From contig CAXKVR010000939.1 of assembly GCA_964058845.1 (NCBI GenBank), forward strand, positions 1-64,000: a stretch of DNA of 64,000 nucleotides, given 5' to 3'. Of the stretch, positions 1-64,000 are shown in pieces (position 1 is the stretch's first letter; each line of letters begins with the position of its first letter). A model generated the notes under the pieces. That model was not told where the DNA came from. It saw only the letters and a list, made by a program, of their open reading frames with translations, and made no database searches. This DNA comes from Carex sylvatica. Lineage: Eukaryota; Streptophyta; Magnoliopsida; Poales; Cyperaceae. Both the position numbers and the translations under genes were made by a program.

Positions 1-170
1 CGTTTTGCTGTGAACAGTAAAATTTTCTGGACCATCGGATCAGCAATTTTCAAAAATGCTTAATAAATAGTAGAAAAATTCCAAAAAATGTAAAATTTGG
101 TCTCCAAGCACATTTCAATATGGAGAACAAGATGAACAGTTCGGATCGGTTATTTGAATTTTTAAAATGA
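1..170. repeat. Truncated arm of a foldback element
   Basis: This stretch matches one arm of the long hairpin at 47999-48414: the phrase about positions 30-150 (ending in a GGTCTCCAAGCACAT motif and a GAACAAGATGAAC motif) recurs there. Only one arm lies in the window, so the element is either cut by the window edge or truncated. No coding potential was seen. Confidence 0.7.
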
Positions 171-221
171 CTAAAATGAGCCATGGCTCACCAACGCAAA
201 ATAAGCCATGGCTCATTTTAG
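171..221. repeat. Short perfect hairpin
   Basis: Two 18-base arms (CTAAAATGAGCCATGGCT and its complement) surround a short AT-rich loop. It looks like the relic of a miniature element, not a terminator, since there is no gene beside it. Confidence 0.6.
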
Positions 222-434
222 CCCAACTATTATTATAATATAGATTTGATGGATTGTGATGGAATTTTGATGCAATAGAAGGAACTGAATCAGCATTGGT
301 TCCTTTGAAACTACCTAAAGAAACAGCACAATGCGGTTCTTATATTATTTTTACCGTAATCTATTTAATATCATATATTTCTATATTATTTTTATAATTT
401 CTGAAATAAAAAATCCTTAATATATAGAAGCTCT

Positions 435-825
435 AAAGAGGGTTCCAATGTTTCATGCCTTTTATATCTCATAATACCTCATATTTTATATTTTTGTTTT
501 CAAAGGCTAAATTGTTGATCCGAACCGTTCAACATGATATCTATACTAAAATATTGTTGGGGATGAAATTTTGTAATTTTTGAAAAAAAATTACTATTTT
601 TTAAGATGGGTAGAATATCACTGTTTTTTAACGGTTCAAAAATAATGATTTTGTACTTATCTTAAAAAATAGTAAAAAAATTTCAAAAATTATAAAATTC
701 CAACCCGAGGCATATTTTAGTATAAATATCATATTGAACAATTCGGATCAACAGTTTGAACTTTGAAAAATGAAGATATAAAATATGAGATATTATGAGG
801 TATTGGAACCCTCCTCATATAGAAA
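435..825. mobile_element. Foldback MITE, family A
   Basis: The two halves are reverse complements around a centre near 630: the left arm begins with GAGGGTTCCAA and the right arm ends with TTGGAACCCTCCTC. A second copy of the family is at 31631-32040. No ORF was found; a transcript would fold into a long hairpin, a possible small-RNA source. Confidence 0.75.
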
Positions 826-959
826 ATCCTTAACAGGGGAAGGTATTTTTTCAGAAACAGCAAGACATAGTGACCCCACTCCACCAAATGGAGATTTTTT
901 TATTGGATCATGATAATTGTCTCCGCATATTTATCTCCTCATTTATCTCCGCACTCAAC

Positions 960-1280
960 TTCCATAACTGTTTTGGAAACCACAAAAGTTTCAGTACTGA
1001 ATTTTTTTTCTGAAGTATTAATTAATCCCTATGCACAGAAATATTTATATCTAAGAACAAAAATATTTATATCTATAAGTTGAATAATTTTTACATAAAT
1101 AATTGTCTCCCCAACCAAATCTCAAATTACACAGGGAGACCATACACATTTTTAGAGGTGATTTTTTTTCTTCATTCAATCTCGTCCACATTTCTGATGA
1201 TCTATGAGGAATTTTATGAATTTAAAACCACAAATATGTGCTACGTAATTTTCTCTTTCAAATGAGATCCTTGATGACAT
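960..1280. repeat. Partial foldback element, family B
   Basis: The segment resembles one arm of the large foldback at 18830-19535 (shared TTTCAGTACT, CTCGTCCA and CAAATGAGATCC motifs). It is one arm only. The small ORF that crosses it is incidental. Confidence 0.5.
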
Positions 1281-1439
1281 ACTTTCAGGCTCATCATCAC
1301 ACAAGTATTTATACCTATACTTGAAAAAAAAATTACATATGAAGATTGTCAAAAAAAAGGATTGTCAAAAAAAAGATTGAAGTAAAGAAAAGATTTGTAG
1401 CTAAGCATTTATCGGAAACATTTATATATAATATGTTAC

Positions 1440-2400
1440 TTGACAATTAATCTTGAATTTAACATTTACCACTTGACTTTATGCTCAATTTAATTTTAAA
1501 ATTTATAATTTTAACATCTAAACACAATACTAATGAAGTAGATTAGTTTCAACAATTTGGAGTCATCGTTTAAATTCATTTCAATAAATTTTGGAGATTC
1601 ATCATTTATATTAATTTCAATAAATTGTGGAATTAAGCTCACAAAAAACGTGGTGAGGTTAAGAGAACATTAGTTCAACTTAGTAAGGATTTGGTTCGGT
1701 TTTTTGAATTAGACTTCCATAAATCCGACCCGTCCAAACCCCTGATCTGACCCGACCTGCCCCCCAAAACCCCTAGAAACCCCCCCCCCCCCCGAAACCC
1801 CCCGAAACCTCCAGGAACCCCCCCAAGAACACCCATAAACCCCCCCCAGGAAACCCCAGAAACCCCCCCAGGAACCCCCAGAAACCCCCAGTCCTAACCC
1901 GGACCCGACCCGTGCTAATTTTGGACCAAGGGTCTAACACGGATTTGGTCCAACTCCTCTAAAATTGAACCCACCAGACCCGAGGATCGCGGGACCCGTG
2001 GCCCGGGTGGGTTCGGACCAATGGGACCCAATCAACTTGACCCGTTTTCACAACACTACTTGGTCCTCTATTTTCTTTATTTAATTTTTTTGCTGTCCTT
2101 TTGAATGGTTCTGATCAGAATTAATGTATCAAAATTTGTGAAGTTAGGGCTTATAATCTATAGGGTTTGAAATGCTAATGTGCCCTCTTCAAGCCAATTA
2201 TCACTAATGGCAACAAATTATAGTGGGTATTATTGCACCTTCCTTCAATAATTCTAGTTCATTTATGTTCACGTATATGATTGAATAGTAGTGTCAAGTT
2301 ACACTACAAATATTGCACAAGTAAAAGTAACTGTTTTGTGAAGACGCCAAGCCCACATTCTTTGAACCTATTTGACTGAAACATACATACAATTTCTCCA
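1440..2400. repeat. Tandem-duplicated intergenic module, copy 1
   Basis: About 1440-1680 and 2045-2260 recur in order at about 4360-4560 and 4620-4810, so a unit of roughly 2.6-2.9 kb was duplicated here. The second half belongs to a module that also occurs upstream of the CNL genes (near 7450-7690 and 59840-60270) with a shared ATGGTAACAAATTATAGTGG phrase. No gene is present. Confidence 0.65.
1735..1900. repeat. C-rich degenerate tandem repeat
   Basis: Irregular repeats of a C-tract followed by GAAA or AGAAA, including a run of about 14 C. It is a strong compositional outlier in AT-rich DNA. The complementary strand has many closely spaced G-tracts. Flanks are rich in ACCCG/GACCCG motifs like those in the hAT-like elements of this window. 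Confidence 0.75.
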
Positions 2401-4110
2401 AAAGGAAAGCGCACTAAAAGTAATACCCTCTCGTACGTGAAAAAGAAAAAGTACAAGTTAAATAAGCATTCTTGTACACGCTATTGCCAGCAGCTCATTA
2501 ATAGCGTAACAGCTTTAAAATGCACACCTATAACCACAGGTCCACAGCTTGATCCTGGGAGCCAATTTATTTTATTAATATCCTCAATTAAATAATAAAT
2601 TACAAAAATGTTCACAATATTTTTTTTTAAAAATGCTCTAATTGCTAGGAGTATTTGAGGAGTAAATTTGTTCATCAATTAATTATTTTAATTATTAATA
2701 TCAACCTCACAATATAAAATCTGACTAAATAACAAAAGAAAACAGAATCACTGCATTGATTCAATTAAACAATTGATTAAGACCTGTAGGTTGTACATGT
2801 TTTATCTGAGACGTATCTCATAAACAGGCATGACTAGAGTGAGAGATAAGGCAAGAGAGACCATATCTTCACTGAGAAGGGTGTTGAAGAAACTTGAAAC
2901 GAGCCTATATCGGTGCTCGAGTGTCCGATTTCCGCATATAGCTATTTTTGAGAAAGCCTGTGAAGAGATATGCAACAATTATCTATATAGACAAAAAAAA
3001 AAAAAAAAAAAAAAAAAAAACAGATTTTTCAGCCTAAAAAAACAAAAGGAAGAGTCTCAAAACTTGAGTTGAAGTTTTTTATTATTATTTTTTTCTATTT
3101 TTTTTGTTTTGTACTCATTTACTAAGTTATCCATTTTATACTACTTCTTCTTAGACATTATTCATAGAAGAGGAGGGTTGAAATCGCTCTATTTTTTGTG
3201 CCTCCATCATGCCTCCATTTTTAAAAACTTTAATAACACAAAATGTATATCTTAAAATTCAAAATAAAATCATTGAATATGAACTACATCATTTTATCTA
3301 TGCATGTGTAACTAATTATGGCATTTCAACTTTATTTTGGTTATCATATTGAGATTGTAAAAATGTATACTAATGTGGATAATTTCTAGACATTGATTTT
3401 TTAACTTAATGATTCACATAAAAGTAAAATCAAAATGTGATAATTTTTTATGGACACATAGAGAAAATAACATAGATCACATCTAATGGTTTTATTTTGA
3501 CATTTAAGTTTTCAACTTTGAGTATTTGAACCCTCATCTTCATAGAAATGTATAAAGTATAATATCTAGGATTTTTCTTGTTGTATTTCAATTAAAAGTT
3601 ATATACATGCAAGCACGCAATAAGATATAAAAACAAAAGTAAATATATGGTAAGACCGAGGAGCCTGACAGGGGTAGACCCACCTTGAACCAGAGGAGGG
3701 CAACTGCCCCCCCTGGATTTTGAAATTAAGTGAAAAAATACGGGTTCAGTACCACTTTATTCTTCCTTGGAACTGAAAATCTCGCAAGACCAGTTCAAAA
3801 ACATTATTAATGAAAAATTATGTTGTTTTTATATAAATTTTATAGAAATTTACATGTCCAGACCAACTTTGTTATTTTTTAATATGTAAAATGAATTATT
3901 TTGTTATTTTTATTATGTAAGAGTATATTATTTATATTATTTTTGTTATGTTCATTGTTTTTTTATATAGTATCCAATGGTTAACGGGTTTGAACTCGAT
4001 TCCTGACCCCCCCTGACAGAAATCCTGCGTCTGCCTCTGTAGCCTGAAATTTATTTTGGGATCCAAATCAATAATGTTCCAGTGAATTAATTGGAAGAAG
4101 TCAGTATAAC
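2260..4110. repeat. Relic of CNL 3' flank, paralogous to 37590-38790
   Basis: Blocks of this interval (2300-2500, 2750-3000, 3080-3660 and 4040-4100) match in order the DNA just downstream of the minus-strand CNL at 38901. The receptor itself is missing, so this is probably what remains after deletion of a duplicated CNL. It includes a long poly-A run (about 2993-3019) and an inserted hAT-like element. The small ORF at 2830-3072 ends in poly-lysine from the A-run and is not credible. Confidence 0.6.
3669..4039. mobile_element. hAT-like MITE
   Basis: The termini are CAGGGGTAGAC and GTCTGCCTCTG, an imperfect inverted repeat with the CAG start typical of hAT elements. It is flanked by GAGCCTGA and TAGCCTGA, an 8 bp target duplication with one mismatch. 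The paralogous locus near 38702-38715 lacks the insert and reads straight across. No transposase ORF. Confidence 0.75.
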
Positions 4111-4619
4111 AAATGCTGGTTACTGAACTTTGTATATTTGTGTGGATTAATTCAGTTATGTTTATACTGTTGTTATGAATAAGTCAATTATAGGGAAGTG
4201 AGTCATTAAATAGCTAATTACTAAACTTTGTAGCTAACTTTCATTTTTTTTTCTGTTTGTGACATATGTTGATGGGCCGTCGGAGGAAAGCTAGGATGTC
4301 ATTCTATTGGCATGCGCCCGATCGGGGACCGGGGCATGACAAATGCTTTTATTTTTATTATTTTTTTACCGCTTAACTTTGTGCTAAATTTAATTTCAAA
4401 ATTTATAATTTCAATATCTAAATACAATACTAGTGAAGTAGATCAGTTTCAACAATTTGGATTCATCATTTAAATTCATTTCAATAAATTTTGGAGTTAA
4501 GCTCACAAAAAGCTTGGTGAGGTTACGAGAACGTTAGTTCAACGTATATAAGAAAAAAAATGCTCAATTATATGCTTCATTTAATACCTTTATATGTAGG
4601 TGGAACCTTTATCTTTTGT

Positions 4620-5080
4620 CCTACTTACTTGGTCCTCTTTTTTCTTTATTTAATTTTTTTGCAGTCCTTTTGAATGCTTTTGATCTGAATTAATGTGTCA
4701 GAATTTGTGAAGTCAGGGTTTATAATCTATATGGTTTGAAATGCTAATGTTGCCTCTTCAAGCCAAATTAATTATCACTAATGGTAACAAATTACAGTGG
4801 GTATTATACATTCCAGCTAAAGTAATTTCCTAAACAAAATCTCCAATATTTGCAACTTCCTACAACCATCCTAGTTCATTTATGTACCCATACAAATGAA
4901 TAGTAGTGTCAGGCTATAGTACCAATGCATGTGACTCGTAAGTAAAAGTGACTGATTTGTGAACCCACCAAGAACATAAGAGCCCACATTCTGAGAACCT
5001 ATTTGACTGAAAGTCTGAAACATACATAAAATTTCTCCCGAAGGAAAGCACCCAAACATATAGACATAGTAACCCCACTT
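4620..5080. repeat. CNL-upstream module, relic copy
   Basis: It matches 2045-2420 and, more loosely, the upstream regions of the CC exons at 8186 and 60737 and the segment near 37560-37720. No receptor exon follows, so it is a decapitated promoter-side duplicate. The ORF crossing 4880-5092 is incidental. Confidence 0.5.
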
Positions 5081-5084
5081 AGTG

Positions 5085-5460
5085 GTGTTCATTGGGTTCG
5101 GTTTAGTTGGTTTTGAACCAAACCGAATTAATTTGGGTCAAACGGTTTGGTTTTTTCGGTTTAATGGTTCGATTCGGTTTTTTTAAAAACTGAATTATAA
5201 TTTCGGTTCGGTTCAGTTTGAAAATTTTCAAAACCAATATAACTGAACTGACCAAACTTTTACATATCATGAATTTGATCTGGACCGTCTTGGTTTATTT
5301 CTCAATATCCCGATTTATTTATTAATCAATTGCTTAAAATACTTCAGTTTATTTCTTAATATTCCAATTTATTTCGTAATATCCCGGTTTGAATCGAACT
5401 AACCGAATAAACCAAAATAGAACTTTGGTTCGGTTCGGTTGCAATGCTAACAATTATTGT
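5085..5460. mobile_element. Small element with CGGTTYGG subterminal repeats
   Basis: Dense CGGTTCGG and AACCGAA motifs face each other from the two ends, starting near AGTGGTGTTCATTGG. A related copy lies at 59185-59615. The target duplication could not be defined. No coding capacity. Confidence 0.5.
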
Positions 5461-7139
5461 TAGTGGACGCACCCTAAACAATTAGTGTTTAGACTCTTTA
5501 CAAGACTCATAAGTGATGAGCTGATCCTTTTTTGCAAAACAATTATTTGTTGTACTTGTGGAAGAAAGCGCCTCTCTCTGTTTCTCCAAATTATACACTA
5601 GCAAGTCTAGGAACACAAATTAGCAAAGTCCAAATCGTTCATTTAGGCTTAATTAACCCAAATGTCCTTGGATTACCTTTGTGCAGAAATAATATCATTT
5701 AAAAGGAAGATTGCTACTGTGGTAAAATGTTGGTGCCATCAATTTATGATCTAAACGAAGACAAATTAATTAAATTCGGAGTACCTCACTACAACCAAAC
5801 TTATCCTTCGCAATTTTAGATGCAATCTTTTTTTTTTTTTTAAAGTGATTTCCATGCATGTGGAATAATGATTGTTGCCTCAAGTTACATTGACGTCAAT
5901 GATAAAATCACTTAATGAGCTCTCTTTTTATTGGGTTCAATTTTATTGGTTTTGAATTAAGCGCAGAATAATGGAATAGAAATGATAATAATATCCCAAA
6001 TATCGAATTATTTTTGCATAAATATGTTTTAGTTCTAAAAGAGACCTCTTTATTTCTTCAACAGTTCAATCAAAATTTTAAATTGGTCAATACTATTTTT
6101 AAACAAAATTCAAACATTTAAAGATTATCACTAACGCTAGTTTACATTTTTTTTTTACCAAACAAATAGACTAACAAGGAAATATATTTAACTGAAGTAA
6201 TAAATTAATGAAAATCTATTTGATTACAGAAGAGGATTTAAATGTCTCTATTTTATCTATATTTTTAATTCCGTATTGAACTAAAATTCTAATAAAACTG
6301 TTAGATATATCTCTTCCTCCATCTAATAGATTCTAAAATGTTATACAAGCAAAAAAAAAATTCTAAAATGTTACGGATCATGCTGTCAACGACACAACAC
6401 TTTAAATCAGACAGCTAATTAAGTGATGAAGCATACTGAGAGCAGCCCAATAAGTGGCCATCAAGGTCGATAAAACATATACTCATCATTAATATTAAAC
6501 GAGAGATAGCTCATATTAATTAATTTTACAATAGCCTGCAACTGCAACGCTGAAAATTGAATTAATGGGAAGAGAAATTATTTTTGAGGATTTTCTGTAC
6601 TGTTCTTCTCTATAGTACACCCCTTTAGAGTTTTGGACATGCATCTATTAAAACTGCACAGCTCTTTTAGCCTAACATGTTAGGTGCAAAGTTTCAAATT
6701 CTTGTTAGTCTATGATTTTTTTGTGAGATATGCTCTATATATACTTATTATATCTTGAGCTCCAAGGTGATGCTTTACCAAATTAAAGTTTTATTCAACA
6801 TAAAATATTTTACTTCAAAGAAATGAGAAATGAACAAACACCAAAAACCAACTTCAAAATTAAATCCTACTCTCTAAAATCATCCACAAAATTCATTTGT
6901 TGGAAAAAAGAGAGCCTAGAAGTATGATTAATCTTCTCTTCCTTTTATACATATACACACAAACAAAAAACAATATTAGTCCATAAGCATCATATTTGTC
7001 AACAGATTCCTTGGCTGTAACATTCAAATATATTGTGTGTATATATCATACATTGTTCCCAAGGGCATGCTTGACAAATAATAACATCCGAGACATTAAT
7101 TACAACTTCGGTATCCTTTTATTGGTATACACAGCAAGT
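5461..7139. other. Intergenic, no gene seen
   Basis: AT-rich DNA with no supported ORF. About 6850-7139 has weak similarity to 16600-17290 (a shared CATGCTTGACAAATAAT phrase and following sequence), so part belongs to a duplicated CNL-cluster spacer. Confidence 0.5.
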
Positions 7140-8185
7140 AGTAATGAGTAATGAATGCCAAGTCCATACTAAATCCCAATCCAAAAAAAAGGAGAACCCA
7201 TTGAGCTAATAGGGGAAACGCGCAGGTCATTGACAATCAAACTTGACTTGAACAGTCCAAAACCATATTTAAAATATATGTGGGTATAGATGTGGGTGCA
7301 TATATATTTTGGGTAGACTTATGTCTGTTCGTTTGAATGGTATTAATATTAATTTGGGTTTTATATTGTTGACCTTTGTAATGTGCTCATGAAGTTATGT
7401 TTCAATGAAGGATCTTTGGTGTTGATTTTTTTTTGTGAAGTCTGACTTTATAATTGATCTATTGGCTTGTGAAATGCTAATTATGTGCCCTCTTCAATTG
7501 AAAGAAACTTTCGGTACAATTATTAGTACATCAAGACAAATCTCTAATGGTAACAAATTATAGTGGAGATTATTGCACCTTCCTTCAATCATTTATGTAA
7601 ACGTACCTGAATGAATAGTAGTGTGCTACAGTACCAATGCATGTGACTCAAGGAAAACACCAAAACATATAGACCCCACTCCACTGAAAAAGAAAAAGTA
7701 GAAGTTAAATAAGCATTGACTGCTTACTGTCAAGTCTTTACTCACTTCTCATTTTCATAGAGCTTTCGACATGGTAATAATTAGTAACACCACCCTAAAG
7801 TATCCTGAAATAAATCTGCTACGATCCTTCCATTTTTTAAGTATTACGAATCTCTATAAAAAAAAAAATTTATGCACGGATCTTATAACAAATAAAAGGT
7901 TGGATTTGAAATCGTAGGACCCAACAATCCCTTTTAGGATCGTAGCAGATTTATTTCCTAAAGTATCCATCCACTCTCGTTAAATAGAAAATAAAAGAAA
8001 AATGAAAACCTGAAATATACATTGACTAATGTACAAAGTTTTCTCCACGCCATTTCCAAGAGCTTACCTTACCTCCTCACATCTCAACACTCTGCTGCTC
8101 TTTACCCTTTTCTCATTTCTCTCTTTCACAACTCAGATCTAAGGTTCTTTCCTCCCTCTTCACAAAAATTATTCAACAGAGCAAA
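7140..8185 (+). promoter_or_regulatory. Upstream region and leader of CNL gene 1
   Basis: This kilobase is duplicated upstream of gene 3 (59617-60736). The final 150 bases are a pyrimidine-rich leader (AACTCAGATCTAAGGTTC) shared with all four CC exons of this family, so it is probably transcribed 5' UTR. No convincing TATA box could be assigned. A MITE (7808-7956) is inside. Confidence 0.5.
7808..7956. mobile_element. MITE with 21 bp terminal inverted repeats
   Basis: The ends are perfect inverted repeats beginning AAATAAATCTGCTACGATCC, with CCTAAAGTATCC directly repeated just outside both ends. The orthologous copy is at 60422-60570 upstream of gene 3, so it predates the segmental duplication. 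Confidence 0.8.
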
Positions 8186-11100
8186 ATGGCAGGGAATTTG
8201 ATAACCTCTGTGCTCTCTCTAGCTACCAATTTGCTCCCATCAATTACAGCCTCTGCGCATGCTCCTTCTTCCTCTTCGTCAAATTCTAATAATTCAGAAA
8301 AGGACCGTGCTCGTGCTGCTGAGAAGGATCTGGAGAGGCTGATGCGAACTCTGGAGTGGATCAAGGCCACGATGTACGATGCTGAGGAGAGGGAGATCAT
8401 AGACCGCTCTGTCAAGTTCTGGCTGAAGCAGCTCAAGAAGGTTGCATATGATGCTGAGGATGTGCTCAGTGAGTACCGATATGAGGTCACACGTGTTCAA
8501 GTAGAGGCCAGAAAGGCTTCTCAGGCTTCTGGTTCTCACAAAAGAGAGGAGATGGAGGTTTGTGTTCTGTGCATATAGAAATCAAAAGGATCTATTTTTT
8601 TTTGCCTTTTATCGTTGGAAGATAGAATCTTGGATTTCAATTTAGAATCGAAAAGGGCAACGAAAAAAATTGACAATAATCAATATATCTAAATAAAATT
8701 TAATTATTATATATAAGTCAGTGTATAATTAAGTTATTAAATATTTATTAACTGAGGTCTAATTCCTATGGAGGTATAATTTTAAATATTTTATTTAAGG
8801 CAATATAAAAAGATCTAACCACAATGAACAATTTTTTTCTCGATTCGAACTAGATATATAATATTAAAAGAAAAAAAATCTACACATTAATAAAGCCAAA
8901 ATTTCTATTAGTATCAAAAAATTCAATCAAATTACTGAATCTATCCAATTTTGAGCAGAATTTTGAATAATGCCATGTCCGGTTAATAAATAACCGAACT
9001 GATTGATTTTGTCTGGTTAATCAATAACCGAACTGATTGATTTTGTCCGGTTAATAAATAACCGAACTGATTGATTTTGTCCGGTTAATAACTAACCGGA
9101 CTCAATCTACCCAATTCAAAAATTTTGTCCGGTTATTAAATAACCAGATTGAGTTTTTTTTTATATATTGAAATATTAGAAATGGGGAAAATTGTGTCCA
9201 TGCCACTACAAAATCTCTAATTTTGAAAAATGCCACTACATACTTTGAATTCACGCCAATGCCATCACAAAGTTGATTTACTTCTAATTTTTCCATTATT
9301 ATACAATTTTTATACTATTTTGATTAAAAAATAATAATAGCATAACTGTGCATTCATTTTAATTGAGGGGTATAATCGGAAATACAGAAATACGTATTTC
9401 AAAACAGAATTTCTCAGATTATTTTTAATCAAAATAGTATAAAAATTGTATAATAATGGCAAAATTAGAAGTAAACCAACTTTGTGATGGCATTGGCGTG
9501 AATTCAAAGTATGTAGTGGCATTTTTCAAAAAATTTTAATCAAAATAGTATAAAAATTGTATAATAATGGCAAAATTAGAAATAAACCAACTTTGTGATG
9601 GCATTGGCGTGAATTCAAAGTATGTAGTGGCATTTTTCAAAATTAGAGGTTTTGTAGTGGCATGGACACAATTTTCCCTTAGAAATGTTGAATATATATT
9701 TTTTTAAATAGATGTAATACAATATAATTTGATTTATTCGAAAGACTGCAAAAAATAATCTCGATCAATATTTTTCAAATCGGATTTTTCGCGGCTGTAA
9801 GAAAAATTAATATATTTCTTTATGTGTTATTGGAAAAAAATAAATATGCTTTGAATGTGAGTTATTAATCGCGGTTCAAAAATCACTTCTAGATAAAATA
9901 GAAAATATTGTGATCCTTCTAGTATATTTAATTTCTAAAAAGTTGTATCTTTTTGAAAATTCATTTTGAATAACAATCATTAAATAACTTAAAGTTTATG
10001 TTTTTTTCAAAAATAGATACAACTTTTTAGAAATTAAATATACTAGAAGGATGATAATATTTTCTATATTTACCTAGAAGTGATTTTTGAATCCAAGCAT
10101 TTTTATTTTTTTTCAATAACACATAAAGAAATATATTAATTTTTTTTACAGCTGCGAAAAATCCGATCTAAAAAATATTGATCTGGGTTATTTGTTGCAG
10201 TATTTCTAATAAATTTAATTATATTGTATTCCTTCTATTTTCAAAGAAATATATTCAACATTTATAATATTTCAATATAAAAAATAAAAAAAAATAAAAA
10301 AATTTCTGTTTTGTTAAAAAAAAAAAACTCAATCCGGTTATTTAATAACCGGACAAAATCAATCAGTCTGGTTATTTATTAATCGGGCAGAGCATTATTC
10401 AAGATTCTACTAAAAATTGGATAGATTCAGTAATTTGATAGAATTTTTTGGTATTCATAAAAATTTCGGTTAATAAAGTGTTTGAATGTGTTATTTGAGA
10501 AACAAAAAATTTATTAGTGCTGTGTCAATAGTCAAAATTATTTTGTAATTATCAGCTCCCATTATTTCACGACATCAATCCGGACCATCCAATTTAATGA
10601 GGCAATTATTTTGTAGAATTGTACTATAAAAAATAACACAGAAATTATTATATGCATGTTAATTTATGCATTTACATTGATAAAAACACTACGGTTAGAA
10701 TATATACATAACATTAGGGGTTTGCTAACGGGTACGGGCCGGGCGGGTAGGGTATACCCGGGATCGGGTACGGGTATGGATCGGGTACGGGTATCACGGG
10801 TATACGGGTACCACGGGCCGGGTATCACGGGTATTTTTTTCAAAACCCGTACCCTGCCCGTCTTATACCCGTGCCCGTGGTACCCTTGACGGGCAGGGCG
10901 GTCCGAGTAGGGTACCCGTTCCGGTTTTTTTTTTCTCTCTCTGTTTTTTTTTTCTCTCTCTGTTTTTCGGTTTTGTTTTTGTTTTTGTTTTTCTGTTGAA
11001 CCGGCGGCAAATTCGAAATTTCAAAAAAATTTGAATTTTTAACGGGTCAGGTACGGGTCCGGGCGTAATTCGGGCCGAGTTTGTCCGGGTATTGAACCAA

Positions 11101-14100
11101 ATAACCGTACCCTACCCATTTTATGTCCGTACCCGTGTACCCATTTACCCGATCCATACCCGGGCTCGGGCACGGATGGGTCGGGTACGGGCCGCCCGAC
11201 CCGGGTTTTTGCAACCCACTACATAACATATATCACACTATTGAACCAAGCACTGCTGCTGCTTTTTTTTTAAATAAAAAAAATGAACTTGCTAAGTTAT
11301 TTTCGTACATATTCGATTATTATTGGTCCCCTGATTATCATTTTCAGCTAACAAATTTTGAAATTTAACATTGTAAATCATTATTTTTAACAGTACATTG
11401 TACCAAATCCTGATGGCATTGTTGATCGGCTTAACAAAATAAGAAGTCGATTTGATGAAATAGCAAAGGATCGTGAGGCTCTTCAATTAAGGGAGAGTGA
11501 TGGGGTGAGGCGTCCAAACAACAAAATTTTACGACCCCCAACGGGTCACATGGTGGATAAGGCAAATATTTTTGGCAGAGATGCCGACATTTCAAAGGTC
11601 ATCGATTTCTTACTAACTGAAAAAGAAAAGTCATTATCAGTCATTTCAATTGTTGGCAAAGGTGGGCTCGGAAAAACCACCATTGCCCAACTTGTCTACA
11701 AAGATGAGAGGATTTCCCAGTGCTTTGATTTAAATGGGTGGGTATGCGTCTCTGAAGAATTTGATGTTAGGAGACTCATCAGAGGGACCATTGAATCATT
11801 CTCCAAAACAAATTGTGGTTTAAGTGAGTTGAGTCAATTACAACAAGAGCTTGCAAAAATTGTGAAGGGAAAAACAATACTACTTGTTTTAGATGATGTA
11901 TGGAACGAGAATCATAATCTTTGGGAGTCATTTCGAGTTCCATTAACAGAAGCAAGGATGGTCAGAATTCTCGTCACAACAAGAAATGTGAAGGTAGCAA
12001 AGGTCATGCAAACAACAACCTGTTTTAACCCAAGTAACTTATCTAAAAAATCATGCTGGCAGTTATTTGAGCATTATGCATTTAGTGGTACAAATGACAG
12101 CATTCCAATAGAGTTGGTATATATGGGAAGGGAGATTACCAAAAAGTGTGGTGGGTTGCCATTGGCTGTAAAGTCAATTGCAAGTCTACTTAGGCATGAA
12201 GCTGATGAAGACGTTTGGAGAGAGATTCTGGAAAGTGATATTTGGGAAATAAAAGAATCAAAAGAAGAGATTTTTCCAGCACTTCAGATAAGTTATGCTC
12301 ATCTACCTGCCTATCTTAAGCCCTGTTTTTTTCTTTGCTCAATGTACCCAAAAGATTACATATTACCAAGAGAGGATTTGATAAAGTTGTGGATTGCTCA
12401 TGGGTACATCGAGTCCCGGAGCAACAGAAAAATAATGGAAATTGGTGTTGAATATTGGAATGAGTTAAAAGAGAGGTCATTTCTTGATGATTATGAAACA
12501 GATTGGTACGAACCTGCAGAATCTTGTAAGTTGCATGATATAATCCATGATCTTGCTCGATTTATTTCTGAGTATGAACAATACTCGGTGGAGATCAATC
12601 ATCCACTTGATATTCAAGAGAGAACTGTTCCACGAGAAGCATACCATTTATATGTAAGATATTCATTGGGATATGTAAATCAAATTCCCCAACAAACTAT
12701 GAAGGGTTTAAGAACTATTTTTATGGATTTCCAAGATTGTGGATACGGATTATGTACAAACTGTACAAAGTTCTCAAGATTGTGGATGAAAATTTGTAAA
12801 GATTGTTTGGGAGACGTAACCTTGTGTAACCTCACTCAATTTGAAGTGCTCAGGGTATTGATATTGAAATGGGATAGTTTGACAAAAATTCCTCACTCCA
12901 TTTTCCAGTTGAAACATCTTACCTATCTAAGTATTATTTCTAAACTTCTTAAAGTGTTACCATTATCCATTGGCCTCCTTTACAACCTACTGGCTTTAAA
13001 AGTTGAGTGTGAAATCCTTGAATATCTACCTGAAAATATTGGTGATCTTCCTAACTTACAGTTTCTATCTATTCGTGCCAATATTAAAAAGCTACCAAAA
13101 TCACTATGTTCACTTTCTAACTTACTGGAATTAACTATTGGCAGTCGATTATTATTGAAACGTGAATTCTTGGATTATGTCCCTCATGATCTTGTTAATT
13201 TTCCATCAGTAGCAAGAATTTTTGCATCATGGAATGTTAGAACTATAGGTTGGTTAAAGGATATGAAAGACCTTAAAGGAATGATCTCTATTGGAAAATT
13301 GAAGAACATTAATGATTTAGAAGATGCCAAGCGAGCTAACCTGAGAAATAAATGCAAACTTGAGATTTTAAAGTTATGCTGGGATGATCATATGGTTCGT
13401 TTTTGCAGCATGGACTCAGAGCTGGAATTAGATCTCGTACCAGGAGCTTGTGAGGGCAGGATAGTTGGGGCAGATCATATAAATTTTTCCTTGTTAGAAT
13501 GCCTCCAGCCACATCCTAACCTCAAGAAACTTGGAGTAAAAGGTTATCCTTCTGCCATAGTACCAGGATGGATGAGGGATCCATTGTTATTGAAGTCAAT
13601 TCAAGAACTCAGGTTAGAAAGTTGTGGCAATATCCGAATTATGCAGCTGGAGCTGCTGCCCTCCCAGCTTGAAACTTTGGAAATTTCAGGGTGTGACCAC
13701 CTGGAGTTGATTACCGGACTAGGGCATCTGGATTTGTTGGAAGTACTGGAAATTGATGACTGTAAAACCCTGAAATCACTAACAATGGATGGACTGCAGT
13801 TGGTGGAATCTACTGAGCCTTTTAGTGATTCCTCTCATGAAATACCACATATTAATCAACAGAGCATTTCATCACTAGTTTATGTAACAAATTATCCTTC
13901 TGCCATAGTACCCAGGTGGATGAGGGATCCATTGTTATTGCAGGCAATTCAAAAACTCTGGTTATACAAGTGTGGCTATATTGAATCCCTTCCATTCGGC
14001 AATCTTCACACTCTCAAGTACCTCTCCATTGCTTTCTGTTCTAGTTTCCGAACTATGCAGCTGGAGCTGCTGCCCTCCCAGCTAGAAATTTTGTATATTG

Positions 14101-14453
14101 CGCGTTGTAACCACCTGGAGTTCATTACCGGACTAGGGCATCTGGATAAGTTGGAAAAACTGAAAATTCATTACTGTAAAACCCTGAAATCAATAACAAT
14201 GGATGGACTGCAGTTGGTGGAATCTACTGAGCCTTTTAGTGATTTCTCTCATGAAATACCACATATTAATCGGCAGAGCATTTCATCACTTACAGAGTTG
14301 GTAATTCAAGACTGTGGTTCGCTTCATTCTCTGCCGGATGGGTTGATTCCATCTGGGCCTTGTGAGGTGCTTGTTGTAGGTTGCGGCTGCCCTGACTACA
14401 AAAAATCAATTCAGGTTCATAATTTTACTATTATTATAATTATTATTATTTAA
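8186..14453 (+). CDS. CC-NBS-LRR immune receptor (CNL gene 1)
   Basis: Intracellular nucleotide-binding leucine-rich-repeat receptor of the RGA-like CNL group, which senses pathogen effectors. Exon 1 is 8186-8557 (124 residues, Rx-type coiled coil with a DAEDVLSE motif), with donor GAG|GT. Exon 2 starts at 11394 after TTTTTAACAG; both junctions are phase 0. In the joined protein the P-loop GKGGLGKTT is near residue 212, then kinase-2 LLVLDDVW, RNBS-B LVTTR, GLPLA, the RNBS-D region CFFLCSMYPKD, and an LHD in place of the usual MHD, followed by an LRR domain. Read through, it is about 1143 residues, normal for the class. A donor CAG|GT at 14414/14415 suggests exon 2 may instead end there and join downstream cassettes. 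Codons 13545-14306 contain a recent internal LRR duplication. The 2.8 kb intron is swollen by elements. The ATG was chosen because it is shared by all four paralogues. Confidence 0.9.
8886..10480. mobile_element. Large foldback element, family C
   Basis: The outer ~100 bp arms are inverted (ATTACTGAATCTATCCAATTT on the left, its complement on the right), followed inwards by repeated CCGGTTAATAAATAACCG hairpin motifs and a second inverted region around 9700-10260. Copies occur at 61437-62445 and 50390-51420. A Mutator-like MITE is nested at 9185-9678. No transposase. Confidence 0.75.
9185..9678. mobile_element. Mutator-type MITE nested in the foldback
   Basis: Perfect terminal inverted repeats GGGAAAATTGTGTCC, flanked by the 9 bp target duplication TTAGAAATG at 9176-9184 and 9679-9687. 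Gene 3's copy of the foldback (near 61663-61673) has one uninterrupted TTAGAAATG, an empty site. The right arm is itself tandemly duplicated (about 9426-9531 and 9533-9638). Overlapping ORFs are arm sequence, not genes. Confidence 0.9.
10715..11221. mobile_element. hAT-like element with GGGTACGGG repeats
   Basis: Flanked by the perfect 8 bp duplication CATAACAT at 10707-10714 and 11222-11229. Ends are TAGGGGTTTGC and GCAACCCACTA. Most of the element is G/C-rich CGGGTACGGG-type subterminal repeats in both orientations. The gene 3 intron carries the single CATAACAT empty site at 63511-63518. No transposase; overlapping ORFs are repeat translation. Confidence 0.92.
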
Positions 14454-15342
14454 ATATTTAGATTTTGACCACTTAACTTTTTCACTTTTATGTAACCATT
14501 AGCCTTGGTAAGATTCGTTGACCAGTCAAGCTGCTCCTGTTTCGACAAATAAATATTTCATTTTTATGTTACTTGTTTGTTTCTGATACATAAGCTCTTG
14601 TTCAATTTTTTTTTGCAGCGTTTTCTTGAATGATGTCTTTCTATTTTGACTTCTTAGTGATTAGATTAAAAAGAAAATCGCAAAATGTAGTTCAAGAGAA
14701 AAATCTGAATTTTGGCTTCTTATTTTTGATTAATTAAGTCTGAATTTTGACTTAATTCCTTCATAAAAATGTACATAATTGATTAGATTTTTCTATTATT
14801 CACAGAGAAGTTTGAGCTTGCACGATATTTACGGGGATGAGGGGGAGGATGACGATAGTGACTACTATGAATCAAATCTGGTTCATAATTTTATTATTAT
14901 TATAATTATAATCATTTGAATATTTAGATTTTGACCACCGAGCTTTTTCACTTTTATGTAACCATTAGCTTTCGTAAGATTTGTTGATTAATCAAGCTGC
15001 TCCTGTTTCGACAAATAAATATTTTATTTTTATATTACTTGTTTGTTTCTAATACATAAGCTATTGTTCAATTTTTTTTGCAGCGTTTTCTTGAATGATG
15101 TCTTCCTATTTTGACTTCTTATTGATTAGATTAAAAAGAAAATCACATAATGTAGTTCAAGAGAAAAATCTGAATTTTGGCTTCTTATTTTTGATTAATA
15201 AGTCTGAATTTTGACTTCATTCCTTCATAAAAATGTACATAATTGATTAGATTTTTCTATTATTCACAGGAAACTTCGAGCTCGCACCATAGTTGGAGAT
15301 GAAGGGGAGGATGATGATAGTGACGATGATAAATCAAATTAG
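14415..15342 (+). repeat. Tandem intron-microexon cassettes at the 3' end of CNL gene 1
   Basis: Units of about 465 bases start at 14415, 14881 and (truncated) 15343, each beginning GTTCATAATTTTA. Each full unit is a donor, an intron and a TTATTCACAG acceptor followed by an acidic microexon: 14806-14880 (75 nt, phase 0, rich in D/E) and 15270-15342 (73 nt). The first keeps the reading frame from exon 2. The second is 2 nt shorter and in that frame stops early; in another frame it reads an acidic D-rich tail ending at TAG. This may encode alternative receptor C-termini or be 3' UTR. Confidence 0.65.
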
Positions 15343-15545
15343 GTTCATAATTTTATTGATATTATAATTAAGATTATTTGAATATTTAGATTTTGACCTC
15401 CGAACTTTTTCACTTTATGTAACCATTAGTCTTGGTAAGATTTGTTGACTAATCAAGCTGCTCCTATTTCGACAAATAAATATTTCATTTTTATATTACT
15501 TAGTCTGTTGCTGCTACATAAGTTGTTCTCCATTTTTTTTACCAC

Positions 15546-15724
15546 AGGAGTCCCCTCCAAGACCGTCGATAGAATTTAATTTACTATCTTTCTTTCACCC
15601 CCAGGAGTCCCCTCCAAGACCGTTGATAGAAATGAATTTACTATCTTCCTTTTGCCCATAGGAGTCCCCTCCAAGACCGTCGATAGAAATGAATTTACTA
15701 TCCAATTTATTATATGATTTGTAA
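15546..15724 (+). repeat. Three 57 bp tandem repeats, each starting with a splice-acceptor-like AG
   Basis: Exact 57-base spacing between repeat starts at 15546, 15603 and 15660. Each copy follows a pyrimidine tract plus AG and reads ESPPRPSIEMNLLS or close in the frame that starts at GAG. Copy 1 reads through into copy 2; copy 2 ends in TAG right at the third AG; copy 3 ends at TAA (15722). Position after the truncated third intron unit suggests a last exon of CNL gene 1 with three competing acceptors. Confidence 0.7.
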
Positions 15725-18088
15725 TTAATTAGAAGAATTTTCTTTGCTTGTGAGGACACATTTTCATTGTTTCTGCATTTTTTTTTCTATGCTATTCTTC
15801 TTTTCTTCAAATATTCTTCTCTTGGGGTATGTTTGGTTGGGTTGAAAATAGGTTATTTAGAATAGCCTATTTGGTATTTGGATGGGTTAGAATAGCCAGA
15901 TATGGAATCCAATTTTTTTGTCATATTAGCATAGGCAATTCCTAAGAATTTTGAGATTTTACTATTATAATAAGACAAACTATAACTTTTCTTAATTTGG
16001 CTATTCTAGTTATTATTGTTTTGCGATCAAACATTGAAGAATGACTAAGCAAGCCGACGGTGAAATTTTAATTTTGCCAATTTTTGGTCGTTATTTGGAT
16101 ATCTGCTATTTTATTATATTTATCTCCAATTTTCAACTTTCTGACAAGGCCTTCTTCTCTTTGTTAGACATAAAATAAATTGATTAAAGAGCACTTCGAT
16201 AATCAATTTGAGTCCTTCCCTGGGGGTAAAAAGTGGCAATATTTTGTTTTCTAAATCTTGGTAGAGGCTGCCAAGTTATAATTAGCAATAATAATTAAGA
16301 TGAACCTTTTACCAAATTACATTTGATTCCACATAAAAACATTTTACTTCCAAGAAAAGAAAAATGAATTGAAAGCACAAATCTTATGTTCTTCAACTGT
16401 CAAACTCAACATGAATTAAAAAGAACAACCAGAAATATTACCATGTTCAATAACTAACATCGATTGAGGGACATGGGAGTATTAAAAAAAAAAAAAAACA
16501 ATAACCATTAAAAAAAAGAACTTCCTAACAGGAATCATCAGTATCAAAATTAACCCACAAACCTGCGACTAAAGTTGAAACAAGTACTTCTGTGAAGATA
16601 CCCACCAGTAAAACCAGACAAACATCCATTTTTTTCAAAATTAAACTGTACTCTAAAGACATACATCCGCATAATTCTTGTGTTGAAGAGAAAAGAAAAA
16701 AAAAAATCTGATTTTCCTATTATATGAGATAAATTTACTTCATATATGGACAATACATATACATACACAACATAGAAATCACTATTAAAACGTCCATAAG
16801 CATCAGATTTGTCAACATATAACTCAACGCAACAAGGTTAATATTTAATATAAAATATTATTCTCATCATCATCACAATATCCCCTTACGCCCCACCCCA
16901 CCCCCACCCCCAATCCAAAACTCGAGAAGCCCACACATCTCCTAACCAATAGTCCTCAATGAGGTTGAATAAAGCATATATCCCATTCATGAAAAATATT
17001 TTACCTAGTTCAAAGATGCATAGTAAGATCCACCCATTGTACCTAAGCTCCAGTCGCGTATAGGCGTGTCCATTCCATGGCTGTAACATTTAATAATAAT
17101 GCAGAAGAAAAGATGAATTATTTATTGAGCATTTTTATCATACATTTGTTTCTAACAGAGCATGCTTGACAAATAATAGCATCAGAGACATGACAACTTC
17201 GGTATTCTTTTATTAGCATAGGCAGCAGGTACTAATAAATGCTAATTCAAAACTAAATCCCAATCCAGGAAAGAAAAAAACCATTGAAATAGGGGAGAGA
17301 ACGGTGCAATTTCTTGATGGTATCTCGTTATATGGCCTAAATGACAATACCATATAAAGTCACTCTTATGACTTATCTTCAGTTCTTTTGTTATTTATAT
17401 TATAAACGTATCGCTTTGAGATTGGGGAAACATGTCATTACCGATTAAACTTGACTGTGAACAGGCCAACACCATACAAAAGGAAAAAAGAAGCAACTGC
17501 AGGAATACTATCTAATACAACTTGGTACAAATTAAATTAAACCACAGCCTAGGGTAAAGATATTTAAATTAAATTTTGTTCACCCTTGGATTTGACCAAT
17601 GAGACCGTTGGTACATGTATCAGCACCCATAGAACCCAAAGAAGCGGCCATACAAACCATTGTGAGATCCCTAGTTTGTATAGATACACCACACTCTTAA
17701 ATAATTTCCTATGCATTGTGGGACTAAAGAGCTGCTACAAACCATTTTGAATACTTCTACATTTTACTAATCACATGGCTGTGGGACCCACCAACACCAA
17801 TACCCTTTTTCATTTTAAATATTGCAAAGTATTACTAGGATTTAGCTGACGAAGGTGCTCCGATTAAAAAATGTGTGTTCGTTTATCTTTATTTAATACG
17901 TATTATGTATCAAAATTTATAAAATGAATGTCATATAAACCGTATTGCACATTTAGATTTTAAAAAAATGTCATATCTGTAGATTATAAACTATACTCGA
18001 ATATGTACCTGTGCAGCATAGGTACCAACCAAAGTAAAATATTGATGGTAAAAAACGAAAACTTAAACCATACGGTACCAAGAATTCC
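15725..18088. other. Intergenic, no gene seen
   Basis: AT-rich. Near 15826-15920 is a GGTATGTTTGGTTGGG phrase typical of MITE ends. About 16600-17290 weakly repeats 6850-7200. A short C-tract is at 16886-16912. Short ORFs here show no domain or codon signature. Confidence 0.5.
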
Positions 18089-18186
18089 CTGTCTCAACAG
18101 CCTCAGTTTCGTTTGCTTTCCAATGTTTAGCAACATTGTCAGAAAGCGGGTCATCCGGGTTTGGAGCACTAAGAAGTGCTTGAATA
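18089..18186 (-). pseudogene. Exon fragment of a UBC13-type ubiquitin-conjugating enzyme
   Basis: On the minus strand, after a TTTATTTCAG acceptor, the translation reads [18 protein letters not shown] and continues through [14 protein letters not shown], characteristic of the C-terminal region of Ubc13-class E2 enzymes (UBC35/36 in Arabidopsis), which make K63-linked ubiquitin chains with a UEV partner. It ends at ACAG where the next exon should join, but no following exon and no catalytic-cysteine exon were found nearby. It looks like a duplicated or transposon-captured fragment, not a gene. Confidence 0.75.
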
Positions 18187-18189
18187 CTG

Positions 18190-18829
18190 AAATAAATAAA
18201 TAAATAACCAGTTACTTTTATATGTAACCAATTACTTTAATATGATAACATAAATTTCAAAAATTAACTTTAATATGTAACCAATTACTTTAATAAATGA
18301 TTAAATGAATTTTAATTTAAAAGACGTATTATTTGATAAATTTATTTGTATTTTAATTGTACTAGGATAAATATGATATTATCTATTTTAGAGGGAAAAT
18401 AAGTAATTTCAAAGTTTTAAGAGATACATGAAATTCCACCCTAAGGAAGACCTGTTTAATTAGTTATCTTTTTCTCGGTTTTATTATGCAGATTCCCCAA
18501 GAAGAAAAGGTTATTAAGAAAACAAATTAATGGCCCCAATTTTTACTTAGATTACATACCGTATATATACATATCTTTAATCACTGTATGCTACAAAGAA
18601 TAGGAAACCGTTTTAAATTTCCCAATTTTTATTTGCATTATACATCATAAATTATTAAATATATAAATATATTTATGCAGTGTATCTTAGACATATATAA
18701 TTACAAAAGATTAATAAAAAAATTTACTTGCGTTATATATGATTTACATGTTCTTGGAACCAACTCGAGCACGCCCCTAACTAATTTAACAAAAAAAAAA
18801 CATTCCAATTTTGTCTAACTTTCATTTGC
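18190..18829. other. Intergenic, AT-rich, no gene seen
   Basis: Contains short imperfect repeats of an AACCAATTACTTTAATATG phrase near 18205-18300. No supported coding sequence. Confidence 0.5.
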
Positions 18830-19535
18830 AGCGCTAATATTCAAGTTTTTAAAATTATGTTTATAACATTTTAAAATGCTATTCGTAAATTTTAAACCAC
18901 TATCTGCAAGCATTTAAATCCTAAATCTAGATAGTTTTAATTTTTAAGTACTTTTGTTTTGAAGTAAAAAAAAATATATTATTTCACCCACTTTTTTTTC
19001 TCTGATCATTCTCGTCCATTTTTTTACGATCCGTGATGAATTTTGTAAATCTAAAAACATGAATATTTTCTTCTCAATTTTCTTTTTCAAATGAGATCCA
19101 CGAAAAAAATACTTCTGAGAAATTTTCAAGCCATGAAGAAACACTTTAAATTCTGAAGTTTCTAATTCTTAGTCTATCAAATCTAACAAGATAAAACAAC
19201 ACTGCAATCAAGATTTTAAACCTATAATATCACATGTTTAAAGTAGTACACTCAAGTATTTAAAACACTGCAATCAAGTTTTTAAATTTCATTGTTTTTC
19301 CGTAAAATATTACATTTGTTGAGTAGAAAATATTCATATTTTAGATTCGCAAAATTAGTCATGGATCTTCGGAAAAATGGACGAGAATGATCAAAGAGAA
19401 GAAAAATAGTGGGTGAAAAAAATATTTACTTTTGTAGTTTGAAAACAAAAGTAGTTACGAGTTAAAAGAACCCAAATTTGGTATTTTAAAATGTTATAAA
19501 CAGAATTTTATAAGTTTGAATTTGAGTACTGAAAA
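18830..19535. mobile_element. Foldback element, family B
   Basis: Two arms of about 250-300 bp are imperfect reverse complements (ATCATTCTCGTCCATTTTT on the left, its complement near 19370-19395). Part of one arm recurs at 960-1280. No transposase. The minus ORF within it is arm sequence. Confidence 0.7.
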
Positions 19536-22069
19536 TGTAAGTAAGACATCAACTACTTAGAGGACGCACTTGGAGATTTATTTGGAAAGCAATTATTAAG
19601 CTCTAAATATTAACTACAAACACATTATGCAAGCGTAAATCACTAAATATTAATTATGAACACATTATATATGTCCATGAATAATCATGCATATTTCTCA
19701 AGTTCATTTTATTGAGCATCTCAAGAGACATCAAAATCATCAAAATTGTTGTAATTATATGATATTTATAAACGCAAGAGGCAAGCGGTGAAAATAATAT
19801 TATGAACTATTAAGCGATAGTGGCTCCGGATTAATAAAAAAGAAATCCAAGGCAAATATTTTTTATTGCTGGAGGCAATTTTGTCCAGGCTCTTTATGAA
19901 TTGATGTAAGTCATGTTATTTACAAGCTTTAATTTTATTTTATTTTAAGTCTAAACTATATATAAAATTTTTATTTGTATATTGTCCTTGTTAATTTAAC
20001 GCAACGTATGCTTCACACTTGTAAACGAGAGTAGGAGACAAAATTATTCCGCAATTGTTGCACTCTAAAAGAAGTGAGATTCTTCAATTACCCATGTCTC
20101 GTCTACCTTTAATTTGTAATTTACTGAACCATTGCCATACCGTAGCATCGTACCAGTCGTGTCTCCAGTATGTGCAATATTTATCCCATTTATATTCCTG
20201 AAAAAAAAATATATACTGCTGGTTAATCACCATAACCTTAGATTCACATAGTTTTAATAAAAATATGATCAATGAAGTCGTTTCTTCAGTGTATGTGTCA
20301 GTTTTAATAAAGAAATATGATCAATGACTTTAAAGTAGCACGTGTGTGTGTGTTTGTGTCAGTTTGGGTACACCACTATTGCCGAATATGTGTGTGTCAG
20401 TGTGCGTACCTAAAATCACTAATAATAGACACCAAATGGGTACACCACTATTGTTGCCATCACGAGAGGAGCCGAGCCTGGTAGGGTTCTTCATGCAGAG
20501 AAACTTGGAGTACTCGAGCTGCTAGAGGAGCCCGGTGCGCTGGCTGAAGCAGCCCCAGATGGTGTGATGTATTCCTCCTTGCTGATCATCTTCTCTCTGA
20601 TGCACACCGCATCAGAAAATATATTGGCCATTGTAGCCCAGTAATTGAAGGACTACAATGCTACATGCCAATTTAGAATAATAATCTGAGAGGAACAGGT
20701 GGGCTCTTCCATATGGGCCGTTGTAGCCCAGTAATAATTAATGGATCAACGCACGTTGATTACATGCTACATGCCAATTTAGAATAATTTAGAATAATTT
20801 AGTTTGAATTTAGATTGAAGTAGTACAAATTTAATGTAGGCTATTTTAGGATTTTGTTATAATGTAGTTTAGTTTTAATTTACTGTAATTTATGTTTGTT
20901 TACTGTAATCAGGTATTATAATATTTTATTCTGGATTATTTTGACTAATTAATTAATTTATATTTCGAAATGTGATGTTTGATTTGTTGTATTCATTATT
21001 CATGATGATTACAAGTTAATACGCATCGCACTGTCATAAAAGTATAATGAAAAGGTAGATGCCGCTCTGAATAAGCTGGGTCTCTACCAGGTTGCAATAA
21101 TTATTCAACGATCAAAATATAATGAAAAATGAACGTATTAAAATTATATTACTTATAAATTTTTTTTTTCACCGCTTGATTTTTGTACTAAATAAATTTT
21201 AAAATTTATAAATTTGACATGTAAAGGTATGACTCGTGACGTCGATAGGTTTTAATGGTTTGGATTCTATATTTGAAGTCATTTTGATAGATTTTAAGGT
21301 TGTGTTCACTAAGTCTTTGGTGAGCTTAAGAATATCCTAGATCTACTCACAATTATATGTATATTTATAAAAGCAAAAATCAAGCAGTTCAGAATAAATT
21401 TAATATACTAGTAATATTATGTGGAACTTAAACTTTAGTTATTAGCTAGCGGTGGAAAAAAAAAAAAATTGTCAGTAGTCTACGAATGAGAAAAAAGAAA
21501 AAGCAAAACGAAGGCAGATCATTTTGATTGCTGGAGGCAATTTTGTCATGTCTCTTTATCAACAGACGTATGTCATGTTATTTACAAGCATTAATTTTAT
21601 TATGTATATGCAAATTATATATAAATTTTACATTTGTATATAGTCCGTGCGTGCTTAAGACAAAGTATGTTACATTTTTTGCACTCTAAAAAAAATTATT
21701 TAGCTTCGTATTAAAAGCAATTTTTTTTGAACTGTGGATTTAACAAATTTAATTTCTTCATATACCAAAATAAATTATTTTAGATATATAATAATACAAA
21801 AATTCAGTGTTTCTCTTGTGACGGGTCAACCAATCACCCACTATACTAGTTATGTCTCAGCAGAACAACGATAAAGGAGCGCTTAAAGTATATAAATATA
21901 AAGCAACGATAAGGGTGCGCTTCCCACTATCTTCAACTTTCCTTTATGGATGTTGTCGCTGAGTAAAAATAAAAATATGTAAGCCACAATTTCGACAATG
22001 GAAAAGTTGAAAACATGGTACAGATTCAAATTGCTAATATTATACTCGGATTATTTGATAGATTATGAT
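19536..22069. other. Intergenic with duplicated spacer modules
   Basis: A module with GCTGGAGGCAATTTTGTC occurs at about 19860 and again at 21530, with following sequence, and its tail recurs near 47170. Another (AATCAGGTATTAT onwards) is at 20910 and 22590. A less AT-rich patch at 20430-20640 has a 46-codon minus-strand ORF (20491-20631) ending in a serine run that I do not recognise. Confidence 0.5.
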
Positions 22070-22150
22070 TCAGATCTAAAGAATGTTGCTCTCTTTACTC
22101 ACTTCTCATGATTTTCACAACTCATATCTAAAGAACAGAGCAAATGTAGA
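22070..22150 (+). pseudogene. Decapitated CNL leader
   Basis: The leader motif order of the CNL family (CTTTACTCACTTCTCAT, then TTCACAACTCATATCTAA, then ACAGAGCAAATG) is present, but after the ATG position the sequence is unrelated and no CC exon follows. This is the relic of another family member. Confidence 0.6.
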
Positions 22151-23380
22151 GTCCACACACTTGTTACCGAAATTATTATTAATATCCAAAAAATTAAAAA
22201 TCTGCACCCATTTTCAGGATTTTTTCTTGTGGATAATAAATTAATAATTCAAAAGTAAAGAGGCGATAATAAATGTGTTTTTTGTAGTAGTGAATTTAGG
22301 ATTCTTTTCATGAATGATCTGTCTTTGTTGCATCTTGAGGGAGAGCACTATAGATCATCACAAATCTCATATCAAGTATTATTACAACAACAACAAATTA
22401 AGCATTTAGTTTCAAATGAGTTGGAGTAGGCTAGAAATGAAACTCAAATCGGAGTTTGTGAGGATTTCAATTTTATAGAAAAAAAAAACTGTATTTTACG
22501 TTGGCTTGTCAGGTCTATCACAACTCTTCTTTTTTCCTGACATGGCACAAGCTATGTACAAATTAACTACACCGGCCGCATGAGTTCAATCAGGTATTAT
22601 TACTAATAAAATATTTTTCTGGTGGATTATTTTGATTAATTAAATGTTTTAATTTCTAAACATGGTGTTTAATTTATTGCAGCCAAATGCGATATTGTTT
22701 CAAGTTAATACGCATTCCACTGTCATGAAGTATGTCATAAAATACAAAAACATTATTTCCTTGTGAAACAATGCTATAAGAAGAAAAAATAAATGAAAAT
22801 AATTGAAACAAGATATAGCAGTATATTGTATATATCTCCGGCACTACCACATGGCCACGGAATATATAAAGGAGGAAAATAAAGTAAAAGCTTCAAACTT
22901 AAGAGGTAAGGAAACGGTGACGTTATAATAATTTTAAATATGTAAAATAATGTATAAATATTAACATTCTATGAACTTAATTAATTATCTGACTGAAACA
23001 TATAAGCACCTGCATTCTATGAGCTTAATTATCTGACTGAATATATATATATATATACTATTTCCCAAAAACAAAACATCAAAAGTAATGTAATATAGAC
23101 GCAATCTTTTATAGACGCAATCTTTTATTTACATAAATTATATAAAAATAATATCAAAAGTAATGTAATATAGACTTGGTAATAGCTATGTCTTGGTAAA
23201 AATAGATTTTTTTCTAAAACTCATGTTAAATCTATTTATTTTGTAATTAAAAAAAGCTTGGGGTGGTTTCTTAGAAACGGCAAAAACATATTGATCCCAC
23301 TCCACCGAAAGTAATTAATCCACTATCATAAAAATAAAATAAAAAACATTGACTATTGTCAAGTATTTGTGCGTGCCACT
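22151..23380. other. Intergenic spacer upstream of gene 2
   Basis: Contains a module shared with 20910-21050 and a short TA-rich microsatellite at about 23041-23058. No gene seen. Confidence 0.45.
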
Positions 23381-23505
23381 TCCAAGAGCTCACCTTACTT
23401 TCCCCTCAGATCGTTCTTTCCTCTGTTGCTCTTTACTAATTTCTCATTCTCACCACTCCGATCTAAGGTTCTTTTCCTTCTTTCCATAGAGATCGACACA
23501 GTGAA
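23381..23505 (+). promoter_or_regulatory. Leader of CNL-derived gene 2
   Basis: Pyrimidine-rich leader beginning CCAAGAGCTCACCTTAC and containing GATCTAAGGTTCTTTTCC. The same version precedes gene 4 at 63765-63901, and differs from the gene 1/3 version. Confidence 0.5.
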
Positions 23506-24546
23506 ATGGCAGGGTATTTCATAACCCCTCTGCTCTCTCTAGCCATCAATTTGCTCCCCTCAATTATAGCCTCTGCACAAGCTCCTTCTTCATCTTCATC
23601 AAATTCAGATAATTCAGAAAAGGAGCGTGCTCGTGTTGCGGACGAGGATTTGGAGAGGCTAATGCGAACTCTGGAGCGAATCAAGGCTACGCTATATGAT
23701 GCTGAAGAAAGGGAGATCAGAGACTGCTCTGTCAAGCTGTGGCTCAAGGAGCTAAAGAAGGTCGCTTATGATGCCGAGGATGTGCTCGGTGAGTTCCAGG
23801 TCACACGTGACCAAATACAGGCAAGAAAGGATTCTGAGGCTTCCAGTTCTCACAAGGGACAGCAGATAGAGGTTAGTACCTTGTGCATAAATAAAAATTT
23901 AAAGGATCTTACCTGTGACAGTGTAACTAAATGCAATTTTTTTTTTTCTTTTAGCTGGATTGGTATCCACTGTAGTGGTCACTTGTTTTATAATACGCTT
24001 TTTAAATCTAACATCAGAGTGTCAATTGATCTCTTGAATATCATTTTTAATTATAAAATTACAAAGTTTGACATATTTATCTAATAAATTTCTTTTCGAA
24101 CAGTACATATATTGTTCCAATCTAATGAACTTGTACGTGTAACTTATTTCCGTACATATTTGATTATTTATTAAAAAGTCGGAGGTCAATTTGCAAAAGG
24201 ATGGAGCAGTCACTCACATTGTAGGCGCCTTGATCCCTTAATTATCATTTTCAGTTAACAAATTATGAAATTTAGCATTCTAATTCATTTTTTTTAATAG
24301 TACACTGTACCAATTCCTGATGGCATTGTTGATCGGCTTAACAAAATAAGAAGTCGATTTGATGAAATTGCAAAGGATCGTGACGCTCTTCAATTAAGGG
24401 AGAGTGACATTGGATTTTATAATGAGATTGAAAAATTGAAGAAACAAAACTCCCAAATTGTTGTATTAGCGGAGAAGATAATATTATTTCTTGTTATAAA
24501 TGTTGTTGTGATAATTAGTATTTTAATTGTAATTATGTGCAAGTAG
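23506..24546 (+). CDS. CNL-derived CC protein with predicted C-terminal membrane anchor (gene 2)
   Basis: Exon 1 is 23506-23871 (122 residues), a Rx-type coiled coil closely related to gene 1 with the DAEDVLGE motif. Donor GAG|GTTAGT; intron 23872-24300 (429 nt); acceptor TTTTAATAG; exon 2 24301-24546, phase 0. Exon 2 follows gene 1 for 36 codons up to the LRESD point, then diverges: instead of the NB-ARC it encodes a charged helix (NEIEKLKKQNSQ) and about 20 hydrophobic residues (182-201, mostly I, V and L), ending CK and stop. Predicted length is 203 residues with no P-loop or LRR. By inference it would sit in a membrane by its tail with the CC in the cytosol. It could be an intact novel gene or a deletion junction that happens to read open; the open frame, clean splice sites and sharp switch favour a real product. 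Expression is unproven. Confidence 0.7.
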
Positions 24547-24732
24547 TGTAGAAGTGTATTTAGGAAGATAATGGTAATGGTTAGAGAGCCGCTGGTACAA
24601 GCTTCTATTTTGGTTATTTTGTGGTTATATGGTAATGTAGTACTGTGGTTAAATGGTTAAATTCAGAAATGGTTAAATGGTTTAATTCAGAAATGTTGAG
24701 ATAATTTTGAATTTATAATGCCTTATTATATT
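24547..24732 (+). other. 3' flank of gene 2
   Basis: AT-rich, with a repeated AAATGGTTAAATT phrase (24655-24690). It lies between the gene 2 stop and a CACTA terminus, so the 3' UTR is short or runs into the element. Confidence 0.4.
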
Positions 24733-25520
24733 CACTAGTGGAAAAACTGGAATTAGGATCGGTTATTTACGCACATTAGGATCGGAATTTAACCGATCCT
24801 GATCAGGGCGATAAGAATCGATTCTAAAAGTTTCAATTAAGATCGATTGTTTAATATAACCGATCCATATTATAACTATTAGGATCGGGTGTATGAAACA
24901 ACCAATCCTAATATTCAATAATCTGAATCGGATATATTAAACAACCGATACTAATATGAGTTAATTTGGATCGGTTGTTTAAAATAACCGATCCAGATTA
25001 ATGAATATTAGGATCGGTTGTTTCATACAACTGATCCTACTTGTTATTTTTTGTTTTTTTAATACAGATCAGAAAATAACTATTAGGATCAGTTGTGTCA
25101 TAGAATCGATCCTAATAGTGTTAATTAGGATCGGGTATTAGATACAACCGATCCTAATGGTTATTTCGACCTCTCTTTTTTAAAACAAATTGGTATGTAG
25201 ATCGGTTTTTCAAAATAACCGATCCTGATATTTTATTGAATCCAAAAAAAAATATTAAATGGCCAGCTTCCATATATATTTTGTTGGCCAACATGCTAAA
25301 TTATCACACATCCTAAATTAAATATCACATATCCTAAATTGTATATCATACACATACACATCATAAATTAAATATCACATACACATCCTAAATTAAATAT
25401 CATACACATCTTAAATTATTACAAAAAAATCATGATCATTCTAAATTATTACAAAATAAATCATGTTCATGCAAAGTTCACACATCCTAAATTGTTAAAA
25501 TTCTTCTCGCCTTTATCTCA
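24733..25520. mobile_element. Terminus of a CACTA element
   Basis: Starts CACTAGTGGAAAAACTGG and is followed by many AGGATCGGTTGTTT hairpin repeats. The sequence up to about 25500 matches the right end of the 29656-35205 element in inverted orientation. The other terminus was not found, so the element is truncated or rearranged. No transposase ORF. Confidence 0.8.
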
Positions 25521-26490
25521 TTTAGAAAAATTTGAATCCATATTAGGCGAAAGTCGCCTAAGCGTTGTACAGTATGCTTAGCGAGAATATCTTGTATTTT
25601 TTAAAATTTAGAAGAGCATGCACAGCTAATTGTGTATTTTATTATATTTGAAGCAACAATGCTTACTTTTGAAAAATATATAAAATGGATATATACCTTT
25701 AATGTTGGAAAAACATCGAGGAATTCCTTTATTTTGTCTTGCATGAACAACATGACATAATATGCACATTTTCAGTCGGTTGGTTATTGTGGACACTATA
25801 TAACAAGTTTGAAAAAAATTAAAATGTATGTTAATGAGCATACAAATGGTTTATATGTCTAGATATTCACAAATTTTTGCATCTAGGTCCCTATAATCAT
25901 ATCTCAATGGAAACTATTGTCTTGCAATCGTTATGAACCTTTAAAGAAGTAACTATTTCCTTGCAGAAGACACTGTTGAAATATGAACACATTGAACAAT
26001 CAGCACTTACAAGAGATTTTAAAATGATAAAATAATAAAAAAATCATTAGTATTCTATACAAACGTAAAATTTAGGAATGCACTTACTCCTCGACCGCAG
26101 CAGTGATTATTAGCATTCTTTTATGCTTCTTATCGGAATCGAACATGTACAAGCATGTTAGGTTTGTAGCATGTCATATTCTATAATTTCAATGAATTGA
26201 AAGAAATTTAATAAAATTAGAATATATATATAACACTAACATCTGATTATAAGGTATGAAAATCAATTTATTGTCTCGATTTTCTTTGAGTGCTTTCTCT
26301 ATATATTGAAGAACACCTTCTCAATAATCATTCAACAGGTCGGTACATGTTCTGCTGCTAGGGCACAATTAACCGAAAAAAAAAACTTTCAAATGGGGCC
26401 TAGCCCTCTTTGTTGCCACTAGCGCACTGCGCACAGTAACCAAAAAAAAAATTTGCCTACAGCGTACCCAATTTCACCCTTATCCCTATC
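25521..26490. other. Repeat-derived spacer, no gene seen
   Basis: AT-rich, perhaps internal CACTA DNA. No recognisable protein. Confidence 0.4.
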
Positions 26491-26810
26491 TGACTCATTG
26501 CATAGATCTTGTATGATACGGACATAGAAAACCAAAAGTGAGAAAGAAATAGATGAGGCCTACGTGCTTTCTTTGCTCCAGCAACAACGTGACACATAGA
26601 GGTCTGTTTTGGCCTTGCTTATAGAGATCAGTTGTGGCTGAATTTCTACAACTATTCGTGTTGAAGTTGATATTTAGTCCTCACCCGCAACACAATATAA
26701 ATACATCTTTAGTGGAAAAAGAAATCCAATAAAGTATTATATATATGTTAAAAGGTATGCACTTTTTCACAAAGCCATTGAAATTATATATATTGTATTA
26801 TTTAAGTAGC
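26490..26810. repeat. Dispersed repeat, copy 1 of 2
   Basis: About 300 bp beginning near TCATTGCATAGAT are repeated in the same orientation at 36150-36450, with scattered substitutions and indels. They share a GCAACAACGTGACACATA phrase. Function unknown. Confidence 0.7.
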
Positions 26811-26965
26811 AAGAGGAAGACCCTCAAAACCCGAGAAATAGGGATCTGTCGCCTATCGCTGTCGTAGAGCAGCACCAGCCGCCAATGAACTTGCCGTCAA
26901 ACACAGAAGCACAAGGCACAATTGCTCCTCACAGGAACGGACCAACATTGAATTTTGAAATTTAG
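26810..26965 (+). other. Unrecognised exon-like ORF
   Basis: After a TTTAAGTAG acceptor-like site there is a 51-codon open frame, higher in GC and proline-rich (QEEDPQNPRNRDLSP at the start), ending in TAG. It may be the last exon of a degenerate or captured gene. The second copy of the preceding repeat (36150-36450) lacks it. No family is recognised. Confidence 0.3.
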
Positions 26966-29655
26966 TGCAAAAAGATAGACCTAGTTCACCCTTGTTCCTA
27001 TTTGATTGTTTGTCACTATGAAATAAGAAAAAAATTATTGTTGTTCGTCTGACTCAAATTTGAAGCCGCTTGTCAATTGAAAAAATAAAATAAAAATAGG
27101 AATCGCTCCTCTCGGCTCTCTCTCCATGTTGAATCTTCTTCAGTTCCACTCTCATCTTCTCTTCTCCAAGTCGAATCTCGTGGTCTAACCTGATTAGAAC
27201 ATTTTTTTGTAACTTCCAATTTTTTTGTGCTTCTTTGATTTATTTGATTTGTTTGAATGTAAATTTATCTTGTCAATTAGTAGAAGTGTAGCTGTGTTGA
27301 ACAATAATTCCTTCCCTTTCAGATTTTATATCTTGAAAAATAAATAAACACACCACTCTCAAAAATCCCTTCCCTCCCAAATTTTATATCATTGAAAAAT
27401 AGTACTACACAAATTTAGATTTCACAGCCATTCATCTCTCCTATTTATCAACTTCATAGAGATATATTCGGACAGTAAATCAAATCAATTATCAATGCTA
27501 GATATAGAATTCTAATTCTAACTTTAGAAGAAAATTCAACACCAGCTATTTATTACAAAACAAAAAATAAATCCAAGCCAACTAGGTAAAGAAATCACAG
27601 AGACACCACTTCCCTCATGAGTCATGACCGCCTCATTCATGACTTATGAGCTGGTCTTCTTTGACTATTCCTTCATTACTCAGGATCTAATTCTTCATGA
27701 GTCATGAGCAATCCCATGACCTGTCTCGACAGTTTCCTCCTTAGATTTATTCTTTCCTTCTCTGAGATATAGGTTGCCTTCTATTCCTCAACTTTCCTTC
27801 TTGCGTTGATACTGAATATGTTATCTTGTGCCAGCTTGTCCATTCAATAGTTTTTCATATAATACTCAATTACCTAATGAGTTTGAACCCAATAAGTTAT
27901 TTGAATCAGAATTTTGCACCTTAATACAAAAGTTGCATCCACCCTTGGCTCCTCGACAGGAAGAGATCGACTTCAGTCTAAGCTGCAAGTCAATAGCCGA
28001 GGAAGACTAACAAGACATTGATCCTCCAGCACGAATATTGAAGTAAATGATGTCGTCTGATCCTAGCGCGAGAAGTTCAAACTGCACGGATCTTGGCACA
28101 AGCAATTCAAATTCCAAGTGCTGGATCGACACAACGGCACTGACTCTAAAGAGGCCCACTTCTCAGCAGCCCAACAGTTAAATGAAGGTGATAAGTCACC
28201 TGCACGAAATTTGAAATGAGTTGGACCTAACATCTCGCCCAGCACGCAATTTGGCGTAGCAGATACCATTTTGTGCTGTCAACACTGGCATTTTAATCTC
28301 CAAGCAGTGCAGTCCTTGGGGATTTAAAATAAAGCACCTCGATCAAACTTTTCCCTCACAAATGAGCCCCTGCAGTGTATTTCTACACTCTGGACCTCCT
28401 AAAAACTCAATTTTGTGGCCGAGGCTCTCCAAATATTACAAACAAGCCTCTAAATCCAATTTTCCTTCACAAATAATTCCTAGTGCCTGAAAATTTGCCA
28501 ATAAACCCTCAGATAATTACAAAATCTTGTATAAAGCCCAAGAAGTAATAAAGACCCTGCCAAATTACAACTAGGTCCTTGAAAACCTGAAATCTTCACA
28601 AACAAGTACTTTCAGCTCATAACTTTCTTAAATCAAGCCTGAATAAATTCAAACCAACTTCAAATTGACCCAAAAAAATCTTACACAATCCAAATCCAAT
28701 TTAGAACAATTTTAAGGCCTAATTAAATCCAAAATACTCTCAAACAATTTCAAATAAATATCAAATAAATCCAAATAAATCCAAATAAATCCCGAAAGGC
28801 CCAAATTAAAACCGAAGTCAATTCTAAACACATATTAAGCCCAATTAGAATGAAATAAAGCCCAACTAGACATAAAGCCTTAATGAAACTCAAATAAAAT
28901 CCAAATAAAAGCCTAATTAAACAAAGCTCGATAAATCCAAATCAAGACATATCAGCACAAATTAAACCCAAAGCCGAATACAAGTCAAAGGAAGACAAAA
29001 GAAGCCCATTCCTGATGGTCGGACCCTTGCAACCTCTCAGGAGCCTGAAACCTCCAAAACCAAAACTCAAAGCAACAAGCCAACAACAGGTAATCCTCAA
29101 ACAACCACTTCAAACCAAATTCAAAACTCCCTGTCGGAGATGAGCCTAGATAATTATAACCCCTATCTGCTAAACCTTGGACACATGCAGTCTTAAGGGC
29201 ATAAAACTTCCTCAGGAATATAAACTTCAAATCCAAAATCTCCCCGTCAGTGTTAAACCCAAAGGACTAAGAACCCCACTTATACAATATCCAGACTCAT
29301 TGAAACCCCTCTCAATATCCAAACATTCAAAGAAAACTTAAAATCCACACTTAGACTACTTAGGATACCCAATTTATTTAGTCAGTTAGGTTCATCATGG
29401 CATCTCAAGCCCAGGCTTGTTTCTACAATTAAAGCATGAGACCCTAACCCTAGTACTTAGTTCATGCTGAGACCCTAAATCCTGGAATGACAAGGAGCTC
29501 GAGACCACATGACTTCTTGAGGTAATTAACAGCGGAGTCTTGAGTCCGTCAGGAGTTAAATGTCCGTACAATCAATAAACTCTCTTAACAACCGATCCAG
29601 AGTAAAAAAGTAAGACGTCAAGGAAGAACCTAATGGAATGATCCTCATTGGGTAA
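26966..29655. other. Repeat-like spacer without supported genes
   Basis: 27100-27800 has pyrimidine-rich UTR-like sequence. 28300-29500 is A/C-rich with repeated CCAAATAAAT phrases and no long ORF, resembling an untranslated retrotransposon or long noncoding segment on the minus strand, which is a guess. Small ORFs have no visible domain. Confidence 0.35.
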
Positions 29656-30119
29656 CACTAGTGGAAAAACTGAAATCAGAATCGGGTATATGAAACAACC
29701 GATCCTAATTTATGAACTTTTAGTATCGGTTCTTACTAAAAATCGATCCTGATAGTATCAGGATCGATTCTAACAAACAACCGATCCTAATTAGCATATA
29801 TTAGGATCGGTTGTTTATAAAAAACTGATCTTGATATTATTAGAATCGGTTTTTTGAAACAACCGATCCTAATACTTTTTTTTTTTGCAGAACCAACTTA
29901 AAAAAAAAAAGTATTAGGATCGGTTTTTTATTAACAACCGATCCTAATATATATATATATATATATTTTTTTTAAAGTTGGTTTTGCAAAACAAAAAAAT
30001 ATTAGGATCGGTTGTTAATAAAAAACAATCCTAATATATATATATATTTTTTAAAGTTGGTTATGCAAAAAAAAAAAAAATTAGGATCGGTTGTTTCAAA
30101 CATCCGATCCTAGTAGTAC

Positions 30120-31300
30120 TATTAATTTCAAATAAAAAAGTTTGAAATTTCATACTTATAATTTTCTAAAAATCATTAATTAATCTTAAAAATAAAGTAA
30201 AAATTTCCTACTTGCTTAATTGAATACATAGTCAAAATAAATTATGAAATTTCTCTTATAAAATGAGGGTACAAGAACATTGATCATTTAAAAATGAATA
30301 TATACATGATTGAATTGCCAATAAGGCAATAAGATTCTAAATAACACATATCAACTATTTGCTGCTAATTCGTTTAGCATTGAGTATTTTGTATGATAAA
30401 TTGGTTCAAATTCTACATCTCACAAGCAAAAAAATACTAATATAGTTCATAACACATTTAAAAATAAATAAAAATCACATACCTATGTTAAAAAAGTTTC
30501 TTGAGAAAATGAAGTCTCCAAATGGTCTAATTTTGATAGTTTCATCATCATACCATGATGAAAATTAATGAGGTCATGAAACACGTTCTTGTTAATATAT
30601 ACAAACTTTTTGTTTGCCGAAATAAAATAATATTGCAAGTACAAACATCTCAATCAAGCATTAAATTTTTTTTATAAGAATGACAACTATAAAGTCTAAT
30701 TAATCATATAATTAATTTAAGTAATAAAATGCACAGAAGACTATCAAACTTATCAAGTGTTATCAGGATAAACGAGAAATTTTAATAATCATTTTGTCCA
30801 TCACCTTGATTCCATTTTTCTTTGTTTTCTGTGTAACAAGATTTCATTTCAAAATCCAAATGTAACATATCTTCATTCAATAAAACAAATAAGAACTTGA
30901 TCCTTATTTTTACTAAAAAAAAAAAAAATTCAATTTGTCAATCAATTTGTTCATTATTATCAATATGGTTGTTTAAACTTATTATTTGTTAGTATTACAT
31001 CTTTCTATGCTTCCTTATATTTGTTTGTTGTTCTGAAAAATGGAAAATAAACATGCTATTTAATTTTTTTTTTAAGTTGGGATGCTTCTGGCTGATCAAA
31101 TTAATAGCTCTGTTAATTTGATTTGGCCTCTATAATTTAAGAGAAATCTAAATTAAACTAATGTGCCACATAATTGGAGTTGGATTTCTCAAATTTGAAT
31201 AACAGAGATAATGAAGTATATATGCACTCAAATTAGAATATTTGGATTTTAGGTTTTAGAATATTGTAAAACATAAAATAATATACAAAAAAAATGAGTA
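30120..31300. other. AT-rich DNA inside the CACTA element
   Basis: No ORF or recognised repeat was seen. It separates the two parts of the left subterminal array and is probably inserted DNA. Confidence 0.4.
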
Positions 31301-31620
31301 GAACTAGGGTGTTCTTAAGTTCATCAAGTCTAAAATTCGTCAAATCGATTTCAAATGACGAATTCGAATAGTTCAAACCCGCTTACCTTACGAGTGATGC
31401 GTCTACATGTAAAAACTTTAAACATTCAAATTAATTTACTATAAAGTCAAGCGGTCAAAAATGTTCAAAAAATGAATGCATCAAAATTTATTTTATTAAA
31501 CTTCTAATTTTTGACCACTTGACTTTATACTAAGATAGGTGAGTCTCAATGGTCCAGATTCGTAATTTGAAGCCAATTTAACGAATTTTAGACTTGAGTT
31601 CACTAAGAACACCCTAGTTC
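31301..31620. mobile_element. Foldback MITE in the CACTA element
   Basis: The ends are GAACTAGGGTGTTCTT and AAGAACACCCTAGTTC, followed inwards by long complementary arms (about 130 bp each). TA flanks both ends, compatible with a TA target duplication. No coding capacity. Confidence 0.8.
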
Positions 31621-31630
31621 TAGTCTAAAA

Positions 31631-32040
31631 ATGAGGAAGGTTCCAAACTTCCAATGCCTCATGCCTTTCATATTTCATCATACCTCATATTTTATATCTT
31701 CATTTTCAAAGTCCAACTTGTCGTTCCGAACCGTTCAACATGATATATATACTAAAATATGGTTAGAGATTAAAATTTTATAATTTTGAAATTTTTTTTC
31801 TATTTTTTAAGATGGGTAGAAAATCATTGTTTTTTGAATGGTTCAAAAATAGTGATTTTGTACCTATCTTAAAAATTAGTAAAAAAATTTCAAAAAAATA
31901 TAAAATTTTATCTCCATGCATATTTTAGTACAAATATTATGTCGAATGGTTCCGATCGACAATTTGAACTTTAAAAATAAAAATATAAAATATGAGGTAT
32001 GATGAGATATGAAAAAGATAAGGCATGGGAACCCTCCTCT
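31631..32040. mobile_element. Foldback MITE, family A, second copy
   Basis: Same family as 435-825. Arms are reverse complements (GAGGAAGGTTCC left, GGGAACCCTCCTC right) around a centre near 31840. Confidence 0.8.
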
Positions 32041-32404
32041 CTGAAAAATATATATTAAGCAGATATTTGTCTCTCACGAAGATGTTCAATGCAAATATTA
32101 AGTTATACTAGATTTTTCGACATTTTTATTTTTACCCAATCTTCAATATATTTTATTAAAATAAAAAAGTATTAGGATCGGTTGTTTGAAACAACCGATC
32201 CTGATACTTTTTTTTTTTTGCAGAACCAACCTTAAAAAAAAAAAGTATTAGGATCGGTTTTTTTATTAACACCCGATCCTAATACTTTTTTTATTTTTTA
32301 AAGTTGGTTCTGCAAAAAAAAAAAGTATTAGAATCGGTTGTTAATAAAAAACCGATCCTAATAGTACTATTAAGATCGGTTATTTGAAACAACCGATCCT
32401 GATA

Positions 32405-32640
32405 ACTCCCTATATAATCTGCTTAGGATTCTTATTTTCATTTCGCGCCTCTCATTTTTAACTTAGCGTCTCTCTCTGTGTCTCCGTCTCTCCCTCTCAA
32501 ATCCTCAGTTCTCTGTGTGTCTCTCTCTCTGTCTCCGTCTCTCCCTCTCCTCCGTGTCTCTCTCTCTCTCTCTCCGTCTCTTCCTCTCAAAGTCGAGCCT
32601 CTCAATTGTGTCAGTTTTTAATTTTTTTTATTGTTTCAAA
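32405..32640 (+). promoter_or_regulatory. Candidate internal promoter and leader of the CACTA element
   Basis: After the left subterminal array comes CTATATAATC (TATA-like, 32410-32419) and then a CT-rich leader with CTCTCTCTGT repeats (32460-32600). In intact CACTA elements the transposase promoter lies here. The gene that should follow is absent. Confidence 0.4.
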
Positions 32641-32677
32641 AATTAATTAATGGTGTTTGTATATTGTTTTACAGTCT

Positions 32678-34175
32678 TGATATCTCCATATTATATCTAA
32701 ATTATGGCCCTAATTTACAATGAAACCTGTGCTTTAAAGCCTATGAATGTGGACTTTTTACTTGTATTTCGGTGAAATGTGGTACTGCTATGCTTTGTTT
32801 GATATTTTGCAGGAAAAATGGTGAAAAACTGCATCTGACTACTTTTCATACGGCCCGTATGATATTCTGTACGGACCGTACAAGATCTGCCCAACCACAG
32901 AAGGATCCACAACAGAGGCACAAAGTCTCCAAGTCAAAGCCCAGGCATACAGTCCGTACGGGATCCTGTACGGGCCGTACAACGCTGATTCAGAAAATCC
33001 AGCTGGAATCTGAATTGAGCACGATTTGAGGAGCCGAATAGGAAACCCCTGGAGGCGTGATCTGGGGCATTAAAGGAGATATTCCACAGCAGAAAAAGAA
33101 AAATCAATCAATAACATTGGGGGATTCATTCTTGCTAAGTTTTGGACAGGAGGAAAAGAGGAAGAGAAGGGAAGAACGCGAGTTTTGAACGGATCTTCGA
33201 ATTTTCCACTGTTTTATCATGAACTCTTTTATTTCTTGTTATTTGTGTTATCTCATGAACATGAGTAGCTAATTTACTTAGTTTCTAGGGGTAAGATGTA
33301 GTTTCTAGTTTTGCTTTGCTTGTATGCTACTTGGATTTTGTGTTGAACGCTTTGTTTTTACTTTGTTATGTAGTATTTTTATTGCTCTATTTGTGCTTGC
33401 TTGAATCTGATTAGTCATCCCGTTAGATGAATGCGCACATCTAAGTGTTAGGAGCCAAGTCTATGAAATTCATTCCAACCGAATAAAGTATATGAAGTAG
33501 GGTGAAACCAAGGAGTACCCGAAAGGCGAAACTTTCCTTGAGGCGAAAGTCCTTGGATACTTTTAGTAAACTAACAAATAACTTAGATAAATTAGGCCAA
33601 AATGCGAAAGTTGAGGTTTAACGCATTTAAGAGGGAAGTATTTGAGTCCGGTAATTGGATATCAGGCCAAAATGCGAAAGTTGAGGTTAGGTATTTAGAT
33701 CTGGTCAAAAGAAACCCTAAACACAGTATCAACACAGAAAATAGTAGCTGCAGCATCAACTTGAGGTCCCATATGGACCGTACGGGAATCTGTACGGGCC
33801 GTATGCCTCGAGGCTGAACAGAAATGAAATCTGAACCCTGGAAACGCCCTTTTATCAATTGAAAACAACTTTAATTATCTTTTATTGTCTTTTAATCAGT
33901 AGAATTGTTAGAACTAAAACCAAACCAATTTCTCTCACTTCTAGAATCTTAAGTGATTTTAGGATAAGTCAAGTATTTTTCTTCCGTCCCTGTGGATCGA
34001 TACCTGAACATACTCAACGACAGGATAGTACACTTGCTATCTGAATTGACAGAGTATAACAAAGGTTTAAAAAAGTATAGCTTGCTATACTGAAATTTTT
34101 TAGCATATTCTCGTGCGATCAAGTCTTGAGGACATCTCGCTCAAGTTACTTAATCATCCAGCCGATCAACTATCA
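32678..34175 (+). mobile_element. LTR-like sequence, possibly Ty3/gypsy solo LTR
   Basis: Starts TGATATCTCC and ends TATCA, so the five-base termini are inverted. A TCCCTGTGGATCGATACC phrase near the end is of a kind I associate with gypsy (Tat/Ogre-type) LTR ends. Three dyads related to TACGGGCCGTAC occur at about 32848-32882, 32950-32984 and 33772-33806. No matching target duplication was found and no second LTR or pol ORF exists here, so this is tentative. Confidence 0.35.
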
Positions 34176-35205
34176 CGGTATTAGCTTTATCTAATTTTCT
34201 CATTATTATACTTTTAAAAACACATTTTTTTTGTAATTTTTATTGGAAAATATTTTTCCATCTAATTGTTACCTATGTTTTTGTTTTTTTGGGTATTTTA
34301 TTGCAAAAGAGATAATTATTATTTTTTTATTGTTCTGCTTTACATTAATTGCATAAATGTATGTTAATTGAATAAATAGCTCAATTAGTCACTTGTATGT
34401 TTGTTAATTAATTTTTTTTGGATTTAAATTTCTTGTTATAATATGTAATGCTTCACAAAACTTTGTATGAACATGAATTTTTTGTAATAATTTAAGATGT
34501 GTATGATATTTAATTTAGGATGTGTATATGATATTTGATTATTACTTCTTACTGTGTAAAAAAAAAAAATTTGGGTGCTGGCCAGCAAAATATATATGGA
34601 AGCTAGTCAAATAAATAAAAATATATTTTTTTAGTTTCAATAAAATATCAGGATCGGTTATTTTAAACAACTGATCCAGATTACTACTATTATGATCGGT
34701 TTAAAAATTACAATACCGATCTTAATTCTAACAAAAAAAAAAACTTTTAGGATCGGTTGTTTAAAATAACCGATCCTAAAAGTGTGTTTTTTTTTTTCAG
34801 AAACAACTTAAAAAAAAAGAAGTATTATGATCGATTTTTTATTAACAACCGATTCTAATATATATATATATATATATTTTAAATTAGTTCTGCAAAAAAA
34901 AAGGGATTAGGATCGGTTATTTCAAACAACCGATCCTAATAGTAGTAATCTGGATCGGTTGTTTAAAATAACCGATCCTAAAAGTTTTTTTTTTTGAATT
35001 AGGGTCGGTTATATTAAGCAACCGATCCTAATAGTTACTATCATGATCGGTTGTTTAAACAATCGATCCTGATAGTTTCTATTTGGATCGGTTATTTAAC
35101 CGATCCAGATTATTTTTGTATCAGTATCGCCTTCATCAGGATCGGTTGTATTTCGATACTAATATGCGTATATAACCGATCCTGATTCCATATTTTTCAC
35201 TAGTG

Positions 35206-36149
35206 TAAGGAACTCTGAATTTGTGCGAGCTGTGCCCCTCCTGATAAGGAGAAGGCAGGAAAGACCCACTCTGGGTAAGGAACTTTGACTTTGAACTTCA
35301 AATTTAGATAGAATCATATTACTTTAGTCATTTTACTTGATTATGTAGAATTGCAGATTTATGGTGTTTTTAGAATTAAAACAGGTATAAAACGAACCAT
35401 TCTGGACAAACTGGTTCTAGCCATACAGTTGCCCATTCATCCGCATGCAAGTGGAGGCCGCCAAGCACATACAGGTACATCACAGACAGAGAAGAATGTG
35501 TAGCGCAGGAATTCCATGCGGATGAATAATGCAATCGCATGCAACCCTGGAAAACACACAGGGTAACTGGCAAACAATAGTTACACTTGCCATTCAATCC
35601 TAGGCCTCCACTGAAATTGAGAAATTTGAAAAATACCAAGGCCTCCAATTCAATCTTGAGGGCTACATATTGAATTGGAGATCACCCAAAATCCTAAATA
35701 TCAGTATATTGCAGTGCATTTTTTGGTTTTTAGAGGAACTCCAATTCAATATGCGGCCTTCCAAAAATAGGCCCGCAGATTGAATTGGAGGCTCTGGTAT
35801 TTTTCAAATTCACCATTATTTGTGGGGTTTTTTAAACAATGGTATTAATAAAAATTTCGGTATATACGCCAATGAAAATAACTCAAAATTCAACAAATTA
35901 TTCATAACTGTCATATAATCTCTTCCGCTAACCAACACGCTTTTTGAATTTACATCTGCAATCACATCAAAAAAAAACATTACATTTGCAATTTCTTAAA
36001 AATGTTATAGAGAGTAGGAATAGTTGAATGAAACATAAAATAATTTACATCTACAATTTCTGCCTACGGGTTATGATAAAAGATCTTCTGTGATATAAAC
36101 TCTAGAAAGCAACAAGCTTCCGGGTGAAATGTAGAGCGAAACCGGGTCA
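35206..36149. other. Spacer with a small foldback
   Basis: 35623-35811 is a palindromic MITE-like segment (GAATTGGAG motifs facing each other, arms starting AAATTTGAAAAATACC). The rest shows no supported gene. Confidence 0.5.
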
Positions 36150-36450
36150 AAAAATAATCATTGCATAGATATTGTACGATGCGGTCATAGGAAACGAAAA
36201 AGGAGAAGAAAAAAATAGATGGGGCCTATGTGCTTTCTATGCTCCTGCAACAACGTGACACATAAGAGGACTGTTTGGGCCTTAAGATCATTTGTGGCTG
36301 AATTTATAAAACTATTCGCGTTGAAGTTAATATTTAGTTTATTTCTCATCGGCAACACAATGTAAATACAGCTTTCGTGGCAAAATACTTCTAATAAAGT
36401 ATTAATGCATTTCTTCACAAAAGCCCTAGAAATTATATATATTTAGTTTT
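36150..36450. repeat. Dispersed repeat, copy 2 of 2
   Basis: Partner of 26490-26810 in the same orientation; these two copies bracket the complete CACTA element and its surroundings. Confidence 0.7.
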
Positions 36451-37560
36451 TATGTAGCACATTAGTATTTCTATACTTAAATTGTGCATATTTCTTTATA
36501 CATGTAACGGTTTGAGATAAATTTTATTTACAATTCTCGTCTCATTTCATTAACAAAATGAGTCCAATATAGGACATGTTTCATTCAACTATTTCAATAG
36601 GCAGTTATTGTTTTGTGAATTAGACCCTTAAAATAGATGTAATTGTTTTGAATTGAATAGATAAAAATAATACATATTTTTGTGCTATGATATTTGATTA
36701 TATTATATGAAATAATATATTTTTGATATGTTAATCGCAACTGGACATTGATAATCACACAAAACAATAAAGATGGTCACATTTTTTTTGTATTACCCTG
36801 ATAAAATAGTAAAAGAATCTTGGCTTGCTAGCCAGCAAAATTCATTCCTACTCTTTATTTTACCAACATAATTTTCTACATAGCTATGCTTCATTATTTA
36901 TAGAGTATTTACTACTAATTAATATTTTTTTTAAAAATTTAGACAGCTTTTGATTTATATTTTACTGTTTTAAAGTAATTGAGTTAAGATATTTTAAAGT
37001 AATTGATTTAAGTAATTAATTTAAGCAACATTGTTTTAAAATAATTAGTAATTTTAATTTATATTTAAAGTAATTGATTTAAGCTACATTGTTTTAAAAT
37101 AATTAGTAATTTTGATTTATAATTAAAGTAAATGATTTAAGTAATTGATTTAAGTAACATTGTTTTAAAATAATTAGTAATTTTGATTTATATTTAAAGT
37201 AATTGATTTAAGCAACATTATTTTCAAATAATTAGTAATTTTGATTTATATTTTATTATAACAAAAATTATTGAGTTTAAATGAATTTTGATTTATAATT
37301 TATTAGTTTACAAAGAAAAAAAAAAGCAAAAAAAAAAACCCCGACCTACCCGTGAACTCGGACCACTATGCCCCGAACCCAATACGGGCACGCGTTTGAA
37401 ATGGGCAGGATACGATTTTTCAAAATTAAACCCGTGATACCCGGCTCGTTCTACCCGTGTACCTGTTTCACCCGTGCCCATTCTACCTGTGACCCGCCCC
37501 GGATTTTGCCCAACCCGGCCCGCCTGGCCTGATATTATTGTAGCTAAAGTAATATTGCAG
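36451..37560. other. AT-rich repeats and a GGGTACGGG-type element remnant
   Basis: 36960-37260 is a degenerate tandem repeat of a unit like TTTAAAGTAATTGATTTAAG. 37340-37530 is a C-rich patch of ACCCGTG motifs related to the hAT-like elements at 10715 and 62509, without clear ends. Confidence 0.5.
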
Positions 37561-38900
37561 CTAAAGTATTATTGCAATAAAAGTGACTGTTTTGTGAACA
37601 CACCAAGAACATAAGAGCCCACATTCTTTGAACCTATTTGACTGAAACATAAATACAATTTTTTTTTTTGACTGAAACATACATACAATTTCTCCAAAAG
37701 GAAAGCGCACCAAAACATACAGACTTAGTAGAGTTCAGATCCTGTGAAGTAACTCAATTTTTGGATTTTAAATCGAGACTGTTCGATTCGAATTCGTGAT
37801 AATATATCTGAAGTGGAGCGCATACATCCAGAAAGATTAATTCAAATCGCGAAGTAATATTGAGCGACGGATTCGAATCAGACAGTCTCAATCCAAAACT
37901 CAAAGATTGAGTTACTTTAGAGAATCCAGATCCGACTTAGTAACCCCACTCCACCGAAAGTAATACCCTCTCGTGAAAAAAAAAAGGACAAGTTAAATAA
38001 GCATTCAACTACTGTACTGTCAAGTCTTGTACACGCTATAGCCAGCAGCTCGTTATTGGCGTAACAGCTTTAAAATGGACACCTATAACCACATAGCTTG
38101 ACTTGGGAGCCAATTTATTTTATTAATATCCTCAATTAAATAATAAATTACAAAAAAGACCTCAATATTTTAAAAAAAAATGCTAACAAAACAAAACATA
38201 ATCACTGCATTGGTTCAATTAAAAAAATGATTAAGACCTGTAGATTATACATGTATTTATCTGAGACGTATCTCATAAACAGGCGAGGCTAGAGTGAGAG
38301 ATAAGGCAAGAGAGACTATATCTTCACTCAGAAGGGTGTTGATGAAACTTGAAATGAGCCTATATCGGCACTCGAGTGTCCGATTTCAGCATATAACTAT
38401 TTTCGAGAAAGCCTGTGAATAGATCTGCAACAATTATCTATATAGACAAAAACCAGATTTTTCAGCCTAAAAAAACAAAAAGAAGAGTCTCAAAACTTGA
38501 AATTTCTGATTATTTTTTTCTATTTTTTTGTTTTGTACTCATTTGCCAAGTTATCCATTTTATACTACTTTTTCTTAGATATTATTCATAGAAATGTATA
38601 AAGTATCATATCTAGGATTTTTTTTGTTGTATTTCAATTAGAAGTTATATACATGCAAGCAAGCAATAGGATATAAAAACAAAACTAAATGTATGGTAAG
38701 ACTGAGGAGACTGAAATTTATTTTGGGATCCAAATCAATAATGTTCCAGTGAATTAATTAGAAGAAATCAACATAATCAAGTCATTACAAAGATATATAG
38801 AAACAAAAAACTAAAAATAATACAAATTCAAAACAGTTCAATTGCACTTGGCTAATCCAACCTACAGTTTCTTCTACTCCAAAATTAGCCCCTTTTAGTT
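37561..38900 (-). other. 3' flank of the minus-strand CNL
   Basis: Paralogous in blocks to 2300-4100. Contains a Mutator-type MITE (37731-37933). No gene is visible. Confidence 0.5.
37731..37933. mobile_element. Mutator-type MITE
   Basis: Flanked by the 9 bp duplication GACTTAGTA at 37722-37730 and 37934-37942. The arms are inverted (GTGAAGTAACTCAA on the left, TTGAGTTACTTTAG on the right). A relative lies at 45735-45940. The related sequence at 5060-5075 has an uninterrupted near-match to the target. Confidence 0.85.
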
Positions 38901-40375
38901 TTAATTCTCCGGTCCCCAAATAATATTTGACAACTTTGGGCAGTTCTCTATTTTAAATTTAATATTTGGCAACTTAGGACAGTTGGAAATATATATTTGT
39001 TCGAGTTTGGGAATCTCATTTTCAAGGAATAAACTCCTAAGAGATCTAAAATTTAACAATTTTAGATGCTCCAGAGATGGAAACCCTCCAGGCATAGACA
39101 TCGTATCCACGGGTAAATTGCCAATTAGGAGATTCTTGAGACATGGCAACTTCTTCAAATGAGGGAGAAAGTTGAAATTGTTACAGTTAGAGATTTGAAT
39201 TGTCTCTAGCTTCCGAAAAGCTCGATCACCCATCCATTCCGGAAAGATGTTACCTGGATAGTTTACAATCCATAGACACCTAAGTCCGTGGTGCGGTTCC
39301 AGAGATTTGATTACATCTTCACTTTGTTGCTGAAGCAGTTGATCATTGAGCACCGAACTCTGCCACCTCAGCATTAGCTTTTCAATAAGCTTTCCTTTCA
39401 AGTTTGCGTATATGGCTTGCCCTGTTGCCACCTTCTCTAAGTTCAGTATGCAAAGATCCCCTCTAAGATTCAATTTATTTAACTCACTAATGTTGCACGG
39501 ACCATTGGCAGAGGTCACATTGAACCTAGAGATTGTTTGAAGTTGTTCCAGATCATCAAATCCTTGCGGCAGTGCCACTTCAGTTGAATCGGTTATCACC
39601 TCCCAATCAAGATGCAAGTCTAGATGCCGCAAGTTCATCAACCGGCGCAACCCTTGTGGTAATTTTTCAAGCTTCAAACATCCCTTAAGCTCGAGGGTTT
39701 GAAGATTGAAGAGGTCACAAATATTCTCAGGTAGGGTTGTAATTTGAGTATTTGAAAGACCAAGGTACCTCAGGTGAATTAATTCACCGACCGAATCTGG
39801 TACCAGTTGGAGATCACTGTTGCTCATATCTAGAACCCGTAAACGCATAAACTTAGGGAAAAAGGGTGCTTGTATGGAACTCAACAACCCCACCACTTCA
39901 TTCAGTTCATGACAGAATTTCAAGGTTCTCAAGTTTGAGTAAGGCTCTAAGCACTCTAGTTTCACGGTATTTGTATTCTTTGGTTGCAAAAAAGAAGCAT
40001 AGCGGGCCTGATCCGAGTTACCATGATTACCCTTAGGTAGAGGTTTACCAGACTCGAAGCTGCGAAATTCATATTTGGAAACCTCCATTGCTAGATCGAG
40101 CATCAGGCTTGGCATTCTGTACCTCTCTACCTGACGGGAAAAGAGCTTGGAATTCTGACCTTCAGTGCCTATAGTTATTTTCTCAAAGAATGACCTCCAT
40201 ATCAGCTCATCAAAGTACTTGGTACCAACTGATTCTAGCCGGCGATTCCCATCTGCTTCAATCAGCCCTTCTGCTATCCAATATCTAATCACCTGATCCC
40301 TCTCAAACACATAACCATTAGGAAATATCGAGCAGTAAGCAAAGCATTTTTTCAGGTGATACTTTAAGTCATGGT

Positions 40376-40722
40376 TGTTGAATATTGATACAAAATTAGA
40401 ATATGAATATTTCAGATTTAGAGATCTGGATGCAACGTGTTGTGATGTATTTTTAGGCATGTAGTTGAGTTAGTGGGTTCTATAATTAGTCATGTAGGTT
40501 TTGTTTGTAATAGCAGGATACGTGGGGAATAATTCTATTTTGGGGATAGCTTGTAATATGAGGATAGGTAGTGGGGTGCTAAATTTAGATGTTCTAGATT
40601 TAGATTAATGTTTAGCTATAAATTGAGATGTACTTTGTATCCGAATTAAGGAAGCAATAGAAGTTAAATTTCAGCAGCAAATTTGTTCTCTCTATTGTTG
40701 TATCCTTCAGAAATTTCCAACA
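40376..40722 (+). repeat. 5' LTR
   Basis: Starts TGTTGAATATTG and ends TTTCCAACA. A TATA-like CTATAAATT is at 40616-40624, so transcription probably starts shortly after. Confidence 0.93.
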
Positions 40723-40725
40723 AAT

Positions 40726-40737
40726 TGGTATCAGAGC
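40726..40737 (+). other. Primer-binding site
   Basis: TGGTATCAGAGC, the standard plant copia site complementary to the 3' end of initiator tRNA-Met, four bases from the 5' LTR. Confidence 0.93.
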
Positions 40738-40767
40738 CAAAGGTTTGAGATCAGGGCAGATCCTACC

Positions 40768-42909
40768 ATGGCAGAGAACATGAGCATTTCGAATCCATCG
40801 ATTCCATTGTTCAAGGGAGACAACTATGAGTTCTGGAGCATCAAGATACGAACTTTGCTCAAGTCGCAAGGTCTATGGGAATTGGTGGAGACGGGAGCAC
40901 CAGGCATAGATCCCACACCAGCAGAAACAGCGAAGCGAGATGCGAAGGCGCTGTTCTTCATTCAACAAGCCGTTGTTGACACGGTGTTCACAAAAATCGC
41001 AGCAGCGGCATCAGCAAAGGATGCATGGACAACCCTGAAAACTGCATTCCAGGGAAATTCGAAAGTTCGCGAGATAAGGCTACAAGGCTTGAGAAGAGAG
41101 TTTGAGACGTTGGACATGAATCAAGGTGAATCTGTTCAAACATTTCTCACAAGAGTCACATCCACCGTCAACCAAATCAAGAGTTGTGGTGAAGATATCA
41201 CAGAAAAGATTGTGGTTATGAAGGTCCTCCGCAGCCTTACAACAAAATTCGACCATGTCGTGGCAGCAATCGAAGAGTCCAAGGACCTGTCCACATACTC
41301 TTTCGACGAGTTGATGGGATCACTGCAGGTCCATGAAGTTCATCTCAACCGATCAGATGTGAAGGACGACACCAAAGCTTTCTATACCAAGGGCGATTCC
41401 TCAAGAAGCCAACAGCAAGGCAGAGGTATAGGCCAAGGTAACAGCAGAGGTCGTGGAAGAGACACGAGCAGCAGATACAACCATCAACAACAACAAACAA
41501 CAAAGAAGGATATTGAGTGCTACTATTGCCACAAGTTCGGTCACATCAAGGCAGATTGCTACAAGAAGAAGAGGGAAGACGAACAAGGCAAGCAAGGCGT
41601 TGAATGCCACTATTGTCACAGAATTGGCCATGTGCAGGCTGATTGCTACAAGAAGAAGCGTGAGGAAGAGCAAGCCAATGTTGTAGAGGAAAATGAGCAA
41701 CCATCACTCTTCATGGCACACACCGAAAGCAAGATTGATGCAAGCAACAAGAGCACAGTAGGAGTGCATATAAAAGAAAATGGTGGCAGCAGTCCAGGAA
41801 ATGGCAAAATCATGGTGAGTAGAAATATTTTGTTTGATGAAAAAGCCCTCAAGGTGGAGAATCTAGGGCTCAATCGTCAGAGGTCGTTGAAACTGGTGTA
41901 TAACCATGATATACGGCTGGCTCAAATGCCAGAAAAATGTAGTTTCAAGGTGTTGAGAGATATTGTGACAAAGATTTTTCCTTCATTAAAATCTGTGCTG
42001 ATCAAGTACAAGGATTATGATGGGGATCTGGTTACCATTACTGATACACAAGTGCTGAGGGTGGCAGAATCATGTTTCGACCAGCCTGTACAGATGGAGG
42101 CAGAGAAAGAAGAAAAGAGACTTTCCTTGATGAGACTACATATTGTAGAAGTCAATCCTGAGGAAGAGCCTACAATCACGGAGGAGGAAGATCATGTAGT
42201 CGAAGAAGAAGAAGAGCCCATAGAAGAAAAGATAGGTGAGGGAGATGAAAAAGAAGAGTTTACAAAAGGAAGGAATATTGATAAGAAGAGAGAAGTAAGA
42301 ATTCCAGCACTAGATGGTAGTGGATTGACTCCAAACCTGTTAACCCAAGAAGAGGTAATCATGGAAAGAGGAGGTGACATGCCAAGTCAAGTGTCTGATT
42401 CCTTTGGAAATGAAAGAGGTTTTCTGGAGATGAAAAGTATTAAGGGAGATATTTTGAAAAAGGTGATCACAGATGATACTGTTATCAAGCAAGAGAAGAT
42501 AATTGTCAAGGTTGGTGAAAGTTCAAAGCAAACAACTGTGGCGTTGTCAGCCTCTGAGGCAGAATATTCAGCAGTCAGTTCAGCGACTTGTCAAGCAGTT
42601 TCGTTGAGGCATATACTTGTTGATTTTGAGCAGGAACAGCAACAGACTATAGTGATATTCTGTGACAACCAATCAGCAATAGCAATGGCGCAAAATCCAG
42701 AAGTTCATGAAAGGACCAAGCATATTGACATAAGTGTTCATCTCATTCGTGACCTTGTGACAAATGGTGACTTTGAGATCAGATATGTCAATTCAGACAA
42801 GCAGGTAGCAGACGTGCTTACGAAGGCATTGGCACGAAGCAAATTTGAACAATTTCGATCGGCACATGGAGTTGGCAATTTTGTATCAAGGGGGAGTGTT
42901 GAATATTGA
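40768..42909 (+). CDS. Gag-PB1-RNase H chimeric protein (713 residues)
   Basis: Residues about 10-240 are copia Gag (DUF4219/UBN2; FKGDNYEFWS near the start). Two CCHC zinc knuckles start at C251 and C280 (CYYCHKFGHIKADC, CHYCHRIGHVQADC), a tandem duplicate. Residues about 373-468 are a PB1 domain: SLKLVYNHDIRLAQMP, then FPSLKSVLIKYKD, DYDGDLVTITD, and HIVEVNPEEEP. This matches my knowledge of the C-terminal PB1 of plant TPR-PB1 (Phox1-4/CLMP1) proteins; the acidic D/E-rich stretch after it fits the same origin. From about 588 the copia RNase H C-terminal part returns (SASEAEY, CDNQSAIAM, ADVLTKAL); its first catalytic Asp region is missing, so nuclease activity is doubtful. Protease, integrase and RT are replaced by the capture. 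The frame is open throughout, and the stop lies just inside the 3' LTR. Confidence 0.92.
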   Translation: MAENMSISNPSIPLFKGDNYEFWSIKIRTLLKSQGLWELVETGAPGIDPTPAETAKRDAKALFFIQQAVVDTVFTKIAAAASAKDAWTTLKTAFQGNSKVREIRLQGLRREFETLDMNQGESVQTFLTRVTSTVNQIKSCGEDITEKIVVMKVLRSLTTKFDHVVAAIEESKDLSTYSFDELMGSLQVHEVHLNRSDVKDDTKAFYTKGDSSRSQQQGRGIGQGNSRGRGRDTSSRYNHQQQQTTKKDIECYYCHKFGHIKADCYKKKREDEQGKQGVECHYCHRIGHVQADCYKKKREEEQANVVEENEQPSLFMAHTESKIDASNKSTVGVHIKENGGSSPGNGKIMVSRNILFDEKALKVENLGLNRQRSLKLVYNHDIRLAQMPEKCSFKVLRDIVTKIFPSLKSVLIKYKDYDGDLVTITDTQVLRVAESCFDQPVQMEAEKEEKRLSLMRLHIVEVNPEEEPTITEEEDHVVEEEEEPIEEKIGEGDEKEEFTKGRNIDKKREVRIPALDGSGLTPNLLTQEEVIMERGGDMPSQVSDSFGNERGFLEMKSIKGDILKKVITDDTVIKQEKIIVKVGESSKQTTVALSASEAEYSAVSSATCQAVSLRHILVDFEQEQQQTIVIFCDNQSAIAMAQNPEVHERTKHIDISVHLIRDLVTNGDFEIRYVNSDKQVADVLTKALARSKFEQFRSAHGVGNFVSRGSVEY
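42888..42896 (+). other. Polypurine tract
   Basis: Purine run containing AAGGGGGAG directly before the 3' LTR, the usual plus-strand primer. Confidence 0.88.
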
Positions 42910-43243
42910 TACAAAATTAGAATATGAATATTTCAGATTTAGAGATCTGGATGCAACGTGTTGTGATGTATTTTTAGGCATGTAGTTGAGTTAGTGGGTT
43001 CTATAATTAGTCATGTAGGTTTTGTTTGTAATAGCAGGATACGTGGGGAATAATTCTATTTTGGGGATAGCTTGTAATATGAGGATAGGTAGTGGGGTGC
43101 TAAATTTAGATGTTCTAGATTTAGATTAATGTTTAGCTATAAATTGAGATGTACTTTGTATCCGAATTAAGGAAGCAATAGAAGTTAAATTTCAGCAGCA
43201 AATTTGTTCTCTCTATTGTTGTATCCTTCAGAAATTTCCAACA
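42897..43243 (+). repeat. 3' LTR
   Basis: Same length as the 5' LTR (347 bp) with no visible difference; followed by the ATGGT target copy. Confidence 0.93.
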
Positions 43244-45142
43244 ATGGTAGCTTATTTTCAAGCTAGCATGAACAGCCCCATTAATATCATCTTTGAGGGG
43301 TCGCATATCGCTCAGCACATCAGACCACTCTTCATCACTTCTCCCATATAATACTGCCCCTAGAGCCTTGGCTGCCATGGGAGATCCATAGCACCTTCTC
43401 GCAATTTCTTTCCCAATCTCCAATTTCTCATGATCATCATTGATGCTACCTTGTGGGAGAGCAAGGGACTGGATTAACTCCCAGCATTCTTCCTCACCTA
43501 GACCTTTTAAGCTGGGTCGTTCTATTACTCCTGGCAAATTATGGCAGGTTTTTTCATTGCGTGTTGTGATTAGAAACTTGCTTCCATCTCCCCCGGCAAG
43601 CAAAAGGACTCGCAGCATATCCCCAAAATGCAAATCAGTGGCCCAAACATTATCAATTACTAACAAGAACTTATTGTTGCCTTCACGTGCCGCTAGATAC
43701 TCCCTAAATGGGAATGAAAATTTGGTCAATAAGGAAATCATTAATATTGGGTGTAGTGTTATACATTTTTTTTTTTTTTTTATGTTATGGCTCATATGAG
43801 GCTACAAGTAATAAATTAAGCCTTGGGTGAGTGTTGATGAGTGTTGGCACTGACCAGCTAATGGATATGGATCATCGTTCTTAAACTCAGAATTGGAATT
43901 AGAATCAAATATTTGATCATCAAATCGGAATCGGATGAATCGGCTGAAATTGGCTAAAATTTGTTTTGTACTAAAATAATAGAAAAAAAAAATAGTAGAA
44001 CATTAATTTGTTAAAAAATAAAGGTGCTGAAAAATAAAAATAATTTGCTAGATACTTGCAGAACCAGAAGTTCAGAACCTTGTTTTGATAACAGTAATGA
44101 CATGCCTGACTGACATTTTTGGATCATTCTATTTATAAACCAAGTTTGGACATTGTTTCTCTTTTTTTTTTTGTTAATTTAATTTGGACAATTGAAACTT
44201 ATTATTACTTTTAATTTGTTGAATTCCTAAACACGCAAATCGCTGCCCGTTGTTTAATATTTCGTAAAAAAAAATATATATAAAATATATATATTAGAAT
44301 AGAGGATATATATACCTAAGTCTCTCCTGCAGCCTGCCAAAGTCGCCAGAATCACCCCTTTGCCCAGTCATCTTTTCATAGATCTCCTTCATGGCAGTGC
44401 TCACATCACACCTTTCTGTCAAACACACCCATGCCTTGATATTAAAACAATTTAATCTCGGATCAGCATAGACCTTTTGAGCAAGCGTGGTTTTCCCAAT
44501 CCCAGCTGCACCATGAATAGGAACAACAGTAATTGTTTTCCTCGAAGCACGTGCTAATGTCTGACCGGTTATCAACAAGTCCACAACTTCAATTTTATCA
44601 TTTTCTCGGTCGATCATGCTTGCCCGGTCATGATATGGGCCAGTTTGGCAAGGTCGGGAACGCTGATGAGAGAACCCCCTCCTTTCCCCATCCTCCCCAT
44701 TCAGCCTCAGATTCTTTCGATTCTTCAGAATCTCTTCATACCTATTGTCAATTTTATTAATCTCAGATGCAAACTTGCTGCGCTGAAACAGGCCCCATTC
44801 GGGGCTTATGGATGGGAGCTCGAACCGATTCCTCTTCCTCTTACGTGAGGCCTCTACCTTGTGCACGTTGATGGCTGTCTGGTACTCGTCAAGGAGGTCG
44901 TCTGTGTCAAACGACACCGACTTGAGATCGCTGAGCCAATCCATGACTGACTTATCCTCGATGTAGCGCCGCTCTTCGGCATCGGTTAGGAGGGAGTTGA
45001 TGCGATCTGATGTGCGTCTAAGCCGCCCGAGCTCTTCTTCTACCTTCCAGTAGCGGGTCACCTCACTCTCAAGTTTATTTACTACCTTCTCTGCCAGGCC
45101 CGGAGCAGACGTGATTTTTACAAGCCAGTTCATGGTCAACAC

Positions 45143-46137
45143 TCTGAGGGGGAGCGTTAACTTGAAGAAAGAATTGGACTGAGATTCTTAATTCGAGAGA
45201 GAGACGGGGTAGAAAAATGTGGGAAGGTGGTGTGTCCTTTGCAGTTATCACCTTATTTGTATCTGAGCTATAAACTTAAATGACTATATTAATTATGTAT
45301 TAAACAAGCAAGCTCATAGGAGACTACAAGTCAATGCATCAATTCATATCAGTACAGACAGTGTGTTTGCCAAACAGAAGCACCCAGAAACAACTCAAAA
45401 GTAATTGTTTTTTTGGAAAAGATCTACAGGTGGTTGCTTGGAAATAGCAAGCCCCATGATACCTGTAATTTCTGAACAGGTTATTTTCACTGTAAGGGTT
45501 CTTCCAATTTCAATAAAATAAGAGGAAATTTTATGTATAGCCTTCGAAACATTAAAATTACTTACTCTTTCTCAAATAAAATTTATAAAATCATATTATT
45601 CCTTATAAATTTAAGAAACTCATTAAAAATAAAAATAAAATAGGGACGCCACTGCAAACCACCCATTCATATTTTTTTTTATTCGGACCATTTTTCTCTG
45701 TTCTTATCAAAGGCCGTGCACAACCCACACCCTTGTGAATTCAGATCCAATGAAGTAACTCAATCTTTGGATTTTAAATCGGGATCGTTCAATTCGAATC
45801 CAAGATGATCTATCCGAAGTGGAATGCACATATCCCGAGACATGAATTCAAATCGTGAAGCAATCTCGATCGACGGATTCGAATCAAACGGTCTCGATCA
45901 AAAACCCAAAGATTGGGTTACTTTAGGGGATCCGGACTCCACCCTTGTCGACTGCATATATGCAGGATCCTTTAATTAAGCAACAATGGTACCATAGAAT
46001 AATATTGATGAGCTAGGGGACAAACAAAAGCAAGTAGCAGTGTTTGATAGTTATGGTGGAGAGCAAAATATATGGATGGGCTGTTTGCAATGGCGTCCCT
46101 CTTTTTTTTTTTTTCCTTTTTAAATTGGTTTTTGGTT
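45143..46137 (-). other. Upstream region of the minus-strand CNL
   Basis: 45375-45600 is repeated at 49945-50170 (shared GAAGCACCCAGAAACAACTC start). 45735-45940 is a Mutator-type MITE related to 37731-37933. No gene; the core promoter could not be defined. Confidence 0.5.
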
Positions 46138-46145
46138 GGTGTGGC

Positions 46146-47003
46146 TAGGGCTGGAAAAAAAATTCGAGGTTCGAAATTTGATTCGGGTTTGATTCGGGTT
46201 TGATTTGAGTTTAATTCGATTCGAAATGGGTTCGAATTGAAACGAACCAAACCAGATTCGGTTCGGAATTAATTCAAACCAAACTCAAACCTAGCTTGGT
46301 TCGATCGAAATAGGTTCGTGATTTTTTTGTGGTTCGAATCTCATAATAACATCAGTCGTTCATTTACCTAATGAAATTAAAATTCAAGATAGAGAGTTAT
46401 AATTTAACTTAGCCGACGCTCCATCGCTCTCAAATCTTAATAACCTAGTTCTCTTTCTGCCTCTCCCTAACTCACTCTCCCTCTCGCTCCAAAATCTAGC
46501 CGACGCTCTCGGCGACTGGCTGTCTCTCCTCTCTCTTCGGCCGTATCTCCTCCTCCTTCTCTACCTTTCGGATTCTCACTTCATTAGATGGTCTGATCAA
46601 GAGTTTGATCGAGTGAGCACTCGAGATACGATTACTTGTTTTACTGTATATTTCAGTTCTTGTACTTAATCCTCTTTTTACGATTATTTGTTGTGATGTA
46701 TTTTTTCATGAACAATTTTTCAACTTAAAAACACTCATTTATACTGGTAAAAGGAAGCCATGTGAATTTTGTCCCGCGAGAAAAAAATTAATGTATAAAC
46801 TACCAGTATAACTAGGGCTGCTAAAAAATAATTTGGTTCGTAATTCGATTCGGGTTCGATTCGAAAAATGTGTAGTTCGCAATTAATTCGGTTCGAAATA
46901 GGTTCGATTCGAAACAAATCAAACCAGATTCAGTTCGAAATTAATTCAAACCAAACTCAAACCTAGAATAAGTTCGATTCGGTTCGATTCGTTGCCACCC
47001 CTA
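46146..47003. mobile_element. hAT-type element with TTCGATTCGG repeats
   Basis: Flanked by the perfect 8 bp duplication GGTGTGGC at 46138-46145 and 47004-47011. Ends are TAGGGCTGG and CCACCCCTA. Subterminal GGTTCGATTCG-type motifs cluster at both ends. The middle (46420-46660) is a CT-rich leader-like stretch with no long ORF. Confidence 0.9.
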
Positions 47004-47011
47004 GGTGTGGC

Positions 47012-47391
47012 GTCCCATATATTAATAAATAAATAATAATAATTGAGCTCGGCTTCGGAAGGGTCACGTGTATGTGCCTTCTCATTTTTAAAATTTGCTC
47101 ATATCTTTCCTTATTTTTAATTTTTTTGTTTTTCTATTTATTATGAATAAAAATTGCGGTAAACTATATATATAAATTTTAAATTTGTATATTTTCCAGG
47201 TTAACGCAAAGTATGCTTCACACACACACACATATATATATATAGTTGTAAACTAGTTCGAGATAAAATTATAATTTCTGCAAAGGATCGACCCATCTAG
47301 ATAAAATTCACGGCCTTAGGTGTGCTAGTGCCTTCAGGGGTAGGTAAATGTCAAACCCTGTAACACACTAGCTTTGTCACTGGCATCCGAC
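47012..47391. other. Spacer shared with 53700-53790
   Basis: The TTAGGTGTGCTAGTGCC neighbourhood recurs at 53740, so this is part of a duplicated segment that continues after the hAT element at 48713. Confidence 0.6.
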
Positions 47392-48712
47392 CAGTGGCGG
47401 AGCCACAGCCACCCAGGGGTAGGCAGTTGCCTACCCCTGTAATTTGAAAATCATCATCATAGTTAGCTTAGATCTGAGTTTTGTCTAACCCTGAATTTAA
47501 GTTTTGCCTACCCCTAGCTGATTGGGTCTCTGTCTTCGGTGAAATAGCCAGAGCCGCTGTTAATTTGATTGAGGTTTGTACTGGTTCGGAATAGAATTGA
47601 AAGGGAATGAAAAATGGGAGAAGAAAGGTCTGAACTGTGGGACCATAATATAAAGCTGTCATTTGTTTTCGATGAAACTGACCAGATTTTTTATAATGGG
47701 CCAAACTTTAAAAGGGTGCATGAAAGAGTAAAGCTAATAAATGGGCCGAAGTTCTAACAAAATTGATGTGGTGTGCACTTCACCAACATCACTATAATCA
47801 CCAACAAATAAATAAACAGATTTTAAGAAAGTAGAACGTTGTAGATGTCTCAAAAATGTTGAAAACTATTATTTTATGTTGCAGCTATATTATTATGAAT
47901 TTATGATTAGATTATAATTTATTATATTATTTTAAAAAATGATAACAAACAATTAGTCCAAAAATAACAAATTTTAACTTTAAATAATATATATATATGA
48001 GTAAGTCTACCATACATTGCAATGAATAGGCACCTTTGTGCATTGGACTATAAATCACGGATTCAAAGTCTAAATGACCGATCCAAACCGTTCATCTTGT
48101 TCTCCATATTAATATGTGCTTGGAGACCAAATTTTACATTTTTTGGAATTTGTTTACTATTTATTAAGCCACATTGAAAATCGCTGATCCAACGGTGCCT
48201 TTTGATTTTACTGTAACCGTTGGATCAGCGATTTTCAATGTGGCTTAATAAATAGTAAAAAAATTCCAAAAAATATAAAATTTGGTCTCCAAGCACATAT
48301 TAATATGGAGAACAAGATGAACGGTTTGGATCGGTCATTTGGACTTTGAATATGGTGATTTATAGTCTAATGCACAGAGGTGCCTATGCATTGCAATGTA
48401 TGGTAGCCGTACTCTATATATATATATATATATATATTTAAATAACTGACTTTATTTAATAAAAGAAATCTAGAAAACACATGCAACATGTGCTTTAGTT
48501 GATTAGCTTACTACATAACTTCATGTTCTTTTATCATTAGTTGATTACCAAATTGATTAGAAATAAAAGGATCTTCACTATATAGAAAGAGTGTATTGAC
48601 AATTTTAGTTTTTAATAAAAAAAATGAATATTAAAATAAATAAAAATAATAATAATAAATTAATAATATTTATTTTTGCCTACCCCTGACGAAAATCCTG
48701 GCTACGCCACTG
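47392..48712. mobile_element. hAT-type element with nested foldback
   Basis: Ends CAGTGGCGGAGCCA and TGGCTACGCCACTG are inverted repeats of a common plant hAT type, flanked by CATCCGAC and CACCCGAC (8 bp, one mismatch). The duplicate region at 53740-53800 has no insert here. A 416 bp hairpin (47999-48414) sits inside. No transposase; a small minus ORF is not credible. Confidence 0.85.
47999..48414. mobile_element. Long near-perfect foldback
   Basis: Arms of about 190-200 bp are almost exact reverse complements around about 48205 (ATCGCTGATCCAACGG and its complement by the loop), in an AT-repeat context compatible with TA insertion. Related arm at 1-170. A transcript would be an excellent Dicer substrate. 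Confidence 0.85.
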
Positions 48713-50289
48713 CACCCGACCCAACTAAACTGATCGAATTAATTCATACTTTTCTTTCTGCTAATTCATTCATCTATTAAGTAAAGTTTTCACAAAACTT
48801 TGGTCCCATTTTTGTTTATTGCACTTCAAAATTTCTTATCTTACACTGCTACAAAAATACTAATCATGCACGGAAACAAGCAATTTCCAAGAAAATACTG
48901 TGTAAAGGGAGGAGGTGTGTGCACAAAAATACAATCAACCATACACACATGTTCATTTAACACAAAACCGTGTATGAAAGGTTGCTAATTTCTACACTGT
49001 TTTTTTAGAAACCGCGTACGATTAAACCATACACTGTTTTTCATTAAAGAATAGTTGATGATTTGTTATGAAGTACATCGGATAATTTGAAATAGTGTTC
49101 GGGCTCCATGGGAGGTTGACTTTGACTTGTAGGTGATGACTTGACAGAAATGCTACAGTTATCATGTCACCCAGAAAAGACTAAAGAGTGCGTGTGCACC
49201 ACTGATTCCATATCTTCTTAGGAGGTGAGGGCCTGAGTAGTAGAAAAAAAAAGAAGGATCGATCATCGCAGAAAAAAAAAATTCTTAAAAATTTAAAAGC
49301 AGGACGTTGTTGTTGGTAAATAGTTATATTAATTACTTTAAATTATTATAACTATACAAAAAATTAATAATTTAAGGCACTGTTTCTAAGTGATATAAAT
49401 AGAACCCTTTCACTGGTATAAGGAATAAAAAGTTAATCTTATCTTGCACTATTTTATTTAATTCCTAAAAATTTAAAAGCAGGATGTTGTAGTTGGTAAA
49501 TAGTTGTATTAATTACTAAATTGTCGAGACAAATTAATATATGTTGTGACTACTAGGATCAAAACTACTCCAAGTCTTGGCCAAGATTTTGAATTTTTTA
49601 GGCAATGAAGTAGCAAAATATATAACGGATGGAATGTAGAGTTGAAGGGACATGAGACCGAATAAAGCAACAGCTTGCTACATATTTTGGTTCATGTAAA
49701 ATCATGCATATCCTTTATTTTAGAACTACCTCTCAGAGACTACATAGGACTAGACATATGATGTACTAACTAGTTTTAGTAAGATAACTATGCAATCCCT
49801 CTGGTTTTCCGCTTTTCTATCAGTTTTGATTTGCTTCACCTCTGTCTCTATGCCTATCAATTCTGTGGCACATGGCGGAGATGCAACAGACAACACTGCA
49901 CATTGCAACTCAGTTCCATACCGATACAATGTGATTGCCGGACAGAAGCACCCAGAAACAACTCAAAAGTAATTGTTTCTTTTGGAAAAGATCTACAGGT
50001 GGTTGCTTGGAAATAGCAAGCCCCATGATACCTGTAATTTCTGAACAGGTTATTTTCACTGTAAGGATTCTTCCAATTTCAATAAAAGAAGAGGAAATTT
50101 TATGTATATCTTCAAAAAATTAAAATTACTTACTGTTTCGCAAATAAAATTTATAAAATCATATTTATCCTTATAAATTTAAAAAACTTATTTTTTCCAA
50201 TTAATTTTCTTTTATGTTTAAGAGAAATGTTCAGTTTTCTAATTGGCTAGTTGTGAGAGGAAATACATTGTTTTCATACGTGTTGAGAG

Positions 50290-50328
<39 letters not shown>

Positions 50329-50389
50329 ATACTAGTGTGTTATCTACATCCGTTAATATTATTTTTTTCAATTGTAAACTATGCCGAAA
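48713..50389. other. Duplicated spacer with a possible secreted-protein exon
   Basis: 48720-49010 recurs at 53790-54080 and in part at 55815-55950. At 49790-49942 is an open frame beginning MQSLWFSAFLSVLICF, with the look of a signal peptide, but it runs into repeat DNA at about 49942 (copy of 45375) and has no known domain. It may be a truncated first exon. A TA microsatellite is at 50291-50323. Confidence 0.4.
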
Positions 50390-51420
50390 TTTTTAATCAT
50401 AGGAAATATGAAAAAAAAAAAAAATAGGACACGTTAGGTTGTAGATATAACAAAAAAAATTAAAAAAATTAAATTTTTTTTAGATTTGCAAAAAAAAAAA
50501 AGACCAAAACCGGTTAATTTTTTTATTTTATGTATTGAAATATTAGAAATGTTGAATATATTTCTTTGAAAATAGATAAAATTTAATATAATTTAATTTA
50601 TTAGAAAGCATGCAACAAATAATTCAGATTAATATTTTTCAGGCCGGATTTTTTGCTGCTGTAAGAAAAATTAATATATTTATTTATGTGTTATTAAAAA
50701 AAATAAAAATGCTTGGATTGTGAGTTATTGATTCCGGTTGAAAAGTCACTTCTAGGCAATTCAGAAAATATTGTGATCCTTCTAGGACATTTAATTTATG
50801 AAAAGTTGTATCTATTTTTGAAAAAAACAAAAACTTTAATTTATTTAATGATTGTTTTTTAAAAAGAATTCTCAAAATAGATACAACTTTTCATAAATTA
50901 AATATCCTAGAAGGATCACAATATTTTCTACATTGCCTAGAAGTGACTTTTGAACCGGGATCAATAACTCAGAATCTAAGCATTTTTATTTTTTTCCAAT
51001 AACACATAAAGAAATATATTAATTTTTCATACAGCAGTGAAAAATTCGATCTGAAAAATATTGATCCGGGTTATTTGTTGCAGTCTTTCTAATAAATCAA
51101 ATTATATTGTATTCCATATATTTTCAAAGAAATATATCCAATATTTCTAATATTTCAATACACAAAAAAAAAAATCAAAATCTATAAATCCGGTGCACCA
51201 TTAACCGGACACATACCAACAACCAAAAATTTCCCTCTTTCCGGTTAACCATTAACCGGTCCAATTCTCAAATTTCGGAAATTGGAGGACCGGAAAGAAT
51301 GGCCAATTCCCGTTATTGGTTAACTGAATAGGGCAGTTTTCGAATTTCATTACAAAACGGAGTAGATTCCGTAATTTGTTTTTTTTTTTTGGGCATTTAT
51401 AAAAATTTCTGCTTGGAAAC
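50390..51420. mobile_element. Large foldback element, family C, third copy
   Basis: Arms around a centre near 50860 are complementary (ATTGTGATCCTTCTAGGACA and its near-complement at about 50900). It matches the inner part of the elements in the introns of genes 1 and 3, with AACCGG motifs near the right end. Confidence 0.75.
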
Positions 51421-51648
51421 AGCAAGCCGCATGCATGATACCTATAATTATTTAACAAGTTATTTAACCTTCAAAAATTTAAAATTATGTGTTTTTTCTC
51501 TAATTTTTTTTTTAATATCATATTTATCCTTACACTTGATATGTTATAGGACTTAATAGATATATATATATAGAAGGAGCACTTCCCGCAGATAAAGGAG
51601 CGCTTAATAAATATGTTAAGTAGTGATACCCATGCCTGTATCTATACA

Positions 51649-52084
51649 ATATAGCACATAAGCAAATCAATGTTGAGAGTATTATAGATGGACTACAAGT
51701 AACAAAGTCTCAAACTTGATATCTATATTATTTGTTTCCCTTCTATTTAAAAACATATCGCCGTTGATTAATAGTATAAAATTTATTGACATATTAAGCC
51801 TCCACTATGATTGCATTACAATTTTAAAATTTGATATAACTATAAATATGAAATTTTAGAGCGCAAAAAATGCCGGGGCCCATTTGTAGAGAAAAGATCT
51901 CACCCAACTAACTGCAACGTCTTAGAAATGAACATATTTAAGTGCATATAATAGTTCTTCCTATCCTGTGCAACAAATAGCTTAACTGAAGGGACCAACT
52001 TAGTTCTTATTTTCAGTACTAAAGAACACTTTTTAGGGGATTGATTGTAAATCGTGTCCACGCAAGAAAAACCAAGTCAATCAA
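51649..52084. repeat. 436 bp direct repeat, left copy
   Basis: Runs from ATATAGCACATAAGC to AAGTCAATCAA and is nearly identical to 53194-53629. It does not have TG...CA ends or a visible primer site, so it is not a standard LTR. Confidence 0.85.
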
Positions 52085-52101
52085 GCATGGGCAAAATCTG
52101 A

Positions 52102-52931
52102 CCCGTCTTTGGAGGAAGTGATGACAACTGGGAGTAGCTTTTGGGAGGTAATTTCAGCACCCATTACAGGGGCAAGGAGGGAAATTGCTTGAAGTATGGT
52201 CATGCGGTATAAGTAGTGCGGATTGTTTATCTTCTCCAACACCTGCAAGAAGTAAAATATTTAAATTGCTTATCAAATTTAGAAAGGATAGGACAACACA
52301 TTATTTCTCATTGCATTTAATTACTACAAATTAATAAGTTTACGACGTTAAAATAGAATTGAGACAGCTTAAGTTAATTTTTAACCTAGCAACCTTCAGG
52401 TTTTACTTCTATATGGTTTCTTATTCCTGCATAACCAATGAATATTGGACAATTTTGGATCTAAAAATGAAAAGAAATAGAGAAAATACCTGAGGAACAA
52501 TGTGTTGCATTGCCCACTCAGGACCAAACTCTTCCGCAAGGCGCTTCAAGTTGTTTGCCGCTGCATCTCTAATTGAGTACACCTGATAGTAAAAAAATGA
52601 AACAAGGCTAAAGAAACTGGCTAGCCAAGAGTGGTATATACTCTATGATGGCCAGACGCACCCTCCAGTGCCTGTCCTCTGCCAGCTCCACAATTGCCGG
52701 GAGAAGCGATTGAGACAATAAATCTATCCCAATTAGCTGAAGCAATATTTCAAAAGGTATAGTTATGATAATTTAAATCTTAATGTCAGAGAGATTCAGT
52801 ATTCAAATTCATCAACACTTGCACATATACTTTTGATTTTTTTCCTGTACCTTGCCTAAGACAGGAGCCATTCCCATTATAACAGAAGCCAAGGCTGAAC
52901 GAACGTGCTGAGAGGAATCAGTAGAAAGCTC
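52102..52931 (-). pseudogene. Fragment of a PP2A scaffold (A) subunit gene
   Basis: Four minus-strand exons with introns retained encode HEAT-repeat sequence of the protein phosphatase 2A 65 kDa regulatory A subunit (RCN1/PP2AA family): 52931-52851 ([20 protein letters not shown]...), 52736-about 52617 ([20 protein letters not shown]...), 52582-52490 (VYSIRDAAANNLKRLAEEFG...), and 52242-about 52102 (VLEKINNPHYLYRMTILQAI...). Splice sites look intact. Between exons 1 and 2 a segment of about 30 residues is missing, about 20 residues are missing after exon 2, and the last exon diverges after SSKDG into a stop. Because introns are present it was copied as DNA, not retroposed. It lies exactly between the two 436 bp direct repeats. 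Confidence 0.88.
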
Positions 52932-53193
52932 CTGAAATTTCCATTAAACCACATCAAATCGGAAAAAAGTTAGCAAATTTGTCCTACTTGAAATTTAATG
53001 CTTAATATGTACTTGTACACCAAGTTTTATATTTTTAAAGAAACCTTTTTACTATTTTTTTTAGATAGGTAGAAAACTGCTGACTTTTTTTCCAATTTAG
53101 TCGACAATTTAGTTAAAATACAAAGTAAAAAGAAAATTAATAAATGGTATACAAGCAATCAAAGGAAATAATATTGTTCTAGACACCTTTAGT

Positions 53194-53629
53194 ATATAGC
53201 ACATAAGCAAATCAATGTTGAGAGTATTATAGATGGACTACAAGTAACAAAGTCTCAAACTTGATATCTATATTATTTGTTTCCCTTCTATTTAAAAACA
53301 TATCGCCGTTGATTAATAGTATAAAATTTATTGATATATTAAGCCTCCACTATGATTGCATTACAATTTTAAAATTTGATATAACTATAAATATGAAATC
53401 TAAGAGGGCAAAAAATGCCGGGGACCATTTGTAGAGAAAAGATCTCATCCAACCAACTGCTACGTCTTAGAAATGAACATATTTAAGTGCATATAATAGT
53501 TCTTCCTATCCTGTGCACCAAATAGCTTAACTGAAGGGACCAACTTAGTTCTTCTTTTCAGTACTAAAGAACACTTTTTAGGGGATTGATTGTAAATCGT
53601 GTCCACGCAAGAAAAACCAAGTCAATCAA
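53194..53629. repeat. 436 bp direct repeat, right copy
   Basis: Partner of 51649-52084. About 20 substitutions or fewer are apparent by eye, so the duplication is fairly recent. Confidence 0.85.
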
Positions 53630-53931
53630 AAATTCCACACCCACCTTTTCGGATCCCCAACATCTCCAATAGTGTGGCTTTATGTGTAGATAGAATTTGA
53701 ACTGTTAATTATTTATCAAACCATCTAGATAAAATTTATGGTCTTAGGTGTGCTGGTGCCTTAAGGGGCAGGCAAATGCCAAACCAAACCGATCGAATTA
53801 ATTCATACTTTTATTTCTGCTAATTCATTCATCTATTCAGTAAAGTTTTCACAAAACTTTGGTCACATTTTTGTTTATTTCACTTCAAAATTTCTTATCT
53901 TACACTGCTACAAAAATGCTAATCATACAAA

Positions 53932-54935
53932 CCGAGAAATTTCCAACAAAATAGTGTGTAAAGGGAGGAAGTGTGTGCACAAAAATGCGCTCAACCATAC
54001 ACACACGTTCATTTAACACAACCGTGTATGAAAGGTTGCTTAATTTGTACACGGTTTTTTTTAGAAACCGTGTACGTATGAAAGGGGTAAGCTCTTGGAA
54101 GTTGCATGGAGAAGACTTTGTACAGTAGTCAATGTTTATTTCAAGATTTATTTTTATTTTATTTTATATTTAACGAGAGTAGGTATGGATACTTTAGGTG
54201 CAGTGGGGTCACTAATTAATACCTTGTCGAAAGCAAAGCTCTGTAGTTGTAAAAATGAGGAGTAAAGAGCAGGAGAGTATTAACATATGAGCATAAGATA
54301 ACTTAGTGAAGAAAAAACATGATGTGACGTGACGTCATGTAACTAATATATCACGTGAAAAAAAAAATTATATTACGATATGACGTGACTAAAATGTTGG
54401 AGGACATTTATACCATGCGCTTTTTTTTTTTTTCAAATTTTAAGTTAGTTCATATAAAATAATAACAAAATATACTAAAAGATTAAAAAAAAATTATAAA
54501 AAAATTATAATAAAGAAATAATGTTAAAAAATGTATGACGTGATGTGACCGAATCAGTTTGTGCAACATCACGTATCAGTTTCAATCAAGTCACATGATG
54601 TGATCGTGACAGAGATGATAAAAGCGTGACTAATTTCTTTCATTAACCGGTAGCCGAGTTTTTTAAAAATATCCAAATTTATAAATATTTTATTAAAAAT
54701 AACCAAGGTTTGGGAGAATTTTTAAAAATACTCAAACCGCGAAAAAAATCCGCAACCCGGGATATTTAATTCCGCCCCGTGGAAAAAATTCGCGGCCTGA
54801 GATTTTAATATATATATATTTTTTATATTATGTTGTTCAGTTTGTTTGGATTTAAATTAGTTTGAATTGTTAAGTTGGATGATTGTATGAATTTTATTTG
54901 TATGAATTATTAAGTTAGAGTGCTTCTGAGCCCAA
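53932..54935. repeat. Tandem segmental duplicate, copy 1
   Basis: Matches 55816-56820 nearly base for base (offset about 1884), including TGACGTGACGTCATG motifs and the left end of a Mutator-like element. Confidence 0.88.
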
Positions 54936-55385
54936 CTTTGCACCTCTGGTTAACATAGCAAAACATCTTCCAAATTTATGAAAATTGACCGTTATGCAGA
55001 AAACAAGACTGTGAAGTTTCATACAAATTCTCAAAATAAATCGCCAGATATTATCTCTCAAAAATTACCTGAACTGCTGAAAGACGAGAATAAATATTTG
55101 AGAGGTGCAAAGTTGGACTCAGAAGTGGAAACCAAAGGTGCAAAGTTGGGCTCAGAAGCACTCCTTCAGCAGTTGGGGCAATATTTGAGAGATGATATCT
55201 CACGATCTGTTTTGAAATTTTGTATGAAACTTCACAGTCTTGTTCTACAATGTCAAGACTGCATGTCAGTCAATTTTCATAATTTTGAAAGATGTTTTGC
55301 TATGTTAAACCAAAGGTGTAAAAAATTAGACTCAGAATAACTCCTTAAGCAGTTGGGGCAATTTTTCTCTATCCCTGTGATAGAT
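54651..55385. mobile_element. Truncated Mutator-like element
   Basis: Begins CCGAGTTTTTTAA after AACCGGTAG, as in the complete copy at 56536, and holds rearranged pieces of the same about 178 bp repeat, but has no right end. The 120-codon ORF at 54978-55340 is repeat DNA that happens to be open. Confidence 0.75.
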
Positions 55386-55815
55386 CATGCAAAACCGATT
55401 CCATGTGTTAATAAATTATAGTTCATAAAATTCCGTAAACTCGCTGTCAGTCAGTTCTGGCCGACTTCTTTTTTCAAAATATGTCACAAAGAATCAAGAT
55501 AAAAAAACACTTAATTTGACTATTATGAACAAAACATCAATAATTTATGCATCACTATCACGTGGTGATCCATCGGCCTGAACCAAACCAGAACGGATGA
55601 ACAAGTTCAGACCGAACCGGTTTAAACAACCGAGCCGATTCGCTGGCCTTTTCTCTGCCTATTCTTCTCTCCTGCTCTTCATCTCTGACCACCAGCCTCT
55701 CTGCCTTCTCCTTCAATCTTCTCATCTCGATTACATGAGCTGCCCTTGTAAATAATATGTCAGACTACTTTACAACTATTTTCATGGGCATAGGATCAAT
55801 TATTTACCATTATTT
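55386..55815. other. Spacer between duplicate segments
   Basis: Contains a CT-rich stretch (55640-55740) and AACCGG motifs; no gene seen. Confidence 0.4.
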
Positions 55816-56820
55816 ACTGAGAAATTTCCAACAAAATAGTGTGTAAAGGGAGGAGGTGTGTGCACAAAAATGCGCTCAACCATACACACACGTTCATTTA
55901 ACACAACCGTGTATGAAAGGTTGCTTAATTTGTACACGGTTTTTTTAGAAACCGTGTACGTATGAAAGGGGTAAGCTCTTGGAAGTTGCATGGAGAAGAC
56001 TTTGTACAGTAGTCAATGTTTATTTCAAGATTTATTTTTATTTTATTTTATATTTAACGAGAGTAGGTATGGATACTTTAGGTGCAGTGGGGTCACTAAT
56101 TAATACCTTGTCGAAAGCAAAGCTCTGTAGTTGTAAAAATGAGGAGTAAAGAGCAGGAGAGTATTAACATATGAGCATAAGATAACTTAGTGAAGAAAAA
56201 ACATGATGTGACGTGACGTCATGTAACTAATATATCACGTGAAAAAAAAAATTATATTACGATATGACGTGACTAAAATGTTGGAGGACATTTATACCAT
56301 GCGCTTTTTTTTTTTTCAAATTTTAAGTTAGTTCATATAAAATAATAACAAAATATACTAAAAGATTAAAAAAAATTATAAAAAAATTATAATAAAGAAA
56401 TAATGTTAAAAAATGTATGACGTGATGTGACCGAATCAGTTTGTGCAACATCACGTATCAGTTTCAATCAAGTCACATGATGTGATCGTGACAGAGATGA
56501 TAAAAGCGTGACTAATTTCTTTCATTAACCGGTAGCCGAGTTTTTTAAAAATATCCAAATTTATAAATATTTTATTAAAAATAACCAAGGTTTGGGAGAA
56601 TTTTTAAAAATACTCAAACCGCGAAAAAAATCCGCAGCCCGGGATATTTAATTCTGCCCCGTGGAAAAAATATGTGGCCCGAGATTTTAATATATATATA
56701 TATTTTATATTATGTTGTTCAGTCTGTTTGGATTTAAATTAGTTTGAATTGTTAAGTTGGACGATTGTATGAATTTTTATTTGTATGAATTGTTAAGTTA
56801 GAGTGCTTCTGAGCTCAAAT
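55816..56820. repeat. Tandem segmental duplicate, copy 2
   Basis: Partner of 53932-54935. The minus ORF at 55800-55991 is incidental. Confidence 0.88.
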
Positions 56821-57798
56821 TTGCATCTCTGGTTAACATAGCAAAAAATCTTCAAAAATTATGAAAATTGATCGATATGCAGTATTGACATCGTAGAACA
56901 AGACTGTGAAGTTTCATACAAGACTTCATGTTGGTCAATTTTCATGATTTTTGAAGATTTTTTTGCTATGTTAAACCAGAGGTGCAAAATTGGGTTCAGA
57001 AGCACTCCTTCAGCAGTTGGGGCAATATTTGAAAGATGATATCTCGCGATCTGTTTTCAGATTTTGTATGAAACTTCATAGTCTTATTCAACGATATCAA
57101 GACTTCATATCAGTCAATTTTCATGATTTTTGAATTTTTTTGGCTATGTTAAACCAGAGGTCCAAAGTTGGGCTCAGAAGCACTCCTTCAGCAGTTGGGG
57201 CAATATTTGAGAGATGATATCTCGTGATCTGTTACGAGATTTTGTATGAAATTTCACAGTTTTTGTTCTACGATGTCAAAACTGCATGTCGATCAATTTT
57301 CATGATTTTTGAAGATTTTTTGCTATGTTAAACCAGAGGTGCAAAGTTGGGCTCAGAAGCACTCCTTCAGCAATTTGGGCAATTTTTGAGAGATGATATA
57401 TGGCGATCTGTTATCATATTTTGTATGAAACTTCATAGTCTTATTCAACGATATTAAGACTGCATGTCAGTCAATTTTCATGATTTTTAAAAATATTTTG
57501 CTATGTTAACCAGAGGTGTAAAATTGAGCTCAAAAGCACTCTAACTTAACAATTCATACAAATAAAATTCATACAATCCTCCAACTTAACAATTCAAACT
57601 AATTTAAATTCAAACACACTGAACAACATAATCTAAAAAAAAAATTAAAATCTCGTGCTGTGAAGTTTTTTCACGGGGCAGATTTAAAAATTTCGGGTCG
57701 TAGATTTTTTCTGCGGTTTGGGTTTTTTAAAAATTCTCCCAAATCTTGGTTATTTTTAATAAAATATTTATAAATTTGGGTATTTTTAAGAAACTCGG
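56536..57798. mobile_element. Mutator-like element with long inverted ends and internal satellite
   Basis: Terminal arms of about 270 bp start CCGAGTTTTTTAA and end TTAAGAAACTCGG, and the element is flanked by the 9 bp duplication AACCGGTAG (56527-56535, 57799-57807). The middle is a tandem repeat of about 178 bp (starts at 57001, 57179, 57358 and a last partial at 57535). No transposase. Confidence 0.88.
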
Positions 57799-57807
57799 AA
57801 CCGGTAG

Positions 57808-58110
57808 TGGCGTGTAGAAGACTTGACAATACAGTAGTCAATTGATGATAATGAATGGATTTAATACTTTAGGTGGAGTGGGGTCACTATGTCTATAGCT
57901 TTAAATCCAACTTCATCATTGTTGATTCTTAAACCATTTTTTCTTTGTTATTTATTTATTTATTTTTCATCCCGTTTACATGAAATTACTTAATTAGAAA
58001 ATAAATCTTTTGTGAAGTGTTGATATTTGGAGAAAGAGAGGGAAAATATATACTTTTTTTTTAATTAGAAAATACATCTTCCTTGAATACATTTTTTGAG
58101 TAAACATAAG
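57808..58110. other. Spacer, no gene seen
   Basis: AT-rich; includes a GGTGGAGTGGGGTCACTA phrase also seen at 54200 and 56080. Confidence 0.4.
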
Positions 58111-58118
58111 GACCAAAG

Positions 58119-58897
58119 GTTATGTTTGGTTATGGACTAAACAGTGGAATAAGGGCTTTATGTCTCACTTATTCCATCAAACGTGGTTTAATTGAGCCGG
58201 ACTAAGATGGAATAAGTCGATCTTTAGGTCGGACTAAATTGGCCTAAACTAAACCACCTCTCTAGATGGTTTAATTTTAATTGAGTATGAGACCTAAGTT
58301 TTCATTATTTTTATTATTTTTAATCACTTTTTAAGAAATATAAAATAAGCAAAAAAAATTTCATTTACATATAAAAAAACTTATAACTTTATCAATTATA
58401 GAATCAATATTATTTTTTAAATGGCACAACTTTCTAAATCAACAAAATATATATGCAATCTAAAAAAATAATTAAATTAAATATTTTTTAAAATTGGACT
58501 ACAAAATAATAAAATTTTTGTTCATCAACCTAACACATTTTTGACAAATAAATTGGTACACATATAACTTTAATTAAATAAGATTCATTAAATACAATGT
58601 GCTTCTCTGAGATATAGAATTAATTTATACATAACTCGTTTTCTTGTTCAATTTCTTTCAATCAAAATGAAAATAAAAAAAATACAAATAATAGTTTTAT
58701 TATTATTATTACAAATTTTGTAGGACAAAATAATTTGAAATATCAAATCATGCCTTAAGCTATCAAATTCTTATCAAACAAGGAATAATTTAAGTTAAGG
58801 TATAACTTTCAACATCAACCAAACATGAATAATTTAGATTGGCCTAAGTTGGAATAACCAAGTTAGGCTTTATTAACTTTAGTCCACAACCAAACAT
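58119..58897. mobile_element. MITE-like foldback with 8 bp duplication
   Basis: Ends GTTATGTTTGGTTATGG and its near-complement CCACAACCAAACAT. GACCAAAG is directly repeated at 58111-58118 and 58898-58905. No coding capacity; superfamily uncertain (8 bp suggests hAT). Confidence 0.7.
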
Positions 58898-58905
58898 GAC
58901 CAAAG

Positions 58906-59184
58906 TCCTTATCTCTCCTCTATATTATGCACCTTAAATTGAATTGGATGACAAAAAGTCATATGGCTGTGATTTATTGATCTAAATTCGGATTGAATCT
59001 GAACCCTTCAGTCAAATAATATGATTTTGTTTGATTAAATGCATCATTTATATGTGTAGAAGTCTAAATTTAGTTTAAATTGGACCCGCTACATGTATAG
59101 CCACACATCTTGTCACAAATATTTTTGTTCTGCACCGTTGGATCTAAATTAAAAATCATACAGATTGAATCAAAGATGTGCAAT
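58906..59184. other. Spacer, no gene seen
   Basis: AT-rich and without recognisable coding or repeat structure. Confidence 0.4.
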
Positions 59185-59615
59185 TGGATCGGTTTGGTTA
59201 TTTCGGTTTATTGGATCGGTTTGGTTGGCTTTTCAAAACCAAATTATCACTTTGGTTCGGTTTGGTTTGAAAATTTTCAAAACTGAAATAATTGAACCGA
59301 CCGAACTTTCATATAATATGAATTTGATCCGAACCACCCCGGTTTATTTCTTAATCAATTGCTTTAAATACTTGATTTATTTCTAAATATCTTAGCTTAT
59401 TTCTTAATATACTTTGATTTATTATAAGTTAATAATTTTAAATACAAAAATTAATATATTTCGGTTTGAACCGAACAAATCGAACAAACCGAACAAATCG
59501 AAATAAAACTTCGGTTAGGTTCGGTTCGGTTCTATTTTTAAAACCGAATTATAACTTTGTTTTGCCAAGTTCAATTCGGTTTGAACCGAACCAAACCGAT
59601 GAACACGTACCCCTA
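59185..59615. mobile_element. Small element with CGGTTTGG subterminal repeats
   Basis: Relative of 5085-5460, with facing CGGTTTGG/CCAAACCG motifs; the right end reads GTACCCCTA. ORFs across it are repeat translation (poly NRT). Confidence 0.55.
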
Positions 59616-59898
59616 GTAATGAATGCCAAGTCCATACTAAATCCCAATCCAAAATTTGCCCCTGTAATAGCCAAACAGGTATAGATGTGGGTGCATATAT
59701 ATTTTGGGTAGACTTATGTCTGTTCGTTTGAATGGTATTAATATTAATTTGGGTAGACTTATGTTTCAATGAAGGATCTTTGGTGTTGATTTTTTTTTTT
59801 TTTTTTGTAAAGTCTGACTCTATAATTGATCTATTGGCTTGTGAAATGCTAATTATGTGCCCTCTTCAATTGAAAGAAACTTTCGGTACAATTATTAG

Positions 59899-60108
59899 GG
59901 AATGAAATATGCTGCGATTCGAATTTGATGAACAGTATCTGAAATCCCTACTTTTCCAAATCTAACTGTTCAACTTTTTCTGTGCACATATTTTCAAATA
60001 GATAGTTTTTCTGTGCACGCATCTCAAAATAAATCAACAGTTGGATTTGAAAAAGCAGAGATTTCAAGGTACTGTTCATTAAATTTGAATAACAGCATAT
60101 TTGTTTCC
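59899..60108. mobile_element. Mutator-type MITE upstream of gene 3
   Basis: Ends GGAATGAAATATGCTG and CAGCATATTTGTTTCC, flanked by the 9 bp duplication AATTATTAG (59890-59898, 60109-60117). Gene 1's upstream region has the single, empty site (about 7518-7526). Confidence 0.9.
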
Positions 60109-60421
60109 AATTATTAGTACATCAAGACAAATCTCTAATGGTAACAAATTATAGTGGAGATTATTGCACCTTCCTTCAATCATCCAAGTTTATTTATGTA
60201 AATAAATAGTAGTGTGAGGCTACAGTACCAAAATGCAAGTGACTCCTTGAGAAAAACAACAAAACATATAGACCCCACTCCACTGAAAAAGAAAAAAAGT
60301 AGAAGTTAAATAAGCATTGACTGCTGTACTGTCAAGTCTTTACTCACTTCTCATTTTCATAGAGCTTTCGACATGGTAATAATTAGTAACACCACCCTAA
60401 AGTATCCTGTAAAGTATCCTG

Positions 60422-60570
60422 AGATAAATCTGCTACGATCCTTTCATTTTTTAAGTATTACGAATATCTATAAAAATTATTTTTTATGCACGGATCTTAT
60501 AACAAATAAAAGGTTGAATTTGAAATCGTAGGATCCTACAATTCCTTTTAGGATCGTAGCAGATTTATTT
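60422..60570. mobile_element. MITE, duplicate of 7808-7956
   Basis: Same ATAAATCTGCTACGATCC ends at the orthologous place, so it was inserted before the segmental duplication. Confidence 0.8.
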
Positions 60571-60736
60571 ACTAAAGTATCCATCCACTCTCGTTAAAAA
60601 GAAAATAAAAGGAAAATGAAAACCTGAAATATACATTGACTAATGTACAGAGTTTTCTCCACGCCACTTCTCTCTTTCACAACTCAGATCTAAGGTTCTT
60701 TCCTCCCTCTTCAAAAAAATTATTCAACAGAGCAAA

Positions 60737-61108
60737 ATGGCAGGGAATTTGATAACCTCTGTGCTCTCTCTAGCCACCAATTTGCTCCCATCAATTACAG
60801 CCTCTGCGCATGCTCCTTCTTCCTCTTCGTCAAATTCTAATAATTCAGAAAAGGAGCGTGCTCGTGCTGCTGAGAAGGATCTGGAGAGGCTGATGCTAAC
60901 TCTGGAGTGGATCAAGGCCACGATGTACGATGCTGAAGAGAGGGAGATCATAGACCGCTCTGTCAAGTTCTGGCTAAAGGAGCTCAAGAAGGTTGCATAT
61001 GACGCTGAGGATGTGCTCAGTGAGTACCGATATGAGGTCACACGTGTTCAAGTAGAGGCAAGAAAGGCTTCTCAGGCTTCTGGTTCTCACAAAAGAAAGG
61101 AGATGGAG
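60737..61108 (+). pseudogene. Orphan CC exon of a CNL (gene 3)
   Basis: The 124-residue exon is almost identical to gene 1 exon 1 (differences include K for D after SE, L for R in LMLTLEW, and E for Q in LKELKK), with the same GAG|GT donor. The following intron is paralogous to gene 1's up to about 63660 and then breaks about 80 bases short of where exon 2 should begin; another CNL start follows at 63902. No NB-ARC/LRR exon exists for it in this window. Unspliced, it gives a 130-residue CC-only protein ending VSVLCI; spliced to gene 4, it would need to skip that gene's first exon. Confidence 0.8.
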
Positions 61109-61436
61109 GTTAGTGTCCTGTGCATATAGAAATCAAAAGGATTTTTTTTTTTTTGCCTTTTATCGTTGGAAGGTAGAATCTTGGATTTCAATTTAAAATC
61201 GAAAAGGGAACGAAAAAAATTGACATTAATCAATATATCTAAATAAAATTTAATTATTATATATAAGTCAGTGTATAATTAAGTTATTAAATATTTATTA
61301 ACTGAGGTCTAATTCCTATGGAGGTATAATTTTAAATATTTTATTTAAGACAATATAAAAAGATCTAACCACGCACAACGAGCAATTTTTTTCTGGATTC
61401 GAACTAGATATATAATATAAAAGAAAAGAAATCTAC

Positions 61437-62445
61437 ACATTAATAAAGCCAAAATTTCTATTAGTATCCAAAAATTCTTTCAAATTACTGAATCTATCCA
61501 ATTTTGAGCAGAATTTCGAATAATGCCATGTCCGATTAATAAATAATTGAACTGATTGATTTTGTCCGGTTAATAACTAACCGGACTCAATCTACCCAAT
61601 TCAAAATTTTTTTCCGGTTATTAAATAACCGGATTGAGTTTATTTATATATATTAAAATATTAGAAATGTTGAATATATTTTTTTAAAAATAGATGTAAT
61701 ACAATATAATTTGTTTTATTAGAAAGACTGCAAAAAATAACCCCGATCAATCTTTTTCAGATCGAATTTTTGGCAGCTGTAAGAAAAATTAATATATTTC
61801 TTTATGTGTTATTGGAAAAATATAAATATGCTTTGAATGTGAGTTATTGATCGCGGTTCAGAAGCCACTTCTTTTTTAATAACAATAATTAAATAACTTG
61901 AAGTATATGTTTTTTTTCAAAAATAGATACAAGTTTTTTAGAAATTAAATGTACTAGAAAGATGATAATATTTTCTATATTTACCTATAAGTGACTTTTG
62001 AACAGGGATCAATCACTCAGAATCCAAATATTTTTATTTTTTTTCAATAACACATAAATAAATATATTAATTTTTCTTACAGCCACGGAAAATTCGATCT
62101 GAAAAATGTTGATCCGGGTTATTTTTTGCAGTATTTCTAATAAATTAAATTATATTGTATTCCTTCTATTTTCAAATAAATATATTCAATATTTATAATA
62201 TTTCAATATAATTTTTTTTTTTAAATTTCTATTTTGTAAAAAAAAAACTCAATCCGATTATTTAATAACCGGACAAAATTCTTGAATTGGGTAGATTGAG
62301 TCTGGTTAATTATTAACCGGACAAAATCAATCAGTCTGGTCATTTATTAACTGGTGAGCAAGGCATTATTCAAGATTTTACTCAAAATTGGATAGATTCA
62401 GTAATTTGATAGAATGTTTTGGTATTAATAAAAATTATTAGTGCT
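61437..62445. mobile_element. Large foldback element, family C, gene 3 copy
   Basis: Orthologous to 8886-10480 but without the nested 9185-9678 MITE and with part of the inner hairpin deleted near 61870. Predates the duplication of the locus. Confidence 0.75.
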
Positions 62446-62508
62446 GTGTCAATAGTCAAAATTGTTTTGTAATTATCACCTCCCATTATTTCACGACATC
62501 AATCCGGA

Positions 62509-63380
62509 CTAGAGGTTTGCAAATACCCTACCCGGGCCGCCAGTAATTGGTCCGCCCGTGCCCGCTACCCAGGGTATCCGTGCCCGAGTCTGGGTATAGG
62601 TCGGGTAAATGGGTACACGAGTAGGGTACGTCTTTTCAGGAAAAAAACTCGACCATACCCGGACCGGTTTACCTGTGCCCATGTACCCGTGGGCCCGTGC
62701 CCGAGTGCCCGTGCCCGTATATCCGTGTACTTTTTTTTTAAATTCAAAATTCAAATCAAATTTCCCCCCAATTCTTCATATACATTTTTTTTAATAAATA
62801 TGTTCAATATTTTAAAAAATAAATATGTATATACATATATTATATATGTTTTAAAGTTTCTGATTTAATTATATTTTTAATTTATATTTTATTTAACCTA
62901 TTAAAAGTAAATGAACGTTTAGAAAATATATTATAGATATAAATAAATTATGAAACTATATAATTAGAATGAGAATTTGAAAATAAAATAACATGACTCG
63001 CGTAAAGAAATAAATAAATACATTTGTATTTAGCCGAATAAATATACAAATTTTCGCATGAATAATTTTTACATATAAGTTACAAATTTTATTTATTTAT
63101 ATACACTATTTGATATTGAACTATTTTGATTTTAAAAGTTGAATTATAAATACGTAATGATATTCGTACAACACCGTAAAAAAAAAAGAAAAAAAAAACC
63201 GGACCGGTTACCCGGACCGCCCTGCCCGTCAAGAGTACCACGGGCACGGGTTTTGAAAAAAATACCCGTGATACCCGGCCCGTAGTACCCGTATACCCGT
63301 GATACCTGTACCCGACCCATACCTGTGCCCGACCCGAGGTATACCTGGACCGCCCGTCCCGTACCCGTTAGCAAAACTCT
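62509..63380. mobile_element. hAT-like element in the gene 3 intron
   Basis: Flanked by the perfect 8 bp duplication AATCCGGA at 62501-62508 and 63381-63388; the empty site is at 10577-10584 in gene 1's intron. Ends are CTAGAGGTTTGC and GCAAAACTCT. Both ends carry CGGGTACGGG-type repeats as in 10715-11221, around about 400 bp of AT-rich DNA. No transposase; ORFs are repeat translation. Confidence 0.92.
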
Positions 63381-63660
63381 AATCCGGACCATCCAATTTA
63401 ATGAGGCAATTATTTTGTAGAATTGTACTATAAAAAATAACACAGAAATTATAATATGCATGTTAATTTATGCATTTACATTGGTAAAAACACTTCGGTT
63501 AGAATATATACATAACATATATCACACTATTGAACCAACCACTGCTGCGGCTTTTTTTTTAAATAAAAAAATGAACTTGTGTAAGTTATTTCCGTACATA
63601 TTCGATTATTATTGGTCAATTTGCCAATGGACGGTGCAGTAGTTCACATTGTAGGCGCCA

Positions 63661-63764
63661 TGGTGTTGGGATAAACTCAGCAATACTGCACTGCTTTGTG
63701 CCCGTATGCAAAGGATTGAAGAGAGAAGAATATTTTTCTGAATAGAAACAATGCTTTATTTCCT
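63661..63764. other. Junction between gene 3 intron and gene 4 leader
   Basis: Begins TGTTGGGATAAACTC and includes a GAAGAGAGAAGAATATTTTTC stretch; it resembles part of a copia LTR but has no partner or duplication. It marks where exon 2 of gene 3 was lost. Confidence 0.35.
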
Positions 63765-63901
63765 GCACTGCCAAGAGCTCACCTTACTTTCCCCTCAGAT
63801 CGATCGTTTTGTCCTCTGCTTCGCTTTACTCATTTTTCATTCTCACCACTCTGCAGATCTAAGGTTCTTTTCCCTCTTTCCACATTGATCGTCAGAGCAA
63901 A
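63765..63901 (+). promoter_or_regulatory. Leader of CNL gene 4
   Basis: Closest to the gene 2 leader (CTCACCTTACTTTCCCCTCAG), although the coding part that follows matches genes 1 and 3. Confidence 0.5.
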
Positions 63902-64000
63902 ATGGCAGGGAATTTGATAACCTCTGTGCTCTCTCTAGCCACCAATTTGCTCCCATCAATTACAGCCTCTGCGCATGCTCCTTCTTCCTCTTCGTCAAAT
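63902..64000 (+). CDS. CNL gene 4, start of CC exon (cut by window end)
   Basis: The first 33 codons (MAGNLITSVLSLATNLLPS...) are the same as genes 1 and 3. The exon runs off the window, so whether the gene is complete cannot be said. Confidence 0.8.
   Translation, partial: MAGNLITSVLSLATNLLPSITASAHAPSSSSSN

Follow-up and report, generated by a model that had tools for sequence, protein, structure and literature searches.

A non-autonomous copia-type element of Carex sylvatica with a PB1 domain and a second host-gene segment in its Gag frame

The maize element Bs1 is small, lacks pol and is present at low copy number. It is an LTR element in which gag is fused to fragments of three host genes (PMC8616336, PMC7264820) and, as far as the accessible parts of these papers describe it, it is the closest known plan to the sedge element reported here, which likewise joins several host fragments to gag within a single frame. 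The donors are different, however, and the sedge cassette occurs in 18 copies in 64 Mb, on four LTR types and in a second species. In structural class, the sedge element is close to the TR-GAGs, defined in the accessible text of PMC6022998 as non-autonomous elements that have LTRs with Gag only (or Gag and protease) and no reverse transcriptase (RT). It is also non-autonomous, with LTRs, Gag as the only retroelement domain recognized by Pfam and no RT, but its Gag frame additionally holds host-derived PB1 and Plant Mobile Domain (PMD) segments and a remnant of RNase H. Orchid Gypsy elements show that an LTR element can fix a host-like domain and retain it over many copies: they carry an AlkB demethylase domain (25 kb, separate ORF, active in vitro; accessible part of PMC9289625). 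A survey of 121 genomes with RT as the marker found frequent extra domains in Gypsy elements only (same source and part). Whereas the orchid elements are Gypsy with a separate ORF, the sedge element is of the copia type and lacks the RT used as the survey marker, which suggests that RT-based surveys would overlook such elements.

A mobile element also appears to have acquired PB1 in the case of MUSTANG-B (MUG7/MUG8), in which the domain is thought to have been taken up by the MULE lineage (PMC8616336, in the part accessible); in contrast to the sedge element, this is a DNA transposon lineage that has become a host gene and encodes PB1 in a short exon at the 5′ end. The TPR-PB1 proteins CLMP1 and PHOX represent the donor type of the sedge PB1 and its acidic tail, although the sedge element is without the TPR. 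In maize, at least 189 captures were counted in 425 elements, none having fragments of two genes according to the available portion of the survey (PMC2774510), and LTR-captured genes have also been counted in rice and sorghum (PMC3726574, available portion). In the literature that we searched, which covered few subscription papers, no description of a copia family with a Gag–PB1–RNase H architecture was found; this fits the statement in a preliminary description of the locus that none was known, although Bs1 follows the same general plan. Because the sedge fusion itself has proliferated, switched LTR partners and occurs in a second species, it offers many natural copies for study, with which one can ask whether captured host domains benefit retroelements and by what route captured cassettes spread.

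Structure and insertion site of the element

Within the window (the whole 64,000-nucleotide stretch of Carex sylvatica DNA that was analysed), positions 40371–43248 hold a complete, recently inserted, non-autonomous Ty1/copia-type element, target duplications included; all of its features given below lie on the forward strand. The element is enclosed by the target site duplication (TSD) ATGGT (40371–40375 and 43244–43248) and by two identical 347-bp LTRs (TGTTGAA...CCAACA; 40376–40722 and 42897–43243), and has a primer binding site (PBS) TTGGTATCAGAGCC (40725–40738), which we take to be of the tRNA-Met type, and a polypurine tract (PPT) AAGGGGGAG (42888–42896). Paired LTRs, TG...CA ends, PBS, PPT and TSD, the marks of an LTR retrotransposon, are thus all present, and the identical LTRs with ATGGT on both sides bear out the recent activity proposed in the preliminary description. 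The element interrupts an NLR host gene on the reverse strand (38901–43795), separating its NB-ARC domain (E = 4.6e-18) from the winged helix (E = 8.8e-21) and the LRR (E = 4.3e-36). When one duplication is removed, the NLR flanks fuse into a single 674-codon open stretch, indicating that the insertion is young. A relative with gag, an integrase core and a shortened pol (L061/L062, C233:276080–279457) has an LTR whose 3′ half (160 bases) is identical to that of the window LTR; it adjoins NB-ARC/LRR coding sequence, and the window copy likewise sits in an NLR gene.

A single open frame of 713 amino acids (40768–42909) runs through Gag, zinc knuckles, PB1, a tail and an RNase H remnant to a stop codon just within the 3′ LTR. 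As described previously, this frame is uninterrupted and holds Gag with two knuckles: Gag is of the copia type (40768–41487; Retrotran_gag_2, E = 1.3e-32), and the CCHC knuckles, recognized by eye, lie at 41518–41559 and 41605–41646. The superfamily is indicated by the copia-type Gag profile, the window element being without pol; the related C744 has, by eye, the PR–IN–RT–RH order that is characteristic of copia pol. Both knuckles fall within a 79-nt direct repeat (76% alike, spacing 87 nt). One other copy (L012) is without 87 nt at this repeat and is expected to have a single knuckle.

At the 5′ junction (41755–41838), a protease hairpin (TVGVHIKENG) is followed by an integrase C-terminal motif (KIMVSRNILFDE), both assigned by eye against L063 and L062, and 41802–41846 matches DNA of C267, which also has gag and RNase H matches, at 87%. 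The entire protease–integrase–RT part had been thought to be swapped out; most of pol has indeed been replaced, but these short protease and integrase remnants are left. At the other end, the frame continues into an RNase H remnant (42511–42887) that begins 3′ of the first catalytic Asp. This 132-aa piece has no Pfam match at E 0.01, and we identify it as a remnant from its DNA, which matches six other genomic places with 70–71% identity across 384 bases; three of these lie 3.1–3.2 kb from a matching gag, and one, C744, can be read as RNase H. In the RNase H of C744, GYSDSDWAG (L063) precedes SSKKQATVALSSSEAEY; the window RNase H opens, by eye, at SSKQTTVALSASEAEY, past GYSDSDWAG, and thus lacks the first catalytic Asp. 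The catalytic set of RNase H consists of four acids (DEDD), and with the first Asp absent from the window frame the four acids of an active enzyme are not complete. The copia RNase H reported earlier is therefore present in frame, but is incomplete.

Two captured host segments

The first captured segment (41839–42267) comprises PB1 (Pfam stretch 41881–42141) and the acidic tail of a CLMP1/PHOX TPR-PB1 gene. Profile search confirms the PB1 domain recognized in the preliminary description (PF00564, E = 1.4e-11, 44.6 bits versus a cut-off of 23.6), and the Phox/CLMP1 type of donor suggested there agrees with 81% identity to Carex littledalei CLMP1 over 113 aa; a six-frame search carries the CLMP1 match on to 42267. 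Protein search with the middle region gave 229 matches, the best 120 of which were examined. The best match was a Carex rostrata Gag–PB1 protein (P0001, 663 aa), followed by CLMP1/PHOX-type TPR-PB1 proteins from sedges and other plants; among the 120 matches listed, a Gag domain was found only in P0001. By sequence, the best match of PB1 in the PDB was the PB1 of MAP2K5 (E = 0.13). PB1 domains have a ubiquitin-like fold; in the predicted model (mean pLDDT 57.7, 70–79 in the core blocks), strands and helices follow one another as E-H-E-E-H-E, the last helix being short. Foldseek searches with this low-to-medium-confidence model, which serves as support only, returned PB1 domains as the best matches (best E = 5.1e-3, none ≤1e-3).

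Two-faced PB1 domains are marked by a basic Lys in strand 1 and an acidic (OPCA) motif. The window retains both the β1 lysine (LKLVY) and DxDGD, and the lysine is also kept by each of the 17 other copies in this genome, in line with the earlier description of a two-faced domain. Other donor residues have been lost, however, and that description applies only in part: valine replaces the later acidic E of the donor TQEL throughout, in the window as well as in the 17 further copies aligned from this genome and the C. rostrata protein, and in these element copies the arginine of the donor KRF has become I, S or M. The window and C. rostrata elements have the same Gag–PB1 junction and are 90–91% identical in the PB1 segment versus 71% in Gag. 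At 9 of 111 columns, both are unlike all nine CLMP1-type sequences compared, and at these columns, among other changes, the D that follows KLVY is replaced by N, KRF by KIF or KMF and TQEL by TQVL. Given these shared changes, the Gag–PB1 fusion most likely arose once before the two lineages split (or passed between them).

The second captured segment (42310–42507) derives from a Plant Mobile Domain (PF10536) gene, specifically from the part encoding the C-terminal region. It is 69% identical over 68 aa to C. rostrata P0122, in which the PMD is recognized at E = 5.1e-100, and 58% identical over 72 aa to P0123 (from a metagenome contig), the matching part of the PMD proteins being C-terminal to the PMD itself. 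The tail had been assigned as a whole to the PB1 donor; this applies up to 42267, whereas 42310–42507 comes from a different gene, and there have thus been at least two captures. The C. rostrata element has a longer piece of the PMD gene (77% over 127 aa), and its gene model is without RNase H. The PMD proteins MAIL1 and MAIN take part in silencing (PMC5418596, accessible part). Another C. rostrata protein, P0121, named cysteine-rich receptor-like kinase 44, has the same PMD-derived tail first (97% identical to P0001 over 119 aa) and then the kinase; it is either an annotated element–host chimera or a gene-model error.

Donor genes in the element's own genome, as envisaged in the preliminary description, did not come to light in the 64 Mb (part of the genome) searched: neither the PB1 donor (queries: PB1-tail DNA, its protein and CLMP1, P0002) nor the PMD donor (query: the PMD protein P0122) was found, and only element copies or fragments were returned for the captured parts. 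Distant PMD matches in the genome reached 28–34 bits (45 of 225 candidates scored). Three places with PB1 (C312, C36 and C646) were rejected as the donor, as they were absent from the matches to the captured segment at the protein level. A PB1 gene of this genome (L003) shares 91% identity with C. littledalei and 96% with a further source, which marks the genome as Carex-like but distinct from C. littledalei.

Copies, relatives and exchange of the cassette

A 712-base DNA query of the PB1 region located 24 places in 64 Mb, 18 of which (window included) span at least 606 query bases at 89–100% identity, six being shorter; the element is thus multi-copy, in answer to the search for other copies proposed in the preliminary description. 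The 17 other long places entered the frame survey, and the short places (L027–L032) were excluded from it, L027 being the second half of the C807 copy. Exact 5-bp TSDs were found in 13 of the 18 copies (the window, L011, L012, L014–L019, L021, L022, L025 and L026), that of L022 on the basis of a motif search. Of the remaining five, L023 shows a single mismatch in its duplication, L010 is incomplete at the 5′ end, and no LTR pair was found inside the locus for L013, L020 and L024. Segmental duplication as the source of all copies is argued against by the differing TSDs. The LTRs of a pair differ by 0–9 bases in 14 of 15 paired copies and by 18 in L022 (gap columns uncounted). LTRs are dated with a rate of 1.3e-8, at which the insertions are 0–1.0 My old, and that of L022 2.7 My. 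A strict test found Gag and PB1 in a single open frame in 9 of 18 copies, including RNase H in seven of 18; L012 fails this test, yet has no stop before codon 690 in the frame survey and would be the tenth. Indels common to several copies in place and size are multiples of three; frameshifts are private, as are some in-frame indels. One of the copies with another LTR type (L016, G000:C939:93559–94268) is a second copy of the cassette on the same contig, ~50 kb off and outside the window.

Candidate full-length relatives (C100, C114 and C744) have gag and RNase H matches that are 3.1–3.2 kb apart. C744, the one of the three that was read, has its gag, protease, integrase, RT and RNase H spread over four ORFs and has 314-bp LTRs, which resemble the window LTR in the last 78 bases only (76–77%). 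No full-length element with the U3 of the window LTR was found in the 64 Mb (part of the genome).

The 3′ part of RNase H together with U3 was compared in 16 of the 18 copies (all except L013 and L024), and four types were distinguished. Ten copies have the window type (96–99% identical to each other); compared with this type, L012, L014 and L018 are 70–74% identical, L016 and L026 48–52% and L022 79–81%. L023 and L025, which have the window type, and L026, which has the third type, lack 42 bp of the acidic tail; this deletion is absent from third-type L016 and from the remaining window-type copies. All four combinations of deletion and 3′-end type are therefore represented, as recombination yields (repeated deletion would too). 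Synonymous divergence is 0.056 in the CLMP1 segment, 0.035 in the PMD part, 0.119 in RNase H and 0.177 in Gag, as if a young single cassette lay inside older, more varied frames.

In the C807 copy (L024/L027, C807:23903–28224), which measures 4.3 kb between the outer LTR ends, an antisense PDS5 fragment (PF20168, 5.8e-51) is bordered on either side by a copy of part of the PB1 region. PDS5 has its role in sister chromatid cohesion, and the fragment is a third host capture in the family.

Selection and the role of the captured sequence

Estimates of dN/dS were made with 14 copies (L018, L020, L022 and L024 were excluded for broken or partial alignments), and, the pairs not being independent, the intervals are optimistic: 0.28 (0.21–0.37) for Gag, 0.40 (0.20–0.85; bootstrap interval 0.20–0.93) for PB1, 0.86 (0.36–4.61) for the PMD part and 0.42 (0.22–0.82) for the RNase H start (42511–42720 only, as the wider RNase H region includes copies whose 3′ half is of a different type). 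When the set is restricted to the 8 copies that lack early stops, the interval for PB1 is 0.24–1.13 and includes 1. In Gag, both shared variants (N25:S39, p = 1e-8 versus the neutral expectation) and singletons (N45:S42, p = 2e-5) depart from neutrality. The PB1 variants do not differ significantly from neutral (shared N10:S8, p = 0.11; singletons N17:S7, p = 0.82), and those of the PMD part are N7:S2 (shared) and N10:S3 (singletons); no Fisher test of shared versus singleton variants reaches 0.05. Judged from these patterns, Gag is clearly under purifying selection among copies and PB1 only weakly so, and the PMD segment looks neutral. The Ka/Ks comparison of PB1 between copies that was proposed earlier thus gives a ratio below 1 in 14 copies, but with a variant test that is not significant.

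We interpret the locus, with a probability of about 0.85, as a Bs1-like gene-transducing, non-autonomous copia-type element that depends on full-length copia relatives for its movement in trans. Most of pol would have been replaced by the two host-gene segments via strand switching during reverse transcription in the particle. The resulting passenger element retains its own LTRs, PBS, PPT and Gag with knuckles; RT and integrase would be supplied by related full-length copia elements of the same genome. If translated, the frame would give a Gag–PB1 fusion, with PB1 in the place that Pol has in Gag–Pol, and PB1 would thereby be carried into the particle. Gag is kept by selection and PB1 would most likely be a tolerated in-frame extension, of weak benefit at most, and the captured cassette would have passed between LTR lineages by recombination. 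Weighing against this reading, the 64 Mb (part of the genome) yielded neither a full-length element with the window U3 nor a donor gene, C744 is itself broken up into four ORFs, and half of the 18 copies do not pass the strict frame test.

Whether the host sequence is pure filler that restores packaging length, its frame open by chance or through hitch-hiking with Gag, is in our estimate an even bet: a PMD part that looks neutral and a C807 copy with antisense PDS5 in the same region are consistent with filler, but the frame is open through PB1 in half of the 18 copies, the shared indels keep the frame and the upper limit for PB1 dN/dS in the 14-copy set is below 1. We are more doubtful that PB1 is functional, such that Gag–PB1 polymerises or pairs with host PB1 proteins, alters particle assembly or localisation and has been selected for it. 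The loss of the donor R and E in all aligned element copies, the non-significant variant tests and the 8-copy interval count against such a function, and the low divergence of PB1 may reflect the youth of the cassette (dS 0.066 versus 0.177 in Gag); the junction shared with C. rostrata, the higher identity there of PB1 than of Gag, the β1 Lys in all aligned copies, the 14-copy dN/dS, shared indels in multiples of three and the presence of the cassette on four LTR types point towards it. It seems unlikely that a copia element uses an acquired polymerising domain to the extent that Gag–PB1 co-assembles by head-to-tail PB1 contacts or docks on host PB1s, with the advantage having carried the cassette into multiple LTR lineages and into two or more Carex-type sedges. 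A host gene lying between repeats by chance, or a one-off chimera, is refuted by the counts of copies and TSDs (LTRs, PBS and PPT are present, and 13 of 18 copies have their own TSD), even though NCBI gene models annotate the C. rostrata counterpart as a gene; the single locus and lost mobility of a domesticated host gene are likewise not seen in this multi-copy element with TSDs.

Rearranged or shortened relatives were also observed. At L020/L031 (C373:15000–18716), an inverted RNase H–LTR piece lies between Gag and PB1, and the end of Gag is present twice. The match figures of C510:2613–5173 and C194:87165–88093 are the same: each contig shows a shortened relative that has bases 8–195 only of the PB1 region, and the two may be one locus assembled twice.
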